A stretch of 64,000 nucleotides of DNA, from assembly GCA_003212795.1 (NCBI GenBank), contig QCOV01000001.1, forward strand, positions 401,321 through 465,320, written 5' to 3'. The notes under the pieces are model-generated. The model was not told the DNA's origin. It saw only the letters and a list, made by a program, of their open reading frames with translations, and searched no databases. How positions within the stretch are numbered: the stretch's first letter is position 1; each line of letters starts with the position of its first letter. A program made the translations under genes and the position numbers. This stretch comes from OCS116 cluster bacterium AG-435-F03 (GTDB taxonomy: Bacteria > Pseudomonadota > Alphaproteobacteria > MED-G09). This document shows positions 1 through 64,000 of the stretch, one piece after another.

Positions 1-32
1 TATCCAATTAGTATATAAGCACGCAATTTCTA

Positions 33-848
33 CTATTTTACCTGTTTAATATCTATTTTTGCTTGATTCCATAATTTTTCTAATTCAATTAAATTGCTTT
101 GATTAAATTTTTTATTTTCTTTCTGAAGTTTTTTTTCAATATAATTTATTCTTTCTGAGAATTTATTGTTTGTTTTTCTTAATGCATTTTCAGGGTCAAT
201 TTTTAATTTACGTGATAAATTTATAACTGAGAAAATTAAATCACCAATTTCTTCTTCTATTGCCTCCTTTTTTTGTTGAATTAATGCAATTTCAAGTTCA
301 TTTTTTTCCTCCTCTATTTTTTTTAAGGTATCTTTGGGTTTTTTCCAATCAAAGCCATTTTCGGAGGCTCTTTTTTGTAACTTCAGCGATCTAGTCATTG
401 CGGGAAAATTTTTTGGGATATCATCAAGCATGCCGATATTACCTTTAGCTATTCTTTCCTGTTGCTTGATATTGACCCAATTTTTTTCAATTTGTTTTTT
501 TGAGTTTGTATTAGAATCTTTTTCAAATACATGAGGATGCCTTCTTATTAATTTTTCATATAAATTATCTATTACATCTATTATACTAAAATTACCTTTT
601 TCATTATTAATTTCGCTATGAAAAATAACCTGGAATAATAAATCTCCTAATTCTTCACATAAAGCTTCATTATCATTATTCTCTATTGCCTCAACAACCT
701 CGTAAGCTTCTTCAATACAGTAACTTTTTATACTATTAGAATCTTGATCTTTATCCCATTCGCATCCAGTTTTTGGATCTCTTAAAGCAGACATAATTTC
801 AAGAATTTTAACAAAAGATTTACCTGTATTTTTATCTATTTTAATCAT
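33..848 (-). CDS. mazG: Nucleoside triphosphate pyrophosphohydrolase MazG
   Basis: This is a 271-residue house-cleaning enzyme that hydrolyses NTPs and dNTPs to the monophosphate plus pyrophosphate in the cytoplasm. Two tandem MazG units are visible. The first has the acidic helix EEAYEVVEAIE (about residues 46-56) followed by EELGDLLFQV (about 65-74), and the second has EEEIGDLIFSVINLSRK (about 198-214). These EExxE/ExxD patterns bind Mg2+. Length matches the E. coli enzyme (about 263). An AAGG ribosome site lies a few bases upstream of the ATG. It diverges from the TonB receptor across a 145-base promoter region. Confident family call. Confidence 0.93.
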   Translation of the reverse strand: MIKIDKNTGKSFVKILEIMSALRDPKTGCEWDKDQDSNSIKSYCIEEAYEVVEAIENNDNEALCEELGDLLFQVIFHSEINNEKGNFSIIDVIDNLYEKLIRRHPHVFEKDSNTNSKKQIEKNWVNIKQQERIAKGNIGMLDDIPKNFPAMTRSLKLQKRASENGFDWKKPKDTLKKIEEEKNELEIALIQQKKEAIEEEIGDLIFSVINLSRKLKIDPENALRKTNNKFSERINYIEKKLQKENKKFNQSNLIELEKLWNQAKIDIKQVK

Positions 849-927
849 TATTTACCTTATTTGTTCTAATATTTATCATTTATACCTTAATTTAATATTA
901 CTTATTGTTTATTTTATTTTCATAAAA

Positions 928-957
928 TTGACATAAAATATATATAAATGCTATTAT
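928..957 (+). promoter_or_regulatory. Probable sigma-70 type promoter of the TonB-dependent receptor
   Basis: A consensus TTGACA (928-933) is followed after 18 bases by TATTAT (952-957). The predicted transcript would start near 964, giving a 5' leader of about 30 bases that carries a GGGGGT ribosome site just before the ATG at 994. This is a pattern match only; no transcription data are available. Confidence 0.5.
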
Positions 958-993
958 CTCTTTGATTTAAAATAAAAAAATGATGGGGGTCAT

Positions 994-3810
994 ATGATAT
1001 ATTTTAAAAAACTTAATAAAGTAATTTACACTTTTGTTTTTGCTTTTATGTTTTCACTTTCCTTTGAATTATATGCTCAAAATGAAGTTGATGCAGTAGA
1101 AGAAATTATTGTTACAGGTTCTAGAATTAAGACAACGGCAACAGATAGTTTTTCGCCTGTTTCTATTGTGGATCAAGAAGATATTCTTCTTTCAGGTAAA
1201 ATTTCTATCGGCGAAGTTTTATTAGAACTACCTGGACAAGGATCAGGTTTAAATAGAAATTACAATAATGGTGGAGATGGTTCAGTTAGAATAGATTTTA
1301 GAAATCTTGGCTCACAAAGAACCCTTGTTCTTGTTGATGGAAGAAGATGGGTTAATAGTGGTGAGGGAGCAAATGGTTCAGTTGACATTAATACAATACC
1401 TACGGCTGCAGTAGAAAGAGTTGAGGTTCTTAAAGATGGTGCATCATCGATTTATGGTTCAGATGCAATTGGTGCAGTTATAAACATAGTTACCAAAGAC
1501 TCCTATGATGGATTAGATGTCTCTTTTCAAAGAGGAGAATACTTTGATGGCGGCGGAGTAGCTGATAATTTTTCAATTAGTATGGGATCAACTTTTGATG
1601 GAGGATCATTCATTATGGGTGCTTCATATGTTGATGTTCATGAATTAGGTAATTGGGAAAGACAAGAAACAGCTGCAAGACCAAGTTTTGGTGGATCCTC
1701 TGGAACCCCGCAAGGTAGATTAGCATATGGAGGTGTTGTACCAGGTTGTAGTAATTTTCAACCAAATGAGGGCACATCAGGATCTTCCCCTAGCGACTTT
1801 AGATGTTGGACAAGTCCTGATGATCGTTTTAATTATAATCCATATAATTATGTAGAAACCCCAAGTGAAAGAAAAAACTTTTTCGCTAAAGGAACATTTG
1901 AAATAGCAGAAGATACCTCAGTAACTTTATTTGGTGTTTATCAAAATAGAGTTTCAGATCAGTTATTAGCACCAATGCCATTATTTTATGGATTTGGTGA
2001 TTTTGGTGGAAGTGAAGGTATTTCAAGAAATAACCCTTACAACCCTTTTGGATTAGAATTTTGTGATTTAACTGGCCTTTCAGTTGAAGGTAAAGCTTGT
2101 AACGATGCAAACTACCCAGGTGGATATGCAGTAGGTTGGTTAGGTAGAAGATTACTTGAAGCTGGAAATAGGGACTTTATTCAAGATACTGAAACATACA
2201 GACTTTCTATGGGTCTTGAAACAAAAATTGCTGACTGGGATGTATCCGCGTATTTTATTTGGGCCCAAAATAAAAATGTTACAACTACTAAAGGTCTTTT
2301 AAATACAGGGAATATTAAAAAAGCTCTAAGCGGTGATGCATGTACTGGAAGTTGTGTTCCATTAAATATCTTTGGAGGTCAAGGTTCAGACAGCAAATAC
2401 ATTGGAGATGGTTTATGGACAGGAACAGGCTCTATTACACCAGAAATGGTTGAATACATTACATTCCTAGCTCATGATACAGGTGAAAACGAAATGAAAA
2501 ATTTTGGTTTCGATGTATCAGGTGAACTTGCTCAACTTCCTGCTGGTCCAGTTGGTATAGCTTTTGGTTATGAGCATAGAAAAGAAGAGGGCGGTTATGA
2601 GCCTGACGCGTTTATTGCTGCAGGGTTATCATCCGGTAATGCTGCAAGTCCAGTAAGCGGAGAGTTTGAGGTAGATGAAACTTTCTTAGAATTAGCAATT
2701 CCTGTTGCAGATGGCTTAGATTTAAGTGCTTCAGTAAGATATTCTGATTACTCATCTTTTGGTGAAACAACTAACGCTAAATATGGTCTAACTTATTCAC
2801 CAAATGATATTGTTACTTTCAGAGCAACCTTTGCTGAAGGATTTAGAGCTCCTTCAATAGGAAATTTATATAGCGGGAATAATGATAGTTATCCTGATAT
2901 TCAAGATCCATGTGATGTAAATGCTCCAAACTTTACTGGAAATGCTGATGGCACACAATCAGGGCAATGTTTAACAGATGGAGTACCTACAGGGTTTACT
3001 CAGCCTAATACTCAAATAAGAGTTACTGTTGGCGGTAATCCAGATGTTCAACCAGAGGAGTCTGAAGGCATTAATTTAGGTGTAATATTAGCTCCTGTTG
3101 AAGGCCTTAAGTTGTATGCTGATTATTATGAAATAGAAATTACAAATACTATTTCAGCAATTGGTTCCCAACTTATCATGAATGGTTGTTATAGTGAAAA
3201 CAATCAAGCATATTGTGCGCTAATTGAAAGACTTTCTACTGGCTTTGTTAAAGATCTTAGAAATACGACTAATAATATCGGTATGGTTGAAACTTCTGGC
3301 TTTGAAGTAGCAGCTACTTATGATTGGTCAGATAACCTAGGTAATTGGAGAGTTTCAAGTGAAATAGCTGTTCTTGATTCATATGATGTTACTAAGGCTG
3401 ATGGATCTGTGGAGCATTATGCTGGTTATGTAACTGGTAATGGAAGAAGTCAATTTAAAGAAATCAAGGCAAATCTAGGTCTTGTGTGGAATAGAGACGC
3501 TTTAACTGTTTCTTTATCAGGTCAATATCATGGCGAAGTTGATGGTGTAGCAGGGCAAGTACCGAGAACAACTGCAGATGGCTCATATTTAGCTGGTGAT
3601 GAAATTAGAAATTTGGGCGATACTTGGTATTGGGATGCGCAAGCTTCATATATATTTGAAAGTATCAATTCTACACTAACCGTTGGGGTAGATAACATAT
3701 TAGATGAAGATCCACCTTATTTCCCAGAATCATTTGCTAATGACTTTGATCCTTCTTATAGGACTTGGGGATCACAATTCTGGTATGTAAGGATTGCTTC
3801 TCAGTTTTAA
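994..3810 (+). CDS. TonB-dependent outer membrane receptor
   Basis: This 938-residue protein is an outer-membrane gated channel for an unidentified nutrient, energised by TonB-ExbBD. A signal peptide ends near residue 28 (LYA before QNEV). A TonB-box-like EEIIVTGSR follows at about 36-44, then a plug domain (about 45-170, with LVDGRRWV and VEVLKDGASSIYGSDAIGAVINI). The rest is a 22-strand-type beta barrel closing on a terminal aromatic residue (IASQF). Several cysteines occur in predicted loops. No tonB, exbB or substrate enzyme is adjacent, so the substrate cannot be read from context; siderophore, vitamin or saccharide are all possible. It is monocistronic, with its own promoter and a terminator. 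Confidence 0.93.
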   Translation: MIYFKKLNKVIYTFVFAFMFSLSFELYAQNEVDAVEEIIVTGSRIKTTATDSFSPVSIVDQEDILLSGKISIGEVLLELPGQGSGLNRNYNNGGDGSVRIDFRNLGSQRTLVLVDGRRWVNSGEGANGSVDINTIPTAAVERVEVLKDGASSIYGSDAIGAVINIVTKDSYDGLDVSFQRGEYFDGGGVADNFSISMGSTFDGGSFIMGASYVDVHELGNWERQETAARPSFGGSSGTPQGRLAYGGVVPGCSNFQPNEGTSGSSPSDFRCWTSPDDRFNYNPYNYVETPSERKNFFAKGTFEIAEDTSVTLFGVYQNRVSDQLLAPMPLFYGFGDFGGSEGISRNNPYNPFGLEFCDLTGLSVEGKACNDANYPGGYAVGWLGRRLLEAGNRDFIQDTETYRLSMGLETKIADWDVSAYFIWAQNKNVTTTKGLLNTGNIKKALSGDACTGSCVPLNIFGGQGSDSKYIGDGLWTGTGSITPEMVEYITFLAHDTGENEMKNFGFDVSGELAQLPAGPVGIAFGYEHRKEEGGYEPDAFIAAGLSSGNAASPVSGEFEVDETFLELAIPVADGLDLSASVRYSDYSSFGETTNAKYGLTYSPNDIVTFRATFAEGFRAPSIGNLYSGNNDSYPDIQDPCDVNAPNFTGNADGTQSGQCLTDGVPTGFTQPNTQIRVTVGGNPDVQPEESEGINLGVILAPVEGLKLYADYYEIEITNTISAIGSQLIMNGCYSENNQAYCALIERLSTGFVKDLRNTTNNIGMVETSGFEVAATYDWSDNLGNWRVSSEIAVLDSYDVTKADGSVEHYAGYVTGNGRSQFKEIKANLGLVWNRDALTVSLSGQYHGEVDGVAGQVPRTTADGSYLAGDEIRNLGDTWYWDAQASYIFESINSTLTVGVDNILDEDPPYFPESFANDFDPSYRTWGSQFWYVRIASQF

Positions 3811-3817
3811 TTAAAAA

Positions 3818-3847
3818 AAGGCCTAATCATTTTATTGGTTAGGCCTT
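3818..3847. terminator. Bidirectional intrinsic terminator
   Basis: The arms AAGGCCTAA (3818-3826) and TTAGGCCTT (3839-3847) pair perfectly, and the stem extends by TCA/TGG with one G-U pair around a short AT loop. Read leftwards, as for the ABC binding-protein gene, the stem is followed by a run of seven U. Read rightwards, as for the TonB receptor, it is followed by the weaker UAAAUUUAUUUU. It lies in the 41-base gap between the two convergent genes and is the only convincing GC-stem terminator seen in the window. Confidence 0.85.
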
Positions 3848-3851
3848 AAAT

Positions 3852-5435
3852 TTATTTTCTAGGCTTTAAGAATCTTGTTGGATGGTAGGCAGCATAATTT
3901 GTCTCCCATCCAACAATATTTTCTTTTACTAGCCATCTACTTATTCCAAATAGAATTGGTGCAAAAGGCATATCATTCAAAAGAATAACTTCAGCATCTT
4001 TTAATATTTTTGCTCTCTTTGTGATATCTAATTCAGATAAAGCTTTATTAACCATATTATCAAAAACTGGATTATTGTAATTTCCATAATTTAAAGGACC
4101 AGATGATTGTTGGAATAAAAATAGAAAATTTGATGCATCATTAAAATCTGCTATCCACCCTGCATCTCCTACTTGAAAATCACCTGTCCTTAGATAATTA
4201 TATAATACTTTTGGTTCAGATCCTTCGAGCTCAACTTTTATACCAGAATTCCTAAGCATGGACTGAATGGCAACCATATGTTTTTTTTGATCTCCTCCTT
4301 GCCTATATTTAAGAGTGAATGTAAGAGGTGTGTCTTTGGTGTAACCACTCTCTTTAAGTAGATTTCTAGCAACTAAATACCTCTCTTGCTGAGTTAATTT
4401 TCTTTCTTCTACTAGTTCTTCATAATCATAATTTTTAATTCCTTTTGGCACTAAGGACCAAGCTATAGTCTCGTTAAAACCTCTTATTTTGTTTACTATT
4501 ACATCTCTATCTATAGATAAAGAAACAGCTCTTCTAACCTTTGGATTATCAAATGGTTTTTTTTGAGTATTAAAAATCAAATATGTAACAACCAAGATAT
4601 TGTCTAGCCTAATATTCTCAGGCATATTTTTTTTAAGCCAAGTTGTTTTATTTTCAGGAAAACCACTATTTATATCTAATTCTCCTGCTCTAAATCGTCT
4701 TAAAGCGGCTTCATTATCTTCAGTAGGGTAGTATTTTACTTCATCATACCAAACATTATTATTATCATAAAAAAAGTTATTCCTTTTTAACAAAATATGA
4801 TCGTGAGCTCTCCAAGTAGAAAGTTTATATGGTCCATTTGTTACTATATTTTTCGGCTTAACCCACTCTTTTCCATATTTTTTAATGATATGGCTAGGAA
4901 TAGGGTAGGTGGTATAATGTGTTAGCAGTTCTTCAAAATAAGGCGCAGGATAGTTAAGTGTTATTTTAAGCGTATAATTATCAATTTTTTTTACACCTAA
5001 GTTTTCTGGAGATAGCGATCCTGAGTTTACCTCAAAACCATTTTTAATTAAATATAGCAAGGATCCATATTGGGAAGCTGTTAAAGGATCTAAAACTCTT
5101 CTAAAACCATTCACATAATCTTCTGCAGTTACATTTACACCATCGGACCAATAATGATCTTGTCTTAAAGTAAAAGTATAAGTAAGACCATCTTCACTTT
5201 TTGTGTAGTCTTTAACTGACCCTTTAATTGATGATCCATCTATACCTTTTGTAAATAAACCAATAAAAATATCATTTATAATACTTCCCTCCCAATGACC
5301 AGTTGCTAGATGAGGGTCAAGTGTATCTGGTTCCGCTCCATTTCCTCTGTGTAGGGTTTTTTCTGAAGCAAAAATGTTTAGAGGTAACAAAAAGAAGAAT
5401 GATAAAACAATAAATATATTAATCTTATTTTTCAT
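3852..5435 (-). CDS. Periplasmic oligopeptide-type ABC transporter binding protein (OppA/DppA family)
   Basis: This protein of about 527 residues belongs to solute-binding family 5 (SBP_bac_5), which captures oligopeptides in the periplasm for an ABC importer. A signal peptide (MKNKINIFIV... to about residue 23, IFA before SEK) is followed by the family segment GNGAEPDTLDPH and by LRQDHYWSDG, typical of OppA. An ATG at 5441 is also possible, but 5435 leaves better spacing from the GGATAA upstream. The start lies inside the end of the GNAT gene, so the two are translationally coupled. No permease or ATPase gene is nearby, making this an orphan binding protein. The peptide substrate is inferred from family only. 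Confidence 0.88.
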   Translation of the reverse strand: MKNKINIFIVLSFFFLLPLNIFASEKTLHRGNGAEPDTLDPHLATGHWEGSIINDIFIGLFTKGIDGSSIKGSVKDYTKSEDGLTYTFTLRQDHYWSDGVNVTAEDYVNGFRRVLDPLTASQYGSLLYLIKNGFEVNSGSLSPENLGVKKIDNYTLKITLNYPAPYFEELLTHYTTYPIPSHIIKKYGKEWVKPKNIVTNGPYKLSTWRAHDHILLKRNNFFYDNNNVWYDEVKYYPTEDNEAALRRFRAGELDINSGFPENKTTWLKKNMPENIRLDNILVVTYLIFNTQKKPFDNPKVRRAVSLSIDRDVIVNKIRGFNETIAWSLVPKGIKNYDYEELVEERKLTQQERYLVARNLLKESGYTKDTPLTFTLKYRQGGDQKKHMVAIQSMLRNSGIKVELEGSEPKVLYNYLRTGDFQVGDAGWIADFNDASNFLFLFQQSSGPLNYGNYNNPVFDNMVNKALSELDITKRAKILKDAEVILLNDMPFAPILFGISRWLVKENIVGWETNYAAYHPTRFLKPRK

Positions 5436-5955
5436 AAACATTATCCATAATCACTTTTGCATTTCTTCTTGAATATACTTGAAAACCATTTTTTTGATAA
5501 AAAAGCAATGCATTTGGATGATCTAAAGAATTAGTTTGCAAGATTAAAGGTTGAATTCTTAATTCATTAGCTCTTTTTATTGCAAATTTTAATAGTTTTT
5601 TTCCATAACCTTTTCCAATATAGTTCTCTATTAAACCCAGGTGTACGATTTTAATTTCTTTTGATGACCTATAATCCATTTCAAGGAATCCAATTATTTT
5701 ATTATTTTTTTTCATTAAATAAATATCTACAAGACTGCTATGAATTATTTCCTTTAATTCAGTTTCTTTTATTTTTAGCCTTCCAATCCAGTTGTATTTG
5801 TAACCAACTTCTTTATATATTTTTTTATACTCCTTGACTGGTATTTTTGTTTTTCTAATTATTTGTAATTTATTATCTTCCAATAAATCACTGCCAATAA
5901 TTTTTCCATTATATTTAAGCCAGGTTACAGTTGTATTTATTAAATGATTAGTCAT
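5425..5955 (-). CDS. GNAT family N-acetyltransferase
   Basis: A 176-residue protein with the GNAT acetyl-CoA fold in its C-terminal two thirds. Motif A reads LGLIENYIGKGYGKKLL (about residues 115-130, with the G-x-G-x-G/K pyrophosphate loop), and motif B reads ALLFYQKNGFQVYSR near the end. The N-terminal 50 residues are less conserved. The acceptor substrate is unknown. It is cotranscribed with the downstream ABC binding protein, which overlaps its last codons. No clear ribosome site precedes the ATG at 5955, so a shorter start cannot be excluded. Confidence 0.8.
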   Translation of the reverse strand: MTNHLINTTVTWLKYNGKIIGSDLLEDNKLQIIRKTKIPVKEYKKIYKEVGYKYNWIGRLKIKETELKEIIHSSLVDIYLMKKNNKIIGFLEMDYRSSKEIKIVHLGLIENYIGKGYGKKLLKFAIKRANELRIQPLILQTNSLDHPNALLFYQKNGFQVYSRRNAKVIMDNVYEK

Positions 5956-6024
5956 ATTAAATTTTAATTTTATATAATAATAATATACTTATTATTTATA
6001 CTAAAAAAATTAAAGGAGAATAAT

Positions 6025-6396
6025 TTGATTGTATTAAGTATTGCAATCGGTGGAGCAATTGGTTCATTGCTAAGATACTATATAGGGACAGTAAATTTTA
6101 TTTCTAACTCAAGTTTTCCATTATCTACGCTTATAGTAAATGTAACTGGATCTTTTTTAATTGGTATATTCTTTTTTTTATTAAAAGATTCAAATAATGA
6201 ATTTTTAAAATCTTTCTTAATGATTGGTTTTTTAGGAGGTTTTACAACTTTTTCTACTTTTTCAATTGAGGCTTTAGATTTATTTCAAAATGATCAACAT
6301 CTTATTTCTTTAATTTATATATTTGGCTCTGTTGCAACTTCTTTATTATCAGTTTATTTAGGGTTTTATTTTACTAAAATAGCTAGTTTATCATGA
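6025..6396 (+). CDS. crcB: Fluoride ion channel CrcB/Fluc
   Basis: A 123-residue, four-helix membrane protein of the Fluc family, which dimerises to export toxic fluoride. The N-terminal GGAIGSLLRYYIG, the VNVTGSFLIG segment (pore Asn) and GFLGGFTTFSTFSIEAL (the Phe/Thr/Ser polar track and central Na+ site) are diagnostic. Translation begins at a TTG preceded by a strong AAAGGAG. The stop overlaps the next ATG (ATGA), coupling it to the pseudouridine synthase gene, a pair that is common in alphaproteobacteria. No fluoride riboswitch fold was recognisable in the 69 bases upstream. Confidence 0.93.
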   Translation: MIVLSIAIGGAIGSLLRYYIGTVNFISNSSFPLSTLIVNVTGSFLIGIFFFLLKDSNNEFLKSFLMIGFLGGFTTFSTFSIEALDLFQNDQHLISLIYIFGSVATSLLSVYLGFYFTKIASLS

Positions 6397-7286
6397 ATTT
6401 TGATGTCTATAGTGTTTCAGATGAATATTCTAATGTTCGTTTAGATAAGTGGATTAAAATAATTTATTCATCTTTTCGTCAGAATGAAATTGAAATTGCA
6501 TTGAGAAAAAAAAAGATCAAAGTCAATGAAAAAAAAATAAAATCAAACCATCGAATTCAAATTAATGACCAAATTTCTATTAGCAGTGAATATAGAAACC
6601 TAAAAAAAGAAAAAGAATATCATTTTGACATTAACTCAAAAAGAGAAATTGATGAAATGATCATTTATCAAGATGATGAAATTTTAATATTAAATAAACC
6701 ATCTGGTATTGCTGTTCAAGGAGGTACGAAAATTAAGAAAAGTATCGATACTCTATTGCGATCGTCATTTAAATCGGTGAAAACTAGATTGGTTCATAGA
6801 CTTGATAAAGATACTTCAGGAATATTAATAATTGCTCTAAACAGACAAATTGCTGATCATATGTCTTATTTATTTCGTGAAAAAAAAATAATCAAAAATT
6901 ATTGGGCATTAAATGTTGGCAAATTAAAAAAAGGGAAAGGAGTCATCAATAAAAAAATTAAAAAGAAAAATTCTAAAACTTATGACAAAGCTTTAACTGA
7001 GTATTATAACTATATGATAATAAAAGATAATTTAAATTTTGTAGTTTTTCAACCTATCACTGGTAGAAATCACCAAATTCGCATACATTCGAAAGAATTG
7101 GGCATTCCAATTTTAGGTGATAAAAGGTACGGTAATGTGGAAGATGATGAAAAATTACACCTTCATAGTCGAAGTGTTGAGTTCTATCATCCAAACGGAA
7201 GCAAGATGTTTTTTGAGGCTGAGCTTCCAAAACATATGAAAGAAAAGTGGGAAAAATATGATCTTCCTTATGAAGTGAATATTTAA
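6393..7286 (+). CDS. rluC: Large-subunit rRNA pseudouridine synthase, RluC/RluD family
   Basis: A 297-residue RluA-family enzyme that isomerises specific uridines of 23S rRNA to pseudouridine. It has an N-terminal S4 RNA-binding domain (about residues 14-60, RLDKWIK.. and IALRKKKIKVN) and a catalytic domain containing TRLVHRLDKDTSGILI with the nucleophile Asp138. Downstream motifs GRNHQIRIHSKELG and ILGDKRYG complete the fold. The choice of RluC over RluD is inferred from the S4 domain and the crcB neighbourhood; the exact target uridines are unknown. It is coupled to crcB by a 4-base overlap. Confidence 0.85.
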   Translation: MNFDVYSVSDEYSNVRLDKWIKIIYSSFRQNEIEIALRKKKIKVNEKKIKSNHRIQINDQISISSEYRNLKKEKEYHFDINSKREIDEMIIYQDDEILILNKPSGIAVQGGTKIKKSIDTLLRSSFKSVKTRLVHRLDKDTSGILIIALNRQIADHMSYLFREKKIIKNYWALNVGKLKKGKGVINKKIKKKNSKTYDKALTEYYNYMIIKDNLNFVVFQPITGRNHQIRIHSKELGIPILGDKRYGNVEDDEKLHLHSRSVEFYHPNGSKMFFEAELPKHMKEKWEKYDLPYEVNI

Positions 7287-7303
7287 ATTTTTGAGGGAAC
7301 CAT

Positions 7304-8836
7304 ATGGAAGATATCATAAAAGAGCTTGAAAAAAGAAGAGAGCAAGCAAAACTTGGCGGTGGACAAGACCGAATTAATGCACAACATTCAAAAGGAAAGC
7401 TTACTGCAAGAGAGAGAATTGATCTTCTGTTAGATGAGGGATCATTCGAAGAATATGATATGTTTGTTGAGCATAGCAGTACAGATTTTGGTATGGAAAA
7501 AAATAAAATACCTGGCGATGGTGTAGTTATAGGGTCAGGGCAAATTAACGGACGACTAGTATTTTTGTATGTTAAAGATTTTACAGTTTTTGGCGGTTCT
7601 TTATCATTAGCCCACTCAAAAAAGATTAACAAAATACAAGATATGGCTTTGAAAAACAATGCTCCATTAATTGGCGTTCTTGATGCAGGGGGAGCAAGAA
7701 TTCAAGAAGGTATAGATTCTTTAGGGGGGTATTCTGAAGTTTTTCAAAGAAATGTTCTTGCTTCAGGTGTAATTCCCCAAATTTCATTAATTATGGGACC
7801 TTGTGCTGGGGGTGATGTTTATTCTCCAGCTTTAACTGACTTTATTTTTATGGTGAGAGATACATCTTATATGTTTGTAACTGGCCCAGATGTAGTTAAA
7901 ACAGTAACCAATGAGGAGGTTACAGCTGATGAATTAGGTGGGGCAGATGTTCATACAACAAAATCTTCAGTTGCTGATGGTGCTTATAATAACGATATTG
8001 ATATGCTTTCAGATATTAGAAGATTTATTGATTTTCTTCCCTCAAGCAATATTCAATCTGCACCAATAAAAGAAACTTCTGATAAAGCTTCAAGATCAGA
8101 AACAAGTTTAGACTACCTTATACCTGAAAATTCAAATACTCCTTACGACATAAAAGAGTTCATAATTAAAGCAATTGATGAAGGTGATTTTTTTGAGATA
8201 CAACCTAATTTCGCTAAAAATATTGTTGTTGGATTTGGAAGAATTGAAGGTTACACAGTTGGTTTTGTAGGTAATCAACCTCTTAATTTAGCGGGTGTAT
8301 TAGATTCTGATGCAAGCAGAAAAGCTGCAAGATTTGTAAGATTTTGCGACTCTTTTTCTATTCCGATTGTAACATTTGTAGATGTTCCAGGGTTTCTCCC
8401 CGGAACCGATCAAGAATATGGCGGATTAATTAAAAATGGAGCCAAACTTTTATATGCTTATGCTGAAGCAACGGTTCCAAAGGTAACAATTATAACGAGA
8501 AAAGCATATGGTGGGGCTTATTGTGTTATGGCTCCAAAACATTTGAGGGGTGATATTAACTATGCTCTTCCTAGCGCTGAAATTGCTGTTATGGGAGCAA
8601 AAGGAGCTGTTGAAATACTATATAGAAAAGATATTGGTGATGAAGATAAAATTGACAAACATACAAGTGAGTATGAGGAGAGGTTTCTTAATCCTTTTGT
8701 TGCTGCTGAAAGAGGTTACATTGATGATGTAATTATGCCTAGAAATGTTAGGCCAAGAATTGCAAAAGCGTTAAAACTTTTAAGAAATAAAAAATTATCA
8801 AATCCTTGGAAAAAACACGATAACTTACCTTTATGA
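7304..8836 (+). CDS. pccB: Propionyl-CoA carboxylase beta subunit (carboxyltransferase)
   Basis: A 510-residue biotin-dependent carboxyltransferase that moves carboxybiotin CO2 onto propionyl-CoA to give (S)-methylmalonyl-CoA. Two crotonase-like halves are visible. The N half has GARIQEG and the glycine-rich [16 protein letters not shown], which form the acyl-CoA oxyanion hole. The C half has [26 protein letters not shown] and [14 protein letters not shown]. Length and these motifs match PccB rather than AccD. A GAGGG ribosome site precedes the ATG. It is followed after 7 bases by pccA, forming the holoenzyme operon. Acetyl-CoA as an additional substrate cannot be ruled out. Confidence 0.93.
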
Positions 8837-8843
8837 GAAGATT

Positions 8844-10817
8844 ATGTTTAGAAAGATATTGATTGCTAATAGAGGTGAAATTGCATGTAGAGTAATAGAT
8901 ACATGCAATAAATTAGGTATAGATACTGTAGCTGTTTATAGTGAAGCTGATAGTAGAGCTTTGCATGTAATGAAAGCAAAAGAGTCTGTTAATATTGGCT
9001 TAGCTCCATCATCTGAGTCTTACCTAGTTATTGAAAAAATAATAAATGCCTGTAAAAACACTGGCGCAGATGCAGTTCATCCTGGATATGGATTTCTTTC
9101 GGAAAACGCTTCTTTCGTTAATCAACTTGAAAGGGAAGGAATTACGTTTATAGGGCCTCCGTCAGAACCAATAAGAGTAATGGGTGATAAAATTGAGTCA
9201 AAGATTTTTGCTGAAAAATCAAATGTAAATATAATTCCAGGTCATCAAGAAATTATTAAAGATTCTGAAGAAGCTCTTGAAATTTCAAAAAAAATTGGTT
9301 TCCCGGTTATGATAAAAGCTTCGGCAGGTGGAGGTGGAAAAGGTATGAGAATTGCTAGAGCTGAAGAAGATGTTGAGGATGCATTTAATTCATCGGTTAA
9401 TGAAGCAAAATCAAGTTTTGGTGATGATAGAATATTTATAGAAAAATTTATTGAAAAACCTAGGCATATAGAGATTCAAATATTAGCTGATAATCATGGA
9501 AATGTTATACATTTAGGTGAAAGAGAGTGTTCAATTCAAAGGAGAAATCAAAAAATTATAGAGGAGTCACCGAGTCCATTTGTCGATGAAAAGCTTAGAA
9601 ATGAGATGGGAGAACAAGCGAAGAGATTAGCGTCAACAATTAATTATGCAAGCGCTGGAACAGTAGAGTTTATAGTAGACCAAGATAAAAATTTTTACTT
9701 TTTAGAAATGAATACAAGGTTACAGGTTGAGCATCCAGTTACAGAATTGGTTACCGGAATTGATTTAGTAGAAGAAATGATAAAAATAGCTTCTGGAGAA
9801 GAATTAAAATTAAGACAAGATGATATTAAGTTTAATGGATGGGCAATAGAATCCAGAATTTACGCAGAAGATCCAGAAAGAAACTTTATGCCTTCAACAG
9901 GTAGGTTAAATTCATACATTACACCTATTAATATAGATAACATAAGAAACGATACTGGGGTTTATGAAGGAGGCGAAATATCAATCTATTATGATCCAAT
10001 GATTTCCAAGCTTTGCTCATATGGAAAAGATAGAAATGAGGCCCTTTTAAAGATGGAGATCGCATTAAATCATCATTATATTAATGGAATAAGAAATAAT
10101 ATAAATTTCTTAACAGCAATCATCAGGAATGAGAATTTTATTAGCGGTGATATCAACACTGGATTTATTGATGTTGAGTACCCTGAAGGTTATAGACCTT
10201 TTGTAAATGATGATAAATTTGCTCTATTATTTGCCATTGCCGGAACTTATTTATATACCATAGACGAATTCAGATTGAGAAATCAAAATAGAAATAACTC
10301 GTTTTTTGAAAAGTCTTTAGTTGCTGTTATTGAGGATTCTGTTTTTGAGTTTAAGACATATGATAGACAAGATAACCTTATAATAGAATATAATGATGAA
10401 GTAATTACAATTGATTCTTCTTATGAGCCAGGAAAACCTCTAGCATCCATTTCAATCAATGGCGAAGAATATCATTTTAAAATTGAAAAAATTATTAATG
10501 GTTACAATATCAGTAGTTACGGTTTTTCTTCAGATGTCAAAATTTTGTCTAAAAGAGCTTATGAGTTATCAAAACATATGATAGCAAAGGATGTTAGATC
10601 AAATGAAAAAATTATTAAATGTCCTATGCCGGGATTAGTAGTCTCAATTGATGTTAATGAAGGACAAGAAATAGATATTGGTGATAAACTTTGTACGATC
10701 GAAGCAATGAAAATGGAAAATGTGATTAGATCTGAAGTATCAGGCATTATTAAAAAAATTCATTGTAAAGGTGGTGATAGTTTAGCTTCTGATGAAATTA
10801 TTCTTGAATTTTCCTAA
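8844..10817 (+). CDS. pccA: Propionyl-CoA carboxylase alpha subunit (biotin carboxylase plus biotin carrier)
   Basis: A 657-residue subunit that carboxylates its own biotin with ATP and bicarbonate. The biotin-carboxylase part (about 1-445) carries the ATP-grasp loop KASAGGGGKGMR and the catalytic FLEMNTRLQVEHPVTE. A BT linker region of about 130 residues follows, then the biotinyl domain with EAMKMEN, where Lys623 is the biotin site. It works with the PccB hexamer upstream. Its 3' end runs 20 bases into the convergent lipB gene, leaving no space for a terminator. Biotin ligase is not in the window. Confidence 0.93.
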   Translation: MFRKILIANRGEIACRVIDTCNKLGIDTVAVYSEADSRALHVMKAKESVNIGLAPSSESYLVIEKIINACKNTGADAVHPGYGFLSENASFVNQLEREGITFIGPPSEPIRVMGDKIESKIFAEKSNVNIIPGHQEIIKDSEEALEISKKIGFPVMIKASAGGGGKGMRIARAEEDVEDAFNSSVNEAKSSFGDDRIFIEKFIEKPRHIEIQILADNHGNVIHLGERECSIQRRNQKIIEESPSPFVDEKLRNEMGEQAKRLASTINYASAGTVEFIVDQDKNFYFLEMNTRLQVEHPVTELVTGIDLVEEMIKIASGEELKLRQDDIKFNGWAIESRIYAEDPERNFMPSTGRLNSYITPINIDNIRNDTGVYEGGEISIYYDPMISKLCSYGKDRNEALLKMEIALNHHYINGIRNNINFLTAIIRNENFISGDINTGFIDVEYPEGYRPFVNDDKFALLFAIAGTYLYTIDEFRLRNQNRNNSFFEKSLVAVIEDSVFEFKTYDRQDNLIIEYNDEVITIDSSYEPGKPLASISINGEEYHFKIEKIINGYNISSYGFSSDVKILSKRAYELSKHMIAKDVRSNEKIIKCPMPGLVVSIDVNEGQEIDIGDKLCTIEAMKMENVIRSEVSGIIKKIHCKGGDSLASDEIILEFS

Positions 10818-11460
10818 GTTTTAATTTTGCTTTAAATAGTTTATTGAAATTTCTTATGAGAATGTCATCAAAATATTTTATTTCTTTTTTTAATCCCATT
10901 TCTTCAAGGCTTGTTACATCATTTGGGTTATTGCCACAGGGGTTTATTCCTTTGAAATTTTCTAAATTTGGATTCATATTTATACTAACACCATGAAATG
11001 TAATGCCTTTTCTTACTCTTAAACCAATAGATGATATTTTTTTCAAAGTATTCTTATCTTCCACCCAAATACCAACATGATCTTTATCATTTATCCCTTT
11101 TACGCCTATGTCCTGTAATGAAATAATTATCCATTCCTCAATTAAGGTGATAAATTTCCTTATATCATATCCTTTCTTCCTAAGGTTTAGCATTAAGTAA
11201 ATTATTTTTTGCCCAGGTCCATGATACGTATATTGTCCACCTCTGCTTGATTCATATACTTTGAATTTATTTTTTTCGATCAAGTCCTCAGGTTTTGCAC
11301 TAGTTCCAGCTGTATATATATTATCGTGCTCTAAAAACCATAAAAATTCTTTGCAATTATTTTTATAAATTTCTTCAACCTTTTTCTCCATAAATTTTAT
11401 AGAGTAAGGATAATCAATAACCCCTTCTTCTTGAAAATATTCAATTTCATTATCATTCAT
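10798..11460 (-). CDS. lipB: Octanoyl-[ACP]:protein N-octanoyltransferase LipB
   Basis: A 220-residue transferase that moves octanoate from acyl carrier protein to lipoyl domains of 2-oxoacid dehydrogenases and the glycine cleavage H protein, the first step of lipoate assembly. Signature blocks are RGGQYTYHGPGQ, KISSIGLRVRKGITFHG (catalytic Lys) and GINPCGN with the catalytic Cys175. Length is normal. Its tail overlaps pccA by 20 bases. It is divergent from the tRNA-Leu/mgtE unit. LipA is not in the window. Confidence 0.92.
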   Translation of the reverse strand: MNDNEIEYFQEEGVIDYPYSIKFMEKKVEEIYKNNCKEFLWFLEHDNIYTAGTSAKPEDLIEKNKFKVYESSRGGQYTYHGPGQKIIYLMLNLRKKGYDIRKFITLIEEWIIISLQDIGVKGINDKDHVGIWVEDKNTLKKISSIGLRVRKGITFHGVSINMNPNLENFKGINPCGNNPNDVTSLEEMGLKKEIKYFDDILIRNFNKLFKAKLKLRKIQE

Positions 11461-11534
11461 AACTTTATTAATTTATAAATTTGTTTATTAATTTACAAAT
11501 CATTATTAAGTATTGATATATTAATAAGTAATTT

Positions 11535-11621
11535 GCGGCCGTGGCGGAACTGGTAGACGCGCAGCGTTGAGGTCGCTGTGGGGTAAAACCCGTGGAAGTT
11601 CGAGTCTTCTCGGCCGCACCA
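11535..11621 (+). tRNA. tRNA-Leu (anticodon GAG)
   Basis: An 87-base class II tRNA folds cleanly. The acceptor GCGGCCG pairs with CGGCCGC, and the anticodon stem CAGCG/CGCTG encloses the loop TTGAGGT, giving anticodon GAG that reads CUU and CUC. A long variable arm (TGGGGTAAAACCCG) is typical of tRNA-Leu. The T arm contains TTCGAGT, and a CCA end is encoded. The mgtE start lies only 11 bases after the CCA, so the two are probably cotranscribed. Confidence 0.95.
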
Positions 11622-11632
11622 TAAGGAATTTA

Positions 11633-13012
11633 ATGATGAGCAATAAAACAGAAGATAGTATTGTATCTTTCAGAGAGCAATTTGACCCGACACTAGTTTC
11701 TGAAATCATAATATCAATTGATTCTGGTGACAAAAAATCTGTTTTACATATTATTAATAAATTACCATCATCTGATATTGCAGATATTATTAATTTACTT
11801 AAACCCTCAGAAAGAGAAGCATTTATAGATTTAATTAAAGATGAATTTAAACCTGAAATTCTCTCTGATCTTGAAGACTTAGTTAGAGAAGAAATAATTC
11901 ATTATTTAGGATATAACTATGTAGCAGACCTAATACCAAAGCTAGAAACCGATGATGCAGTTCATGTAATTGAAGACCTAGAAGATAACGAAAAGAACCT
12001 AATTCTTCAAAAAATTCCTTCAAGTGAAAGAGAGGAAATAAAAAACTCACTAAATTATCCCGATGACAGTGCAGGAAGATTGATGAGCCTAGATTTTGTG
12101 TCTATGCCACCTTTTTGGAATGTAGGGCAAGCTATTGATTTTCTTAGAGAAAATTATGAATTACCAAATGAATTCTATGAAATTTATCTTGTTGATCCCT
12201 CCTTTAAACCTATAGGAACACTGTCTTTATCAAATATAATAAGATCAAAACGTGAAAGTGATCTAAAGGATATTAAATCAAATCATTTTGTTACAATTAA
12301 TGCGGATTTAGATAAAGAAATAGTCGCTTTAGAATTTGAAAGATTTGATCTAGTTTCGGCCCCCGTAGTTGATGATAATGGAAGGTTAATTGGAGTAATT
12401 ACAGCTGATGATATTGTAGATGTTATACAAGATGAAGCTGGAGAAGATATAAAATTACTTGGTGGTGTAGGTGACGAAAATATAACTGATAGCGCTATTA
12501 GAGTTTCAAGGGGACGTTTTTCTTGGTTATTTATTAATCTATTAACCGCTGTTCTAGCATCTGTAGTTATAGGATTTTTTGATGCGACGATTGAGGAAAT
12601 GGTGGCCCTAGCAATCTTAATGCCTATAGTTGCTTCAATGGGAGGTAACGCTGGCACACAAACATTAACCATCGCGGTTCGTTCATTATCAACAAGAGAT
12701 TTAGTTCCATTAAATTATAAAAGAATTATTAATAAAGAAATACTTGTAAGCTTTTACAATGGAGCGCTTTTTGCCATAATTACAGGCTTTTTTGGCTGGT
12801 TATGGTTTGATAATTATTCTTTAGGTATTGTTCTAGCTACTGCAATGATTTTAAATATGGTTATTGCTGGATTAGCAGGAATTCTAATTCCTTTAGGTTT
12901 AAATAGAGTGGGGATTGATCCAGCAGTGGCATCTTCTGTTTTTTTAACTACAATTACAGATGTTGTAGGGTTTTTTAGTTTTCTTGGTCTTGCTGCTTTG
13001 TTTCTTGTTTAG
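11633..13012 (+). CDS. mgtE: Magnesium transporter MgtE
   Basis: A Mg2+-gated Mg2+ channel of about 459 residues. A helical MgtE N domain (about 30-130) is followed by paired CBS domains (about 135-260, ending VITADDIVDVIQDEAGED), a connecting helix and five membrane helices containing PIVASMGGNAGTQTLTIAVRS, the pore-lining family signature. The frame is open upstream through the tRNA-Leu, but that is not coding. AAGGA at 11623-11627 fits the ATG at 11633 (or the adjacent ATG at 11636). A Kelch gene follows after 8 bases. Confidence 0.92.
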   Translation: MMSNKTEDSIVSFREQFDPTLVSEIIISIDSGDKKSVLHIINKLPSSDIADIINLLKPSEREAFIDLIKDEFKPEILSDLEDLVREEIIHYLGYNYVADLIPKLETDDAVHVIEDLEDNEKNLILQKIPSSEREEIKNSLNYPDDSAGRLMSLDFVSMPPFWNVGQAIDFLRENYELPNEFYEIYLVDPSFKPIGTLSLSNIIRSKRESDLKDIKSNHFVTINADLDKEIVALEFERFDLVSAPVVDDNGRLIGVITADDIVDVIQDEAGEDIKLLGGVGDENITDSAIRVSRGRFSWLFINLLTAVLASVVIGFFDATIEEMVALAILMPIVASMGGNAGTQTLTIAVRSLSTRDLVPLNYKRIINKEILVSFYNGALFAIITGFFGWLWFDNYSLGIVLATAMILNMVIAGLAGILIPLGLNRVGIDPAVASSVFLTTITDVVGFFSFLGLAALFLV

Positions 13013-13020
13013 GTATAAAA

Positions 13021-13962
13021 TTGAATATTAACATTAAAATTTATTTACTCTTATTGATTTGTTGCAATATAATTTTTTTGCCGTCTAAAGCTTTCTCAAT
13101 ATGGGTTGAATCTACACCTCTTCCAGTAGCAAAGAGTGGTACTTCTGCAGCAATACTTAATAATGAAATTGTAGTTGTTGGAGGAAAGGGAATTATTGGA
13201 AATAATCCTTTATCAGAAATTTTTGATATTGATGGAAAAATATGGAGACCTATTAGTTTATTTCCAAAAGATTTTCATGGATTTAGAATTATTAGTTTTC
13301 AAAATAAAATATTACTATGTGGAGGGTATAATAAAGATAAACCAACAAGAAATTGTTGGATTTATGACCATAGTTTATCTAACTGGGCTCAAATAAGCGA
13401 TATGCCTTACGCAAGAGCTGATCATGCCATGGTAAAAATAAATAACAAAGTATTTTTTATTGGTGGGGTTGGAGAAAGTCCTGAGAAAGTTATGTCTTAC
13501 AATTTAAATTATGGTAAGTGGAGCACTAACTATGCCATTTTCGATGATCCTTTATATGCATCAGGATTTGGAGTTTATAATGAAAATATAGCCATAATTG
13601 GAGGAATAGAGGTTTCAAATTCTGAAATATCAAATAGGTTTGAAATTTTTGATCCTAAATTAAATAAATGGAAAAAAAATATTAATTATCCTCTAAGTAT
13701 TGCCTCTTCGTCAGTTCAGCAAATTAAAAATAATTTGCATGTTTCAGGAGGTAAAACACTTAATCCTAATAGAACTTACAAAGAACATTATTCTTTCGAA
13801 AAAGATAATTGGGTTAAAAAGGAAGCAATGCCAACTCCTAGACATAGTATGTCTTCAGTTTTTATTGATGAAAATTGGTACTTAATTGGTGGGTCAATAA
13901 GTCCAGGTTTTTTCTCTCTTTTTTCTCCTACTGATGTTGTAGAGATATACATAGATAAATGA
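13021..13962 (+). CDS. Exported Kelch-repeat beta-propeller protein
   Basis: A 313-residue protein with a hydrophobic N-terminal signal (YLLLLICCNIIFLPSKAFS) and about six Kelch blades. The blades recur as V..GG(K/V/I) turns followed some 15-25 residues later by W (VVVGGKG..W, LLCGGYN..W, FFIGGVG..W, AIIGGIE..W, HVSGGKT..W, YLIGGSI). It should sit in the periplasm or be secreted. Bacterial members of this fold include sialic acid mutarotases and galactose-oxidase-like proteins, but no catalytic set is recognisable. Translation starts at TTG, and the end overlaps the DUF1489 gene by 4 bases. Function unknown. Confidence 0.8.
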   Translation: MNINIKIYLLLLICCNIIFLPSKAFSIWVESTPLPVAKSGTSAAILNNEIVVVGGKGIIGNNPLSEIFDIDGKIWRPISLFPKDFHGFRIISFQNKILLCGGYNKDKPTRNCWIYDHSLSNWAQISDMPYARADHAMVKINNKVFFIGGVGESPEKVMSYNLNYGKWSTNYAIFDDPLYASGFGVYNENIAIIGGIEVSNSEISNRFEIFDPKLNKWKKNINYPLSIASSSVQQIKNNLHVSGGKTLNPNRTYKEHYSFEKDNWVKKEAMPTPRHSMSSVFIDENWYLIGGSISPGFFSLFSPTDVVEIYIDK

Positions 13963-14381
13963 CTGTACATTTAAAAAAATTATGTGTTGGAGCACAGGAT
14001 GTTGATGATTTATTTAGAAGGCAAACTTTCATAAGAGAAAAATATAATGAAACAATTCATATCACCAGAATGTATCCCAAGAGATATGAGGAATTAATTA
14101 ATGGTGGATCAATTTATTGGATTTTCAAAGGCTACATAAGAGCTCGTCAAAATATCTTGGATATGAACAGATATATTGGAGAAGATAAAATTAATAGATG
14201 TAAGATTTTTTTGTCAGAAGATATTGTTTTAACCGTCCCAAAAAAATCGAGACCTTTCCAAGGCTGGAGATATTTAAAAAATAATGATATTCCTAAAGAT
14301 GATGTTCTATATGATCCATTAAGTTATGATAAATCCAACGAAGAATTAATATCTGAATTAAGTAAGTTAGGTTTAGTTTAA
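13959..14381 (+). CDS. DUF1489 family protein
   Basis: A 140-residue cytoplasmic protein matching the alphaproteobacterial DUF1489 family by its pattern HLKKLCVGAQ at the N-terminus, ITRMYPKR.EEL..GGS.YWI.KG.I.ARQ.I in the middle, and PFQGWRYL near the end. No signal or membrane segment is seen. The function is not established. It sits between the Kelch protein and a membrane J-protein with 4-base and 1-base overlaps, so it is part of a coupled operon. Confidence 0.85.
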   Translation: MTVHLKKLCVGAQDVDDLFRRQTFIREKYNETIHITRMYPKRYEELINGGSIYWIFKGYIRARQNILDMNRYIGEDKINRCKIFLSEDIVLTVPKKSRPFQGWRYLKNNDIPKDDVLYDPLSYDKSNEELISELSKLGLV

Positions 14382-14821
14382 TGATTTTTTTATTTTATGG
14401 AATTATAAGTCTTATAATAATTTTTTTAATCGTAAAATATTTAGCAAATATTAATTCTACTAAATTACAAAGTCTAATAAAGATAATTCTTGGAGGAATT
14501 TTGCTCATTGTGTCTTTGGTTCTTCTCTTCAGAGGTTTGTATTATTTTTCTGGACCTCTTTTGGTGCTTTCTTTGTGGTTAACAAGATTGAAAACATTTT
14601 ATGATTTTTATAATTCTTTTTTTAAGAAAAATAATTATAAGATTTTAATGGATAAAAATGAAGCATTTGAGATTTTAGGTCTTGATTTCAACGCTTCAAG
14701 AGATGATATTATAACTGCGCATAAAAAATTAATTGAAAAAAACCATCCAGATAAAGGTGGTTCTGATTATTTAAGCGCAAAAATAAACAAAGCTAGGGAT
14801 GTTTTGTTGAAGAATAAATAG
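14381..14821 (+). CDS. Membrane-anchored J-domain protein (Pam18/DjlA-like)
   Basis: A 146-residue protein with one hydrophobic helix at residues 1-20 and two more closely spaced between about 30 and 68. A cytoplasmic J domain (about 88-146) follows, containing the invariant HPD of NHPDKGG. J domains stimulate DnaK ATPase, so this is a predicted membrane-tethered DnaK partner. It resembles the alphaproteobacterial relatives of mitochondrial Tim14/Pam18, an inference from architecture. It overlaps the DUF1489 stop by one base and is followed by clpS, hinting at a protein quality-control operon. Confidence 0.82.
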   Translation: MIFLFYGIISLIIIFLIVKYLANINSTKLQSLIKIILGGILLIVSLVLLFRGLYYFSGPLLVLSLWLTRLKTFYDFYNSFFKKNNYKILMDKNEAFEILGLDFNASRDDIITAHKKLIEKNHPDKGGSDYLSAKINKARDVLLKNK

Positions 14822-14836
14822 GAGTTAGATTATTAT

Positions 14837-15157
14837 ATGGCCGAAGACGATAAATATATAGATTTTGATGAGGCTACTAAGGTTGAAACTAAGAAAAAAC
14901 TTCAGAAACCTTCCTTGTACAAGGTTTTACTTTTAAATGATGATTATACTCCAATGGAATTCGTTGTATTTCTTCTTAAAAAGTTTTTTCACAAGAATAA
15001 CGATGAGGCTACTAAGATTATGCTTCATGTTCATCAAAATGGAGTAGGTGTTTGTGGGGTTTTTCCATATGAAATCGCTGAAACAAAAGTAATTCAAGTT
15101 CTTGAAACCGCAAAAAAGAATGATCATCCTCTACAATGCACAATGGAAAAGGATTAA
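14837..15157 (+). CDS. clpS: ATP-dependent Clp protease adaptor ClpS
   Basis: A 106-residue adaptor that binds N-terminal Phe, Leu, Trp or Tyr and hands substrates to ClpAP. The core has [20 protein letters not shown] (the NDD..PM pocket residues) and [24 protein letters not shown], which make up the N-degron pocket and the ClpA-binding face. The N-terminal 25 residues are acidic and flexible. clpA starts 4 bases after the stop. Together with bpt at 58976-59716 it implies an active leucine/N-degron pathway. Confidence 0.94.
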
Positions 15158-15161
15158 AGGT

Positions 15162-17447
15162 ATGGCAGGTTTTGCTCAAAGTTTAGAAGAGTCTTTGCAG
15201 AGATCAATAGATTATGCTGCTAAAAAAAATCATGAACATGTTACTGTTGAGCACCTTCTTTTAGCTTTAATTGAAGATACTGATGCTGCGAATCTTCTTA
15301 AGGCTTGCAATATTAATTTATCACTCCTAAAAAGTGATTTAGTTAAATTTATAGATGAACAAAAATATCTTGTTTTATCCAATAACGAACAATTACCAGA
15401 ACCAACTGCAGGATATAGAACTGTAATTACAAGAGCAGCTATTCATGTGCAGCAATCTGGAAAAAGTGAAGTCAATGGTGCAAATGTAATTGTGGCTATT
15501 TTTTCCCAACAAGAGAGTTACTCAGTATATCTTTTAGAAAAACAAGAGATGACAAGATACGATGCTGTTCAATTTATTTCCCATGGCATAAGAAAAGATG
15601 ATGATTATACAACAATGAGTGTTTCAGAAGAAGTTAACGATGAGCAAGAAGATTTACAGTCAAACAAAAAAAGTGCTCTTGAGGCATTTTGTGAAAACTT
15701 AAATGAAAAAGCTAAAAAGAATATGATTGATCCTCTGATTGGTAGAGATGAAGAAGTATTAAGACTTATTCAGATATTGTGTAGAAGAAGAAAAAATAAT
15801 CCATTATTAGTTGGCGACCCTGGAGTTGGAAAAACAGCAATAGTTGAGGGTTTAGCCTACAGAATAGTTTTTGAGGAAGTGCCATCAGTTATAAAGTCAT
15901 CTCAAATTTATTCTCTAGATATGGGTGCATTACTTGCTGGTACTAGATACAGAGGAGATTTTGAAGAAAGAATTAAGGCTGTTCTTAAAGAGATTGAAAA
16001 AATCGACAACTCTATTTTATTTATTGATGAGATTCATACTGTTATAGGGGCTGGAGCCACATCAGGCGGTGCAATGGATGCGTCAAATCTATTAAAACCA
16101 TATTTACAAAATGAAAGAATGAGATGTGTTGGATCAACAACATATAAAGAATTTAGGCAATTTTTTGATAAGGATAGAGCTCTTTCAAGAAGATTTCAAA
16201 AAATTGATGTTGATGAACCAAATAATGAAGACACTATTAAGATTCTAAAAGGCCTTAAATCACGTTTTGAAGATTTCCATGGCCTTAAATATTCCGATGA
16301 AGCAATAGACTGTGCTGTTGAGTTATCTTCAAGATATATGAGTGATAAGAAATTACCTGATAAAGCTATAGATGTAATTGATGAAACTGGTGCAGCGATG
16401 AAATTAAAAGTGTCTAAAAAGAAAATCATTGGTGAAAAAGAGATCGAAGAAACAATAGCAGTAATGGCTAAAATTCCTTCACGAAATATCACTCGTGATG
16501 ATACGAAAAAGTTAAAAGATCTAGATAAATCTCTTAAAAGAATGGTTTTTGGTCAAGATAAAGCTATAGAAGAAATAGCAACATCTATTAGGCTTTCTAG
16601 AGCTGGTCTTCGAGACAATCAAAAGCCTATCGGCTCATATTTATTTACTGGCCCGACTGGAGTTGGCAAAACCGAACTTGCAAGACAGTTGTCATCCATT
16701 CTTGGAGTAGAATTATTAAGATTTGATATGACTGAATTTATGGAAAGACATACTGTTTCAAGATTAATAGGTGCGCCACCAGGGTATGTTGGATTCGATC
16801 AGGGGGGTTTACTGACTGATGGTGTCGATAAAAATCCTTATTCTGTAGTTTTATTAGATGAAATAGAAAAAGCTCATCCAGATATTTTTAATATTCTTCT
16901 TCAAATTATGGACTATGGGACATTAACTGATCAAAATGGCAGAAAAGTAGATTTTAGAAATACTATCATAATACTTACTACAAATGCAGGTGCTTCTGAT
17001 TTAGCTAAACCTGCACTAGGCTTTAATAGAGACAAAAGAGAAGGCGACGATGTTGAAGCAATAGATAAATTATTTAACCCTGAATTTAGAAATAGGTTAG
17101 ATTCAATTATTTCATTCAATTCTCTTCCTGATAAAGTAATAGCAAGAGTAGTAGAAAAATTTATACTGGAATTGGAAACTCAACTAGATAATAAAAATGT
17201 ATTTATTCAGATTTCTGAAAAAGCTGCCATGTGGATTGGAAAAGAGGGTTACGATGAAAATATGGGAGCTAGGCCTCTCAGTAGGTTAATTCAAGAAAAA
17301 ATTAAAAAACCTATTGCAGAACAAATACTCTATGGAAAATTATCAAAAGGTGGAAATATTAAAGTAGATCTTAAAGAGGACGAATTAACTTTTGAATATC
17401 TTCCATTAAAAAAATCACCTAAAAAAAACAAACAAAAGGTTAAATAG
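15162..17447 (+). CDS. clpA: ATP-dependent Clp protease ATPase subunit ClpA
   Basis: A 761-residue AAA+ unfoldase that feeds substrates into ClpP. The N domain (about 1-145) binds ClpS. D1 carries GDPGVGKTA and ILFIDEIHT, and D2 carries GPTGVGKTE and VVLLDEIEKAHPD. LGF, in the position of the IGL/IGF loop, docks on ClpP. The start is the ATG of MAGFAQSLEES, with AAAAGGA at 15147-15153; the frame is open further upstream inside clpS, but that is not used. The 3' end overlaps the convergent HIT gene by 8 bases. ClpP is outside the window. Confidence 0.95.
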   Translation: MAGFAQSLEESLQRSIDYAAKKNHEHVTVEHLLLALIEDTDAANLLKACNINLSLLKSDLVKFIDEQKYLVLSNNEQLPEPTAGYRTVITRAAIHVQQSGKSEVNGANVIVAIFSQQESYSVYLLEKQEMTRYDAVQFISHGIRKDDDYTTMSVSEEVNDEQEDLQSNKKSALEAFCENLNEKAKKNMIDPLIGRDEEVLRLIQILCRRRKNNPLLVGDPGVGKTAIVEGLAYRIVFEEVPSVIKSSQIYSLDMGALLAGTRYRGDFEERIKAVLKEIEKIDNSILFIDEIHTVIGAGATSGGAMDASNLLKPYLQNERMRCVGSTTYKEFRQFFDKDRALSRRFQKIDVDEPNNEDTIKILKGLKSRFEDFHGLKYSDEAIDCAVELSSRYMSDKKLPDKAIDVIDETGAAMKLKVSKKKIIGEKEIEETIAVMAKIPSRNITRDDTKKLKDLDKSLKRMVFGQDKAIEEIATSIRLSRAGLRDNQKPIGSYLFTGPTGVGKTELARQLSSILGVELLRFDMTEFMERHTVSRLIGAPPGYVGFDQGGLLTDGVDKNPYSVVLLDEIEKAHPDIFNILLQIMDYGTLTDQNGRKVDFRNTIIILTTNAGASDLAKPALGFNRDKREGDDVEAIDKLFNPEFRNRLDSIISFNSLPDKVIARVVEKFILELETQLDNKNVFIQISEKAAMWIGKEGYDENMGARPLSRLIQEKIKKPIAEQILYGKLSKGGNIKVDLKEDELTFEYLPLKKSPKKNKQKVK

Positions 17448-17862
17448 CAATAGCTTTACGTATTTTTCTAGCTTCGTTTTCAAGTTTATCAAAATCTTCT
17501 ACATCTCTAGAATGGAATTTATATTCTAATCCACTGCTTCTTTGGATTATATGGAAATGAAGATGAAAAACCGTTTGGCCAGCTTCTTTTCCATTAAGCT
17601 GCATTATCATTACACCTGTTGGCGAGTAAACTTTTTTGATTGCATTCGCAATATTTTTAGTGGTTTTTAAAATCGGTTCCAAAAATTCATCTGGGAGATT
17701 AAGTAAATTTGTTGTCTCAAATTTTGGTATTACTAATGTATGTCCGGGTGCTTGAGGCATAACATCCATAAAAGCTAATACTTTTGAGTCTTCATACACT
17801 TTAACGCAGTCTGCTTCATTTCTTAGTATTTTTGCAAAAATATTGTTTTTATCATAATTCAT
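17440..17862 (-). CDS. HIT family (Hint-like) nucleotide-binding protein
   Basis: A 140-residue histidine-triad protein with the motif HLHFHI (His-x-His-x-His) near residue 100, preceded by MDVMPQAPGHTLVIPK, as in HinT/PKCI proteins. These hydrolyse AMP-lysine or other adenosine phosphoramidates and aminoacyl-adenylates. A GGAGAACC ribosome site precedes the ATG inside the end of the upstream gene (4-base overlap). It is the last gene of a minus-strand operon reaching back to plsY. The physiological substrate is unknown. Confidence 0.9.
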   Translation of the reverse strand: MNYDKNNIFAKILRNEADCVKVYEDSKVLAFMDVMPQAPGHTLVIPKFETTNLLNLPDEFLEPILKTTKNIANAIKKVYSPTGVMIMQLNGKEAGQTVFHLHFHIIQRSSGLEYKFHSRDVEDFDKLENEARKIRKAIAI

Positions 17863-19034
17863 TGGTTCTCCTTATTTTTTTTAAAAGGAATATATTCATT
17901 TAATTTTTCAATATTATCTTGAATATACAATCTTTCGTCTTTTAAATAATTTGATATTGCTTCAGAAAAATCAATATCTTTAATCCAATGCGCAGAAAAA
18001 GTTTTTTCTGGCTGGTATCCTCGAGATATTTTATGAGCGCCTTGAGCTCCAGCCTCAACTTTTCTATATTTTTTGCTTATCGCATACTCTATTGCTCTAT
18101 AATAGCATACTTCAAAATGTAGGTTTTTATGATCTTCTATACATCCCCAGTTTCTTCCATAAATTGTATCACCGCCTAAAAAATTTAAAGCTCCAGCAAT
18201 ATATCTTTTTTTATTTTTAACCATTATTAAAAGAATCTTTGATGATAGTGTTTGACCTATAACACTAAAAAAATCCCTATTAAGATAAGGTTGTCCCCAT
18301 TTTCTCATACTTGTATCAATATAAAATTTGTAAAATTCATCCCAATGATGTTCTAAAATTTCTTTATCATTAAGTATTTCTATCTCTAATCCTTTTTTAT
18401 TTGCTTCCTCGCGTTCTTTTTTTATATTTTTTCTTTTTCTAGATGACAGTGCGTTTAAAAAATCATCAAAATTATTATAATTATTGTTATACCAATGAAA
18501 CTGTTGATCATTTCTAATTAACCAGTTTATTTTTTTTGTAATATTTAATTCGTTTTTATTTAAAAAAGTTAAATGGGCGGAAGAAATTGAATTTTCTGAA
18601 CAAAAATCTTCTATACCTTGGAGCATGGCGATTTTAGTGTTCACATCATTTTTATTTGCAGTTAGTAATTTTGGTGCAGAAACTGGAGTAAACGGGATTG
18701 ATATTTGAATTTTAGGATAATATGACCTTCCTATCCTTTGATATGCCTCCGCCCATGAATAATCAAAAACATACTCTCCTGAAGAATTATTTTTAAGATA
18801 AGAAGGAATGCAACCAATAGTATTTTTATCTTTATCTTTTGCGACAAAATAAGATGTATACCATCCGCTATTACCATTTACAGATTTACTTTCTTCTAAC
18901 GCATTTAAGAATTCAAAACTTACAAATGGATTGTAATTTAAAGGATCATGATTAGCACATTTATTCCAATTCTTTTTACCAATACTTTTTATTGATTTTT
19001 CAATACTTATACTAATTTGACTTTGATCACTCAT
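17859..19034 (-). CDS. DUF482 / FemAB-like GNAT superfamily protein
   Basis: A 391-residue cytoplasmic protein of the DUF482 (FemAB_like, PF04339) family. Recognisable blocks are NPFVSFEFLNALEES near the N-terminus, YVFDYSWAEAYQR with YYPKIQISIPFTPVSAPKLL, and YGRNWGC..KNLHFEVCYY plus EAGAQGAHKISRGYQP near the C-terminus. The fold is a tandem GNAT related to Fem ligases, so aminoacyl or acyl transfer is plausible, but no reaction is established. It is coupled to ridA by a 1-base overlap and to HIT by 4 bases, an arrangement common in alphaproteobacteria. Confidence 0.85.
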   Translation of the reverse strand: MSDQSQISISIEKSIKSIGKKNWNKCANHDPLNYNPFVSFEFLNALEESKSVNGNSGWYTSYFVAKDKDKNTIGCIPSYLKNNSSGEYVFDYSWAEAYQRIGRSYYPKIQISIPFTPVSAPKLLTANKNDVNTKIAMLQGIEDFCSENSISSAHLTFLNKNELNITKKINWLIRNDQQFHWYNNNYNNFDDFLNALSSRKRKNIKKEREEANKKGLEIEILNDKEILEHHWDEFYKFYIDTSMRKWGQPYLNRDFFSVIGQTLSSKILLIMVKNKKRYIAGALNFLGGDTIYGRNWGCIEDHKNLHFEVCYYRAIEYAISKKYRKVEAGAQGAHKISRGYQPEKTFSAHWIKDIDFSEAISNYLKDERLYIQDNIEKLNEYIPFKKNKENQ

Positions 19035-19495
19035 TAATTTTGTAATTCAAATATAGCATCAACTTCAACAGCCATGTTTAACGGTAAAGAAGATGCCCCT
19101 ACAGCAAATCTGGCATGCCATCCTTTATCCTCAAGAATTGATATCATTAACTTAGATGCGCCATCCATAACTAATGCGTGATCCGAAAATTGACCATCAG
19201 TATTCACAAAGCCGCCTAGCTTTATACATTTATTTATCATTTCGAGATTTCCACAAGCTTTTTTTGCTTGAGAAAGAATCATTATTGCACATAATCTAGC
19301 GGCTTCTTGACCTTCTTCTAAAGTCAATTCAGAACCAACTTTACCTGTTATCAATTTGTTACCATCAAAAGGTCCTTGCCCTGAAATATACAACAAATTT
19401 CCAGAAATATTATAAGGAACATATGTTGCAACTGGTGATGCAGGTTCTGGTAAAATAATATTATTCTTTAATAAATTTTGATCAATTTTATTCAT
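19034..19495 (-). CDS. RidA/YjgF family enamine-imine deaminase-like protein
   Basis: A 153-residue protein of the YjgF/YER057c/UK114 family, which commonly hydrolyses reactive 2-aminoacrylate and other imines. Family landmarks are LLYISGQGPFDG, EEGQEAARLCAIMILSQAKKA, and RFAVGASSLPLNMAVEVDAIFEL. It is longer than canonical RidA (about 128 residues), and the C-terminal block is SLPLNMAVEVDAIFE, without the RidA Arg at the usual place. It therefore belongs to the longer RidA-like subgroup with uncertain substrate. Its start overlaps the dinB end by 8 bases. Confidence 0.83.
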   Translation of the reverse strand: MNKIDQNLLKNNIILPEPASPVATYVPYNISGNLLYISGQGPFDGNKLITGKVGSELTLEEGQEAARLCAIMILSQAKKACGNLEMINKCIKLGGFVNTDGQFSDHALVMDGASKLMISILEDKGWHARFAVGASSLPLNMAVEVDAIFELQN

Positions 19496-20777
19496 AGTTT
19501 TTTCCGTGATTTATTATATTGCTTCCAAATTTATCTCTTAAAGAATTTATAGCTTGATCTAGTTTCTTTTCGTTATTCTCATTTGTATCAATTAAATTAT
19601 CTAAATCACAGAAGTTTTCATCTACAAGCTCTGAAATTCCTACACCTATTAACCTATATTCTTCATTATCTTTAATACTAGTTAATAAATCTTTAGCAAT
19701 TTTATATATTTTTCTCTCTAATTGAGTAGGGTTATTAATAGTTTTAGATCTTGAAATTGATTTAAAGTTTTTTGTTTTTAATTTTAAATTTATTGTTTTT
19801 CCACCTAATCCATTCTTTTTTGCCCTAAAGGCAACTTTTCTTGATAAATCACTAAGAATGTTTTCTAATTTTTTTCTATTTTTAATATTTTTTGTGAATG
19901 TTATCTCATGACTTATGCTTTTAATAGGTCGATTTGATCTTATTGATCTTGAATCTTTTCCGTTTGATAATTGATAAATATGAAGACCTATAATCCCATA
20001 TCTTTTGACTAATTCCTTTATTTTTATTTTTTGGATCTGGCCAATATTTATTATCCCATCAGAGTTTAATTTATTTGTGAATTTTTTACCTACACCCCAT
20101 AATAAACTTACAGGTTTATTGGATAAAAAATCTTTTGACTCTTCTTGCCCAATCACTGAAAACCCTTTTGGTTTATCTAAATCCGAACATACTTTTGCTA
20201 AGTATTTATTGTATGATAATCCAACTGAAACGTTAATTCCTACATGCTTTTTTATCTTATTAACTAATTCAGCTAACAATACAGCTGGTATTTTCTGATG
20301 TAACTTAAATGTTCCTGATAAATCTAGAAATGCTTCATCTAGTGATATTGGTTCAACAAGAGGGGTAAGCTCTTTCATTAAATCCCTTATTTCATAGCTT
20401 ACTTTCTTATATTTACTCATATTTGGTCTTAAAATTATTGCTTCTGGGCATAATTTTCTTGCTTTAAAAATAGGCATTGCAGAGTGAATACCTTTTGTTC
20501 TCGCAATATAACAAGCTGTTGAAACTACACCTCTATCCCCCCCACCTATGATCAGAGGTTTGTTTTTTAAATTAGCGTTATCTCTTTTTTCTACAGAAGC
20601 ATAAAAAGCATCACAATCTATATGAGCTATCGATAAATTTTTTAATTCTTTATGATTAATAACTCTTGGAGATAAACATTTACCGCATAAATCACTTAAT
20701 TTTTTTGTTTGATGTAGGCAATCTCTACAGAATTGAATATCGGTATTTTTAGTTTTTTTTATCAATATCTTTTTCAA
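19488..20777 (-). CDS. dinB: DNA polymerase IV (DinB, Y family) with N-terminal cysteine cluster
   Basis: A 429-residue translesion polymerase. The catalytic motifs AHIDCDAFYASVEKRD and SLDEAFLDLSG supply the metal-binding acidic residues, followed by helix-hairpin-helix (NIGQIQ..) and little-finger domains. Residues 1-48 precede the polymerase and contain CRDC and CGKC, a likely zinc-binding cluster that I associate with alphaproteobacterial DinB. The start is a TTG at 20777 (a second TTG lies at 20765) without a clear ribosome site, inside the end of the HAD gene. Coupled translation is therefore likely. The role in mutagenesis or lesion bypass is inferred from family. Confidence 0.92.
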   Translation of the reverse strand: MKKILIKKTKNTDIQFCRDCLHQTKKLSDLCGKCLSPRVINHKELKNLSIAHIDCDAFYASVEKRDNANLKNKPLIIGGGDRGVVSTACYIARTKGIHSAMPIFKARKLCPEAIILRPNMSKYKKVSYEIRDLMKELTPLVEPISLDEAFLDLSGTFKLHQKIPAVLLAELVNKIKKHVGINVSVGLSYNKYLAKVCSDLDKPKGFSVIGQEESKDFLSNKPVSLLWGVGKKFTNKLNSDGIINIGQIQKIKIKELVKRYGIIGLHIYQLSNGKDSRSIRSNRPIKSISHEITFTKNIKNRKKLENILSDLSRKVAFRAKKNGLGGKTINLKLKTKNFKSISRSKTINNPTQLERKIYKIAKDLLTSIKDNEEYRLIGVGISELVDENFCDLDNLIDTNENNEKKLDQAINSLRDKFGSNIINHGKNYE

Positions 20778-21423
20778 GATTTTTCATAATATAATTTTCA
20801 ACATCTAGCCAATTATTTAATTTAATAGTCGCACTTTTAGGTGACGGCATCAATTTATTAATTCTTTCATCTTGAAGGAAATGAATGCAATGTGTTTCAG
20901 GGCATTCTTTTGATACAGAATCAATATTTAAAGGCATATCATCAATAAAAAATGAAACTGCATTAATTTTTTTGAGTATTTTTTTTACAGCTTCTCCTTT
21001 GGGCCCACTATTTGTGATAACAGGAAAATTTAAATTGTTTTTAATCATTGCATTTTCTCTTTTACCTTTATCCTTGTGAGGAAGATTTGTTAAAACAATT
21101 ATTTGTAGAAATTTGGATAATCTCTGCAATACTTTTTTTGTGTGTTTTACTAGTTCAAGATTCGCTGTTTCACTGGAGAAGAAGTCTGGCATAATTTTAC
21201 TCATATCCATATTTTCAACAGGCTTCATTGTATCGATGTATTTTATATTACCAGTTATTTTAGGCTCATTAAGATCAAGGAATAAACCTTTTTTCTCTAA
21301 ATATTTTTCTAAACCTATTAAAAAAAGAAATATAACCTCATCTGCATCTGCAATTAAAATAGGTATATCTTTTTCTAATTTTAATGAGTTAATTTGATCT
21401 AAGGTTTCGACTTCGAGGCTTAT
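20749..21423 (-). CDS. HAD-like hydrolase with no conventional start codon
   Basis: A protein of about 224 residues with a full HAD phosphatase set. Motif I is ILIADADEV (Asp26, Asp28), motif II VLTNLP, the motif III Lys lies in GPKGEA, and motif IV is FFIDD. The first in-frame ATG (21228, residue 66) would delete the nucleophile motif. Upstream of it the frame is open to 21438 without ATG, GTG, TTG or CTG. The best-placed start is an ATA at 21423, 8 bases after AGAAGGA and overlapping the rpmG stop. Other options are ATT at 21393 or a -1 slip from rpmG. The function is unidentified. It is coupled to rpmG upstream and dinB downstream. Confidence 0.82.
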
Positions 21424-21587
21424 TTTATTTTTCCTTCTTTAAATTCAACATGCTTTCTAGCAACAGGATCATATTTTTTTACAACCATTTTATCTGTCAT
21501 TGTTCTTGAATTTTTCTTGGTCACATAATAGTAGCCAGTACCAGCAGTACTTTCTAATTTAATTTTAACTGAAGTTTGTTTAGCCAT
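21420..21587 (-). CDS. rpmG: 50S ribosomal protein L33
   Basis: A 55-residue basic protein reading [20 protein letters not shown] through to VEFKEGKIK, a typical cysteine-free bacterial L33 of the large subunit near the E site. The block [30 protein letters not shown] is diagnostic. Being zinc-free (no CxxC pairs), it corresponds to the C- form. Its last codons carry the AGAAGGA that would serve the HAD gene, and its TAA overlaps that gene's presumptive AUA. Confidence 0.95.
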
Positions 21588-21629
21588 AATTCTACCTTTT
21601 CAGCAAAAATAGGTATAATTTGGTTTTAG

Positions 21630-22238
21630 TCAAGTATTATTAGGTCTAGATATTATTCGAGTAGATTTCTTATATCTCCAGAAAAAAGGAAAAAACTTTG
21701 GATTAATTTGATTTTTATAAAATCTTGTTAAGTCTTCTAATAAAAATTCAGTAATATCAAATAATGGTAATTTAATAGCATCTTTTATATTTATAAAGCC
21801 TAGGTTGTTTAATTCACCATTACCTTTAATTTTATTTGAAAAATTTTTTTCATCTAGAACAAAAAATTTAGTATCGAATCTAATTTTCTGATTTGCAGGA
21901 GTTATTGCCCTTGCCAAAACCCATAAATTTTTTAAGTTTTTATCAATTAATTTTAGACTTGTTTCCTCTTCAGTTTCTCTTATTGCTGCAGATATAAGAC
22001 CAATAGATAAGGTTTTTGTTGATTTTAATTTTGAAAGATCATCCAAATTTTTTTTACTTAGCTTTATGTTTTTATTAAGCATATCTGACTTTTCAACTCT
22101 GCCACCAGGAAAAACCCAAACATTAGGAGCAAATCTAGAATTTTTTGGCCTTTGGCCCATTAAAACATATAAATCATTTTTCTTTTGTTTTGTTATAACA
22201 AGGCTAGCAGCTGGTTTTGGTCTAACAGGTCTGACCAT
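21630..22238 (-). CDS. NUDIX hydrolase
   Basis: A 202-residue protein with WVFPGGRVEKSD followed, after an insertion of about 35 residues, by AAIRETEEETSL. Together these form a Nudix box (G..RE..EE..) split by a loop, as in the NUDT8/NUDT19-like group acting on CoA or acyl-CoA-type diphosphates. The exact substrate is unknown. Downstream are a substrate-side strand and LPLFDITEFLLEDL. The start ATG overlaps the topA stop (TAATG), so it is translated by coupling from topA. rpmG follows after about 40 bases. Confidence 0.87.
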   Translation of the reverse strand: MVRPVRPKPAASLVITKQKKNDLYVLMGQRPKNSRFAPNVWVFPGGRVEKSDMLNKNIKLSKKNLDDLSKLKSTKTLSIGLISAAIRETEEETSLKLIDKNLKNLWVLARAITPANQKIRFDTKFFVLDEKNFSNKIKGNGELNNLGFINIKDAIKLPLFDITEFLLEDLTRFYKNQINPKFFPFFWRYKKSTRIISRPNNT

Positions 22239-24703
22239 TATTTCTTTTTTTTCTTTTTTCGATTTTTTATTAATTCTACAGCTAACTCTAGATTTACATC
22301 ATCTAAATTCATATCTTTTGGTATAGACGCATTTACTTTTCCATGTTTTACAAAAGGACCGTATCGTCCCTCCATTAAGACTATATCTTTTTCGTCTTTA
22401 GGGTGTTTTCCAAGCTCTTTAATTGTTTTACTTGCTCTACCTCTTCCAGGGTTTGCTTTTTTCTCTTCAATTAAATCAATAGCTCTATTTAATCCAATTG
22501 AAAATAATTCCTCAACATTTGTTAAACTCGCAAATATACCTTCATGAACGACATAAGGACCAAATCTACCTAGCCCAGCCTTTATTTCGTTACCATCTTC
22601 CGGGTGAATTCCTATAATTTTAGGAAGTGATAAAAGATTTAATGCTAATTCTAAATTTACCTCATCTGGATCTATAGTTTTAGGGATTGTTGATCTTTTA
22701 GGTTTTGTATCTGGATCATCCGCTTGTATTTCTAGATAAGGACCATATCTGCCTATTAATAGATTAATCTCTTTATTTGTTTCAGGGTGAACACCTATAA
22801 TTCTTGGTTCAACATTGCTATTTGATCCAAATGTTCTTGTATATTTACAATCAGGATACGCAGAACAACCTATAAATGCGCCATTTCTACTTGTTTTAAG
22901 GCTTAGTATACCTTCTTCACATTTTGGACACTTTCTATCAATTTCTCCTTTCTCATCTTTAAAGATATGATTTCCTAGACTTTCATTGAGTTGATCCAAA
23001 ATATCTCTTGTTCTTAATTCTAGAGCTTTCTCTGAACATGAGTTAAATTCTCCCCAGAAATTATTTAAAAAATCTTTCCAATTCATTTCACCATTCGAAA
23101 CTTTATCAAGATTTTCTTCTAATTGGGCTGTGAAGTCATAACCAACATATTGTCTAAAGAAACTTTCTAAAAAAGATGTGACTAATCTACCTTTATCTTC
23201 TGGATAGAAATACCTTTTATCTAGTCTTACATAGTTTCTATCCTGCAAAACAGATATAATTGATGCATATGTTGACGGTCTTCCAATGCCTTTTTCTTCA
23301 AGAGATTTAACAAGAGATGGCTCTGAAAATCTTGGTGGCGGTTTTGTAAAGTGCTGATTAGTATTAGTTTTAATATTTGCAAGAGAGCTATCTTTAACTA
23401 ATTTAGGTAAATTTTGTAATTCCTCTTTATCTTCAGCTCTTCCTTCCTCATATAAGGCTCTAAAGCCTTCAAATACAGTTACAGTTCCTGAGGCCCTAAA
23501 ACTAATATCGCCATCTTCATTGTTTATTAAAACAGTTGTTCTCATTCCGCGCCAATTTTCCATTTGGCTTGCTAATGTTCTTTTCCATATAAGTGAATAC
23601 AATCCATATTGATCGTCATTAAGTTCATTTTTTACAATATCTGGTGTTTTTTTCGGGTCGGTCGGTCTTATAGCTTCGTGAGCTTCTTGTGCATTTGCAA
23701 TATTTCCTTGGTAATCTCTTAATTCGTCTGGAAGAAAATCTTCCCCATAAATTGCGCCTATGCTAGATCTGATTTCTTCTATGCTTTCTTTACCAATTTG
23801 AACACCGTCAGTTCGCATATATGTTATTAAGCCAGCTTCATAAAGTTTTTGTGCTGTCATCATTGTTACTTTTGCTGTCATATTAAGTTTTCTTGAGGCT
23901 TCCATTTGTAATGTGGATGTAATAAAGGGTGGTGATGGTTTTCTCGATACATTTTTTTCTTGTATATCGGTTATTTTAAAACTTGATTCTTGAATAGCTA
24001 ATTTAATTTCTTCAGACCTATCCTCATTATTAATATCAAATTGCTCTAATTTTTTACTATCAAAGTGAGTTAGTTTTGCTTCAAAAGGATCGTTATCTTC
24101 GTATGAGAAATGACTATTAACAGACCAATATTCTTGAGGAATAAAAGACTCAATCTCTATTTCCCTTTCACATATTAATCTTAATGCTACAGATTGAACA
24201 CGTCCCGCTGAACGAGCACCAGGAAGCTTCCTCCATAAAACAGGAGATAATGTAAATCCAACAAGATAGTCCAAAGCCCTTCTTGCTAAGTAAGCCTGTA
24301 CCATTTCTGTATCGATTTCTCTTGGATTATTTATTGCCTCATTAATTTCTTTTTTTGTAATTGCGTTAAAGGTAACTCTTGAAATCTTTTTATCAGCCAA
24401 ACTACCTTTTTCTTGAAGAACCTCTAAAACATGCCAGGCGATGGCCTCTCCTTCTCTGTCAGGATCTGTAGCCAAAATAAGACTTTCAGAATTTTTAACA
24501 GCTTCATTCAGTGTTTTTGCTTGTTTTTTTCCTTTATCACCTAATTCCCAAATCATCTTGAAATCTTCATCGGGCTTTACTGATCCTTCACTTGATGGAA
24601 GGTCTCTAATATGACCTAATGAGGCTATTACTTTATAATCAGAACCCAAATAGCCTTCAATCGTTTTTGCCTTTGCAGGTGATTCAACAACTACTAAATG
24701 CAC
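22238..24703 (-). CDS. topA: DNA topoisomerase I
   Basis: An 821-residue type IA topoisomerase that relaxes negative supercoils. The TOPRIM domain starts at once (HLVVVESPAKAKTIEGYLG) with TDPDREGEAIAWH. The catalytic Tyr lies in GLITYMRTDG, and R/H residues follow in AQEAHEAIRPT. A C4 zinc finger (CPKCEEG..CSAYPDC) and three C-terminal repeats (RYGPYLE, RFGPYVV, RYGPFVK) end the protein. The start is the GTG at 24703, because GGAGG lies 5 bases upstream and the protein then begins MHLVVVES. An upstream GTG at 24715 would disrupt this. It is in an operon with plsY upstream and nudix downstream. Confidence 0.95.
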   Translation of the reverse strand: MHLVVVESPAKAKTIEGYLGSDYKVIASLGHIRDLPSSEGSVKPDEDFKMIWELGDKGKKQAKTLNEAVKNSESLILATDPDREGEAIAWHVLEVLQEKGSLADKKISRVTFNAITKKEINEAINNPREIDTEMVQAYLARRALDYLVGFTLSPVLWRKLPGARSAGRVQSVALRLICEREIEIESFIPQEYWSVNSHFSYEDNDPFEAKLTHFDSKKLEQFDINNEDRSEEIKLAIQESSFKITDIQEKNVSRKPSPPFITSTLQMEASRKLNMTAKVTMMTAQKLYEAGLITYMRTDGVQIGKESIEEIRSSIGAIYGEDFLPDELRDYQGNIANAQEAHEAIRPTDPKKTPDIVKNELNDDQYGLYSLIWKRTLASQMENWRGMRTTVLINNEDGDISFRASGTVTVFEGFRALYEEGRAEDKEELQNLPKLVKDSSLANIKTNTNQHFTKPPPRFSEPSLVKSLEEKGIGRPSTYASIISVLQDRNYVRLDKRYFYPEDKGRLVTSFLESFFRQYVGYDFTAQLEENLDKVSNGEMNWKDFLNNFWGEFNSCSEKALELRTRDILDQLNESLGNHIFKDEKGEIDRKCPKCEEGILSLKTSRNGAFIGCSAYPDCKYTRTFGSNSNVEPRIIGVHPETNKEINLLIGRYGPYLEIQADDPDTKPKRSTIPKTIDPDEVNLELALNLLSLPKIIGIHPEDGNEIKAGLGRFGPYVVHEGIFASLTNVEELFSIGLNRAIDLIEEKKANPGRGRASKTIKELGKHPKDEKDIVLMEGRYGPFVKHGKVNASIPKDMNLDDVNLELAVELIKNRKKKKKK

Positions 24704-24789
24704 AAAATCCTCCACTTAAAAAAGTAAGAATTTTCATTTTTTGATTAATAAGTCAAATAAGTAATTTTTTTTTTTAAAATATAGGAAGT

Positions 24790-25383
24790 TTAAATTTTAA
24801 TATTTGGTTCAGTATTTTTGTATATTCTTATTATATTTTCTTTATGTTTTATTGTTATGAGCCCTAACATTATTATTAATAGGAGTAATAAATTTGAATT
24901 ATAAAAAACAATGTAAAGCGAAGAAAGCAAAGTTGCTGATAATGAACTTACTGACGATTTTTTAAAAATTAGTGCAATTATTATCCAGCTTAAAATAAAT
25001 AAAAAACCAGAATAAATTGAAATAGCAAATATGAGGCCTAAAAATGTTGCTACACCTTTACCACCTTTAAATTTTAGCCAAATAGGGTACATATGGCCCA
25101 AAAGAGTAAAAATTGCGACATAGGTGAATAATTCAGAAGAAAATTGTAATGATATCCATGCTGGAATAAACCCTTTAAGAGCGTCAAAGAAAAGAGTTAA
25201 TATAGCTGTTAGCTTATTTCCTGTTCGAAGAACATTAGTTGTTCCTATATTTCCTGAACCTATTTCTCTTATATCAATTTTAGAAACATACTTTGAAAAC
25301 AAATACCCAAAGGGTACAGATCCCATTAAGTAGGATAATAAAATAAATAAAAAATAAAAAATTATTGAGTTAAAAAATTCCAT
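24790..25383 (-). CDS. plsY: Acyl-phosphate:glycerol-3-phosphate acyltransferase PlsY
   Basis: A 197-residue multi-pass membrane enzyme that acylates glycerol-3-phosphate from acyl-phosphate, the first committed phospholipid step. The signature loops are GSVPFGYLFSK, DIREIGSGNIGTTNVLRTG, and WLKFKGGKGVATFLG. The ATG at 25383 yields MEFFNSIIFYFLFILLSYLMGS, a normal PlsY start; the longer frame upstream overlaps pyrB and is not used. There is no ribosome site before it, and pyrB starts only 4 bases away on the other strand, so the mRNA may be leaderless or start inside pyrB. PlsX is not in the window. Confidence 0.93.
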   Translation of the reverse strand: MEFFNSIIFYFLFILLSYLMGSVPFGYLFSKYVSKIDIREIGSGNIGTTNVLRTGNKLTAILTLFFDALKGFIPAWISLQFSSELFTYVAIFTLLGHMYPIWLKFKGGKGVATFLGLIFAISIYSGFLFILSWIIIALIFKKSSVSSLSATLLSSLYIVFYNSNLLLLLIIMLGLITIKHKENIIRIYKNTEPNIKI

Positions 25384-25387
25384 TTTG

Positions 25388-26278
25388 ATGTATATAAATA
25401 ATCTGAAAGGAAAATATGTGCAACATCTTCTATCAGTAGACGATATGTCCGAAGATTTCATTCTTGAGATTTGGACAAATGCATTGAAAAATAAAGATAA
25501 AAATTCTACTTCTTTAACCGGTAAGATTTTGACAAATTTATTTTATGAACCTTCTACAAGGACCTCATCTTCATTTTACAGCGCTATGACCAAAAAAGGC
25601 GGGTCTGTTATTCCTATTAACAATGTAAAGTTTTCTAGTGTTACAAAAGGTGAAACTCTAGAAGATACCATTATAACCATGAGCACAATGAGTGATTGTA
25701 TTGTTTTACGGCACCCTGAAGTTGGTTCTGCAGAAAGGGCTGCAAAGGTAAGTCCAGTACCAATAATTAATGGAGGCGATGGTGATGGGGAACATCCAAC
25801 CCAAACTCTTCTTGATGGCCTGACAATATATTCAAATAACAATAATAGTCTTGATAATCTTAATGTTACTTTTATCGGTGACTTAAAAAACGGAAGAACT
25901 GTTAAGAGTCTTGTTAAGCTTTTGAGTAGGTATAAAAATAATAATTTTAATTTTATAAGTCCTGATAATTTAAGATACCCATCTGATATTTTGCCAATTA
26001 ATAGTTTTGAAAGTGATAAAATTGAAGATGTAATAAGTAAGACTGATGTTCTGTATGTAACAAGAGTTCAAAAAGAAAGAGGCAGTGACCATAATTATGC
26101 TTTAACTGAAATAACTTTAAGTAAATTAAATGATAAAGCTATAGTCATGCATCCACTTCCAAGGGTTAATGAAATACCAAAAGAATTTGATAAAGATAAA
26201 AGAGCAAAATATTTTGAACAAATGCGAAATGGCTTATGGTGCAGAATGGCTCTATTAGAAAAAATAATCCTGAATTAA
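25388..26278 (+). CDS. pyrB: Aspartate carbamoyltransferase catalytic subunit
   Basis: A 296-residue enzyme of pyrimidine synthesis that joins carbamoyl phosphate and aspartate. Visible are the carbamoyl-phosphate loop YEPSTRTSSSF, the active-site K in SVTKGETLEDT, and GGDGDGEHPTQTLLDG. HPLPRVNEI lies near the C-terminus. The ATG at 25388 begins MYINNLKGKYVQHLLSVDD, in line with the family. No Shine-Dalgarno sequence is seen, and only four bases separate it from the divergent plsY ATG. No pyrC or pyrI is adjacent. pyrE is at 48340-48921. Confidence 0.93.
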   Translation: MYINNLKGKYVQHLLSVDDMSEDFILEIWTNALKNKDKNSTSLTGKILTNLFYEPSTRTSSSFYSAMTKKGGSVIPINNVKFSSVTKGETLEDTIITMSTMSDCIVLRHPEVGSAERAAKVSPVPIINGGDGDGEHPTQTLLDGLTIYSNNNNSLDNLNVTFIGDLKNGRTVKSLVKLLSRYKNNNFNFISPDNLRYPSDILPINSFESDKIEDVISKTDVLYVTRVQKERGSDHNYALTEITLSKLNDKAIVMHPLPRVNEIPKEFDKDKRAKYFEQMRNGLWCRMALLEKIILN

Positions 26279-26482
26279 TTTTTAAATAAGTATATAGACC
26301 AAGGTATTGTTTTTTTTCTATTTAAATTTTTATTTATCTGATGTTTCTTTTCGTAATTATTTTTTTTAAATAATTTATTCATTTTAAACATTTCTTCATC
26401 TCTTTTAAGTATTAAGAAATTAGACTAATATACTGATTCATATGGTTAAAAATGAATATTTAGTGAATTTATTATGACTCTT
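26279..26482. other. Longest gene-free gap (204 bases), convergent intergenic region
   Basis: This very AT-rich spacer lies between the ends of pyrB (+) and ruvX (-). It has runs of T on the plus strand but no GC-stem terminator, tRNA or other RNA fold that I can recognise. A 38-codon minus-strand reading frame (26391 to 26275, MFKMNKLFKKNN...) spans most of its left part and is weakly supported. Nothing else is evident. It stands out only because nearly all other junctions in this window are a few bases long or overlap. Confidence 0.6.
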
Positions 26483-26956
26483 TTACGAATCTTTAAATTT
26501 TGATGCAAGATCAAGAAAACCCTGCAAAATATAGCTTGCGGCAAGTTTATCGATATTTTTCTTTCGTTTATTTCTAGAAATATCTGCAGATATTAACATT
26601 CTTTCAACTACAGCAGTTGAAAGTCTTTCATCCCATAAAAGAATAGGTAAATCAGTATCTTTATTTAGATTATCAGCTAAAGAGTTACTTGACTGAGCTT
26701 TTGGACCAATTGTTCCATCCATATTTATTGGATATCCAATAACTATACCGCTAAGTCCATGATTATTTTGAGTTTCTTTAATATAATTAACTAAATCTTT
26801 ATATTTTTTGTTTTTTAATACATCCAAAGGCGTTGCAATTGTCTTATTAATATCTGAAATAGCCAGGCCTATATTTTTTGTACCAGGGTCAATACCAAGT
26901 AGCGGTAATTCTTTATTTAAATTATTGTAGAATTCTTGTGGGTCATCAGTATACAT
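26483..26956 (-). CDS. ruvX: Putative pre-16S rRNA nuclease / Holliday junction resolvase-like YqgF (RuvX)
   Basis: A 157-residue RNase H-fold protein. The acidic residues lie in LLGIDPGTKNIGLAISD, the WDERLSTAVVERML block, and the C-terminal NIDKLAASYILQGFLD. YqgF in E. coli trims the 5' end of 16S rRNA precursors; a Holliday junction role has also been proposed. The length is typical. It is transcribed leftwards, divergent from gatC across about 73 bases. Confidence 0.9.
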   Translation of the reverse strand: MYTDDPQEFYNNLNKELPLLGIDPGTKNIGLAISDINKTIATPLDVLKNKKYKDLVNYIKETQNNHGLSGIVIGYPINMDGTIGPKAQSSNSLADNLNKDTDLPILLWDERLSTAVVERMLISADISRNKRKKNIDKLAASYILQGFLDLASKFKDS

Positions 26957-27029
26957 ATAACCAAATTAAATTGTTATTTGCTATGCATCAAGGACTTTGG
27001 TATTTAGTGATTATAAGGAGTTAAGGATA

Positions 27030-27320
27030 ATGACTATTGATAGTAAATTAGTTGAAAGAATTGCTAAGTTATCAAGAATTTCACTAACAGAGACAGAAAT
27101 AAAAAACCTCTCATCTGAATTAGATAATATTTTAAATTGGATTGAGCAGCTATCAGAGCTTGATACTGAAGGAATTAATCCTGTTTTCTCTTCTTTTGAT
27201 GAGGAAGAAACCAAATACAGAAATGATAAAGTAAATGATGGTGGATATCGTGAAGATATAATTTCTAATGCACCATTATCTGAAGATGGATTCTTTCTTG
27301 TTCCAAAGGTAGTTGATTGA
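27030..27320 (+). CDS. gatC: Asp-tRNA(Asn)/Glu-tRNA(Gln) amidotransferase subunit GatC
   Basis: A 96-residue wrap-around subunit that holds GatA and GatB together. It shows [35 protein letters not shown] and the final [21 protein letters not shown], all typical of GatC. The start is the ATG at 27030 after AAGGAGTTAAGGAT; a TTG upstream at 26997 is not supported. The stop TGA shares one base with the gatA ATG, so translation is coupled. Confidence 0.94.
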
Positions 27321-28798
27321 TGACAGAATTTTCAACTTTATCTATTAAAGAGACCATTACATCACTAAAGAACAAAGATTTTAGTGTATCTGAATTAGTT
27401 GATTTTCATATTTCATCAATGGAGAATGGAAGAGAATTAAATGCATTTATTACAGAAACAGCAGATATTGCTAGGGAAAAAGCGTCTGATTGTGACCAGA
27501 ATTATTCAAAAGGAGAAGAGAAACCTCTTGAAGGCATTCCTTTAGGTATAAAAGATATGTTTTGTACAAAAGGTGTTAAAACAACAGCCTCAAGTAAAAT
27601 GCTTGAAAATTTTGTTCCTCCATATGAATCAACTGTTACACAAAATCTATGGAATGATGGAGCAATACTTTTAGGAAAATTAAATAATGATGAATTTGCT
27701 ATGGGCTCATCAAACGAAACTAGTTTTTTTGGAGAAGTTAAAAATCCTTGGAAAAACAACAAAGATAACTTTACTGTCCCAGGTGGATCATCTGGAGGTT
27801 CAGCTGCTTCTGTTGCTGCTGGTATGGGTTTAGCATCATTAGGAACAGATACAGGAGGCTCAATAAGGCAGCCCGCATCGTTTACTGGTACTGTCGGATT
27901 AAAGCCAACTTATGGAAGATGTTCAAGATGGGGTATTATAGCATTTGCATCGTCATTAGACCAAGCAGGACCAATTACCAAGACAGTAAAAGATTGTGCA
28001 TTATTATTAAATTCAATTTGTAGTTATGACCCTAAAGACTCAACAAGCTCACAAAAGAAAATACCAGACTTTGAGAAATCAACTGATGAAAGTGTAAAGG
28101 GTATGAAAATTGGTATTCCGAAGGAATATGAAGCAGATGGAATTTCAGAAGATATTACTGAATATTTAGAAAAGGGAAAAGAGTGGCTTACAGAATCAGG
28201 GGCTGAAATTGTTGAGATCTCACTTCCTCACATTAAGTATGCTCTTCCATGTTATTATATCATCGCTCCAGCTGAGGCTTCTTCAAATCTTGCAAGATAT
28301 GATGGTGTAAAATTTACTCATAGAGTCGATGCAGACAATATTATTGATATGTATGAAGAAACTCGATCACAAGGTTTTGGTGATGAAGTAAAAAGAAGAA
28401 TTATGATAGGAACATATGTGCTTTCTTCAGGTTATTATGATGCTTATTATTTAAAGGCTCAAAAGGTAAGGGCAATGATATCTAAAGACTTTAAGGAAGC
28501 TTTCAAAAAAGTAGATGTAATTTATGGACCTTCTACGCCCTCAACAGCTTTTGAACTAGGCGATAAGAAAAAAGATCCTCTTGAAATGTATCTGAATGAT
28601 GTTTTTACTGTACCTGTAAATCTAGCAGGTCTTCCAGCCATGTCTGTACCTGTAGGTTTAGATAAGGAGAAACTTCCTGTCGGAATGCAGTTGATAGGAA
28701 ATTCTTTTGATGAGGAATCAATACTATCTATTGCTTCATGTATTGAAAAATCTGCAAAATTTGATTTAAATCCAAATAAATGGTGGATAAATGAATAA
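27320..28798 (+). CDS. gatA: Asp-tRNA(Asn)/Glu-tRNA(Gln) amidotransferase subunit GatA
   Basis: A 492-residue amidase-signature subunit that releases ammonia from glutamine for transamidation of misacylated tRNA. The Ser-cisSer-Lys triad is visible: Lys in PLGIKDMFC, the cis-Ser in [16 protein letters not shown], and the nucleophile in [14 protein letters not shown]. The C-terminal [15 protein letters not shown] also fits. The presence of gatCAB implies that Gln-tRNA and/or Asn-tRNA is made indirectly. The ATG at 27320 overlaps the gatC stop, and gatB starts 8 bases before its own stop. Confidence 0.95.
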
Positions 28799-30239
28799 TC
28801 TAATTAAAGGAGAAACTGGTGATTGGGAAGTTGTTATTGGAATTGAAGTTCATGCTCAAATAGTTTCTAACTCAAAACTTTTTTCATCAGCATCTACTAA
28901 ATTTGGTGGAGAACATAATACGCAAGTTAGTTTTGTTGATGCGGGTATGCCCGGGATGCTTCCAGTTATTAATTGGGTGTGCGTCGAACAAGCAATTAGA
29001 ACCGGCTTAGGTTTAAATGCCAAAATAAATAACTATTCAATCTTTGATAGAAAAAATTATTTTTATCCTGATTTACCGCAGGGTTATCAAATTTCACAAT
29101 TTAAACAACCTATAGTTGGTGAGGGTTCTGTTACAATAGATATAGATGATAAGAAAAGTAAGACAATAAGAATTGAAAGATTGCATCTCGAGCAAGATGC
29201 TGGAAAATCACTTCACGATCAACATCCAGAGTTTTCATTTGTTGATCTAAATAGGTCTGGAGTTGCTCTTATGGAAATTGTATCAATGCCTGATATAAGT
29301 TCAGCAGATGAGGCTCAGTCATATATAAAAAAGTTAAGAAGCATTATGAGATATTTAGGAACTTGCGATGGGAATATGGAAGAAGGATCTTTAAGGGCTG
29401 ATATTAATGTTTCTGTTAGAAAGCCAGGCGATGAATTAGGAACTAGATGTGAGATTAAAAATGTGAATTCTATAAAATTTATAGGACAAGCTATTGATTA
29501 TGAAGCAAGAAGACAGATTGAACTTATAGAAGATTCTAAAATAATTGATCAAGAGACAAGATTATTTGACCCTAAAAAAGGTGAAACAAGATCAATGAGA
29601 AGTAAAGAAGAAGCGCATGACTACAGATATTTTCCTGATCCGGATCTTCTACCATTATCTTTTTCAGAAAATATTATAGAAGAAATTAAATCAGAGCTTC
29701 CTGAGTTACCAGATGATAAAAAAGAAAGATTTCAAAAAGAATATTCTTTATCTCCTTATGATTCAAATATTCTAGTTTCTGAAATCGAAATTGCAGACTT
29801 TTTTGAGGCAGTTACAAAAGGAAGAGATCCAAAAATTGCAGCTAACTGGATCACAGGAGAATTTTTTGCTGCCATGAATAAACTAGGTTTCAATATTGTT
29901 GATAGCCCAATTACTATAGATAATCTTTCAAAATTAATTAAATTAATAGAAGAAAATATTATTTCAAAACGAATTGCTAAAGATGTTTTTGAGATAATGC
30001 TTGAAAATAATGAAGACCCTGAAGAGATTGTTGAAAGAGAAGGATTGAAGCAAGTCTCTAATTCAGGAGAACTAGAAAAGATAATTGATAATATAATCGC
30101 TAATAATCCTGATCAAGTTGAGGCGGTTAAGTTAAAGCCAAAATTAATAGGTTGGTTTGTTGGTCAAGTTATGAAAGAAACTAATGGAAAAGCTAATCCA
30201 AAACTTGTCAATGATTTGCTAAATGATAAACTTAATTAG
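28791..30239 (+). CDS. gatB: Asp-tRNA(Asn)/Glu-tRNA(Gln) amidotransferase subunit GatB
   Basis: A 482-residue subunit that phosphorylates the tRNA-bound Glu/Asp and binds the tRNA. It starts with [13 protein letters not shown], followed by [43 protein letters not shown], and [12 protein letters not shown]-terminal GatB/YqeY helical domain (about 330-482) ends in [23 protein letters not shown]. It is the last gene of the gatCAB operon, with a GST-like gene 17 bases downstream. Confidence 0.95.
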
Positions 30240-30256
30240 TAAGAGAGGGTAATGTT

Positions 30257-31009
30257 ATGACAAAAAAACCAATTGAGCTATATTTTGCTGATACTCCAAA
30301 TGGATGGAAGGTTTCTATTATGCTTGAGGAATGCAAGATACCTTACAAAATAATACCGGTAAATATAGGAAAAGGAGATCAGTTTAAACCTTCGTTTTTA
30401 AAGATATCTCCAAATAATAGGATTCCTGCGATAATAGATCCTAATGGCCCAGGGGGTAAACCAATATCTATTTTTGAATCAGGAGCTATCCTTCAATACT
30501 TAGGTAGAAAATCAGGAAAATTTTACCCAAAAAATGAAAGAGAAAGATCAAATGTTGATCAATGGCTTTTTTGGCAAATGGGCGGTTTAGGACCAATGGC
30601 TGGACAAGCTCATCATTTTAGAATGTATGCTCCACAATTTACAAAAGAAAAACTAACTTATTCAAAAAAAAGATACACTAATGAAGTAAATAGATTATAT
30701 GGCGTGATGAATAAACAATTAAGAAAAAATGATTACTTAGCAGGTAGGTACTCGATAGCTGATATGGCTTGTTGGGGTTGGATTTTGCCGTCAAAAATTT
30801 CAACTAAAATGCAAGGACAAAAGTTAAAAGATTTTCCTCATTTATTTAAATGGTTTGAAAAGGTTGGGAAAAGACCAGCTGTTCAAAAAGGTTTGGATGT
30901 TGGTAAGGTAATGCGAATGTTAGCAAAAGCCTCTAGATCAGGTCTTTCTGAAAAAACAAAAGAAGCAAAAAAGGCTAGGTCATTACTTTTTAATCAAAAG
31001 GCTAGATAA
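30257..31009 (+). CDS. Glutathione S-transferase-like protein (YfcG/YghU, nu-class type)
   Basis: A 250-residue protein. The N-terminal thioredoxin-fold domain (about 5-88) contains NGWKVSIMLEECKIPYK, SPNNRIPAIIDPNGPGG, and FESGAILQYLG, the glutathione-binding residues. The all-helical C domain contains QWLFWQMGGLGPMAGQ and a terminal Lys-rich tail. The TPNG in place of a catalytic Tyr/Ser/Cys is the pattern of YfcG/YghU enzymes, which use two glutathiones as disulfide reductases. The exact role here is unknown. It lies 3 bases before tesB and may be cotranscribed with gatCAB. Confidence 0.87.
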   Translation: MTKKPIELYFADTPNGWKVSIMLEECKIPYKIIPVNIGKGDQFKPSFLKISPNNRIPAIIDPNGPGGKPISIFESGAILQYLGRKSGKFYPKNERERSNVDQWLFWQMGGLGPMAGQAHHFRMYAPQFTKEKLTYSKKRYTNEVNRLYGVMNKQLRKNDYLAGRYSIADMACWGWILPSKISTKMQGQKLKDFPHLFKWFEKVGKRPAVQKGLDVGKVMRMLAKASRSGLSEKTKEAKKARSLLFNQKAR

Positions 31010-31012
31010 AAT

Positions 31013-31873
31013 ATGAATGATAAACTCGAAGATTTAATTAATCTTTTAGATATAGAAAGAATTGAAAAAAATCTTTTTAGAGGTGAAAGCCCAAGTGATA
31101 GATGGCAAAGAGTTTTCGGTGGTCAAGTTATTGGTCAGGCTTTAGTCGCTGCAAGTAGAACTGTAGAAAATAGAATATGCCACTCTTTGCATGCATATTT
31201 TTTAAGGGCTGGAGATCCCAAAGTACCCATCTTATATGAAGTAGATAGAGCAAGAGATGGAAGATCTTTTACTTCTAGAAGGGTAGTAGCAGTCCAACAT
31301 GGTAAAAAAATATTTAATATGTCTGCTTCATTTCAAATTGAAGAGGAAGGATTAAATCACCAAGACCCAATGCCTAAGGTTAAAAGTTTTGAAGATTTAC
31401 CATCAGAACATCAATTAAGAAAAAAAATTATTGATAAACTTCCTGATGAATATAAGGATAGTTTTAATAAGGAATGGCCTGTAGAGGTTAGACCTATTGA
31501 TCCTGTTGAATTAATGAACCCTGAGCCTAAAGAGCCACAAAACTACATATGGTTTAAGGCTAGATCATCATTACCTGATAATGTTTCCCTTCATCAATGT
31601 GTTCTTGCTTACATGTCAGATATGACACTTCTAGATACATGCACAAATCCTCATGGTGTTAATTTTATGAATCCTAACCTTCATTCAGCCAGTCTTGATC
31701 ATGCTATGTGGTTCCATAGACCTTTCAAAGCAGATGAGTGGTTATTATACCATCAAGATAGCCCTTCAGCATCAGGAGCAAGAGGCTTTAATAGAGGATC
31801 AATATTTGACTTAAATGGTAATTTAATAGCTTCAGTTGCGCAAGAAGGGCTTATTAGGTTTACTAAGAGTTAG
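31013..31873 (+). CDS. tesB: Acyl-CoA thioesterase II
   Basis: A 286-residue double hot-dog thioesterase that hydrolyses acyl-CoA to free acid and CoA. It has FRGESPSDRWQRVFGGQVIGQAL, HSLHAYFLRAGDP, and GRSFTSRRVVAVQ in the first hot-dog. LAYMSDMTLLDT (catalytic Asp region) and SLDHAMWFHRPFKADEWLLY are in the second. Length equals that of E. coli TesB. The 3' end overlaps the convergent mutase gene by 11 bases. It may recycle CoA from acyl-CoA catabolism, alongside the propionyl-CoA genes in this window. Confidence 0.93.
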   Translation: MNDKLEDLINLLDIERIEKNLFRGESPSDRWQRVFGGQVIGQALVAASRTVENRICHSLHAYFLRAGDPKVPILYEVDRARDGRSFTSRRVVAVQHGKKIFNMSASFQIEEEGLNHQDPMPKVKSFEDLPSEHQLRKKIIDKLPDEYKDSFNKEWPVEVRPIDPVELMNPEPKEPQNYIWFKARSSLPDNVSLHQCVLAYMSDMTLLDTCTNPHGVNFMNPNLHSASLDHAMWFHRPFKADEWLLYHQDSPSASGARGFNRGSIFDLNGNLIASVAQEGLIRFTKS

Positions 31874-34010
31874 AAGATTCAATAATTTGTAACATTTCCA
31901 TTGCTGAATTAATAATATTTGTTCCTGTAGCAAAAATAGCAGAGGCCCCTATGTCTATTAAGGTAGAAAAATCCTCTTTTGGAATAACCCCACCAACAAT
32001 TACATGAATTTCATCATGCCCTCTGTTATCAAGCTCATCTCTTAATTTTGGAACTAATGTAAGATGACCAGCAGCTAAAGATGAAGCAGCAATAATATCA
32101 ACATTTAATTTAATTGCTTCTTCAGCAGCCTCAGATGGTGTTTGAAATAAAGGCCCCACATTTACATCAAAACCCATATCAGTGAGAGCGCTTCCTACAA
32201 CTTTTTGACCTCTGTCATGACCATCTTGACCAAGTTTAACAATATAGACTGATGGTTTTCTGTTTTCACGAATCTCAAAATCTTTAACTTTTTTTCTAAC
32301 TACATTTATTGTTTCTGATTCAAAATTTTCACCATAAATATCTTTAACCAAGTTGATCTTAGCCTTATGTCTTTTCCATACTTTTTCCATTGCTGACGAG
32401 ATTTCTCCAACAGTTGCACCTTCTCTTGCTGCATTTATTGCAAGTTCTAGTACATTTCCGTTTTTAGATGCGCCATCAGTTAATTCATTAAGCATTTTTT
32501 TGACTTTAGAATTATTTCTTGATTTTTTGATCTCAGCTAACCTATCGAGTTGATTTTTCTTAACCATTGAATTATCCACTTTTAAATATTCAATTTTTTC
32601 TTCTTCATTAGCAGATAAAGTAAATTTGTTAACTCCTACAACTGTATTTTCGCCTGAGTCGATTTTTGATTGTACTTTAGTAGCAGATTCCTCAATACGC
32701 ATTTTTGGTATTCCTTTTTCAAGTGCTTCTGTCATACCACCGTAACTTTCAATTTCTTCCATATGTTTCAAAGCTTTTTTAGCAAGTTCATGAGTAAGTT
32801 TTTCTACAAAAAATGATCCTCCCCATGGATCAATAACATCTGATGTTCCTGTTTCGTGTTGGATAAATAGTTGTGTATTTCTAGCTATTTGTGCTGAAAA
32901 ATCTGTTGGTAGTGCAATTGCTTCATCAAAGCTATTTGTGTGAAGTGATTGAGTATGCCCATGAACAGCTGATAATGCTTCTATGCAAGTTCTAGTAATA
33001 TTATTGAAAGGGTCTTGAGATGTTAAAGAATAACCTGAGGTCTGACAATGTGTTCTTAGTGCAAGTGATCGTGAGTCGGATGGATTAAAATCTCTTACAA
33101 TGTTTGCCCATAACAATCTTGCAGCTCTAAGTTTTGCTATTTCCATAAAATAATCCATTCCTATCGCCCAAAAGAATGATAATCTTGGCGCAAATGCATC
33201 AATATCTAATCCAGCATTAATACCTGCTTTTATATATTCTAAACCATCTGCTAGAGTATAGGCCAACTCAAGATCTGCAGAAGCCCCGGCTTCTTGCATA
33301 TGATAACCAGAAATTGAAATTGAATTAAATTTTGGCATATTTTTTGAAGTATATTCAAAAATATCTGAAATTATTCTCATTGATGGTTTTGGCGGATATA
33401 TATATGTATTTCTAACCATAAATTCTTTCAAAACATCATTTTGTATGGTGCCTTTGAGTTGATCTGGTTCAACCCCTTGCTCCTCGGCAGCAACTATGTA
33501 TAAAGCCATTATAGGAATTACCGCACCATTCATGGTCATTGATACGGACATCTTATCTAAAGGAATATCTTTAAATAAAATTCTCATATCTAATATTGAG
33601 TCTATTGCAACACCTGCCATTCCAACATCATCTGATACAATAGGGTTATCAGAGTCATATCCTCTATGAGTAGCTAAATCAAAAGCAATAGATAAACCCA
33701 TTTGACCTGCTTCAAGATTTCTCCTGTAAAAAGCATTAGATTCCTCCGCTGTTGAAAAACCAGCATATTGTCTAATAGTCCAAGGTTTATTTGCGTACAT
33801 GGTTGGGTATGGACCACGAACAAATGGATCTATTCCTGGGTAGGTATTTTGATGATCAAAGGCTTTTATATCATCTTTGGTATAGAAAGATTTCAAATTA
33901 ATGCCTTCAGGAGTAGTAAATATATTTTCTTTTGCTTCAAAATTATTCGGACTACTTTCATCTTCGTAATCAAGATCAATATTTTCTATTTCTTTAAATT
34001 TATTTGTCAT
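31863..34010 (-). CDS. scpA: Methylmalonyl-CoA mutase large (catalytic) subunit
   Basis: A 715-residue adenosylcobalamin-dependent mutase that converts (R)-methylmalonyl-CoA to succinyl-CoA. The TIM-barrel substrate domain includes YPTMYANKPWTIRQYAGFSTAEESNAFY, RTHCQTSGYSLT and RNTQLFIQHETGTSDVIDPWGGS (kept here as landmarks only). The C-terminal B12 domain has KLGQDGHDRGQKVV, whose His ligates cobalt, and GGVIPKEDF. It is translationally coupled to the small-subunit gene upstream (11-base overlap). With pccBA it completes propionyl-CoA entry to the TCA cycle; the epimerase and the MeaB chaperone are not in the window. Confidence 0.95.
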   Translation of the reverse strand: MTNKFKEIENIDLDYEDESSPNNFEAKENIFTTPEGINLKSFYTKDDIKAFDHQNTYPGIDPFVRGPYPTMYANKPWTIRQYAGFSTAEESNAFYRRNLEAGQMGLSIAFDLATHRGYDSDNPIVSDDVGMAGVAIDSILDMRILFKDIPLDKMSVSMTMNGAVIPIMALYIVAAEEQGVEPDQLKGTIQNDVLKEFMVRNTYIYPPKPSMRIISDIFEYTSKNMPKFNSISISGYHMQEAGASADLELAYTLADGLEYIKAGINAGLDIDAFAPRLSFFWAIGMDYFMEIAKLRAARLLWANIVRDFNPSDSRSLALRTHCQTSGYSLTSQDPFNNITRTCIEALSAVHGHTQSLHTNSFDEAIALPTDFSAQIARNTQLFIQHETGTSDVIDPWGGSFFVEKLTHELAKKALKHMEEIESYGGMTEALEKGIPKMRIEESATKVQSKIDSGENTVVGVNKFTLSANEEEKIEYLKVDNSMVKKNQLDRLAEIKKSRNNSKVKKMLNELTDGASKNGNVLELAINAAREGATVGEISSAMEKVWKRHKAKINLVKDIYGENFESETINVVRKKVKDFEIRENRKPSVYIVKLGQDGHDRGQKVVGSALTDMGFDVNVGPLFQTPSEAAEEAIKLNVDIIAASSLAAGHLTLVPKLRDELDNRGHDEIHVIVGGVIPKEDFSTLIDIGASAIFATGTNIINSAMEMLQIIESSNS

Positions 34011-35349
34011 AACTATTAATTTTTTCGTAAGGTTTTATATTAATTTCTCTTATCTCTTTATCGGGGTATAAATTCACACCAATTCTTTTTATATTTTTTT
34101 CTTCAAGCATTTTATCTTTATTAGTTTTGTTTTCTGAGAGTTTGTTAACAAATTCTCTATTTTTAAGCAAACTAAGTATACCGCCATTTTTTTCAACATA
34201 TTTAACAAAATCAAATGACTTATCCGCAATTGATTTTGTAATGCTTTCAATATAGTAAGACCCACCAGCGGCATCTTGAATTTTTCCAATATTTGATTCT
34301 TCTTGAAGAATTATATGTGTATTTCTGGTTAATCTTCTAACAAATTCGGGCGCTTGTCCTAAAGGATTTGTTATATGATGACATGTTAGCCTATCTATAT
34401 TTGCTATTGCTGCAGAAAGGGCAGCATTTGTAATTCTTAATTGATTAACCCAGGGGCTTTCTTTAAAAATAATTTCATCAGATGTCCGACCATTAATTTT
34501 GAAAATTGGATTAATACCAAAATGGTCATAGAGATTATTTACAATAATTCTTAGGGATCTAATCTTAGCTATATTTAAGAAAAAATCAGTGTCTAAAGAA
34601 ATTGTGAAGTTAATTTGCGATTCATCATCAATAATATTATTTCTTAACATCTCAATAAAACTCAGACACATTAATGCTATTTCTTCATTTAATGACGCAC
34701 CTATGCTATTCCAGATTGCTCCATCAAAATTTATTAAATTAATATTCTTATTTTTATTGTCTTTGATAATTTTACATAAATTATTAATTAACTCAGTATG
34801 GTTAAATTCATTATCCTTTTCAAATTTAGAAAAGCTTATAGCTATGGCATCAATTTCTAATCCTCCTAATGGAGTTTTTTTATTCTTATGTTCCCAATTA
34901 TTTATTAAATTTAAAAACTTTGAGGATCCCTCTAATGGATTTGATATATCTCTGTAGAAAATAGGCGCTATAGAAAGATCAATACTTTTTAGAATTTCTT
35001 CACTTTCTTGGTCATGAATATAATTAATTTCAATAGATGACGCTCCGCGTTCTAATTCATTTAGAATTCTTGAGTTATATAATTTAATATCATTTGATGA
35101 ATCAACCATTGAACAAATATGCCAGGGAAGATATTCATTTATGTCTTCTTTTAAGCCTCTTGCATATGCGTGGTTGTTTTCAAGAGTGATATCATTTTCT
35201 GTATAAAGAATCTTTTTTTCTAAATTTCCATCAAATTTTTTTTTAAGATTATCAATTGTTTTTTCTTTTAATGATTGATTTGCAATATTTTCCCAATCAT
35301 CAAAATTTTTGCTTTGAGTTTCTAAATATTTTTGATAGTCATTTTTCAT
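34000..35349 (-). CDS. mutA: Methylmalonyl-CoA mutase small subunit, short form without B12-like domain
   Basis: A 449-residue partner of the catalytic subunit. It keeps the mutase barrel pattern (INFDGAIWNSIGASLNEEIAL, NAALSAAIANIDRLTCHH, EFVRRLTRNTHIILQEES, IQDAAGGSYYIES) but stops about 40 residues after the barrel. The C-terminal flavodoxin-like domain found in longer MutA proteins (about 620 residues or more) is absent. The stop overlaps the next gene, so there is no hidden remainder. Short beta subunits of this size are known to me from Bacteroidota, which makes transfer possible. It starts the two-gene operon and diverges from ccmC. Confidence 0.9.
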   Translation of the reverse strand: MKNDYQKYLETQSKNFDDWENIANQSLKEKTIDNLKKKFDGNLEKKILYTENDITLENNHAYARGLKEDINEYLPWHICSMVDSSNDIKLYNSRILNELERGASSIEINYIHDQESEEILKSIDLSIAPIFYRDISNPLEGSSKFLNLINNWEHKNKKTPLGGLEIDAIAISFSKFEKDNEFNHTELINNLCKIIKDNKNKNINLINFDGAIWNSIGASLNEEIALMCLSFIEMLRNNIIDDESQINFTISLDTDFFLNIAKIRSLRIIVNNLYDHFGINPIFKINGRTSDEIIFKESPWVNQLRITNAALSAAIANIDRLTCHHITNPLGQAPEFVRRLTRNTHIILQEESNIGKIQDAAGGSYYIESITKSIADKSFDFVKYVEKNGGILSLLKNREFVNKLSENKTNKDKMLEEKNIKRIGVNLYPDKEIREINIKPYEKINSYDK

Positions 35350-35392
35350 TTTTTTTCGATATTACTATATTTTTTTATCCAAAAGAAAATAA

Positions 35393-35421
35393 TTACAATT
35401 TATAGAAATTGTTTATATAAA
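35393..35421 (+). promoter_or_regulatory. Probable ccm operon promoter with an inverted repeat in its spacer
   Basis: TTACAA (35393-35398) and TATAAA (35416-35421) are spaced by 17 bases, upstream of ccmC. Within this spacer lies a perfect inverted repeat, ACAATTT (35395-35401), ATAG, AAATTGT (35406-35412), which could be an operator. The predicted transcript start near 35428 would leave an ATG at 35433 almost leaderless but gives a proper leader for the TTG at 35454. Short AT-only repeats arise by chance in this genome, so this remains a candidate. Confidence 0.4.
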
Positions 35422-35453
35422 ATACTACTTTAATGATCAACAAAGGAAATGAA

Positions 35454-36170
35454 TTGAAATTACAATTAGTCAATCCAGGTATTTTAGAGAGATATATTAA
35501 AGCTCTGTCACCATGGTTTTGTGGGGCTTTTATAAGTTCATTAATTATTGGGTTATGGTTTGCTATCTTCAATTCGCCACCCGATTATCTTCAAGGTGAG
35601 ACTGTCAGAATTATGTATGTCCATGTTCCTTCTGCATGGATGGCTTTATTCATTTATTCATCAATGGCTGTAGCTAGTATAATTGGTCTAATTTATGGTC
35701 ATCTTGTAGCTTTCATATATGCTAAATCTGTTGCTCCTATAGGAGCAGTATTCACCCTCATTTGCTTAGTTACTGGTTCACTTTGGGGAAAACCAATGTG
35801 GGGCACATGGTGGGTTTGGGATGCAAGATTAACATCAATGTTTATTTTACTATTTATTTATTTAGGGTTTATCATTGTATCAAAATCTTTTAACGATCCT
35901 GTAAAAGGAGATAAAATTTCTTCTATTTTTGCTATTATTGGCTTTATTAACATTCCTATCATTAAATTTTCAGTAGATATTTGGACTACACTTCATCAAC
36001 CAGCAACTATTTCAAAACTTGATACACCTTCAATACACATAGATATGTTGATACCTCTTTTAGTAATGTTTGCTTCATTTATATTTTTGTTTTTATATAT
36101 TTTTTCTATAAGGTTTTTTAGTGAGTTAAACCTAAGACGTTATGTTGCATATACATTAAGTTCTAAATAG
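35454..36170 (+). CDS. ccmC: Heme exporter / cytochrome c maturation protein CcmC
   Basis: About 238 residues with six membrane helices. CcmC presents heme to CcmE in the periplasm. The tryptophan-rich heme-binding loop MWGTWWVWDARLTS is present, and conserved His residues lie in YVHVPSAWMA and LHQPATISK. I prefer the TTG at 35454, which has AAAGGA six bases upstream and fits the predicted promoter; the in-frame ATG at 35433 would add seven residues without a ribosome site. It is the first gene of the ccm operon. Confidence 0.93.
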   Translation: MKLQLVNPGILERYIKALSPWFCGAFISSLIIGLWFAIFNSPPDYLQGETVRIMYVHVPSAWMALFIYSSMAVASIIGLIYGHLVAFIYAKSVAPIGAVFTLICLVTGSLWGKPMWGTWWVWDARLTSMFILLFIYLGFIIVSKSFNDPVKGDKISSIFAIIGFINIPIIKFSVDIWTTLHQPATISKLDTPSIHIDMLIPLLVMFASFIFLFLYIFSIRFFSELNLRRYVAYTLSSK

Positions 36171-36183
36171 TTAAGATAAGGCG

Positions 36184-36324
36184 ATGTTTACAAGTTATAC
36201 AGTATATGTTTTTCTCGCATATTTTTTTGCATTTCTAGCTATTCTAATTTTATTTTTTTCATCAAACCTATTGTCACAGAGAAATTCAAAACTTATTGAA
36301 AAAATTAAAGAAAAAAATGATTAA
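36184..36324 (+). CDS. ccmD: Cytochrome c maturation protein CcmD (small heme-exporter subunit)
   Basis: A 46-residue protein reading MFTSYTVYVFLAYFFAFLAI then a hydrophobic stretch and a Lys-rich cytoplasmic tail ending KIKEKND. One membrane helix, tiny size, the tyrosine-rich N-terminus and position between ccmC and ccmE identify CcmD. It stabilises the CcmC-CcmE complex and aids release of holo-CcmE through CcmAB. Its last 8 bases overlap the ccmE start. It is easily missed because of its length. Confidence 0.88.
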   Translation: MFTSYTVYVFLAYFFAFLAILILFFSSNLLSQRNSKLIEKIKEKND

Positions 36325-36757
36325 AAGAAAAAAAAGAATTTATCTAATATCTTTATTTTTTATAACAATAGCTACATCTATTTATTTAATTTTGTGGGCT
36401 TTAAGAGATAATATTGTTTTTTTCTATTCTCCTTCAGAAATACAACAAAAAATAAGACTTAAAGAAATTGATGAAATGTCTAAACTTAGATTAGGGGGTA
36501 TGGTTAAAGAATCATCAATAGAACAATTTAATGATGGATCTATAAATTTTATAATTACCGATTTTGATAGAGAAATGGTTGTTTTTTATAAAGGTATTAT
36601 TCCTGATCTATTTAAAGAGCAACAAGGTGTTATTGCAGAGGGATCAATAAATAATGAAGGCATGTTTATTGCTAATTCAATTTTAGCTAAGCATGATGAG
36701 AATTATATGCCTCCTGAAGTTCAAGATACCTTAAAAAAAGACTATGGAGATAAATAG
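36317..36757 (+). CDS. ccmE: Heme chaperone CcmE
   Basis: A 146-residue periplasmic heme chaperone anchored by one N-terminal helix (about 7-28). An OB-fold beta domain follows (LRLGGMVKESSI, FIITDFDREMVVFYKGIIPDLF, GVIAEGS). Heme binds covalently through the His in the C-terminal LAKHDENYMP. The start is the ATG at 36317; an in-frame TTG at 36296 lies in ccmD and is not supported. The stop overlaps the GTG of the next gene by one base. Confidence 0.93.
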   Translation: MIKRKKRIYLISLFFITIATSIYLILWALRDNIVFFYSPSEIQQKIRLKEIDEMSKLRLGGMVKESSIEQFNDGSINFIITDFDREMVVFYKGIIPDLFKEQQGVIAEGSINNEGMFIANSILAKHDENYMPPEVQDTLKKDYGDK

Positions 36758-39018
36758 TGCTTACTCAATTAGGTAATTTTTTTATAGCTTTAGCCTTGTC
36801 AGCATCATTTATTCAATTATTTACTGTTATTTTTAATAAAGGTTATATTAGGTACGCTTTAGTCATTTCCTATATGACTATTATTCATTTTTTATCAATT
36901 TCATTAGCATTTTTGTTATTAATATATGGCTTTATTATATCCGATTTTACAATCCAAAATGTTCTTGAAAATAGTCATTCATTAAAGCCTATGATTTATA
37001 AAATTTCAGCTTCTTGGGGCAGTCATGAAGGATCAATGCTACTTTGGTGTTGGGTAATGGCTTTATATGGTTTTCTAATATCTATTAATAAACAATCACT
37101 TATAAAGGAAACTAAAAGTTTAGTATTACTATTTCAAGGTTTTTTGTCTTTTGGTTTTGTTTTTTATTTGTTTTTTTTATCAAATCCTCTAGAGAGCAGT
37201 AAAATAATAGTTGAAGAAGGATACGGTTTAAATCCTCTCCTTCAAGATCCTGGACTAGCATTTCATCCTCCTTTTTTATATTTAGGTTATGTTGGCTTAT
37301 CAATTGTTTGGTCATTTGCTTTAGCAGGATTAATAAGAAATTCTATTAATAAAGAATGGGCAAGAAATATAAGGGTTTGGGCTTTAACTTCTTGGATTTT
37401 CTTAACTTTAGGTATTTCTCTAGGTTCTTGGTGGGCTTATTATGAATTAGGGTGGGGCGGATATTGGTTTTGGGATCCCGTTGAAAATGTATCATTAATT
37501 CCATGGATCATTGCCACTGCTTTAATTCATAATTTATTAGCGTTAGAAAAGAAAGAAATCCTAATTAATTGGAGTGTTTTACTCTCTTTGTTAGGTTTTA
37601 TTTTATCAATAATTGGAACATTTATTGTTAGGTCGGGGTTAATTACCTCTGTACATGCTTTTGCTTCAGATCCAACAAGAGGAATATTTATCATTTTGCT
37701 ATTATTTCTTGTAACGCTCTTAAGTTTATCGATCTTTGCAAAAAAATACATGAAAAAACAACCAAATGTTGAGTTAAATTTTTTAAGTAAAGAGACATTT
37801 TTAATAATAAACAATTTATTCTTATCAGTTATTGCTTGTACAGTTTTTCTTGGAACAATTTATCCTCTAATTGTTGAAACAATTAATAATAATAGAATTT
37901 CTGTTGGCCCACCTTTTTACAACATTACTGTAATTCCTTTTGCAATACTTCTTGCATTATTTTCTGCTTTAGGACCAATTCTCGCCTGGCATCAAAATAG
38001 TATTAAGCAATTAGTAAGAAATATATCTATTCCTTTAGTTCTAACTTTAATGATAATCAGCATAACTTTTTTTCTATATGAAAATTTATCCTTAATTTTT
38101 CTTGTAGGTCTTTTTTCAGGGATATGGCTTTTTCTAAGTAGTTTGAACAATCTTGTACATGTTAGGTTTCAGGGCTTAAGTAACTGGGCCTCATTTTTTG
38201 CACATTCTGGATTTGCAATTTTAATTTTAGGAGTCAGTATTTCTAGCTCCTACCAAAATGAATATGAAGGTAAACTTAACATAAAAGACCAAATAAATTT
38301 CTCAGGTTATACTTTAAAATTTGAAAATTTTAATGAAGAGATTATTGAGAATTATATTACTACAAAAGGAAAATTCGAATTATCTAAAAATGATAGAAAA
38401 TTTTATCTTTATCCAGAAAAAAGATTTTATCCAATAGAGCAGTCTCAAACTACTGAGGCTGCAATTATTAGCAGTAAATTATCCCAATTTTATCTTGTTA
38501 TGGGTGAGCAGATAAATGATAAATCATGGGTTGTTAGAATATGGTATAAACCTATGATAATGCTAATTTGGATTGGCGGTTTATTTATGGGAATAGGTGG
38601 TTTGTTATCGTTATTTAAAAGAATTAAGATTAAACCTGCAAAGCAAATATCTTTTTTTATCATACTTACGATTTTATCAGGAAATCTTTTTGCCGATAAT
38701 AAAATACTAATAAGTGAAGATAGGGTAACAGATATTAGTCTGCAAATAAGATGTATGGTTTGCCAGTCGCAAACTATTGACGATTCTGATGCGCCCTTAG
38801 CTAAAGATCTTAAACAACTTATCAGAAAGATGGTTTATGAAGGAAAGAGTGATGATGAGATTTTTGATTTTTTGAGAAGTAAATATGGTGATTATATTTT
38901 AATGAAACCGAGGTTTAATTTGGGCAACTTTTTACTTTGGGTTGGACCATTCTTTATTTTGATTATTGGAATATTTACAATTTTTAAAGTATTTAAAATA
39001 AGTTTTAGGTCTGGTTGA
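36757..39018 (+). CDS. ccmF: CcmF-CcmH fusion protein, cytochrome c heme lyase
   Basis: A 753-residue polytopic protein starting at GTG. Residues 1 to about 625 are CcmF with many membrane helices, the heme-handling GGYWFWDPVENVS, and conserved PLI/HH-type segments. Residues about 629-753 are a complete CcmH/CcmL. They comprise the former signal helix ISFFIILTILSGNLFA, the redox motif RCMVC (Cys666, Cys669), DSDAPLAKDLKQLI, the KSDDEIFDFL..YGD block and a last helix. No ATG, GTG or TTG lies at the junction, so a separate ccmH start is unlikely. It ligates heme to apocytochrome CXXCH. ccmG and ccmI are absent from the operon. Confidence 0.92.
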   Translation: MLTQLGNFFIALALSASFIQLFTVIFNKGYIRYALVISYMTIIHFLSISLAFLLLIYGFIISDFTIQNVLENSHSLKPMIYKISASWGSHEGSMLLWCWVMALYGFLISINKQSLIKETKSLVLLFQGFLSFGFVFYLFFLSNPLESSKIIVEEGYGLNPLLQDPGLAFHPPFLYLGYVGLSIVWSFALAGLIRNSINKEWARNIRVWALTSWIFLTLGISLGSWWAYYELGWGGYWFWDPVENVSLIPWIIATALIHNLLALEKKEILINWSVLLSLLGFILSIIGTFIVRSGLITSVHAFASDPTRGIFIILLLFLVTLLSLSIFAKKYMKKQPNVELNFLSKETFLIINNLFLSVIACTVFLGTIYPLIVETINNNRISVGPPFYNITVIPFAILLALFSALGPILAWHQNSIKQLVRNISIPLVLTLMIISITFFLYENLSLIFLVGLFSGIWLFLSSLNNLVHVRFQGLSNWASFFAHSGFAILILGVSISSSYQNEYEGKLNIKDQINFSGYTLKFENFNEEIIENYITTKGKFELSKNDRKFYLYPEKRFYPIEQSQTTEAAIISSKLSQFYLVMGEQINDKSWVVRIWYKPMIMLIWIGGLFMGIGGLLSLFKRIKIKPAKQISFFIILTILSGNLFADNKILISEDRVTDISLQIRCMVCQSQTIDDSDAPLAKDLKQLIRKMVYEGKSDDEIFDFLRSKYGDYILMKPRFNLGNFLLWVGPFFILIIGIFTIFKVFKISFRSG

Positions 39019-39591
39019 ATGACATTACTTGTTAAAAATCTATCTTGTTATCTATCAGGAAGAAAAATTTTTTCAGATATAAGTTTTTCTCTAAAAACTG
39101 GAGAAATTTTAAAAATTTCTGGAGAAAATGGTTCAGGAAAAACAACACTTTTAAGAGTGATATCGGGACTAAGTTCATTTGAGTCAGGTGAAATATTAAT
39201 TAATAAAAAAGAAATATTTCTTCTTGGGCATAGTACCGGTATTAAACAAAATTTGACAGTTGAGGAGGATTTAGAGTTTTGGTCTAATTTTTATCAGAAT
39301 GAACATGATGATAAAATTTTAAAAAAACTAAGTCTTAATTCCAAAATATATTCACAATGCCGATATTTATCGCAAGGTCAAAAACAAAAATTAGCACTTA
39401 CAAGATTATTTTGTTCAAACAAAAAAATTTGGCTTTTAGATGAACCATTTTCATTTCTTGACGAAGAGTCATCTCTTTTCTTATTAAATAAAATTGAAAA
39501 TCATCGTCAAAATAATGGAATTATAATTATAGTTTCTCATCAAAATTTAATTAAAAACCCAGATATATCGATTAACTTGGGAGATCAATAA
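39019..39591 (+). CDS. ccmA: Heme exporter ATP-binding protein CcmA
   Basis: A 190-residue ABC ATPase with Walker A GENGSGKTTLLR, the signature LSQGQKQKLALTR, and Walker B IWLLDEPFSFLDEE followed by an H-loop VSHQN. It drives the CcmABCD complex that releases holo-CcmE. It is slightly shorter than E. coli CcmA (about 205) but complete. The ATG directly follows the stop of the CcmF-CcmH gene, and the ccmB ATG overlaps its own stop. The placement of ccmA-ccmB at the end of the operon, rather than before ccmC, is unlike E. coli. Confidence 0.93.
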   Translation: MTLLVKNLSCYLSGRKIFSDISFSLKTGEILKISGENGSGKTTLLRVISGLSSFESGEILINKKEIFLLGHSTGIKQNLTVEEDLEFWSNFYQNEHDDKILKKLSLNSKIYSQCRYLSQGQKQKLALTRLFCSNKKIWLLDEPFSFLDEESSLFLLNKIENHRQNNGIIIIVSHQNLIKNPDISINLGDQ

Positions 39592-40265
39592 TGAGAATTT
39601 ATAGGCTAATATTTTTAAGGGAATTAAGAAAAGTTTTTTCATATAAAGCAAACTATATTTTTAGTTTAATGTTTTATTCATCAATTATTTTTCTTGTTTC
39701 AATAGGATTGCAAGCACAAAATAGTATCTTACCTAATGTTGCGCCAAGTTTGATTTGGGTGTCTATAATATTAGTTTTGTTTTTATCATTTGAAGATATT
39801 TTTCAGGATGATTATTACGACGGTACGCTAGATATATATCTTATAGAAAATATTACATTTTATGGATTTGTATTAATTAAATGTATTTCACACTGGCTAG
39901 CAAATTGCCTGCCCATGATAATCATCACTCCTATAATCGGAATTTTCGTTAATCTTGACTCTGAAGTTATTTTACCAATGATGATAACTCTAATCATTGG
40001 AACTCCCGCATTAAGTTTTATAGGGTGCATGGGTTCAAGTCTAATTTTGTCTCTTAAGATTCATGGTTTAATAATGCCAATTATTATTTTGCCTTTATTT
40101 TTACCTATTCTTGTTTTTGGCATCGGAGCTTTAGATGTATTAATATTTAACGGATTTGAAGAGTTATTTTTTAGACAGCTTGCGTTGTTAGCAGGAATAA
40201 GTGGTTTATCTATGGCTTTTTGTCCAATAGCATCTGCATATATAATAAAAGCAAATTATGATTAA
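39591..40265 (+). CDS. ccmB: Heme exporter permease CcmB
   Basis: A 224-residue membrane protein with six predicted helices. The N-terminal FLRELRKVFSYKANYIFSLMFY, DDYYDGTLD and GSSLILSLKIHGLIMPIIILPLFLP landmarks are those of the CcmB family. It partners CcmA in the complex that frees heme-loaded CcmE. Its start overlaps the ccmA stop by one base, and it ends 3 bases before the convergent msrB gene, leaving no terminator space. It is the last gene of the ccm operon. Confidence 0.93.
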   Translation: MRIYRLIFLRELRKVFSYKANYIFSLMFYSSIIFLVSIGLQAQNSILPNVAPSLIWVSIILVLFLSFEDIFQDDYYDGTLDIYLIENITFYGFVLIKCISHWLANCLPMIIITPIIGIFVNLDSEVILPMMITLIIGTPALSFIGCMGSSLILSLKIHGLIMPIIILPLFLPILVFGIGALDVLIFNGFEELFFRQLALLAGISGLSMAFCPIASAYIIKANYD

Positions 40266-40268
40266 TAT

Positions 40269-40631
40269 TTATTCGTTTTCAGGAATAAATTTTAAAGCAA
40301 GTCCATTAATGCAATATCTCAATCCAGTGGGTTGTGGACCATCATTAAATACATGACCTAAATGTTCGCCTTCTTTAGAAATAACTTCAGTTCTAATCAT
40401 CCCATGTGATCTGTCTTCTTTAAGAATAATGTTTTCATGATTGGCTTCATAAAAACTTGGCCAACCAGTTCCGGACTCAAATTTATGCTCTGATTTAAAA
40501 ACTGGCAATTCTTTATCTGCTGTTACATAAACACCTTCTCTTTTTTCATGAAGTAGCTCACTTGTTCCAGGCACTTCTGTTCCACAAGAATATAAAATTT
40601 CCTTTTGTTCTTCAGATAATTTTTTTTCCAT
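40269..40631 (-). CDS. msrB: Peptide-methionine (R)-S-oxide reductase MsrB, zinc-less form
   Basis: A 120-residue enzyme that reduces methionine-R-sulfoxide in proteins. It carries FESGTGWPSFYEA, HLGHVFNDGPQPTGLRYCIN and the catalytic Cys107. The two CxxC zinc pairs present in many MsrB proteins are replaced by TADK and SKEG, so it should lack the structural zinc. The only other Cys (16, in YSCGTE) could act as a resolving residue, which is inference. Length is slightly short but complete. It is divergent from tRNA-Ser. Confidence 0.92.
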   Translation of the reverse strand: MEKKLSEEQKEILYSCGTEVPGTSELLHEKREGVYVTADKELPVFKSEHKFESGTGWPSFYEANHENIILKEDRSHGMIRTEVISKEGEHLGHVFNDGPQPTGLRYCINGLALKFIPENE

Positions 40632-40703
40632 AATTCACTCTCCAAATATATATTTTAATATCTTTACATTGATATGTAAAATAGGCATTTTATCTAATTA
40701 TAT

Positions 40704-40793
<90 letters not shown>

Positions 40794-40797
40794 TATA

Positions 40798-40830
40798 TTG
40801 ACAAAATTATGTCAAAATATACATTATAAT
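40798..40830 (+). promoter_or_regulatory. Inverted repeat and AT-rich promoter-like region before the DUF3604 gene
   Basis: TTGACA (40798-40803) and TGTCAA (40810-40815) form an inverted repeat with a 6-base centre. A perfect TATAAT follows at 40825-40830, and the start codon is 25 bases further on. TTGACA to TATAAT is 21 bases, too long for an ordinary sigma-70 pair, so the TTGACA may be part of an operator and the -35 may be weak, or the two elements may belong to different promoters. Confidence 0.4.
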
Positions 40831-40854
40831 ATTTAGGATCTTTAGGGTGGGGTT

Positions 40855-42861
40855 ATGAGATATTTACTAGTTTTAATTACAGTATTTATAATCAGTTGTT
40901 CAGACTCATCTCAGGAAACAAAAGATTTCAGCGTAAACGAAAAGAAGGAATACATTAAATCAAAAGATTATAATGAAAATAAAAATGTTTATTTTGGAGA
41001 TCTCCATGTCCATACGAAGCATTCATTTGATGCATTTATCTTTGGCACCACAAATACTCCAGATGACGCTTATAAATATGCAAAGGGAGGAACAATTCAA
41101 CATCCCCTTGGTTTTGATATGAAATTAAGACAGCCTCTTGATTTCTATGCGGTGACTGATCATGGGTTCTTTATGGGAATGATGCCTGCTTGGGCAGATC
41201 CTGCTTCTAAGCCAGGCCAACATCCTTATGTTAAAACTCTTCATAATGTTAACAGAAAAGAGAATTTAACTATCGAAAGCTCACCAGAGAGGCTTTATTA
41301 TTTTAGAGAATTAATTAGGAGTGGGGCATTCGCTGAATTAGGAAGTATTTTTTCTATAATCAAAGCATATCTTACAAACAATAATTCATTCGCTGTGGAT
41401 GTTTTTGATTATGATACTCATAAATCTGCATGGTCTGATGTTGCAAATGCTGCTGAAAGACATTACGAACCTGGAAAATTTACAACTTTTATAGCTTATG
41501 AATTCACTGCTTCAACAGAAGGAATGGGTAATCTTCATAGAAATGTTATTTTTGGTTCATCAAAAGCACCTATAAGACCATATTCAAGAATTGACTCTCT
41601 TAATCCAGAGGATTTATGGAATACAATGGATAAATGGCGTGAAAATGGTATTGATTCAATTGCAATACCTCACAATAGCAATGGATCTAACGGAAGAATG
41701 TTTGAAATACATCAAGCTAATGGTGCGCCAATGGATACACAATATTTAAATCAAAGAATACGAAATGAACCAATTGTAGAAATAACTCAGGTAAAAGGTA
41801 CATCTGAAACACATCCGTTGTTATCTCCTAATGATGAGTGGGCTGATTTTGAAATAATGAGTACCAGAGTAGGAAGCGTTCCTCCAACATATAGTAGACC
41901 AGATGGAAGCTATGTTAGGGATGCATTAAAAAAAGGTTTAATGTTAGAACAATTTTTCGGAGGCAATCCATATAACTTTGGTTTTATTGGATCTAGTGAT
42001 ACACATACTGGCGCATCATCATTTGATGAGAGCAACTACTTCTCGAAAGTTGGTATTTTAGATGGTACACCTGTGGGAAGGGGCTCAATACCAATACCTC
42101 AGGAACAATTGGATTTTATAAATAATCTTCCAGATGAACAGAGTGATGTATATAATTATGTAGATTATGATGGTCAAAAATATATGCGAGCAGGTTTTGA
42201 TGAATGGGGGGCATCTGGTATTGCTGCTGTTTGGGCAGAGGAAAATACACGAGAGGCTATCTTTTCAGCTTTAAAAAGAAAAGAGACATATGCCACATCA
42301 GGAAATAGAATACTTTTAAGATTCTTTGGCGGGTTTGATCTTGGCGATATTGATATAAATTCATCTAATTTAATAAGTGAACTTTATGAAAGAAGTGTGC
42401 CAATGGGGGGTAATATTATTAATTCAAACAATAGTATTCCTAATTTTATTATTTGGACGAAAAAAGGAATAAATGGTGCTCACCTACAGAGAGTACAAAT
42501 AGTAAAAGGATGGATAGATGATCGAAGTGCCGAGCCATTTGAAAAAGTATATGATGTTGCTTGTTCTGATGGTCAAGAGATTGATCAAGTAACTCAAAGA
42601 TGTCCTGATAATGGCGCAAGAGTGAATATTTCTGATTGCTCTATTTCAGCTGATGTTGGTGATAAGGAATTAAAAACTTTTTGGTCTGACCCTGATTTTG
42701 ATCCTGATTTAAAAGCTTTTTATTATGTTAGAGTTTTAGAGAATCCAACATGCCGCTGGTCTACATGGGATGCGCTTAGAGCTGGAATAAATCCAAGGAA
42801 AGACTTGAAGCCAACTATTCAAGAAAGAGCTTGGTCATCTCCTATTTGGTATATCCCATAG
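40855..42861 (+). CDS. DUF3604 domain lipoprotein (PHP-like predicted metallohydrolase)
   Basis: A 668-residue protein with a lipoprotein signal (ITVFIISC, lipobox Cys near residue 15), so it is probably anchored in the outer or inner membrane facing the periplasm. Its body matches DUF3604. YFGDLHVHTKHSFDAF, DFYAVTDHGFFMG, IAIPHNSNGSNG, EITQVKGTSETHP and GFIGSSDTHTG carry the His/Asp set of a PHP-type di- or tri-metal site. The C-terminal CRWSTWDALRAGINPR and ERAWSSPIWY are also family hallmarks. Phosphoesterase activity is plausible, but no substrate is known. A parvulin follows after 6 bases. It is probably expressed with the upstream tRNA or from the promoter region just upstream. Confidence 0.9.
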   Translation: MRYLLVLITVFIISCSDSSQETKDFSVNEKKEYIKSKDYNENKNVYFGDLHVHTKHSFDAFIFGTTNTPDDAYKYAKGGTIQHPLGFDMKLRQPLDFYAVTDHGFFMGMMPAWADPASKPGQHPYVKTLHNVNRKENLTIESSPERLYYFRELIRSGAFAELGSIFSIIKAYLTNNNSFAVDVFDYDTHKSAWSDVANAAERHYEPGKFTTFIAYEFTASTEGMGNLHRNVIFGSSKAPIRPYSRIDSLNPEDLWNTMDKWRENGIDSIAIPHNSNGSNGRMFEIHQANGAPMDTQYLNQRIRNEPIVEITQVKGTSETHPLLSPNDEWADFEIMSTRVGSVPPTYSRPDGSYVRDALKKGLMLEQFFGGNPYNFGFIGSSDTHTGASSFDESNYFSKVGILDGTPVGRGSIPIPQEQLDFINNLPDEQSDVYNYVDYDGQKYMRAGFDEWGASGIAAVWAEENTREAIFSALKRKETYATSGNRILLRFFGGFDLGDIDINSSNLISELYERSVPMGGNIINSNNSIPNFIIWTKKGINGAHLQRVQIVKGWIDDRSAEPFEKVYDVACSDGQEIDQVTQRCPDNGARVNISDCSISADVGDKELKTFWSDPDFDPDLKAFYYVRVLENPTCRWSTWDALRAGINPRKDLKPTIQERAWSSPIWYIP

Positions 42862-42867
42862 AATAAA

Positions 42868-43659
42868 TTGAAAAAAAAAATCTTTATACTTTTAGGTGTT
42901 TTTATTGGATTTTTAGCTCTTTTCTATGGAATTAATATTTCTCAAAAAACAAGCATATATATTTCGGGGTCTGAAATAAAAAATTTAATTAATATCTGGG
43001 AAGACCAAACTGGAAGACCTCCAACAAACAAGGAAACAGATATGATAATTAAGAATCTTGTTAATGAAGAAATATTATATCAGGAAGCTTTAAAGCTTGG
43101 TCTTAATAAAAATGATAAAATTATAAAAAGAAGATTAATTCAAAAATTAGAATTCTATAAAGAAAGCGAAAATCTTAATAAAGTTAAAGAAGAAAATATA
43201 CTCGAATATTATAATGAAAATATAAATTCTTATATATTAAATAAAAGATATTCATTTAAACACATTTTCTTTTCTGATCCGAAAAATAATTACGAAAATA
43301 TAAAATTAGTTTTACTAGATACAGAAAACAACTCAAATAATGAAATTGGTGAACCTTTTATTCATGGTGATAGCTTTATAGAGAAAGATAAAGCAGCAAT
43401 TGACTCAGATTTTGGCTCAGGCTTTTCAGAAAATATTATAAATTTAGAAAAGAATACTTGGCAGGGGCCTTTTAAATCAATATATGGTGATCATTTAATT
43501 TATTTATTTGATGTATTTCCTGAGGAAATAATATCCTTTGAAGATGCAAAACAATCAGTAGTTGTAAATTATAATGATGAAATAAAGAGTAAAGTTATGA
43601 ATAATTATATTTATTCCATTATAGATAAATATGATGTTATCATTGGTGAATATAAGTGA
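42868..43659 (+). CDS. Periplasmic peptidyl-prolyl isomerase, SurA/PpiC-like, divergent
   Basis: A 263-residue protein with an N-terminal membrane anchor or signal (FILLGVFIGFLALFYGI). A SurA-like helical region follows (TNKETDMIIKNLVNEEILYQEALKLGLNKN..), then a parvulin-type region (RYSFKHIFFSDP and, near residue 213, NTWQGPFKSIYGDHLIYLFDV). It should assist folding of exported proteins. The immediate upstream gene encodes the DUF3604 lipoprotein, suggesting a dedicated chaperone. The start is a TTG. The parvulin core is weakly conserved, so catalytic activity is uncertain. Confidence 0.78.
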   Translation: MKKKIFILLGVFIGFLALFYGINISQKTSIYISGSEIKNLINIWEDQTGRPPTNKETDMIIKNLVNEEILYQEALKLGLNKNDKIIKRRLIQKLEFYKESENLNKVKEENILEYYNENINSYILNKRYSFKHIFFSDPKNNYENIKLVLLDTENNSNNEIGEPFIHGDSFIEKDKAAIDSDFGSGFSENIINLEKNTWQGPFKSIYGDHLIYLFDVFPEEIISFEDAKQSVVVNYNDEIKSKVMNNYIYSIIDKYDVIIGEYK

Positions 43660-43687
43660 ATTTTAAGTAATGGGATAAGTGTTAAGG

Positions 43688-44563
43688 ATGTTTAAAGGAT
43701 CAATTGTAGCGTTAGTAACTCCCTTTAAAGGAAATGAAATTGATGAATTTGCTCTAAGAAAGCTTGTCGATTGGCATATATCTGAAGGTACAGATGGAAT
43801 AGTTCCTGTGGGAACTACAGGTGAAAGCCCAACTCTGAATCATGATGAACATGAGCGTGTAGTGGAAATTGTTATTGATCAGAGCAATAAGAGAGTACCA
43901 ATTATTGCTGGGACAGGATCGAATTCTACTGCGGAAGCCATTAACTTATTGAAACACGCAGAGAGTGCAGGTGCTGATGCGGCACTTGTAGTTACTCCTT
44001 ATTACAATAAACCTACTCCTGAGGGATTATATTCTCATTATGAGGCGCTAGACTCAGCTTCTTCTGGTATTCCAATAATTATTTACAATATTCCATCACG
44101 TTCAGTCATTGATATTAATGTTGATTTAATGGGAAGATTGTCTCATCTTCAATCAATCGTGGGTGTCAAAGATGCTACAAGTGATATTTCTCGAATTAAA
44201 GAACACAATGAATTATGTGAGGATGGCTTTATTCAACTTTCAGGTGAAGATGAAACTATTTATGAGTACATGATTAATGGAGGACAGGGGTGTATTTCAG
44301 TAACAGCGAATATTCTTCCAAAGGTTTGTTCAGATATGCATAAAGCTTTTTCCAATAATGATTTAGAAGAAGCAAAAAGACTTAACAATATACTTATGCC
44401 TCTTCATAAGTCCCTCTTTATCGAGACAAGCCCATCTCCAGTTAAGTATATTTTATCTAAAATGGATCTTATTGATTATGAGATTAGATTGCCTCTTGTT
44501 AAAATTAGACAAGAAACAAAATCGATACTTGATGAAATTATATCTAATTTAGAGATAAAATAA
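43688..44563 (+). CDS. dapA: 4-hydroxy-tetrahydrodipicolinate synthase
   Basis: A 291-residue TIM-barrel class I aldolase that condenses pyruvate with aspartate semialdehyde to start lysine and meso-DAP synthesis. It shows SIVALVTPFKG, GTTGESPTL, IIYNIPSRSVIDI (catalytic Tyr) and GVKDATSDISR with the Schiff-base Lys. QLSGEDETIYEY and the C-terminal LPL are also typical. The ATG at 43688 gives MFKGSIVALVTPF; a GTG at 43679 is less likely. It is coupled to smpB by a one-base overlap, a common alphaproteobacterial pair. Confidence 0.94.
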   Translation: MFKGSIVALVTPFKGNEIDEFALRKLVDWHISEGTDGIVPVGTTGESPTLNHDEHERVVEIVIDQSNKRVPIIAGTGSNSTAEAINLLKHAESAGADAALVVTPYYNKPTPEGLYSHYEALDSASSGIPIIIYNIPSRSVIDINVDLMGRLSHLQSIVGVKDATSDISRIKEHNELCEDGFIQLSGEDETIYEYMINGGQGCISVTANILPKVCSDMHKAFSNNDLEEAKRLNNILMPLHKSLFIETSPSPVKYILSKMDLIDYEIRLPLVKIRQETKSILDEIISNLEIK

Positions 44564-45051
44564 TGTCATCTAAGTCAGGAGGTAGGAAGAAATCTCAAAA
44601 TGAATATTCTGTCATAGCTGATAATAGGAAAGCAACATTTCAGTATGAGATTGAGGATACATTTGAAGCCGGAATAGTTTTAACGGGTTCTGAAATTAAA
44701 AGCATTAGACAAAATAAAGTAAATATAAGGGAATCCTATGCAAGTGCAGAGAATGGAGAAATTTTCTTAATAAATTGTAATATTCCACGCTATCAAAATT
44801 CAATTACAACTAATTACAATCCTAAGCGCGTAAGAAAGTTATTATTAAATAAAAAAGAAATTAATAAGCTTTTTGCGGCTACTCAGAAAAAAGGTATGAC
44901 CCTTATTCCTACAAAAATGTATTTCAATAAAAAAGGTTTAGCTAAGATTGGAATAGGCATAGGAAAAGGTAGGAAAATTCATGACAAACGAGAGGTTAAA
45001 AAAACCAGAGATTGGGAAAGACAAAAAGCAAGACTTTTAAAAAATAATTAA
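44563..45051 (+). CDS. smpB: SsrA-binding protein SmpB
   Basis: A 162-residue partner of tmRNA in trans-translation rescue of stalled ribosomes. Visible are ADNRKATFQYEIEDTFEAGIVLTGSEIKSIRQNKVNIRESYA, IPRYQNSITTNYNPKRVRKLLLNKKEI and a C-terminal basic helix KREVKKTRDWERQKARL that mimics the codon-anticodon helix (listed in pieces of the family motif). tmRNA itself was not found in the window. It overlaps the dapA stop and, by 4 bases, the convergent glycosylase gene. Confidence 0.94.
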   Translation: MSSKSGGRKKSQNEYSVIADNRKATFQYEIEDTFEAGIVLTGSEIKSIRQNKVNIRESYASAENGEIFLINCNIPRYQNSITTNYNPKRVRKLLLNKKEINKLFAATQKKGMTLIPTKMYFNKKGLAKIGIGIGKGRKIHDKREVKKTRDWERQKARLLKNN

Positions 45052-45686
45052 ATTTTTAATTCTTTTTTGGCCTCAAAAAAAATTTTCTCAAACATCTCCT
45101 GGTTTAATCTTCCAGTATTGGTGTTATATCTTGAGCAATGATAGCTATCTATTAATATAAGATTATCGATTTTATGTTTATTACCATGCTTAAATTTATA
45201 TAGTTTCTGCTTTAAGTTTAATGCAGAAATTATGCTTTTATGTGCTATTAAACCAAGAGCAATAATAACTTTAAGATTTTTATGGATTTCGATAGTCTTT
45301 TTTAAAAAATTATTACAATTATTAATTTCTTCTGAAATTGGTTTGTTTTGGGGTGGGACACATCTTACTGCGTTCGTGATCGTACAATCTTTTAATTTAA
45401 GACTATCATCAATTGTCCCCGCATATTTACCCTTAGAAAAATTAAATTTATTTATAGTTTTATAAAGTAAATCTCCAGCATAATCGCCAGTAAAAGGTCT
45501 CCCAGTTTTATTTGCGCCCTGTAGTCCTGGCGCAAGACCAACAATTAATAAACTTGAAGATAATTCACCAAATGTAGGAACTGGGGCATTGAACCAATCC
45601 GGGTTATTAGACTGATTTTTTTTTCTAAAATTATATAATCTTTTGCACTTAGAACAATTTTTATTAGGTTCTATTAATTTATTCAT
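45048..45686 (-). CDS. Uracil-DNA glycosylase, family 5 (UDGb)
   Basis: A 212-residue iron-sulfur enzyme that removes uracil and probably other deaminated bases from DNA. Motif A is VGLAPGLQGANKTGRPFTGD and motif B is HCSRYNTNTGRL, both characteristic of family 5 rather than family 4. Four Cys for a 4Fe-4S cluster lie at CSKC (11, 14) and in AVRCVPPQNKPISEEINNC. Length is typical. It is the convergent partner of smpB (4-base overlap) and divergent from rpoZ. Confidence 0.9.
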   Translation of the reverse strand: MNKLIEPNKNCSKCKRLYNFRKKNQSNNPDWFNAPVPTFGELSSSLLIVGLAPGLQGANKTGRPFTGDYAGDLLYKTINKFNFSKGKYAGTIDDSLKLKDCTITNAVRCVPPQNKPISEEINNCNNFLKKTIEIHKNLKVIIALGLIAHKSIISALNLKQKLYKFKHGNKHKIDNLILIDSYHCSRYNTNTGRLNQEMFEKIFFEAKKELKI

Positions 45687-45791
45687 GATTGTTTTATATT
45701 ATTAATTCAGGTTAAGTTGTATAAAATAATAAAACTTAAAACTTGAATTTTGTGTTCTTTAATGATTAAAAGACTTTTTTAAGGAAAAATA

Positions 45792-46214
45792 ATGGCAAGA
45801 GTTACCGTAGAAGATTGTGTAGATAAGGTTGAAAGTAGATTTGATCTTGTTCTTTATTCAGCTTTTAGATCAAGAGAAATTGCTGAGGGAGCTGAACTCC
45901 AAGTTGACAGAGAAAATGATAAGAATCCAGTTGTTGCTTTAAGAGAGATAGCTGAAAATAAATTAAATTCTGAAACTCTCGAAGAAGAACTTATTGAAAG
46001 CCTTCAAACCCAAATTGATGTTGATGAGGCGGATGAAGATTACATTCCTTTAATACAACAAGAATCAAATACATCTGATCAAAACTCATTAAGTGATGAA
46101 GAAGTAAGTCAAGAATCTGAAGAACCTGAACAAAAACAAATGACTGAAGAAGAATTGTTAAAGGCTATTGAAGATAATCTTAATGATAAAAAAAATACAA
46201 GGCGCTCATTTTAA
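45792..46214 (+). CDS. rpoZ: DNA-directed RNA polymerase omega subunit
   Basis: A 140-residue omega subunit. The core [40 protein letters not shown] and [13 protein letters not shown] is standard. An acidic tail of about 75 residues follows ([20 protein letters not shown].., [14 protein letters not shown]), longer than in E. coli (91 residues). It stabilises beta prime and, in E. coli, contributes to ppGpp binding. It precedes the RelA/SpoT gene by 14 bases, a pairing conserved across alphaproteobacteria. Confidence 0.94.
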
Positions 46215-46228
46215 TTTAGGCTGGATAA

Positions 46229-48340
46229 ATGCGTGAAACTGATTTAGTTGATCGTATTCTGTCATACAATCCCAAAGTTGATACTAGGATAATAAAAAAA
46301 GCATTTCATTTCGGAATGTTAATGCATGGATCTCAACTTAGAGAAAGCGGTGATCCGTATTTTTCTCATCCAATAGAAGTAGCAAATATATTAGCTGAAC
46401 TAAATCTTGATACATCATCTCTGGTATGTGCTCTTCTTCATGATACGATTGAAGATACAAAAGCAACCATAAAAGATGTAAAAGAAAATTTTGGTAAAGA
46501 AATAGCCAAACTTGTTGATGGCGTTACAAAATTAAATAAATTAGAAAGCAGACCCGATCAATCAAAAGCTGCTGAAGATTTTCGGAAATTAATTTTAGCT
46601 AGTTCATCAGATATAAGAGTTCTCCTTATTAAGTTGGCTGACAGGCTGCACAATATGAGAACTTTGAAACATCTAAAAAATAAAGACAGAAGGCAAAGAA
46701 TTGCTAAAGAAACTCTTGATATATATGCTCCTCTTGCCTCAAGAATAGGAATGCATGAAATTAGAGAGGAGCTAGAAGATCTTGCTTTTTCAGAAACAGA
46801 ACCAGAAATTAGAGCAATTCTTATAGAAAGAATAAAAGATTCAAAAAAGAAAAATAATAAAATAGTAAAAGATATTTCTGATGAATTATCAAAGGTTTTA
46901 AAATCAAATAAACTAAAGGCATTTGTATCTGGAAGAGAAAAATCAATTTATTCTGTTTGGTTGAAAATTGAAAATCAAAATAAATCCTTAGAGCAATTAT
47001 CTGATCTATTTGGTTTTCGAATACATGTAGATAAAATTGAAGAATGTTACTCTGTTTTAGGCGTGCTTCATCAAAATTGGCAAGCAGTTCCAGGTCTTTT
47101 TAAGGATTATATTTCAACCCCAAAAAAGAATGGATATCAGTCAATTCATACAACACTAGTAGGTCCAAATAATCATCGTGTTGAAATTCAAATAAGAACG
47201 AATAAAATGCATGAGATTAATGAGAGAGGAGTAGCAGCTCATTGGGCTTACAAAGAAAAAGATTCATCAAATGGTGAATACTTAAGCTCTATTGCTTGGA
47301 TGGCTGACTTAATTGACATCCTTCAAAAGGATGGTGCTACAGATGAGTTTCTTGAAAACACAAGATTAGAACTGTCCCATGATCAAGTTTATTGTTTTAC
47401 ACCTAAGGGTCGTTTAATTGCCTTACCCCAAGATTCAACTGCATTAGACTTCGCTTTTGCCTTACATACAGATTTAGGTTTATTTTGTTCAGGAGTTAAG
47501 ATTAATGGAGAAAAAAAACCGAGAAGAACAAAATTAAAGAATGGTGATGAGGTTGAAATAATTAAATCTAAATCTGAAGTGCCTTTGGACTCTTATGAAG
47601 ATCTTGTAACTACAGGTAGATCAAAATCTTCAATAAGGCGAGCTATTAAAGAAAACACGATAAAGAACCAAAGACTTTTAGGAAAAGAAATTATAAAAAG
47701 TGTTTTTTCTTCTCATAGAAAAAAACCGACAAGAGATATTTTGGAAAGATCATTTGGACCATTGAATGTTAAATCCCTAATGGATCTCTATCAATTAGTG
47801 GGTTCAGGAAAATCATCTGGTTCTGAAGTTTATGATCATGTTTATCCAAAAACCAAACGAAAGACAAAGAGAAAAAGATATTACAGTAAAAATATTTCTT
47901 TACAGATTTCCGGATTACTTCCTGATATGGATGTGAGCTTTCAAAAAAATTCCTTGCTTGTTCCTGGAGATAATATAATCGGAATAACTATCCCAGGTAA
48001 GGGAATTACAATTTATCATGCTAAAGATGAAGAGCTTCATAAACATGAAAACAGTCCTGAAAGATGGTTAAGACTTCAATGGAAAAAAGAAATTGATGTA
48101 ACATTTACTGCTAGAATTATGTTAAGCATTATTAATGAGGTTGGTTCCTTGGGTATTATCAGTGCTGCAATTGCGGATTATGGTGGAAATATAACAAATT
48201 TAAATTTAACAGAAAAAGATACTGACTTTTACAACTTAAGAATTGATATTGATGTTGATGATAAAGGTCATATTGATAATATAGTTAAATCTTTGAAGGG
48301 TCTTCCAGAGGTTAATTCAGTTGAGAGGTTAATACATTGA
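46229..48340 (+). CDS. Bifunctional (p)ppGpp synthetase/hydrolase, RelA/SpoT homolog
   Basis: A 703-residue long-type RSH stringent-response enzyme. The HD hydrolase domain (about 20-180) retains HGSQLRESGDPYFSHPIEV and the catalytic HD in LLHDTIEDTKAT. The synthetase domain contains SGREKSIYSVWLK, LFGFRIHV, YISTPKKNGYQSIHTTLVGP and EIQIRTNKMHEINERGVAAHW. TGS (about 390-450) and C-terminal ACT domains (about 625-703) follow. With both activities intact it is probably the main (p)ppGpp enzyme. The TGA shares a base with the pyrE ATG. Confidence 0.94.
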   Translation: MRETDLVDRILSYNPKVDTRIIKKAFHFGMLMHGSQLRESGDPYFSHPIEVANILAELNLDTSSLVCALLHDTIEDTKATIKDVKENFGKEIAKLVDGVTKLNKLESRPDQSKAAEDFRKLILASSSDIRVLLIKLADRLHNMRTLKHLKNKDRRQRIAKETLDIYAPLASRIGMHEIREELEDLAFSETEPEIRAILIERIKDSKKKNNKIVKDISDELSKVLKSNKLKAFVSGREKSIYSVWLKIENQNKSLEQLSDLFGFRIHVDKIEECYSVLGVLHQNWQAVPGLFKDYISTPKKNGYQSIHTTLVGPNNHRVEIQIRTNKMHEINERGVAAHWAYKEKDSSNGEYLSSIAWMADLIDILQKDGATDEFLENTRLELSHDQVYCFTPKGRLIALPQDSTALDFAFALHTDLGLFCSGVKINGEKKPRRTKLKNGDEVEIIKSKSEVPLDSYEDLVTTGRSKSSIRRAIKENTIKNQRLLGKEIIKSVFSSHRKKPTRDILERSFGPLNVKSLMDLYQLVGSGKSSGSEVYDHVYPKTKRKTKRKRYYSKNISLQISGLLPDMDVSFQKNSLLVPGDNIIGITIPGKGITIYHAKDEELHKHENSPERWLRLQWKKEIDVTFTARIMLSIINEVGSLGIISAAIADYGGNITNLNLTEKDTDFYNLRIDIDVDDKGHIDNIVKSLKGLPEVNSVERLIH

Positions 48341-48921
48341 TGAATGAAAAAGAATTAATTGAAGATTTTAAAAACTGTGGTGCCTTATTAGAAGGTCATT
48401 TCATATTATCTTCAGGATTACATTCAACTAAATATCTTCAGTGTGCTTTAGCCCTATCAAACCCAATATTAGCAAAGAAAATTACAAAAGCTCTTGGTGA
48501 AAAGATAATTAAAGAGTTTAATAAAAAAATTGATTATGTAATTGCCCCGGCAATGGGTGGTCTGATTATTGGTCATGAAATTGCTATGTTTTTAAATTTA
48601 CCTTTTATGTTTCTAGAGAGGGTTAATGGTGAATTTGAACTAAGAAGGGGCTTTTCTTTTGAAAAAAATTCAAATTTTCTAATGATTGAAGATGTTGTTA
48701 CTACAGGTCTATCCTCTATGGAAGCAATTAAGGTTGTTAATGATATGGGTGGAAATGTAATAGGTGAAGCTGCAATAATAGATCGTTCAGGAGGCGAGGT
48801 TGATATTGGTATAGATTTAGTAACCTTACTATCTCTCAATATTCCTACATTTGACAAAAATAATATTCCAGATGATTTGAAATCAATCGAAGCTGAGAAA
48901 CCAGGTAGTAGAAGTTTATAA
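48340..48921 (+). CDS. pyrE: Orotate phosphoribosyltransferase
   Basis: A 193-residue type I phosphoribosyltransferase of the pyrimidine pathway converting orotate plus PRPP to OMP. It shows FILSSGLHSTKYLQC, APAMGGLIIGHE, and the PRPP motif FLMIEDVVTTGLSSMEAI. It is the short form also found in alphaproteobacteria. The ATG at 48340 overlaps the RSH stop. It lies between relA/spoT and DUF2062, and the pyrB gene is at 25388. Confidence 0.93.
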   Translation: MNEKELIEDFKNCGALLEGHFILSSGLHSTKYLQCALALSNPILAKKITKALGEKIIKEFNKKIDYVIAPAMGGLIIGHEIAMFLNLPFMFLERVNGEFELRRGFSFEKNSNFLMIEDVVTTGLSSMEAIKVVNDMGGNVIGEAAIIDRSGGEVDIGIDLVTLLSLNIPTFDKNNIPDDLKSIEAEKPGSRSL

Positions 48922-48924
48922 TCA

Positions 48925-49404
48925 ATGGAAAATAAAAAAAAATTAAGAAAAATTAATTTTTCAAAATTAATTAAAATTTCTGATACACCGCATTCTATTT
49001 CATTGGGTTTTTCTATTGGTGTATTTGCTTCTTTTACTCCTTTAATTGGAGTACATATTATTCTTGCAATCCTTTTATCATGGATTCTAAAAGCTAATTA
49101 TTTTTCTTCTGTTTTAGGAACATTTATTGGAACACCGCTAACTTACCCTTTTATTTGGTTCTCCTCTCTTTATGTCGGTAATATCTTTATTCCTATCGAA
49201 GATTTTAATTTAATAGAGTTAGGGAATTCTTCTTTTTATTCATTAGAGATTTTATCAAATATAAAACCTCTAATACCCTCTTTTTTAATTGGCGCTTTAA
49301 TGGTAGGTCTAGCGTCTGCATTTTTATCATATTTTTTTGTTAAGAAATCGATTATTTTTTATCGAAACAAGAAAAGATTAAGAAAAGGAATTTCTAATGA
49401 CTGA
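48925..49404 (+). CDS. DUF2062 membrane protein
   Basis: A 159-residue protein of family DUF2062. The segment HSISLGFSIGVFASFTPLIGVH followed by ILKANYFSSVLGTFIGTPLTYP (broken here only for length) is the recognised pattern. There are two to three membrane helices, with a C-terminal helix and basic tail. The function is not established. The end overlaps pdxJ by 8 bases, keeping it in the conserved RSH-pdxJ-acpS block of alphaproteobacteria. Confidence 0.87.
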   Translation: MENKKKLRKINFSKLIKISDTPHSISLGFSIGVFASFTPLIGVHIILAILLSWILKANYFSSVLGTFIGTPLTYPFIWFSSLYVGNIFIPIEDFNLIELGNSSFYSLEILSNIKPLIPSFLIGALMVGLASAFLSYFFVKKSIIFYRNKKRLRKGISND

Positions 49405-50140
49405 AACTCTAGATATAAAGTTAGGTGTTAATATTGATCATATAGCAACACTTAGAAATGCCAGAGGAGAGAAGTTCCCTGATCCCATAAAAGCTGCTGA
49501 GATAGCTCTAAATTCAGGCGCTGACTCAATAACAGCTCATTTACGTGAAGACAGAAGGCATATTAAAGATGAAGATATTAGCAATATTATAAAAAAATTT
49601 CCTGGTAAATTAAATCTTGAGATTGCTGCAAATGAAGAGATGAAAAATATTGCTTTGGAAGTTAACCCTTTTTCTTGTTGTATTGTCCCAGAAAGAAGAG
49701 AAGAGGTAACAACCGAGGGCGGCTTAGATGTCTTGAGTAATTCAAATTATTATAAAAATTTAAATAATATTCTTAGAGAGCAGGGCATAAGAACATCTTT
49801 TTTTATTGATCCTGTTGTTGACCAAGTAAAATCTTCTATTGATTGTGGCGTTGAATGTGTAGAGTTTCATATGGGAAAATACTGTAAATTATTTTATGAA
49901 GATAAAGCTCAAGCTGAAATAGAGTTTAAAAAAATACATGATTTATCTATTTTTGCTTATGAATCAGGTCTTGAGGTCCATCTTGGTCATGGTTTAGATT
50001 TTGATACCACAAAAAAAGTTACAGATATACCTTGTCTTCAAGAAGTAAATATTGGCTTTTTTCTTATCACTGACTCAATTTTTTCAGGATTAGAAAATTC
50101 TATTAAAAAAATGAAAGACATTTGTAATCGTGATTTTTAA
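49397..50140 (+). CDS. pdxJ: Pyridoxine 5'-phosphate synthase
   Basis: A 247-residue TIM-barrel enzyme that condenses 3-amino-2-oxopropyl phosphate with deoxyxylulose 5-phosphate to PNP, the DXP-dependent vitamin B6 route. It has LGVNIDHIATLRNARG, DSITAHLREDRRHI and the C-terminal VHLGHGLDFDT, the full family pattern with the Glu/His catalytic residues. Length is normal. An AAGGA ribosome site lies within the DUF2062 end. It is followed by acpS after 12 bases. Confidence 0.94.
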   Translation: MTETLDIKLGVNIDHIATLRNARGEKFPDPIKAAEIALNSGADSITAHLREDRRHIKDEDISNIIKKFPGKLNLEIAANEEMKNIALEVNPFSCCIVPERREEVTTEGGLDVLSNSNYYKNLNNILREQGIRTSFFIDPVVDQVKSSIDCGVECVEFHMGKYCKLFYEDKAQAEIEFKKIHDLSIFAYESGLEVHLGHGLDFDTTKKVTDIPCLQEVNIGFFLITDSIFSGLENSIKKMKDICNRDF

Positions 50141-50152
50141 TTGGAGGTTTAA

Positions 50153-50551
50153 TTGATTATCGGTATAGGCAATGATCTTATCAATATTAATAGAATTGAG
50201 AACACTCTTTCAAAATTTGGCGATAGATTTATTAAAAGAGTATTTACTGATATTGAAATCAAAAAATCAGAAGGTAGATTAAAAAAATCATCTTCATATG
50301 CAAAAAGATTTGCAGCTAAAGAAGCTGTTACAAAAGCTCTTGGTACAGGGTTAAGTAGTGGCGTATTTTTTAAAGATATAGGCGTAGAAAATGATAAATA
50401 CGGTAAGCCTTCAATTGTACTAACTGGCGGAGCTAAATTAAGACTTGAGAATATTATTCCGAAAAATCATAAGGCTAAGATAAATTTAACAATCACAGAT
50501 GATTTTCCTTGGGCTCAAGCAATAGTAATCATTGAAGCAATAACCGAATAA
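50153..50551 (+). CDS. acpS: Holo-[acyl-carrier-protein] synthase
   Basis: A 132-residue phosphopantetheinyl transferase that activates ACP from CoA. The motifs are IGIGNDLININRIENTL (Asp for Mg2+) and AKRFAAKEAVTKALGTG. Length is standard. The start is a TTG with a near-perfect GGAGG upstream. It is in the pdxJ-acpS-lepB-rnc-era-recO chain, coupled to lepB with a 17-base gap. Confidence 0.93.
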   Translation: MIIGIGNDLININRIENTLSKFGDRFIKRVFTDIEIKKSEGRLKKSSSYAKRFAAKEAVTKALGTGLSSGVFFKDIGVENDKYGKPSIVLTGGAKLRLENIIPKNHKAKINLTITDDFPWAQAIVIIEAITE

Positions 50552-50568
50552 CCATAGATTATATTTTA

Positions 50569-51321
50569 ATGGCTAAAGCAAAGAAAAAAGAAAATTTTAT
50601 TTCATCATTTTTATGGATACTTTTACTTGCCTTACTTTTTCGATCATTTCTTTTTACTAGTTACAATATTCCAACTGGTTCGATGATTAATACCCTTAAA
50701 ATAGGAGATTATATTTTTGCATCAAAATGGACTTATGGCTATTCAAAACATTCATTACCATTCAGTCTACCATTAATTCCTCATAGATTTTTTTCCTCTT
50801 CACCCGAAAGAGGTGATGTAATTATTTTTAAACTACCTTCAGATAATTCTACAGATTATGTTAAGCGTGTTATAGGTGTTCCTGGTGATAATATTCAAAT
50901 TGTAAATGGCAAAGTATCTCTAAATGGTAAATTATTATCTTATGATGTTATTGGAAAAAATATCAATAATCGCTTCATAAATCCCAACAATCGATCTTTA
51001 GGTTGTTATAATCAAGAATCGATTTTACTAAAAGAAACTCTTCCAAATGGAAAATCTTATGAAATTCTTGATACTTATCAAAATTTGCCTCAAGATAATT
51101 CTCAAATATACAGAGTTCCACCTAATCATTATTTTGTGATGGGTGATAACAGAGATAACTCTCAAGATAGTAGATTTCTTAATAAAGTTGGTTTTATACC
51201 TCACGATAATCTTGTTGGTAAAGCAGAGGTAAAGTTTTTTTCATGGCATTGGAGAAAGCTTGGAAAAAAAAATTGTGATGCAAGCGTAAGATGGAAAAGA
51301 ATATTTAGACCAATTCATTAA
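50569..51321 (+). CDS. lepB: Signal peptidase I
   Basis: A 250-residue membrane serine protease that cleaves Sec signal peptides. An N-terminal membrane helix (about 10-30) is followed by YNIPTGSMINTLKIGDYIF with the catalytic Ser. The base Lys lies in DYVKRVIGVPGD, and NHYFVMGDNRDNSQDSR is the conserved box D/E. Length matches alphaproteobacterial enzymes. No ribosome site is obvious before the ATG. rnc starts directly after the stop. Confidence 0.94.
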   Translation: MAKAKKKENFISSFLWILLLALLFRSFLFTSYNIPTGSMINTLKIGDYIFASKWTYGYSKHSLPFSLPLIPHRFFSSSPERGDVIIFKLPSDNSTDYVKRVIGVPGDNIQIVNGKVSLNGKLLSYDVIGKNINNRFINPNNRSLGCYNQESILLKETLPNGKSYEILDTYQNLPQDNSQIYRVPPNHYFVMGDNRDNSQDSRFLNKVGFIPHDNLVGKAEVKFFSWHWRKLGKKNCDASVRWKRIFRPIH

Positions 51322-52005
51322 ATGAAAAGTAAATTAAAATATATAAATACCTTAGAACAAAAAATTAATTATAATTTTAATAATAAAGATTTGTTAGAAG
51401 AAGCATTAACCCATTCAAGCTTCAAAAATAAATCTAATTCAAATCAAGAAAGACTTGAATTCTTAGGTGACAGAGTTTTAGGTCTTGTTATTGCGGAATT
51501 CCTGTTTCAAAGTTTTTTAAGTGAAAGAGAAGGTGTTTTGACTAATAAGTTTCGTTACTTAATCCAAAATAAACAATGCACAAAGATTGCAGAAAAATTA
51601 GATATTGCTAATTATCTTCAGGTCGGTAATTCTGAAAAAAACAAAATAACTAATTCAATTTTAGCAGACTCCATAGAGGCTCTTTTAGGAGCTATTTATT
51701 TGGATGGGGGATATGATGAGTCTAAAAAAGTAATCTTATCTTTATGGGATGAATATTTGAATAATGATGAAATGCTTAATGCAACTGTGAGTTCAAAAAA
51801 TATCTTACAAGAGTATTTGCATGCTAATAGTTTAACAGAAGCCACTTATTTAGTTATTTCTAAAGATGGAGAAGATCATAATCCTAACTTTCTAGTTGAG
51901 GTCTCTGTAGATAAGATTGGAAAAGCAGATGCTTTTGGAAAATCTATAAAAGAGGCAGAAATTAATGCTGCCAAAAAATTTATTGATGAGTTTGAAATTG
52001 GATAA
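51322..52005 (+). CDS. rnc: Ribonuclease III
   Basis: A 227-residue endonuclease that cleaves double-stranded RNA, including rRNA precursors. The RNase III domain has NQERLEFLGDRVLGLVIAE and ADSIEALLGAIYLDGG (catalytic Asp and Glu). A C-terminal dsRNA-binding domain (about 155-225) follows with NILQEYLHANSL and AEINAAKKFIDEF. It begins immediately after lepB and overlaps the era start. Confidence 0.94.
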   Translation: MKSKLKYINTLEQKINYNFNNKDLLEEALTHSSFKNKSNSNQERLEFLGDRVLGLVIAEFLFQSFLSEREGVLTNKFRYLIQNKQCTKIAEKLDIANYLQVGNSEKNKITNSILADSIEALLGAIYLDGGYDESKKVILSLWDEYLNNDEMLNATVSSKNILQEYLHANSLTEATYLVISKDGEDHNPNFLVEVSVDKIGKADAFGKSIKEAEINAAKKFIDEFEIG

Positions 52006-52900
52006 AATAAGTAAATCAAATATTGTTGTTAGTATTATTGGTCCCAGTAATTCAGGAAAATCAACATTTTTGAACAAAGTTTTAGGTGAAAAAGTTTCTA
52101 TTGTAAGTCGAAAAGTTCAAACTACTAGAATGGGATTAAGAGGAATACTCAACAATAATGAAACTCAAATTATTTTCATTGATACCCCTGGTTTGTTTGA
52201 AGCTAAAACTATTTTTGAAAAAGCGATGGTCGAAAATGCATTTGCTAATTTGAATGATGCCGATCTTATTTATTTTTTAATAGATGGATCAAGAAAGTTA
52301 AGTAATTTTGATAAAAAGGTTTTAAAATATTTTAAAAACTTTAAAAAGGAAGCTTTTTTAATAATCAATAAAATTGATCTTATTGAAAAAAAACAATTAC
52401 TTGAAATCACAAATATTATTAATTCATATTTTCCATTTAAAAAAACATTCTATATTTCTGCAAAAAACAAAGAAGGTATAAATGACCTACTGTTAGAAAC
52501 AAATAATGAAGCTAATTCTGAAGGATGGTTGTATCCAGAGGATCAATATACAAATCTCCAAAGCGCCATTCTATGTGAAGAAATAACTAGAGAGAAAATA
52601 TTTAATCATGTGCATGAGGAGGTTCCTTATGGCTCAATAGTAAAAACTGATAGCTGGTCAGATAAGAAGAAAGTTTTAAAAATAGGTCAAACTATCTATG
52701 TAAAAAAAAATAATCACAAAGGAATTATTCTTGGAAAAGAAGGTTCAAAAATAAAAGAAATAGGTACTGCCTCAAGAATTGATTTAGAAAAAATATTCAA
52801 TAAAAAGATATTTTTAAGTTTAGATGTAAAAGTAGATAAAAATTGGGATAAAGATCCAAAATATTTTAATAGGTTAGGCCTTGAGGTGAAGAAAAGATAA
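51986..52900 (+). CDS. era: GTPase Era
   Basis: An Era-family GTPase of about 304 residues that acts in 30S ribosome assembly. It has the P-loop GPSNSGKST, the DTPG switch II (IFIDTPGLF), and NKIDLI for guanine, with SAKNKEG. A C-terminal KH domain (about 200-300, with IILGKEGSKIKEIG) binds 16S rRNA. The ATG at 51986 (MSLKLDKIS) is preferred; an in-frame ATG at 51965 is an alternative. The start lies within rnc, so it is translated by coupling. recO begins after one base. Confidence 0.93.
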   Translation: MSLKLDKISKSNIVVSIIGPSNSGKSTFLNKVLGEKVSIVSRKVQTTRMGLRGILNNNETQIIFIDTPGLFEAKTIFEKAMVENAFANLNDADLIYFLIDGSRKLSNFDKKVLKYFKNFKKEAFLIINKIDLIEKKQLLEITNIINSYFPFKKTFYISAKNKEGINDLLLETNNEANSEGWLYPEDQYTNLQSAILCEEITREKIFNHVHEEVPYGSIVKTDSWSDKKKVLKIGQTIYVKKNNHKGIILGKEGSKIKEIGTASRIDLEKIFNKKIFLSLDVKVDKNWDKDPKYFNRLGLEVKKR

Positions 52901-52901
52901 G

Positions 52902-53621
52902 ATGCAATTAAATGATACTGCAATAGTCTTAAATACCAGAAAATACAATGATAGCTCGATAATAATGAAAGTTATTACTGAAAATAACGGTATTTATTCT
53001 GGTTTAGTTAGAATAAAAAAAAATCAAGGTGGTTTCGGAGTAAATATAACCGGAAATAAACTAAATTTAATGTGGAGAGCTAGGTTATCTGAGCATTTAG
53101 GTTTTTTTACAACTGAATTAAATAAATCCAGAGCTCATGAAATCATGAAAGATCAAATTTTCTTATCTGGCATTAATTTAATTTGTTCTCATCTCGATCT
53201 TTACCCTGAAAGAGAACCTTGCCAAAATATTTATATTGAATTTGATAATTTAATTGATAATTTTAATAAAAAAGAGAAGATTTGGATAAAGAAACTTATT
53301 GAATTTGAATTTAATTACCTAGAATTTATGGGTTTTGGAATTGATTTATCAGAATGTGCTCTAACGGGAACAACAGATTCATTAGAATGGGTTTCACCAA
53401 AATCTGGTCGAGCTGTAAATTCTAAAGCTGGTAAAAAATGGTCAAAAAAGCTTCTTAAACTACCTCCCTTCCTCTTAGATAAAAAAATAGATGCAGATAA
53501 AAATGATCTTATTGATGGATTAAATTTAACCGGTCATTTTTTGAAAAAACAAATTTATTCTGATTTAAATAAAGACTTACCCTCTTCAAGAAAAAAAATA
53601 ATTGATTCACTAAAAAATTAG
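52902..53621 (+). CDS. recO: DNA repair protein RecO
   Basis: A 239-residue protein that loads RecA at SSB-coated gaps in the RecFOR pathway. The N-terminal OB-fold domain begins MQLNDTAIVLNTRKYNDSSIIMKVI in outline. The segment DLSECALTGTTDSLEWVSPKSGRAVN fits the alphaproteobacterial RecO pattern, with a single Cys in place of a zinc ribbon. It follows era by one base. The ParC gene begins 28 bases downstream. Confidence 0.92.
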   Translation: MQLNDTAIVLNTRKYNDSSIIMKVITENNGIYSGLVRIKKNQGGFGVNITGNKLNLMWRARLSEHLGFFTTELNKSRAHEIMKDQIFLSGINLICSHLDLYPEREPCQNIYIEFDNLIDNFNKKEKIWIKKLIEFEFNYLEFMGFGIDLSECALTGTTDSLEWVSPKSGRAVNSKAGKKWSKKLLKLPPFLLDKKIDADKNDLIDGLNLTGHFLKKQIYSDLNKDLPSSRKKIIDSLKN

Positions 53622-53649
53622 GAATCTATGTATAAAATTTTTATTACAA

Positions 53650-55854
53650 ATGAATTTAATAGATCAATATAAAGATATAGAAATAGTTGATGCCCTTGAA
53701 GAAAGGTACTTAGCATATGCATTAACAACGATAATGGATAGAGCTCTTCCCGACGTAAAAGATGGCCTAAAACCAGTACACAGAAGACTTCTTTTTGCAA
53801 TGAGACAACTAAATTTATCTCCTAATTCTTCATTTAAAAAATCCGCAAGAATAGTAGGGGAGGTAATGGGAAGATTCCATCCCCACGGTGATCAAGCAAT
53901 TTATGATACATTGGTAAGATTAGCTCAAGATTTTTCTGTAAGATGGCCATTAATTAATGGGCAGGGGAATTTTGGGAATATTGATGGTGATAATGCTGCT
54001 GCAATGCGTTATACAGAATCCAAATTAACTACAATTTCTGAGTTATTATTATCTGGAATTGATGAAGAATGTGTTGATTTTAGATTAACATACGATGAAG
54101 TTGATAAAGAGCCTATTGTTTTACCTGCAAATTTTCCTAATCTTCTTGCAAATGGATCATCAGGAATTGCTGTTGGTATGGCGACATCGATACCCCCGCA
54201 TAATGTTGAAGAGATATGCAATGCATCACTTCATCTTATAAAACATAGAAATATGCATTTTGATAAACTAATTGATTTTATTCCTGGGCCTGATTTTCCT
54301 ACTGGAGGAGAAATTTTTGAATCTAAAGATTCAATCCTTAATATTTATAAAACAGGGAAAGGAAATATAAGGATAAGAGCTAAGTGGGAAATTGAAAAAG
54401 AAAAAAGAGGGGTATGGAAGATTGTTGTTAATGAAATACCATACCAAGTTAATAAGGGTAAATTAATTGAAAAAATAGCTCAACTTATTATAGATAAAAA
54501 AATACCCATACTTGACGATATTCGTGATGAATCTGATGAAAGTATTAGATTAATTTTGGTTCCCAGAAATAGAGATGTGGATCCCGAGCAATTAATGGAA
54601 GCTTTATTTAGCCTATCAGATTTAGAAACTAGGTTTTCAGTTAATTTAAATGCAATAAACAATAATATACCTAAGGTACACAATCTTCGTGATTTACTTC
54701 TTGCTTGGATTGATCACAGAAGGGATGTACTTGTAAGAAGAAGTAAATTTAAGTTAAATCAAATTAAAACCCGAATGGAAATATTAAGTGGCTATTTAAT
54801 TGTTTATGTAAATCTTGATGAGGTTATCAAAATTATTAGAGAAGAAGATGAACCAAAAATTAAATTAAAAAAGAAATTTGATTTAAATGAAAATCAAGCC
54901 AATTCAATTTTAAATATGCGTCTTAGGTCATTAAGGAAGTTAGAAGAACTAAAAATTAAAGAAGAATATGACTCTTTAAAAATAGAGAAATCAATTTTAG
55001 GTAAACTAATTAAATCAGAAGATATTCAATGGAAGGAGGTATCAAAAGAAATTAAAGAAATAAAAAAAGATTTTTCTAAAAAAACAGACTTAGGAAAAAG
55101 AAGAACAAAAATTAACTATAATGCAGAAATTTTAGATATTGATCTTAATTTTTCTGAACCTGCAGAACCTATTACTGTTGTCTTATCAAAAGAGGGTTGG
55201 ATCAAGACACTAAAAGGCCTTGATCATGATGTTGCAGAAATTAAATTTAAAGATGGAGATGATTTACTTTTTATTCATGAAACAATGAGTGATGAAAAGC
55301 TTTTAATTTTTTCTTCAAATGGAAAATTTTATACAATTGATGCAAGTCAACTTCCTTCTGGAAGAGGGTATGGAGATCCGTTAAAGCTCTTAATTGATCT
55401 ACAAGATGATGATAAAATTATTTCCTTATATTCATTTTCTCAAGCTGGAGAGCTAGTTATAGCTTCAAAATTTGGATATGGTTTTATAGTATCTTTTGAG
55501 GATTTGATTTCAAATAGAAAAGCTGGAAAACAAATATTAAACTTATCAAGCGATGATGAGGCTATTAGTTCAGATTATTTAAAAGGAACCAATATTGCGG
55601 TTATTGGCGAAAATAAAAAAATGCTATTATTTAATCAAGAAGAACTCCCTAGGATGTCAAAAGGCAAAGGAGTTAGACTTCAGAAATATAAAGAAGGAAA
55701 TCTTAAATCGATTATAAGTTTTAATTATAGCGAAGGATTAAACATTGTTGATAATAATGGAAGAAATAGAAATTTTGATGATATTGAAAATTGGCTAGGA
55801 AAAAGAGGCCAAGCAGGCAGAAAAGTTCCTAAGGGTTTTCCTAGAAACTTCTAA
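53650..55854 (+). CDS. parC: DNA topoisomerase IV subunit A
   Basis: A 734-residue type II topoisomerase subunit. The breakage-reunion domain has ALTTIMDRALPDVKDGLKPVHRR, GEVMGRFHPHGDQAIYD, and the catalytic Tyr in AAMRYTESKLT. The tower and a long coiled coil (about 420-480) are followed by a C-terminal beta-pinwheel (about 495-730). The GyrA box is absent, favouring ParC. The 3' end overlaps the convergent TRAP gene by 4 bases. ParE is outside the window. Confidence 0.93.
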   Translation: MNLIDQYKDIEIVDALEERYLAYALTTIMDRALPDVKDGLKPVHRRLLFAMRQLNLSPNSSFKKSARIVGEVMGRFHPHGDQAIYDTLVRLAQDFSVRWPLINGQGNFGNIDGDNAAAMRYTESKLTTISELLLSGIDEECVDFRLTYDEVDKEPIVLPANFPNLLANGSSGIAVGMATSIPPHNVEEICNASLHLIKHRNMHFDKLIDFIPGPDFPTGGEIFESKDSILNIYKTGKGNIRIRAKWEIEKEKRGVWKIVVNEIPYQVNKGKLIEKIAQLIIDKKIPILDDIRDESDESIRLILVPRNRDVDPEQLMEALFSLSDLETRFSVNLNAINNNIPKVHNLRDLLLAWIDHRRDVLVRRSKFKLNQIKTRMEILSGYLIVYVNLDEVIKIIREEDEPKIKLKKKFDLNENQANSILNMRLRSLRKLEELKIKEEYDSLKIEKSILGKLIKSEDIQWKEVSKEIKEIKKDFSKKTDLGKRRTKINYNAEILDIDLNFSEPAEPITVVLSKEGWIKTLKGLDHDVAEIKFKDGDDLLFIHETMSDEKLLIFSSNGKFYTIDASQLPSGRGYGDPLKLLIDLQDDDKIISLYSFSQAGELVIASKFGYGFIVSFEDLISNRKAGKQILNLSSDDEAISSDYLKGTNIAVIGENKKMLLFNQEELPRMSKGKGVRLQKYKEGNLKSIISFNYSEGLNIVDNNGRNRNFDDIENWLGKRGQAGRKVPKGFPRNF

Positions 55855-57404
55855 TTAAATATATAACTTGGTAACCATGTTGCTACCCCTGGGAATACTG
55901 ATAACAAAATTAGCATCATCATTTGTATAAGAATAAACGGGATTACTCCTTTATATATATCTGAAGTTTTTACTGAGTCTGGTGCAACTCCTCTTAAATA
56001 AAAGAGAGCAAATCCAAATGGAGGCGTTAAGAAGCTTGTCTGAAGATTAATAGCCATCATAACACCCAGCCAAACGGGGTCTATGCCCATTTGAAGAATG
56101 ATTGGAGCTACTATAGGTACCACAACAAAAGTTATCTCAATAAAATCTAAGAAGAAACCAAGTAAGAACATTGATATCATAACTATAAGTATTGCACTAA
56201 AAGTTCCTCCAGGAAGACTCGTAAGAAAATGCTCTATAGTTTCATCTCCACCCAAACCCCTAAAAACAAGACTAAAGAATGTTGCTCCAATTAATATAAT
56301 AAAGACCATAGAAGTAATTTTGGTAGATGATCTTGCTGCATCAATTAAAACACCACTTAAATACAACTTATATATACTTAAAAGTGTAGAGATTAAGAAG
56401 ATAACAAAAATTGTTACTGCTAAAAGTATATTAAAAGTTTCATAAAGATTTAAATCGACTCTATTAAGCCTTAAATCAAATAAAAAATTAAGAACCAAAA
56501 GAGTGATAAATGAAAATGTTGATACTAATGTCCAAAAATTTTCTTTAGCTATCCTATTTGCGGCCAATAAAATTGAACCAATTGCTCCAACTGAAGCTGC
56601 CTCAGTAGGCGTTGCAAAACCTGTTAATATTGATCCTAGAACAGCAATGATTAATGCCAGAGGAGGAAATAAGGTTTTGAATAGCTCTTTATAACTTATT
56701 TCATTTTCTTCAATGAGAATTTCAGGGGTAGAATTAGGATCAAATAGTGCTTTCAAAAATTGATAAAAAATATAGAGAGAAACGAGTAACAATCCTGGAA
56801 AAAGTGAGCCTGCAAATAAATCACCTACAGAAACTGTATCTGGTGAAAAAATTCCCATTTGTAATTGTGATTGCTGATAAGCATTTGAAATAACATCACC
56901 AAGAAGAATTAATACAATTGAGGGTGGAATTATTTGTCCTAATGTTCCTGCTGCAGTTATTACTCCAGAAGCTAATTTTGGGTTATAGCCATTTTTTAAC
57001 ATTGTAGGTAATGATAAAAGCCCCATTGTTACTACTGTTGCACCCACAATTCCAGTTGAAGCAGCTAATAATGCTCCTACAAGGGTAACTGAGATACCAA
57101 GCCCACCCCTTACATGTCTTAATAATTTACTCATATTTTCAAGTAAATCTTCAGCCACCTTGGATTTTTCTAAAATTGTTCCCATGAAAATAAATAAAGG
57201 AACTGCCATTAAGACTTCATTTGTCATTGTTCCAAAAATTCTTTGTGGAATAGCCTTTAAGAATTGTATTGGAAAAACACCAAAATAGTCCCCAACTAAA
57301 GCAAAAATAATTGCAATACCTGCTAGAGAGAATGCTACTGGAAAACCTAAAAGAAGGACCAAAATTGCTACAGCAAACATCAATAAATCTAAATATTCTA
57401 TCAT
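55851..57404 (-). CDS. dctM: TRAP transporter large permease (DctM family)
   Basis: A 517-residue polytopic permease. The N-terminal FPVAFSLAGIAIIFALVG and VPLFIFMGTILEKS, the VTMGLLSLPTMLKNGYNPKLASGVI block and the later GFATPTEAASVGAIGS are DctM hallmarks. It is longer than the usual 425-440 residues. About 80 additional residues, with roughly two helices, follow near 285-370, before SSTKITSMVFIILIGAT. It forms the transport unit with DctQ (4-base overlap) and the TakP-like receptor. Its tail overlaps parC by 4 bases. Confidence 0.92.
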   Translation of the reverse strand: MIEYLDLLMFAVAILVLLLGFPVAFSLAGIAIIFALVGDYFGVFPIQFLKAIPQRIFGTMTNEVLMAVPLFIFMGTILEKSKVAEDLLENMSKLLRHVRGGLGISVTLVGALLAASTGIVGATVVTMGLLSLPTMLKNGYNPKLASGVITAAGTLGQIIPPSIVLILLGDVISNAYQQSQLQMGIFSPDTVSVGDLFAGSLFPGLLLVSLYIFYQFLKALFDPNSTPEILIEENEISYKELFKTLFPPLALIIAVLGSILTGFATPTEAASVGAIGSILLAANRIAKENFWTLVSTFSFITLLVLNFLFDLRLNRVDLNLYETFNILLAVTIFVIFLISTLLSIYKLYLSGVLIDAARSSTKITSMVFIILIGATFFSLVFRGLGGDETIEHFLTSLPGGTFSAILIVMISMFLLGFFLDFIEITFVVVPIVAPIILQMGIDPVWLGVMMAINLQTSFLTPPFGFALFYLRGVAPDSVKTSDIYKGVIPFILIQMMMLILLSVFPGVATWLPSYIFN

Positions 57405-57889
57405 TTTTTTGTTTTTAAATTATTAATTGAGCTGAATAAAATAACTAGGGCTTGAATAAATAGTAGAATTGGAAAAATTATCAAAGTAGTTTTATATATA
57501 TATGTAGCATTTAAACCGCTTGTTTCAGGCGATCCTTCCAAAATTTTCCAAGATCTAATAACATATGGGTAGCTCATTAAAAACGTAACTATTATGAATG
57601 GCATAAGAAGAGTTAATGTTCCGATTAAATTGACAACATTTTTAAATTTTTTAGATGACTCTCTATAAAATGAATCAACTCTTACATGTTCATCATATAA
57701 TAATGTATAACCTGCAGCTACAGTAAATAATGTTCCATGCATATAGATCATTAATTCTTGAAGTTTGATAAACCCTAATCCAAATACATATCTTGAAAGT
57801 ACGGTTACTATTTGTACAATAACCATTATAATTATTAGCCAAGAAATATAACGACCAATATATTCGTTAATTGATTTTAGGATATGCAT
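57401..57889 (-). CDS. dctQ: TRAP transporter small permease (DctQ family)
   Basis: A 162-residue membrane protein with four hydrophobic helices, beginning IGRYISWLIIIMVIVQIVTVLSRYVFGLG. LQELMIYMHGTLFTVAAGYTLLYDEHVRVDSFY is the family core (kept in part). It pairs with the large permease through overlapping stop and start codons. The receptor stop overlaps its own ATG by one base. It accepts substrate from the TakP-like receptor and is driven by Na+. Confidence 0.92.
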   Translation of the reverse strand: MHILKSINEYIGRYISWLIIIMVIVQIVTVLSRYVFGLGFIKLQELMIYMHGTLFTVAAGYTLLYDEHVRVDSFYRESSKKFKNVVNLIGTLTLLMPFIIVTFLMSYPYVIRSWKILEGSPETSGLNATYIYKTTLIIFPILLFIQALVILFSSINNLKTKK

Positions 57890-58998
57890 CAGTCTTCTCT
57901 TGAGGCCATATAAGCCAATTCAGAATGTTTGGACCAGTTTCTTAATCTTTTTAGATTATCCATAAATGATAAATAGATTTCATTTGAAATTGGATCTTTT
58001 GTTGCTACATCTTCAAGTACTTCACTAGACTTTAATTTTAACTCATTCATGATTTCTTTTGAAAAACTCCTCATTTGAACACCATGTTTATTAATTAAAG
58101 TTTTTAAAGCAATTGAGTTATGATGATTAAATTCTGCTAATGTATATGTATTTTCATGAGAGAATACATTCTTAAATATTTCTCTTTGTGTGTTTGTTAA
58201 TGAATTCCAGGTATCAAGATTTACACCTGTAGCTAAACCAGCTCCTGGTTCATGAAAACCTGGCCAGTAATAGAATTTAGCAACTTGATAAAAGGCAAAT
58301 GCTAGGTCATTCCATGGTCCCACCCATTCAGTCGCATCAATAGCACCTGATTGAAGAGCTGGATAAATTTCACCTCCAGGAATGGCAACTGCAGCTGATC
58401 CTACTCTTCTTAGAACTTCACCACCAAGGCCGGGCATCCTAATTTTGAGACCTTTTAAATCATCTATATTAGTTATTTCTTTATTAAACCATCCCCCCAT
58501 TTGTACTCCGGTATTAGCGGATTGAAATGAAATCACATTAAACTGAGCGCTTAACTTGTTCCAAAGTTCTTTTCCGCCTCCATGATCAATCCATGCATTT
58601 AATTCATTTGCTGTCATACCAAATGGAACTGATGTAAAAAAATTAAAACCTATATTTTTACCTTGAAAGTAATATTCGGCACCATTGTACATGTCAGCAA
58701 CCCCTATTGAGGCAGCATCTAGGGCTTCAAAAGCTGGGACTAACTCTCCTGCAGCGAAAACCTTTATCTCAATCTCACCATCAGTTGCTTGATTTATGTG
58801 TTTAGCTATTCTTTCAGGTGATGTGCCTAGGCCAGGAAAATTTTTAGGCCAAGTGTGAGTCATAGTTAATCTTCTAATACCTTTTGAAATTGCAGGTTTT
58901 GCTATAGCACTGGATAACAATATTGATGAAGCCCCACCAATTAAAGCATTTCTTCTACTAATTTTAATATTTCTTTTATTTTTTATTTTCTTTTTCAT
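57889..58998 (-). CDS. TRAP transporter substrate-binding protein, TakP/DctP family
   Basis: A periplasmic receptor of about 369 residues. The N-terminus has a twin-arginine-like segment (ISRRNALIGGASS) and signal helix ending near SAIAKPA, so export through Tat is possible. The body contains AAGELVPAFEALDAA, GVQMGGWFNKE, DLKGLKIRMPGLGGEVLRRVG and GGEIYPALQSGAIDATEWVGP, a pattern close to Rhodobacter TakP, which binds 2-oxo acids with Na+. Pyruvate-like substrates are therefore likely, though not shown. The ATG at 58998 is preferred over 59016. It is the first gene of the TRAP operon and overlaps bpt. Confidence 0.92.
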   Translation of the reverse strand: MKKKIKNKRNIKISRRNALIGGASSILLSSAIAKPAISKGIRRLTMTHTWPKNFPGLGTSPERIAKHINQATDGEIEIKVFAAGELVPAFEALDAASIGVADMYNGAEYYFQGKNIGFNFFTSVPFGMTANELNAWIDHGGGKELWNKLSAQFNVISFQSANTGVQMGGWFNKEITNIDDLKGLKIRMPGLGGEVLRRVGSAAVAIPGGEIYPALQSGAIDATEWVGPWNDLAFAFYQVAKFYYWPGFHEPGAGLATGVNLDTWNSLTNTQREIFKNVFSHENTYTLAEFNHHNSIALKTLINKHGVQMRSFSKEIMNELKLKSSEVLEDVATKDPISNEIYLSFMDNLKRLRNWSKHSELAYMASRED

Positions 58999-59716
58999 AG
59001 CTAATCCACTCACCATTAATAAGAATTTCAGAAGATATAAAATCTTTTTTATATTCCATTTCCTTACAGCCGCTTATCCAATAACCCAAGTATATTAATT
59101 CTTTGTTATATTTCTCACTAAATGCAATATGATCAAGAATCATGAATTTACCTAAAGAATATTTTTTTAAATAAGGACTATAAAAAGAATATACCATTGA
59201 TAATGCATCATCTAAAAAATCAGTTATACAGGAAGAAATTAGAATATTATCTAATCTATATTCAATAATTTTTGTATCTATACCAGAGTTTTTGATCATT
59301 GAATAATAATCAGCAAAAATCATATCATTCATTTCGCTATCAGGATGCTTATAATTTAAATATTCTTTAAATAAGTAGAATTGTTCATAAGTAGCTTTTT
59401 CCGTAATATTTCTTTGAAAAATTTTTCCTTTACTTAAAACTCTTTTTTGGTTTTTCTTTGCCTTGAAATTATTAGTTTTTATTCTAATTGGTATACATTT
59501 ATTACAGCCTTCGCATACTTGATTATAAAGGATATTTTGACTTCTTCTAAAACCTCTTGATATCAAAAGATTATAAAAATCTTTATCCTTAGATCCCTTA
59601 ATAAATGTAAATAATTTTCTTTCCTTTTGATCAGGCTGATAAACACATTCAGTTGAGTCTGAGATATAAAAATCTTCTTTATGAGTATTTTCTAATTTAT
59701 TCAATTTAGTAACCAA
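58976..59716 (-). CDS. bpt: Aspartate/glutamate leucyl-tRNA-protein transferase (Bpt)
   Basis: A 246-residue ATE-fold enzyme that adds Leu from Leu-tRNA to proteins with N-terminal Asp or Glu, making them ClpS substrates. It has ECVYQPDQKERKLFT near residue 24, then SRGFRRSQNILY and VCEGCNKCIPIRI with a Cys cluster. FYSPYLKKYSLGKFMILDHI and YLGYWISGCKEMEYKKDF follow. The start is a TTG at 59716 or 59704 without a clear ribosome site. It follows the SLC13 gene (11-base overlap) and overlaps the TRAP receptor. It links to clpS-clpA at 14.8-17.4 kb. Confidence 0.93.
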   Translation of the reverse strand: MVTKLNKLENTHKEDFYISDSTECVYQPDQKERKLFTFIKGSKDKDFYNLLISRGFRRSQNILYNQVCEGCNKCIPIRIKTNNFKAKKNQKRVLSKGKIFQRNITEKATYEQFYLFKEYLNYKHPDSEMNDMIFADYYSMIKNSGIDTKIIEYRLDNILISSCITDFLDDALSMVYSFYSPYLKKYSLGKFMILDHIAFSEKYNKELIYLGYWISGCKEMEYKKDFISSEILINGEWISYEKENKK

Positions 59717-61523
59717 AAAAACTAATCATAACTGTATAGCTTAACCACATTAATAAAACTAGTGGGATTCCTGAAGTAAGATAATCTTTAAATTGATAAT
59801 TTCCTGGACCCATAACCAAGAGATTTGTTTTGTATCCAATTGGTGTAGCAAAAGAGCAATTAGCCGCAAAAATTAAACAATAAATAAATGGTTCAGGTTG
59901 AATATTAAAATCACTAGCAAGATTAATTGCTATTGGAGCAAATAATACTGCAGTTGCGTTATTGCTTAAGAAATTTGTAATTACCGCAATAAAAATAAAA
60001 AACAATGATAATACTGTTATCATATCAAAGTTTATTAAAAGATTTTTTAAAAACTCGGCAATATAGAGGGCTCCGCCTGTTTCCTGAAGTGCAGTAGATA
60101 GCATTATTGATGAAGCAACTAATAAAAATATTTTTGTATCGAGGGCAGATACAGCATCCCTTATAGTAAGTACATTTGTTAATAACATTAAAATTACACC
60201 AAGTAATGCTGCTACTGTAATGTTTAACAGACCAGTTGCAGCAGATAAAATTGTAACAGCAAAAATGATTCTGGATCGAAGAATAAATTGTTTAGCTGGT
60301 AGATATATAGCTGACCATTCAATTGGAAAAATTTCTTTTTTCCCTCTTAAATTTTTAATATCCTCTTCCTCACCTTTTATTAATAATATATGTCCTGCTT
60401 CCATTTTTTGATATCGAGGTAAATTTCTTAAGAATTTTTTATCATTCTTAATTCCAATGATTTTACAATTCGTTTCTGCTTCAAAGTTGGTTTGTGTTAG
60501 ATTTCTTCCAATAAAAAATGATCTAGGTGTAACTGAAGCTTCAATTAAAACCGCTCTTTCCGATGAAAAATTATTATCGTCTATAGAGTTAAAAATATTG
60601 TCGTTAGATCTTATTTTTTCAGTTAGTTGATTTTTTGTAATCTCAAGAACTAACTTATCACCAATTTTTATATCAATATCCTCAAATGGGGGTAGGATTT
60701 TTTCACCATCTCTTAATATCACATTCACTGCTGTATCTTTAATGTCAGATAGGATACCAGAGGTAAATTTTTTGCCAATTAAGGGGTTTTCTTCGTTAAC
60801 TGCAATTTCTACCAAGTAAATTCTGCCACTTTCAAAATTTTCTTTGTTATCTTCAACAACACCTTTATTCTTTCTTTCAAGTATTCTAGGTAAAATAAAA
60901 ATTGCATATATAAAACCTACCGAAGCTAAGATTATTCCTTGATTTGTGAACTCAAAAAAACCTAGTTCACGTCCAATCAGATTAGAGGTAGTTCCTGAAA
61001 CAAGTAAATTTGTTGATGACCCTATTAATGTTGTCATGCCACCCAATATTGAGACATAGGAAAGCGGAATTAAAATTGATCGTGAAGACACATCCATTTG
61101 CTTACTAATTGCTATTATTATTGGAATAAACATTATAATAATAGGCGTATTATTTAATGTTGCGCTTAAAATAAAGACCAAGACCATAATTCCATAAAAT
61201 TTATAAATTGTATTCTTGTCTCTATCCCCCGATAGCCAAACCGCTATATCTTCAAGAGCGCCCGTAACTAGTAAACCATGTCCAATAACCAATAAACTCA
61301 TTAAAGCTATTAGTGCTGGATTAGCAAAACCCTGTAACAATAAATTAATATTTATTGGTCCTCCTGAAGAAAGCCCTAAAATAGGACTGTTTTGAAAGAC
61401 TAATAAAAGAACAACTATTGAAAATAGAGAAATTATCTCCATTCTTATTTTATCCAATGAATACAATATCATAGTTAGAAATGTTAATCCAAAAACTATC
61501 CACATATAAAATTCTTGTGTCAT
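59706..61523 (-). CDS. SLC13-type (DASS) anion transporter with two RCK-C domains
   Basis: A 605-residue transporter with about 11 membrane helices in two halves separated by two cytoplasmic TrkA-C (RCK-C) domains (about 220-390). Diagnostic segments are ATLNNTPIIIMFIPIIIAIS and GSSTNLLVSG in the N half, and FLSNNATAVLFAPIAINLA and GYKTNLLVMGPGNYQFKDY in the C half, with NT/NN substrate and Na+ sites. Such proteins carry sulfate or dicarboxylates. The substrate is not evident here. It is coupled to the RDD gene upstream (one-base overlap) and to bpt. Confidence 0.9.
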   Translation of the reverse strand: MTQEFYMWIVFGLTFLTMILYSLDKIRMEIISLFSIVVLLLVFQNSPILGLSSGGPININLLLQGFANPALIALMSLLVIGHGLLVTGALEDIAVWLSGDRDKNTIYKFYGIMVLVFILSATLNNTPIIIMFIPIIIAISKQMDVSSRSILIPLSYVSILGGMTTLIGSSTNLLVSGTTSNLIGRELGFFEFTNQGIILASVGFIYAIFILPRILERKNKGVVEDNKENFESGRIYLVEIAVNEENPLIGKKFTSGILSDIKDTAVNVILRDGEKILPPFEDIDIKIGDKLVLEITKNQLTEKIRSNDNIFNSIDDNNFSSERAVLIEASVTPRSFFIGRNLTQTNFEAETNCKIIGIKNDKKFLRNLPRYQKMEAGHILLIKGEEEDIKNLRGKKEIFPIEWSAIYLPAKQFILRSRIIFAVTILSAATGLLNITVAALLGVILMLLTNVLTIRDAVSALDTKIFLLVASSIMLSTALQETGGALYIAEFLKNLLINFDMITVLSLFFIFIAVITNFLSNNATAVLFAPIAINLASDFNIQPEPFIYCLIFAANCSFATPIGYKTNLLVMGPGNYQFKDYLTSGIPLVLLMWLSYTVMISFFGY

Positions 61524-61960
61524 TAAGAAATTTCTCCTAAATCTTTAAAACGAACCTTATAGAGTAAATCATGAATACAGGCTCTTTTGTCATTTAATAA
61601 AGGGTAAATAAAGTAAGTTAAAGTAATTACTCCAAGAGGAAGAATTGCAAAGAAAAGGAAAGAGTGAATAAAAGCATGTTTTTTTGTGAAATTATCTCCT
61701 TTTTTAAGACATAAATTGAAATTCATTATCATCATCCCATATGTTGCTTGTTTTTTTCCACCTAAAGTTAAAATAAAATATGATGAAATAACCACAGGAA
61801 TGATAAAATAATATGATGTGTAAAATAAATTAAGGATAAAGAAATTAATTATTTTAATAGACAAAAAAACCAACAAAGATAGATTTAGGACAATAACTAT
61901 ATCTATTATTGATGCTATAAACCTTCTAATTAGTTGCCTATCATATCCTGTAATTTCCAT
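61523..61960 (-). CDS. RDD family membrane protein
   Basis: A 145-residue protein with three predicted helices and the RDD motifs RRFIASIIDIVIVL near the start, GKKQATYGMMIMNFNL in the middle and DKRACIHDLLYKVRF at the end. These give the Arg-Asp-Asp pattern (ID, DL) of the family. The function is unknown. It overlaps the SLC13 transporter, suggesting that it may work with it. It is divergent from the glycerophosphodiesterase gene across 74 bases that contain a long AT palindrome (61968-61986). Confidence 0.82.
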   Translation of the reverse strand: MEITGYDRQLIRRFIASIIDIVIVLNLSLLVFLSIKIINFFILNLFYTSYYFIIPVVISSYFILTLGGKKQATYGMMIMNFNLCLKKGDNFTKKHAFIHSFLFFAILPLGVITLTYFIYPLLNDKRACIHDLLYKVRFKDLGEIS

Positions 61961-62034
61961 AGGTATAATTTTAATTAAATTAAAATATAATTAATAGTAT
62001 AAGTTTTTAATTGATTTCTTATAAGGTATTAAAA

Positions 62035-62787
62035 ATGCATATATCTTTTAATAACAGTAAATTTATGGCTTTTGCTCATCGAGGCGGTACCGAATTTGCA
62101 CCAGAAAATACTTACGAAGCTTTTTCCGCTGCTGTAGAAACTGGTTACAAATATCTTGAAACAGATGTTCATCCTAATGCCGATGAAAAGTTAATGGCAT
62201 TTCATGATCCCACCTTAGATAGAGTAACAAATTATAAAGGAAAAATTCGAGATTTTACTTCGCAAGAATTAAAAAAAATTAGAGTCAGTGATAAATTCCA
62301 GATACCTTTTTTGGAAGATCTATTAGATTCTTTTTCTCAAAATTATTTTTCAATAGACATGAAATCAGATGAAAGTGTAATACCTTTAATAAAATTAGTT
62401 AGAAAAATGAATGCTATTGATAGGGTATGTTTTGCATCATTTAATCAACAGAGATTAGATTATGTCCGTGAAGAATTTAGTAATAAGTGCATTTCATCAA
62501 TGGGGCCAAAAGAAATAGTAAAAACAAAATTATGTTCAATATTTAATATAAAGCATAATGTTTTACCTTTGATATCCTCGCTTCCAATTAAAAGATATAA
62601 AATTGAATTGTTAAATAAAAAGCATGTAGATTTTTTAAAATCATTAAATATTAAAGTAATTGCATGGACAATAAATGATGCAAACGAAATTACTAGACTC
62701 ATAGACCTTGGGGTAGACGGCATAATGACAGACAAAATTTCAGCTTTAAAAGAAATTTTGATTAAAAAAAATCTTTGGCAACATTAA
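62035..62787 (+). CDS. Glycerophosphodiester phosphodiesterase
   Basis: A 250-residue TIM-barrel phosphodiesterase that releases sn-glycerol-3-phosphate and an alcohol from deacylated phospholipids. FAHRGGTEFAPENTYEAFSAA and ETDVHPNADEKLMAFHDPTLDR carry the catalytic His and metal ligands (Glu, Asp). The C-terminal VIAWTINDANEITRLIDLGVDGIMTDK is typical. There is no signal peptide, so it is cytoplasmic. The start is the ATG at 62035 after ATAAGG, not the TTG at 62011. It may salvage phosphorus or recycle membrane lipids. Confidence 0.91.
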   Translation: MHISFNNSKFMAFAHRGGTEFAPENTYEAFSAAVETGYKYLETDVHPNADEKLMAFHDPTLDRVTNYKGKIRDFTSQELKKIRVSDKFQIPFLEDLLDSFSQNYFSIDMKSDESVIPLIKLVRKMNAIDRVCFASFNQQRLDYVREEFSNKCISSMGPKEIVKTKLCSIFNIKHNVLPLISSLPIKRYKIELLNKKHVDFLKSLNIKVIAWTINDANEITRLIDLGVDGIMTDKISALKEILIKKNLWQH

Positions 62788-62856
62788 AAATATTTGTGTT
62801 ATTACATAAACCGATATACAAAATATTGTATTTATTTAGAAAGATTATTCAAAATT

Positions 62857-64000
62857 ATGTCAGAAACAACAAAAACAGCACAATATGAAGATTTTGAAGA
62901 TTTCTTTTCAAAAAGCTTAAAAGAAGCTGATCCAAAATTATACGAATCTTTATCTCAGGAATTTGATAGGCAACAAGAGCATATTGAATTAATAGCATCA
63001 GAAAATATTGTTTCTAGATCTGTTTTAGATGCCCAAGGCTCCATTATGACAAATAAATATGCTGAAGGATATTCAGGCAGAAGATATTATGGAGGATGTG
63101 AATATGTTGATCTAGCAGAGGATCTTGCTATTTCAAGAGCATGTGAATTATTTGATTCAAAATACGCCAATGTCCAACCTCACTCAGGATCGCAAGCTAA
63201 TCAAGCTGTTTTTCAAGCTCTTCTAAAGCCTGGTGATACAATTTTAGGTATGAGCTTAGATGCTGGAGGTCACTTAACTCATGGCGCAAAACCCAATCAA
63301 TCAGGCAAGTTATTTAATGCGATTCAATATGGTGTAAAAAAAGATGACAGCTTAATAGATTTTAATGAAGTAGAGTCTCTTGCAAATCAGCATAAACCAA
63401 AACTAATTATTGCTGGAGGATCTGCTTATCCAAGAGTAATAGATTTTGCAAAATTTAGAGAAATAGCAAATAATGTAAATGCTTATTTGTTAGTTGATAT
63501 GGCTCATTTTGCAGGTCTTGTAGCTTCCAAAACCTACCCATCACCAATAGCAATTGCAGATATTGTTACCACAACTACACATAAAACCTTAAGAGGTCCA
63601 AGGGGTGGATTAATTCTCACTAATAATGAGGATATTTCAAAAAAAATAAACTCAGCAATTTTTCCAGGAATACAAGGCGGACCACTCATGCATACAATTT
63701 TAGCGAAGGCTGTAGCTTTTGGTGAAGCATTAAGACCAGAATTTGTTAATTATTCACAAAATGTAATAGATAATGCAAAAATATTATCTCAAACACTTCT
63801 TGAAGATGGTTTTGATATAGTTTCTGGAGGTACAGACAGTCACCTTGTTCTTCTAGATCTTAGACCAAAAGGAATAAAAGGTAATGAAGCTGAGGATGTA
63901 TTAGGAAAAGCAAATATAACTTGCAATAAGAACGGTGTTCCATTTGATCCTGAAAAACCAACTATAACATCAGGTATTAGGTTAGGAACTCCTGCAGGTA
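62857..64000 (+). CDS. glyA: Serine hydroxymethyltransferase, 3' end cut by the window
   Basis: The first 381 codons of a PLP enzyme that interconverts serine and glycine while loading C1 units on tetrahydrofolate. It shows [40 protein letters not shown] and [15 protein letters not shown] with the PLP-linked Lys, plus [11 protein letters not shown]. The gene continues beyond base 64000, where roughly 40-50 residues should remain. The ATG at 62857 is the first in-frame start; no strong ribosome site is visible. A short ATACAA/TTGTAT repeat lies in its leader. Confidence 0.95.

Follow-up and report, generated by a model that had tools for sequence, protein, structure and literature searches.

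In-frame CcmF-CcmH fusion genes in an OCS116 cluster bacterium and other lineages: a recurrent gene form, probably encoding a polyprotein cut by signal peptidase

When two subunits of the cytochrome c heme ligation machinery are encoded by a single gene, is the product one protein or two? The question is raised by a locus of the OCS116 cluster bacterium AG-435-F03, in a stretch of 64,000 nucleotides of contig QCOV01000001.1 that was analyzed as a whole and is called the window here (positions are those of the window unless another contig is named). From 36757 to 39018 on the forward strand runs one open frame of 753 codons, free of stops between its GTG start (36757) and its terminal TGA (39018), the GTG coming directly after the ccmE stop and the TGA directly before the ccmA ATG; the opposite strand has many stops throughout. 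An earlier, sequence-only reading of this DNA had described the frame as a complete CcmF followed by a complete CcmH, and the domain matches agree: Pfam Cytochrom_C_asm at residues 87-294 (E 4.9e-45), CcmF_C at 314-622 (E 5.6e-82) and CcmH (PF03918) at 653-746 (E 4.2e-36), with TIGR00353 (CcmF) at 585 bits against a cut-off of 569. CcmF, the heme lyase, accounts for residues 1-622 (36757..38622) and CcmH for about residues 647-753 (38695..39018, including the stop codon), and the junction or linker spans residues 619-652 (38611..38712).

In the CcmF part the WWD motif reads WGGYWFWD (residues 233-240), and H170, H258, H300 and H483 are invariant in the alignment of the source family (f1), the four being identified as P-His and TM-His solely from their order and context (PMC8975832). 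In the CcmH part the redox motif RCMVC occupies residues 665-669 (38749..38763), with C666 and C669 invariant in the same alignment, and an AlphaFold2 (AF2) model places a C-terminal membrane helix at residues 722-745 (38920..38991). Both of these had been recognized beforehand, as had the former CcmH signal helix, which is retained at residues 629-646. The fused product consists of ordinary System I proteins; it is the form of the gene that is unusual.

The operon has the order ccmC (35433-36170, TIGR01191), ccmD (36184-36324, 46 amino acids, assigned by position and a weak PF04995 match under the curated cut-off), ccmE (36317-36757), ccmF-H, ccmA (39019-39591, TIGR01189) and ccmB (39591-40265, PF03379, and TIGR01190 at 156.0 bits with a cut-off of 156.2), all on the forward strand, with ccmA and ccmB at its end as originally read. 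For ccmE, the ATG at 36317, overlapping the end of ccmD, is preferable to the listed TTG at 36296. Neither ccmG nor ccmI is in the operon. CcmG had been described as missing from the operon, which is right, but it is not missing from the genome (a draft of 1.44 Mb in 8 contigs, 95.8% complete): a genome scan, proposed together with that claim, found a CcmG/DsbE gene at 140.5 bits (NCBIfam cut-off 123.15) on another contig (G000:C2:251627-252121, locus L056). Orthologues 48-99% identical to it occur in ten further members of family f1, and loss of CcmG is rejected on these two grounds. The relocated ccmG stands alone, away from the other ccm genes, and its neighbor on the opposite strand is MiaB/MtaB-like (tRNA-modification-like, by sequence resemblance). 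A DsbD-like protein of 684 amino acids and cytochrome c1, a substrate, are also encoded in the genome, and the CcmH of ccmF-H is its sole CcmH. The System I set ccmA, B, C, D, E, F, G and H is all present, counting ccmD on its weak match and position.

For CcmI, which most proteobacteria have, the claim of absence extends from the operon to the whole genome: the scan gave no TIGR03142 match in the 95.8% complete assembly, even at E<=1, and none at E<=0.1 in 13 family f1 genomes, a search that might overlook a strongly diverged TPR protein. Going by its title, a 2005 paper reportedly describes the suppression of a CcmI-null mutant of Rhodobacter capsulatus by extra CcmG and CcmFH. In family f1, CcmF-CcmH and a distant CcmG seem to be enough without detectable CcmI. 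The protein is dispensable in E. coli and needed in R. capsulatus (PMC3601427).

Could the fusion be an error of assembly or sequencing that joined two genes? The source assembly is an 8-contig draft, and the sequence-only reading had itself pointed to a frameshift in the assembly as a danger. The search among relatives that it suggested, however, finds the same unbroken frame in independent assemblies of 13 genomes from three genera of family f1, namely the source and 12 others (G001, G002, G003, G005, G007, G008, G009, G010, G011, G013, G014, G016; the G008 copy lacks its 5' part, where its contig ends). In comparisons of congeners, dN/dS is 0.11-0.12 for CcmF, 0.15-0.25 for the linker and 0.08-0.16 for CcmH, a coding-sequence pattern from which it follows that the gene is under purifying selection and is coding across the junction. 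An artefact is refuted by these independent assemblies.

Another possibility is that the fusion is merely formal, CcmH being made also or only from an internal start. No start codon had been seen at the junction, and there is none at 38630-38660; just upstream, however, there are an in-frame ATG (residue 611, 38587..38589) and an in-frame TTG (residue 616, 38602..38604), both in frame in the window and in congeners; initiation at the TTG would produce an N-terminus resembling a signal peptide. Both lie inside the last CcmF helix, neither is conserved in the other genera, and both are rejected as CcmH starts. One genome of the family (G009) has no ATG, GTG or TTG within the 85 codons before RCxxC, which excludes an internal start as a family-wide mechanism, and another (G013) has in the same interval a single TTG, inside the last CcmF helix. 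Separate CcmH from such a start, which had been foreseen as a challenge to the fusion, is very unlikely in view of this comparison.

What, then, does the junction look like? In order, it has the last CcmF helix, the short basic segment KRIKIKPAK, a hydrophobic helix, likewise short, and LFA/DNK (a stroke marks the predicted cut). The hydrophobic helix, KQISFFIILTILSGNLFA (residues 629-646, 38641..38694), corresponds to the CcmH signal peptide, and it ends at a predicted signal peptidase I site, L644-F-A646/D647 (38686..38697, cut between 38694 and 38695), the position of which is supported by a column match with unfused CcmH: the presumed -1 Ala of the latter falls in column 646 in 26 of 28 rows. 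Mean identity within family f1 is 29% (pairwise) for linker residues 619-652, against 62.6% for CcmF and 64.0% for CcmH. Within this variable stretch, column 646 (-1) holds small residues only (11 Ala and 2 Ser among 13 sequences) and is the sole all-small column among 31 ungapped linker columns; column 644 (-3) is restricted to L, S and T, and the position between the two is free (F, Y, N, I, H). The source genus has Leu at -3, and two genomes have Ser at -1; these residues are permitted, and weaker than AxA. Eight fused sequences of other lineages, with sites located by eye (TLA/V, ANA/V, LQA/D, LFA/A, VRA/N, LNA/T, GQA/I, VFA/A), all have Ala at -1, with A, V, T, L or G at -3, so that a CcmH signal peptide and a site of the signal-peptidase-I -3/-1 type are present in 21 of the 21 fused proteins examined. 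Judged from sequence, this pattern looks like that of a signal peptidase site in use; the Ala or Ser kept at the end of the helix could also be due to the chemistry of the membrane boundary or to ancestry, and not to use.

Structure prediction, also suggested at the outset, gives both folds. The AF2 model (mean pLDDT 83, pTM 0.87) was run on a 47-row alignment in which twelve rows were extended past the ccmF stop so as to pair both genes, a treatment that may favor a fused geometry. Its CcmF part matches 6zmq (E 1.4e-25, TM-score 0.86 on the target) and its CcmH part matches 2hl7 and 2kw0 (probability 1.00), and linker residues 626-629 and 636-653 have pLDDT <50. The positive charges, together with the C-terminal anchor known for CcmH, point to a periplasmic CcmH domain.

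The gene form is not peculiar to the source family. A junction profile, run against 385 evenly sampled genomes of the class Alphaproteobacteria, finds one-frame CcmF-CcmH fusions in at least 12 genomes of four families among the best 150 or so matches listed per search, where weak fusions may be missed: f1, f6 (G022, G157, G255, G335), f116 (G323, G235) and f21 (G037). With the same limit on matches, a 398-genome sample of the phylum adds at least one fusion outside the class, in G618 (L189:3891-6344, reverse strand), where nearby genes encode proteins that resemble c-type cytochromes and have CxxCH motifs; the same genome has a separate ccmF/ccmH pair, its separate CcmH lying at C1:1765238-1765606. 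A scan of viral contigs returned no match. CcmH frames of 834-1039 amino acids in seven high-GC genomes (G352, G073, G143, G321, G294, G276, G370) were rejected as fusions, being separate genes whose frames overlap. G023 encodes a strongly diverged CcmF-like protein (L048:2710-4476, reverse strand; 30% identity), and no CcmH domain was found in that genome.

Fused and unfused forms stand close together in several places: the unfused G132 is a close relative of G323 and G235, and G265 of G037. A CcmF tree with 51 rows requires 5 changes to account for the fused state, at least 4 of them forced by well-supported branches; the counts are approximate, the method being quick and some branches long and AT-rich, and by themselves they do not distinguish gains from losses. 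CcmF and CcmH have become joined on several independent occasions in bacteria. In many relatives that lack the fusion, Rhodobacterales and Rhizobiales among them, ccmH comes directly after ccmF with no ccmG between, as in the fused gene, but a stop codon still separates the two. In 12 of 80 fetched loci the ccmH ATG is in the same frame and 0-12 nt past the ccmF stop, and the arrangement in G616, G434 and G633 is near-identical. Because the ccmF stop lies only a few codons before a same-frame ccmH start, loss of one stop codon is enough to fuse the genes; a single substitution there would leave the CcmH signal peptide in mid-chain. In genus g23, ccmF and ccmH are separate and overlapping in G265 (L184) and fused in G037 (L047).

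Taken together, the fused gene probably encodes a System I CcmF-CcmH polyprotein, made 1:1 and cut after Ala646 into ordinary CcmF and CcmH. Once ccmF and ccmH had been joined in frame, as by the loss of a single stop codon, the chain would insert as CcmF does, its last helix ending on the cytoplasmic side at KRIKIKPAK; the old CcmH signal peptide would then re-enter the membrane as an internal signal sequence, and signal peptidase I (assumed present) would cut after Ala646. CcmH would stay in the periplasm, anchored by its own C-terminal helix, and the two products, side by side and 1:1, would form the holocytochrome c synthase, with reductant supplied by DsbD and the CcmG encoded elsewhere, and with CcmI dispensed with. 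This is the most likely topology, processing and function of the protein. That the chain is probably cut follows from two features shared by all the fused sequences examined, the CcmH signal peptide and the conserved site of signal peptidase type; modeling of a CcmE-CcmF-CcmH complex also had to remove the CcmH signal peptide for CcmH to be placed properly on CcmF (PMC8975832). The original suggestion that fusion fixes the CcmF:CcmH ratio covalently stands as regards 1:1 synthesis, a fair inference; lasting linkage is not the best reading, given the conserved cleavage-type site.

The alternative is that CcmF and CcmH remain one chain, the former signal peptide serving as an extra membrane helix, and act as a single-chain holocytochrome c synthase whose ratio is indeed covalently fixed. 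The continuous, conserved frame is consistent with this, as is the shortness of the cytoplasmic turn that joins the linker helix to the last helix of CcmF, and there is a precedent in System II, where CcsB and CcsA are naturally fused in some bacteria and remain a single chain (PMC10663686). Against it, the linker is poorly conserved save at -1 and -3; its helix is short and signal-peptide-like, with a Pro/Ser break before the site, AF2 does not place it as a structural helix, and mature CcmH has been modeled with a free N-terminus (PMC8975832). An uncut chain is the main rival and is unlikely; its fuller version, with both ends of CcmH tethered next to the heme site of CcmF, CcmI unneeded and four or five independent origins of the arrangement, we consider improbable.

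For a polyprotein cut by signal peptidase there is a parallel in Bradyrhizobium FbcH, a cytochrome b-c1 polyprotein whose processing by signal peptidase has reportedly been shown by experiment. As there, one gene encodes a membrane protein and a signal-peptide-bearing protein with an internal -3/-1 site between them; the proteins are different, and processing of CcmF-CcmH is inferred. CcmF-CcmH is most likely comparable, by analogy, to FbcH. To our knowledge, internal signal sequences in bacterial polyproteins have rarely been documented. A cytochrome b-c1 polyprotein in the source genome itself was rejected as a parallel, cytochrome c1 being a separate frame of 265 amino acids.

Compared with known System I CcmF and CcmH (the CcmFH or CcmFHI holocytochrome c synthase), the WWD motif, conserved histidines, RCxxC, C-terminal helix, ccmCDE and ccmAB in the operon, and CcmG and DsbD in the genome are all shared; the differences are one gene instead of two, the moved ccmG and the CcmI that was not found. 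E. coli CcmH, a CcmH-CcmI fusion, is likewise a natural fusion in the heme ligation complex (PMC3601427), with other partners, one of them absent here. System II CcsBA of Helicobacter and relatives also joins two cytochrome c synthase subunits naturally (PMC10663686), but its composition is unrelated, no internal signal peptide has been described in it, and it functions as a single chain. No report of a natural CcmF-CcmH fusion was found among the open-access papers searched; the architecture may already be on record in protein domain databases.

CcmF and CcmH are believed to act as a complex, of which no experimental structure is reported in the literature searched (PMC10663686). That such fusions recur in nature is independent genetic evidence for 1:1 action of the two, and the fused genes could serve structural studies as single-gene constructs, in the way that fused CcsBA did for System II. 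Should the chain be cut, they would also be several convergent bacterial polyproteins processed by ordinary signal peptidase.

The window holds a few further features. Divergent from the ccm operon are two adjoining methylmalonyl-CoA-mutase-like frames of 715 and 449 amino acids (31863-35349, reverse strand). ARAGORN calls a tRNA-Leu (anticodon GAG) at 11535-11621, under the Rfam tRNA gathering score, and a tRNA-Ser at 40704-40793 reaches that score.
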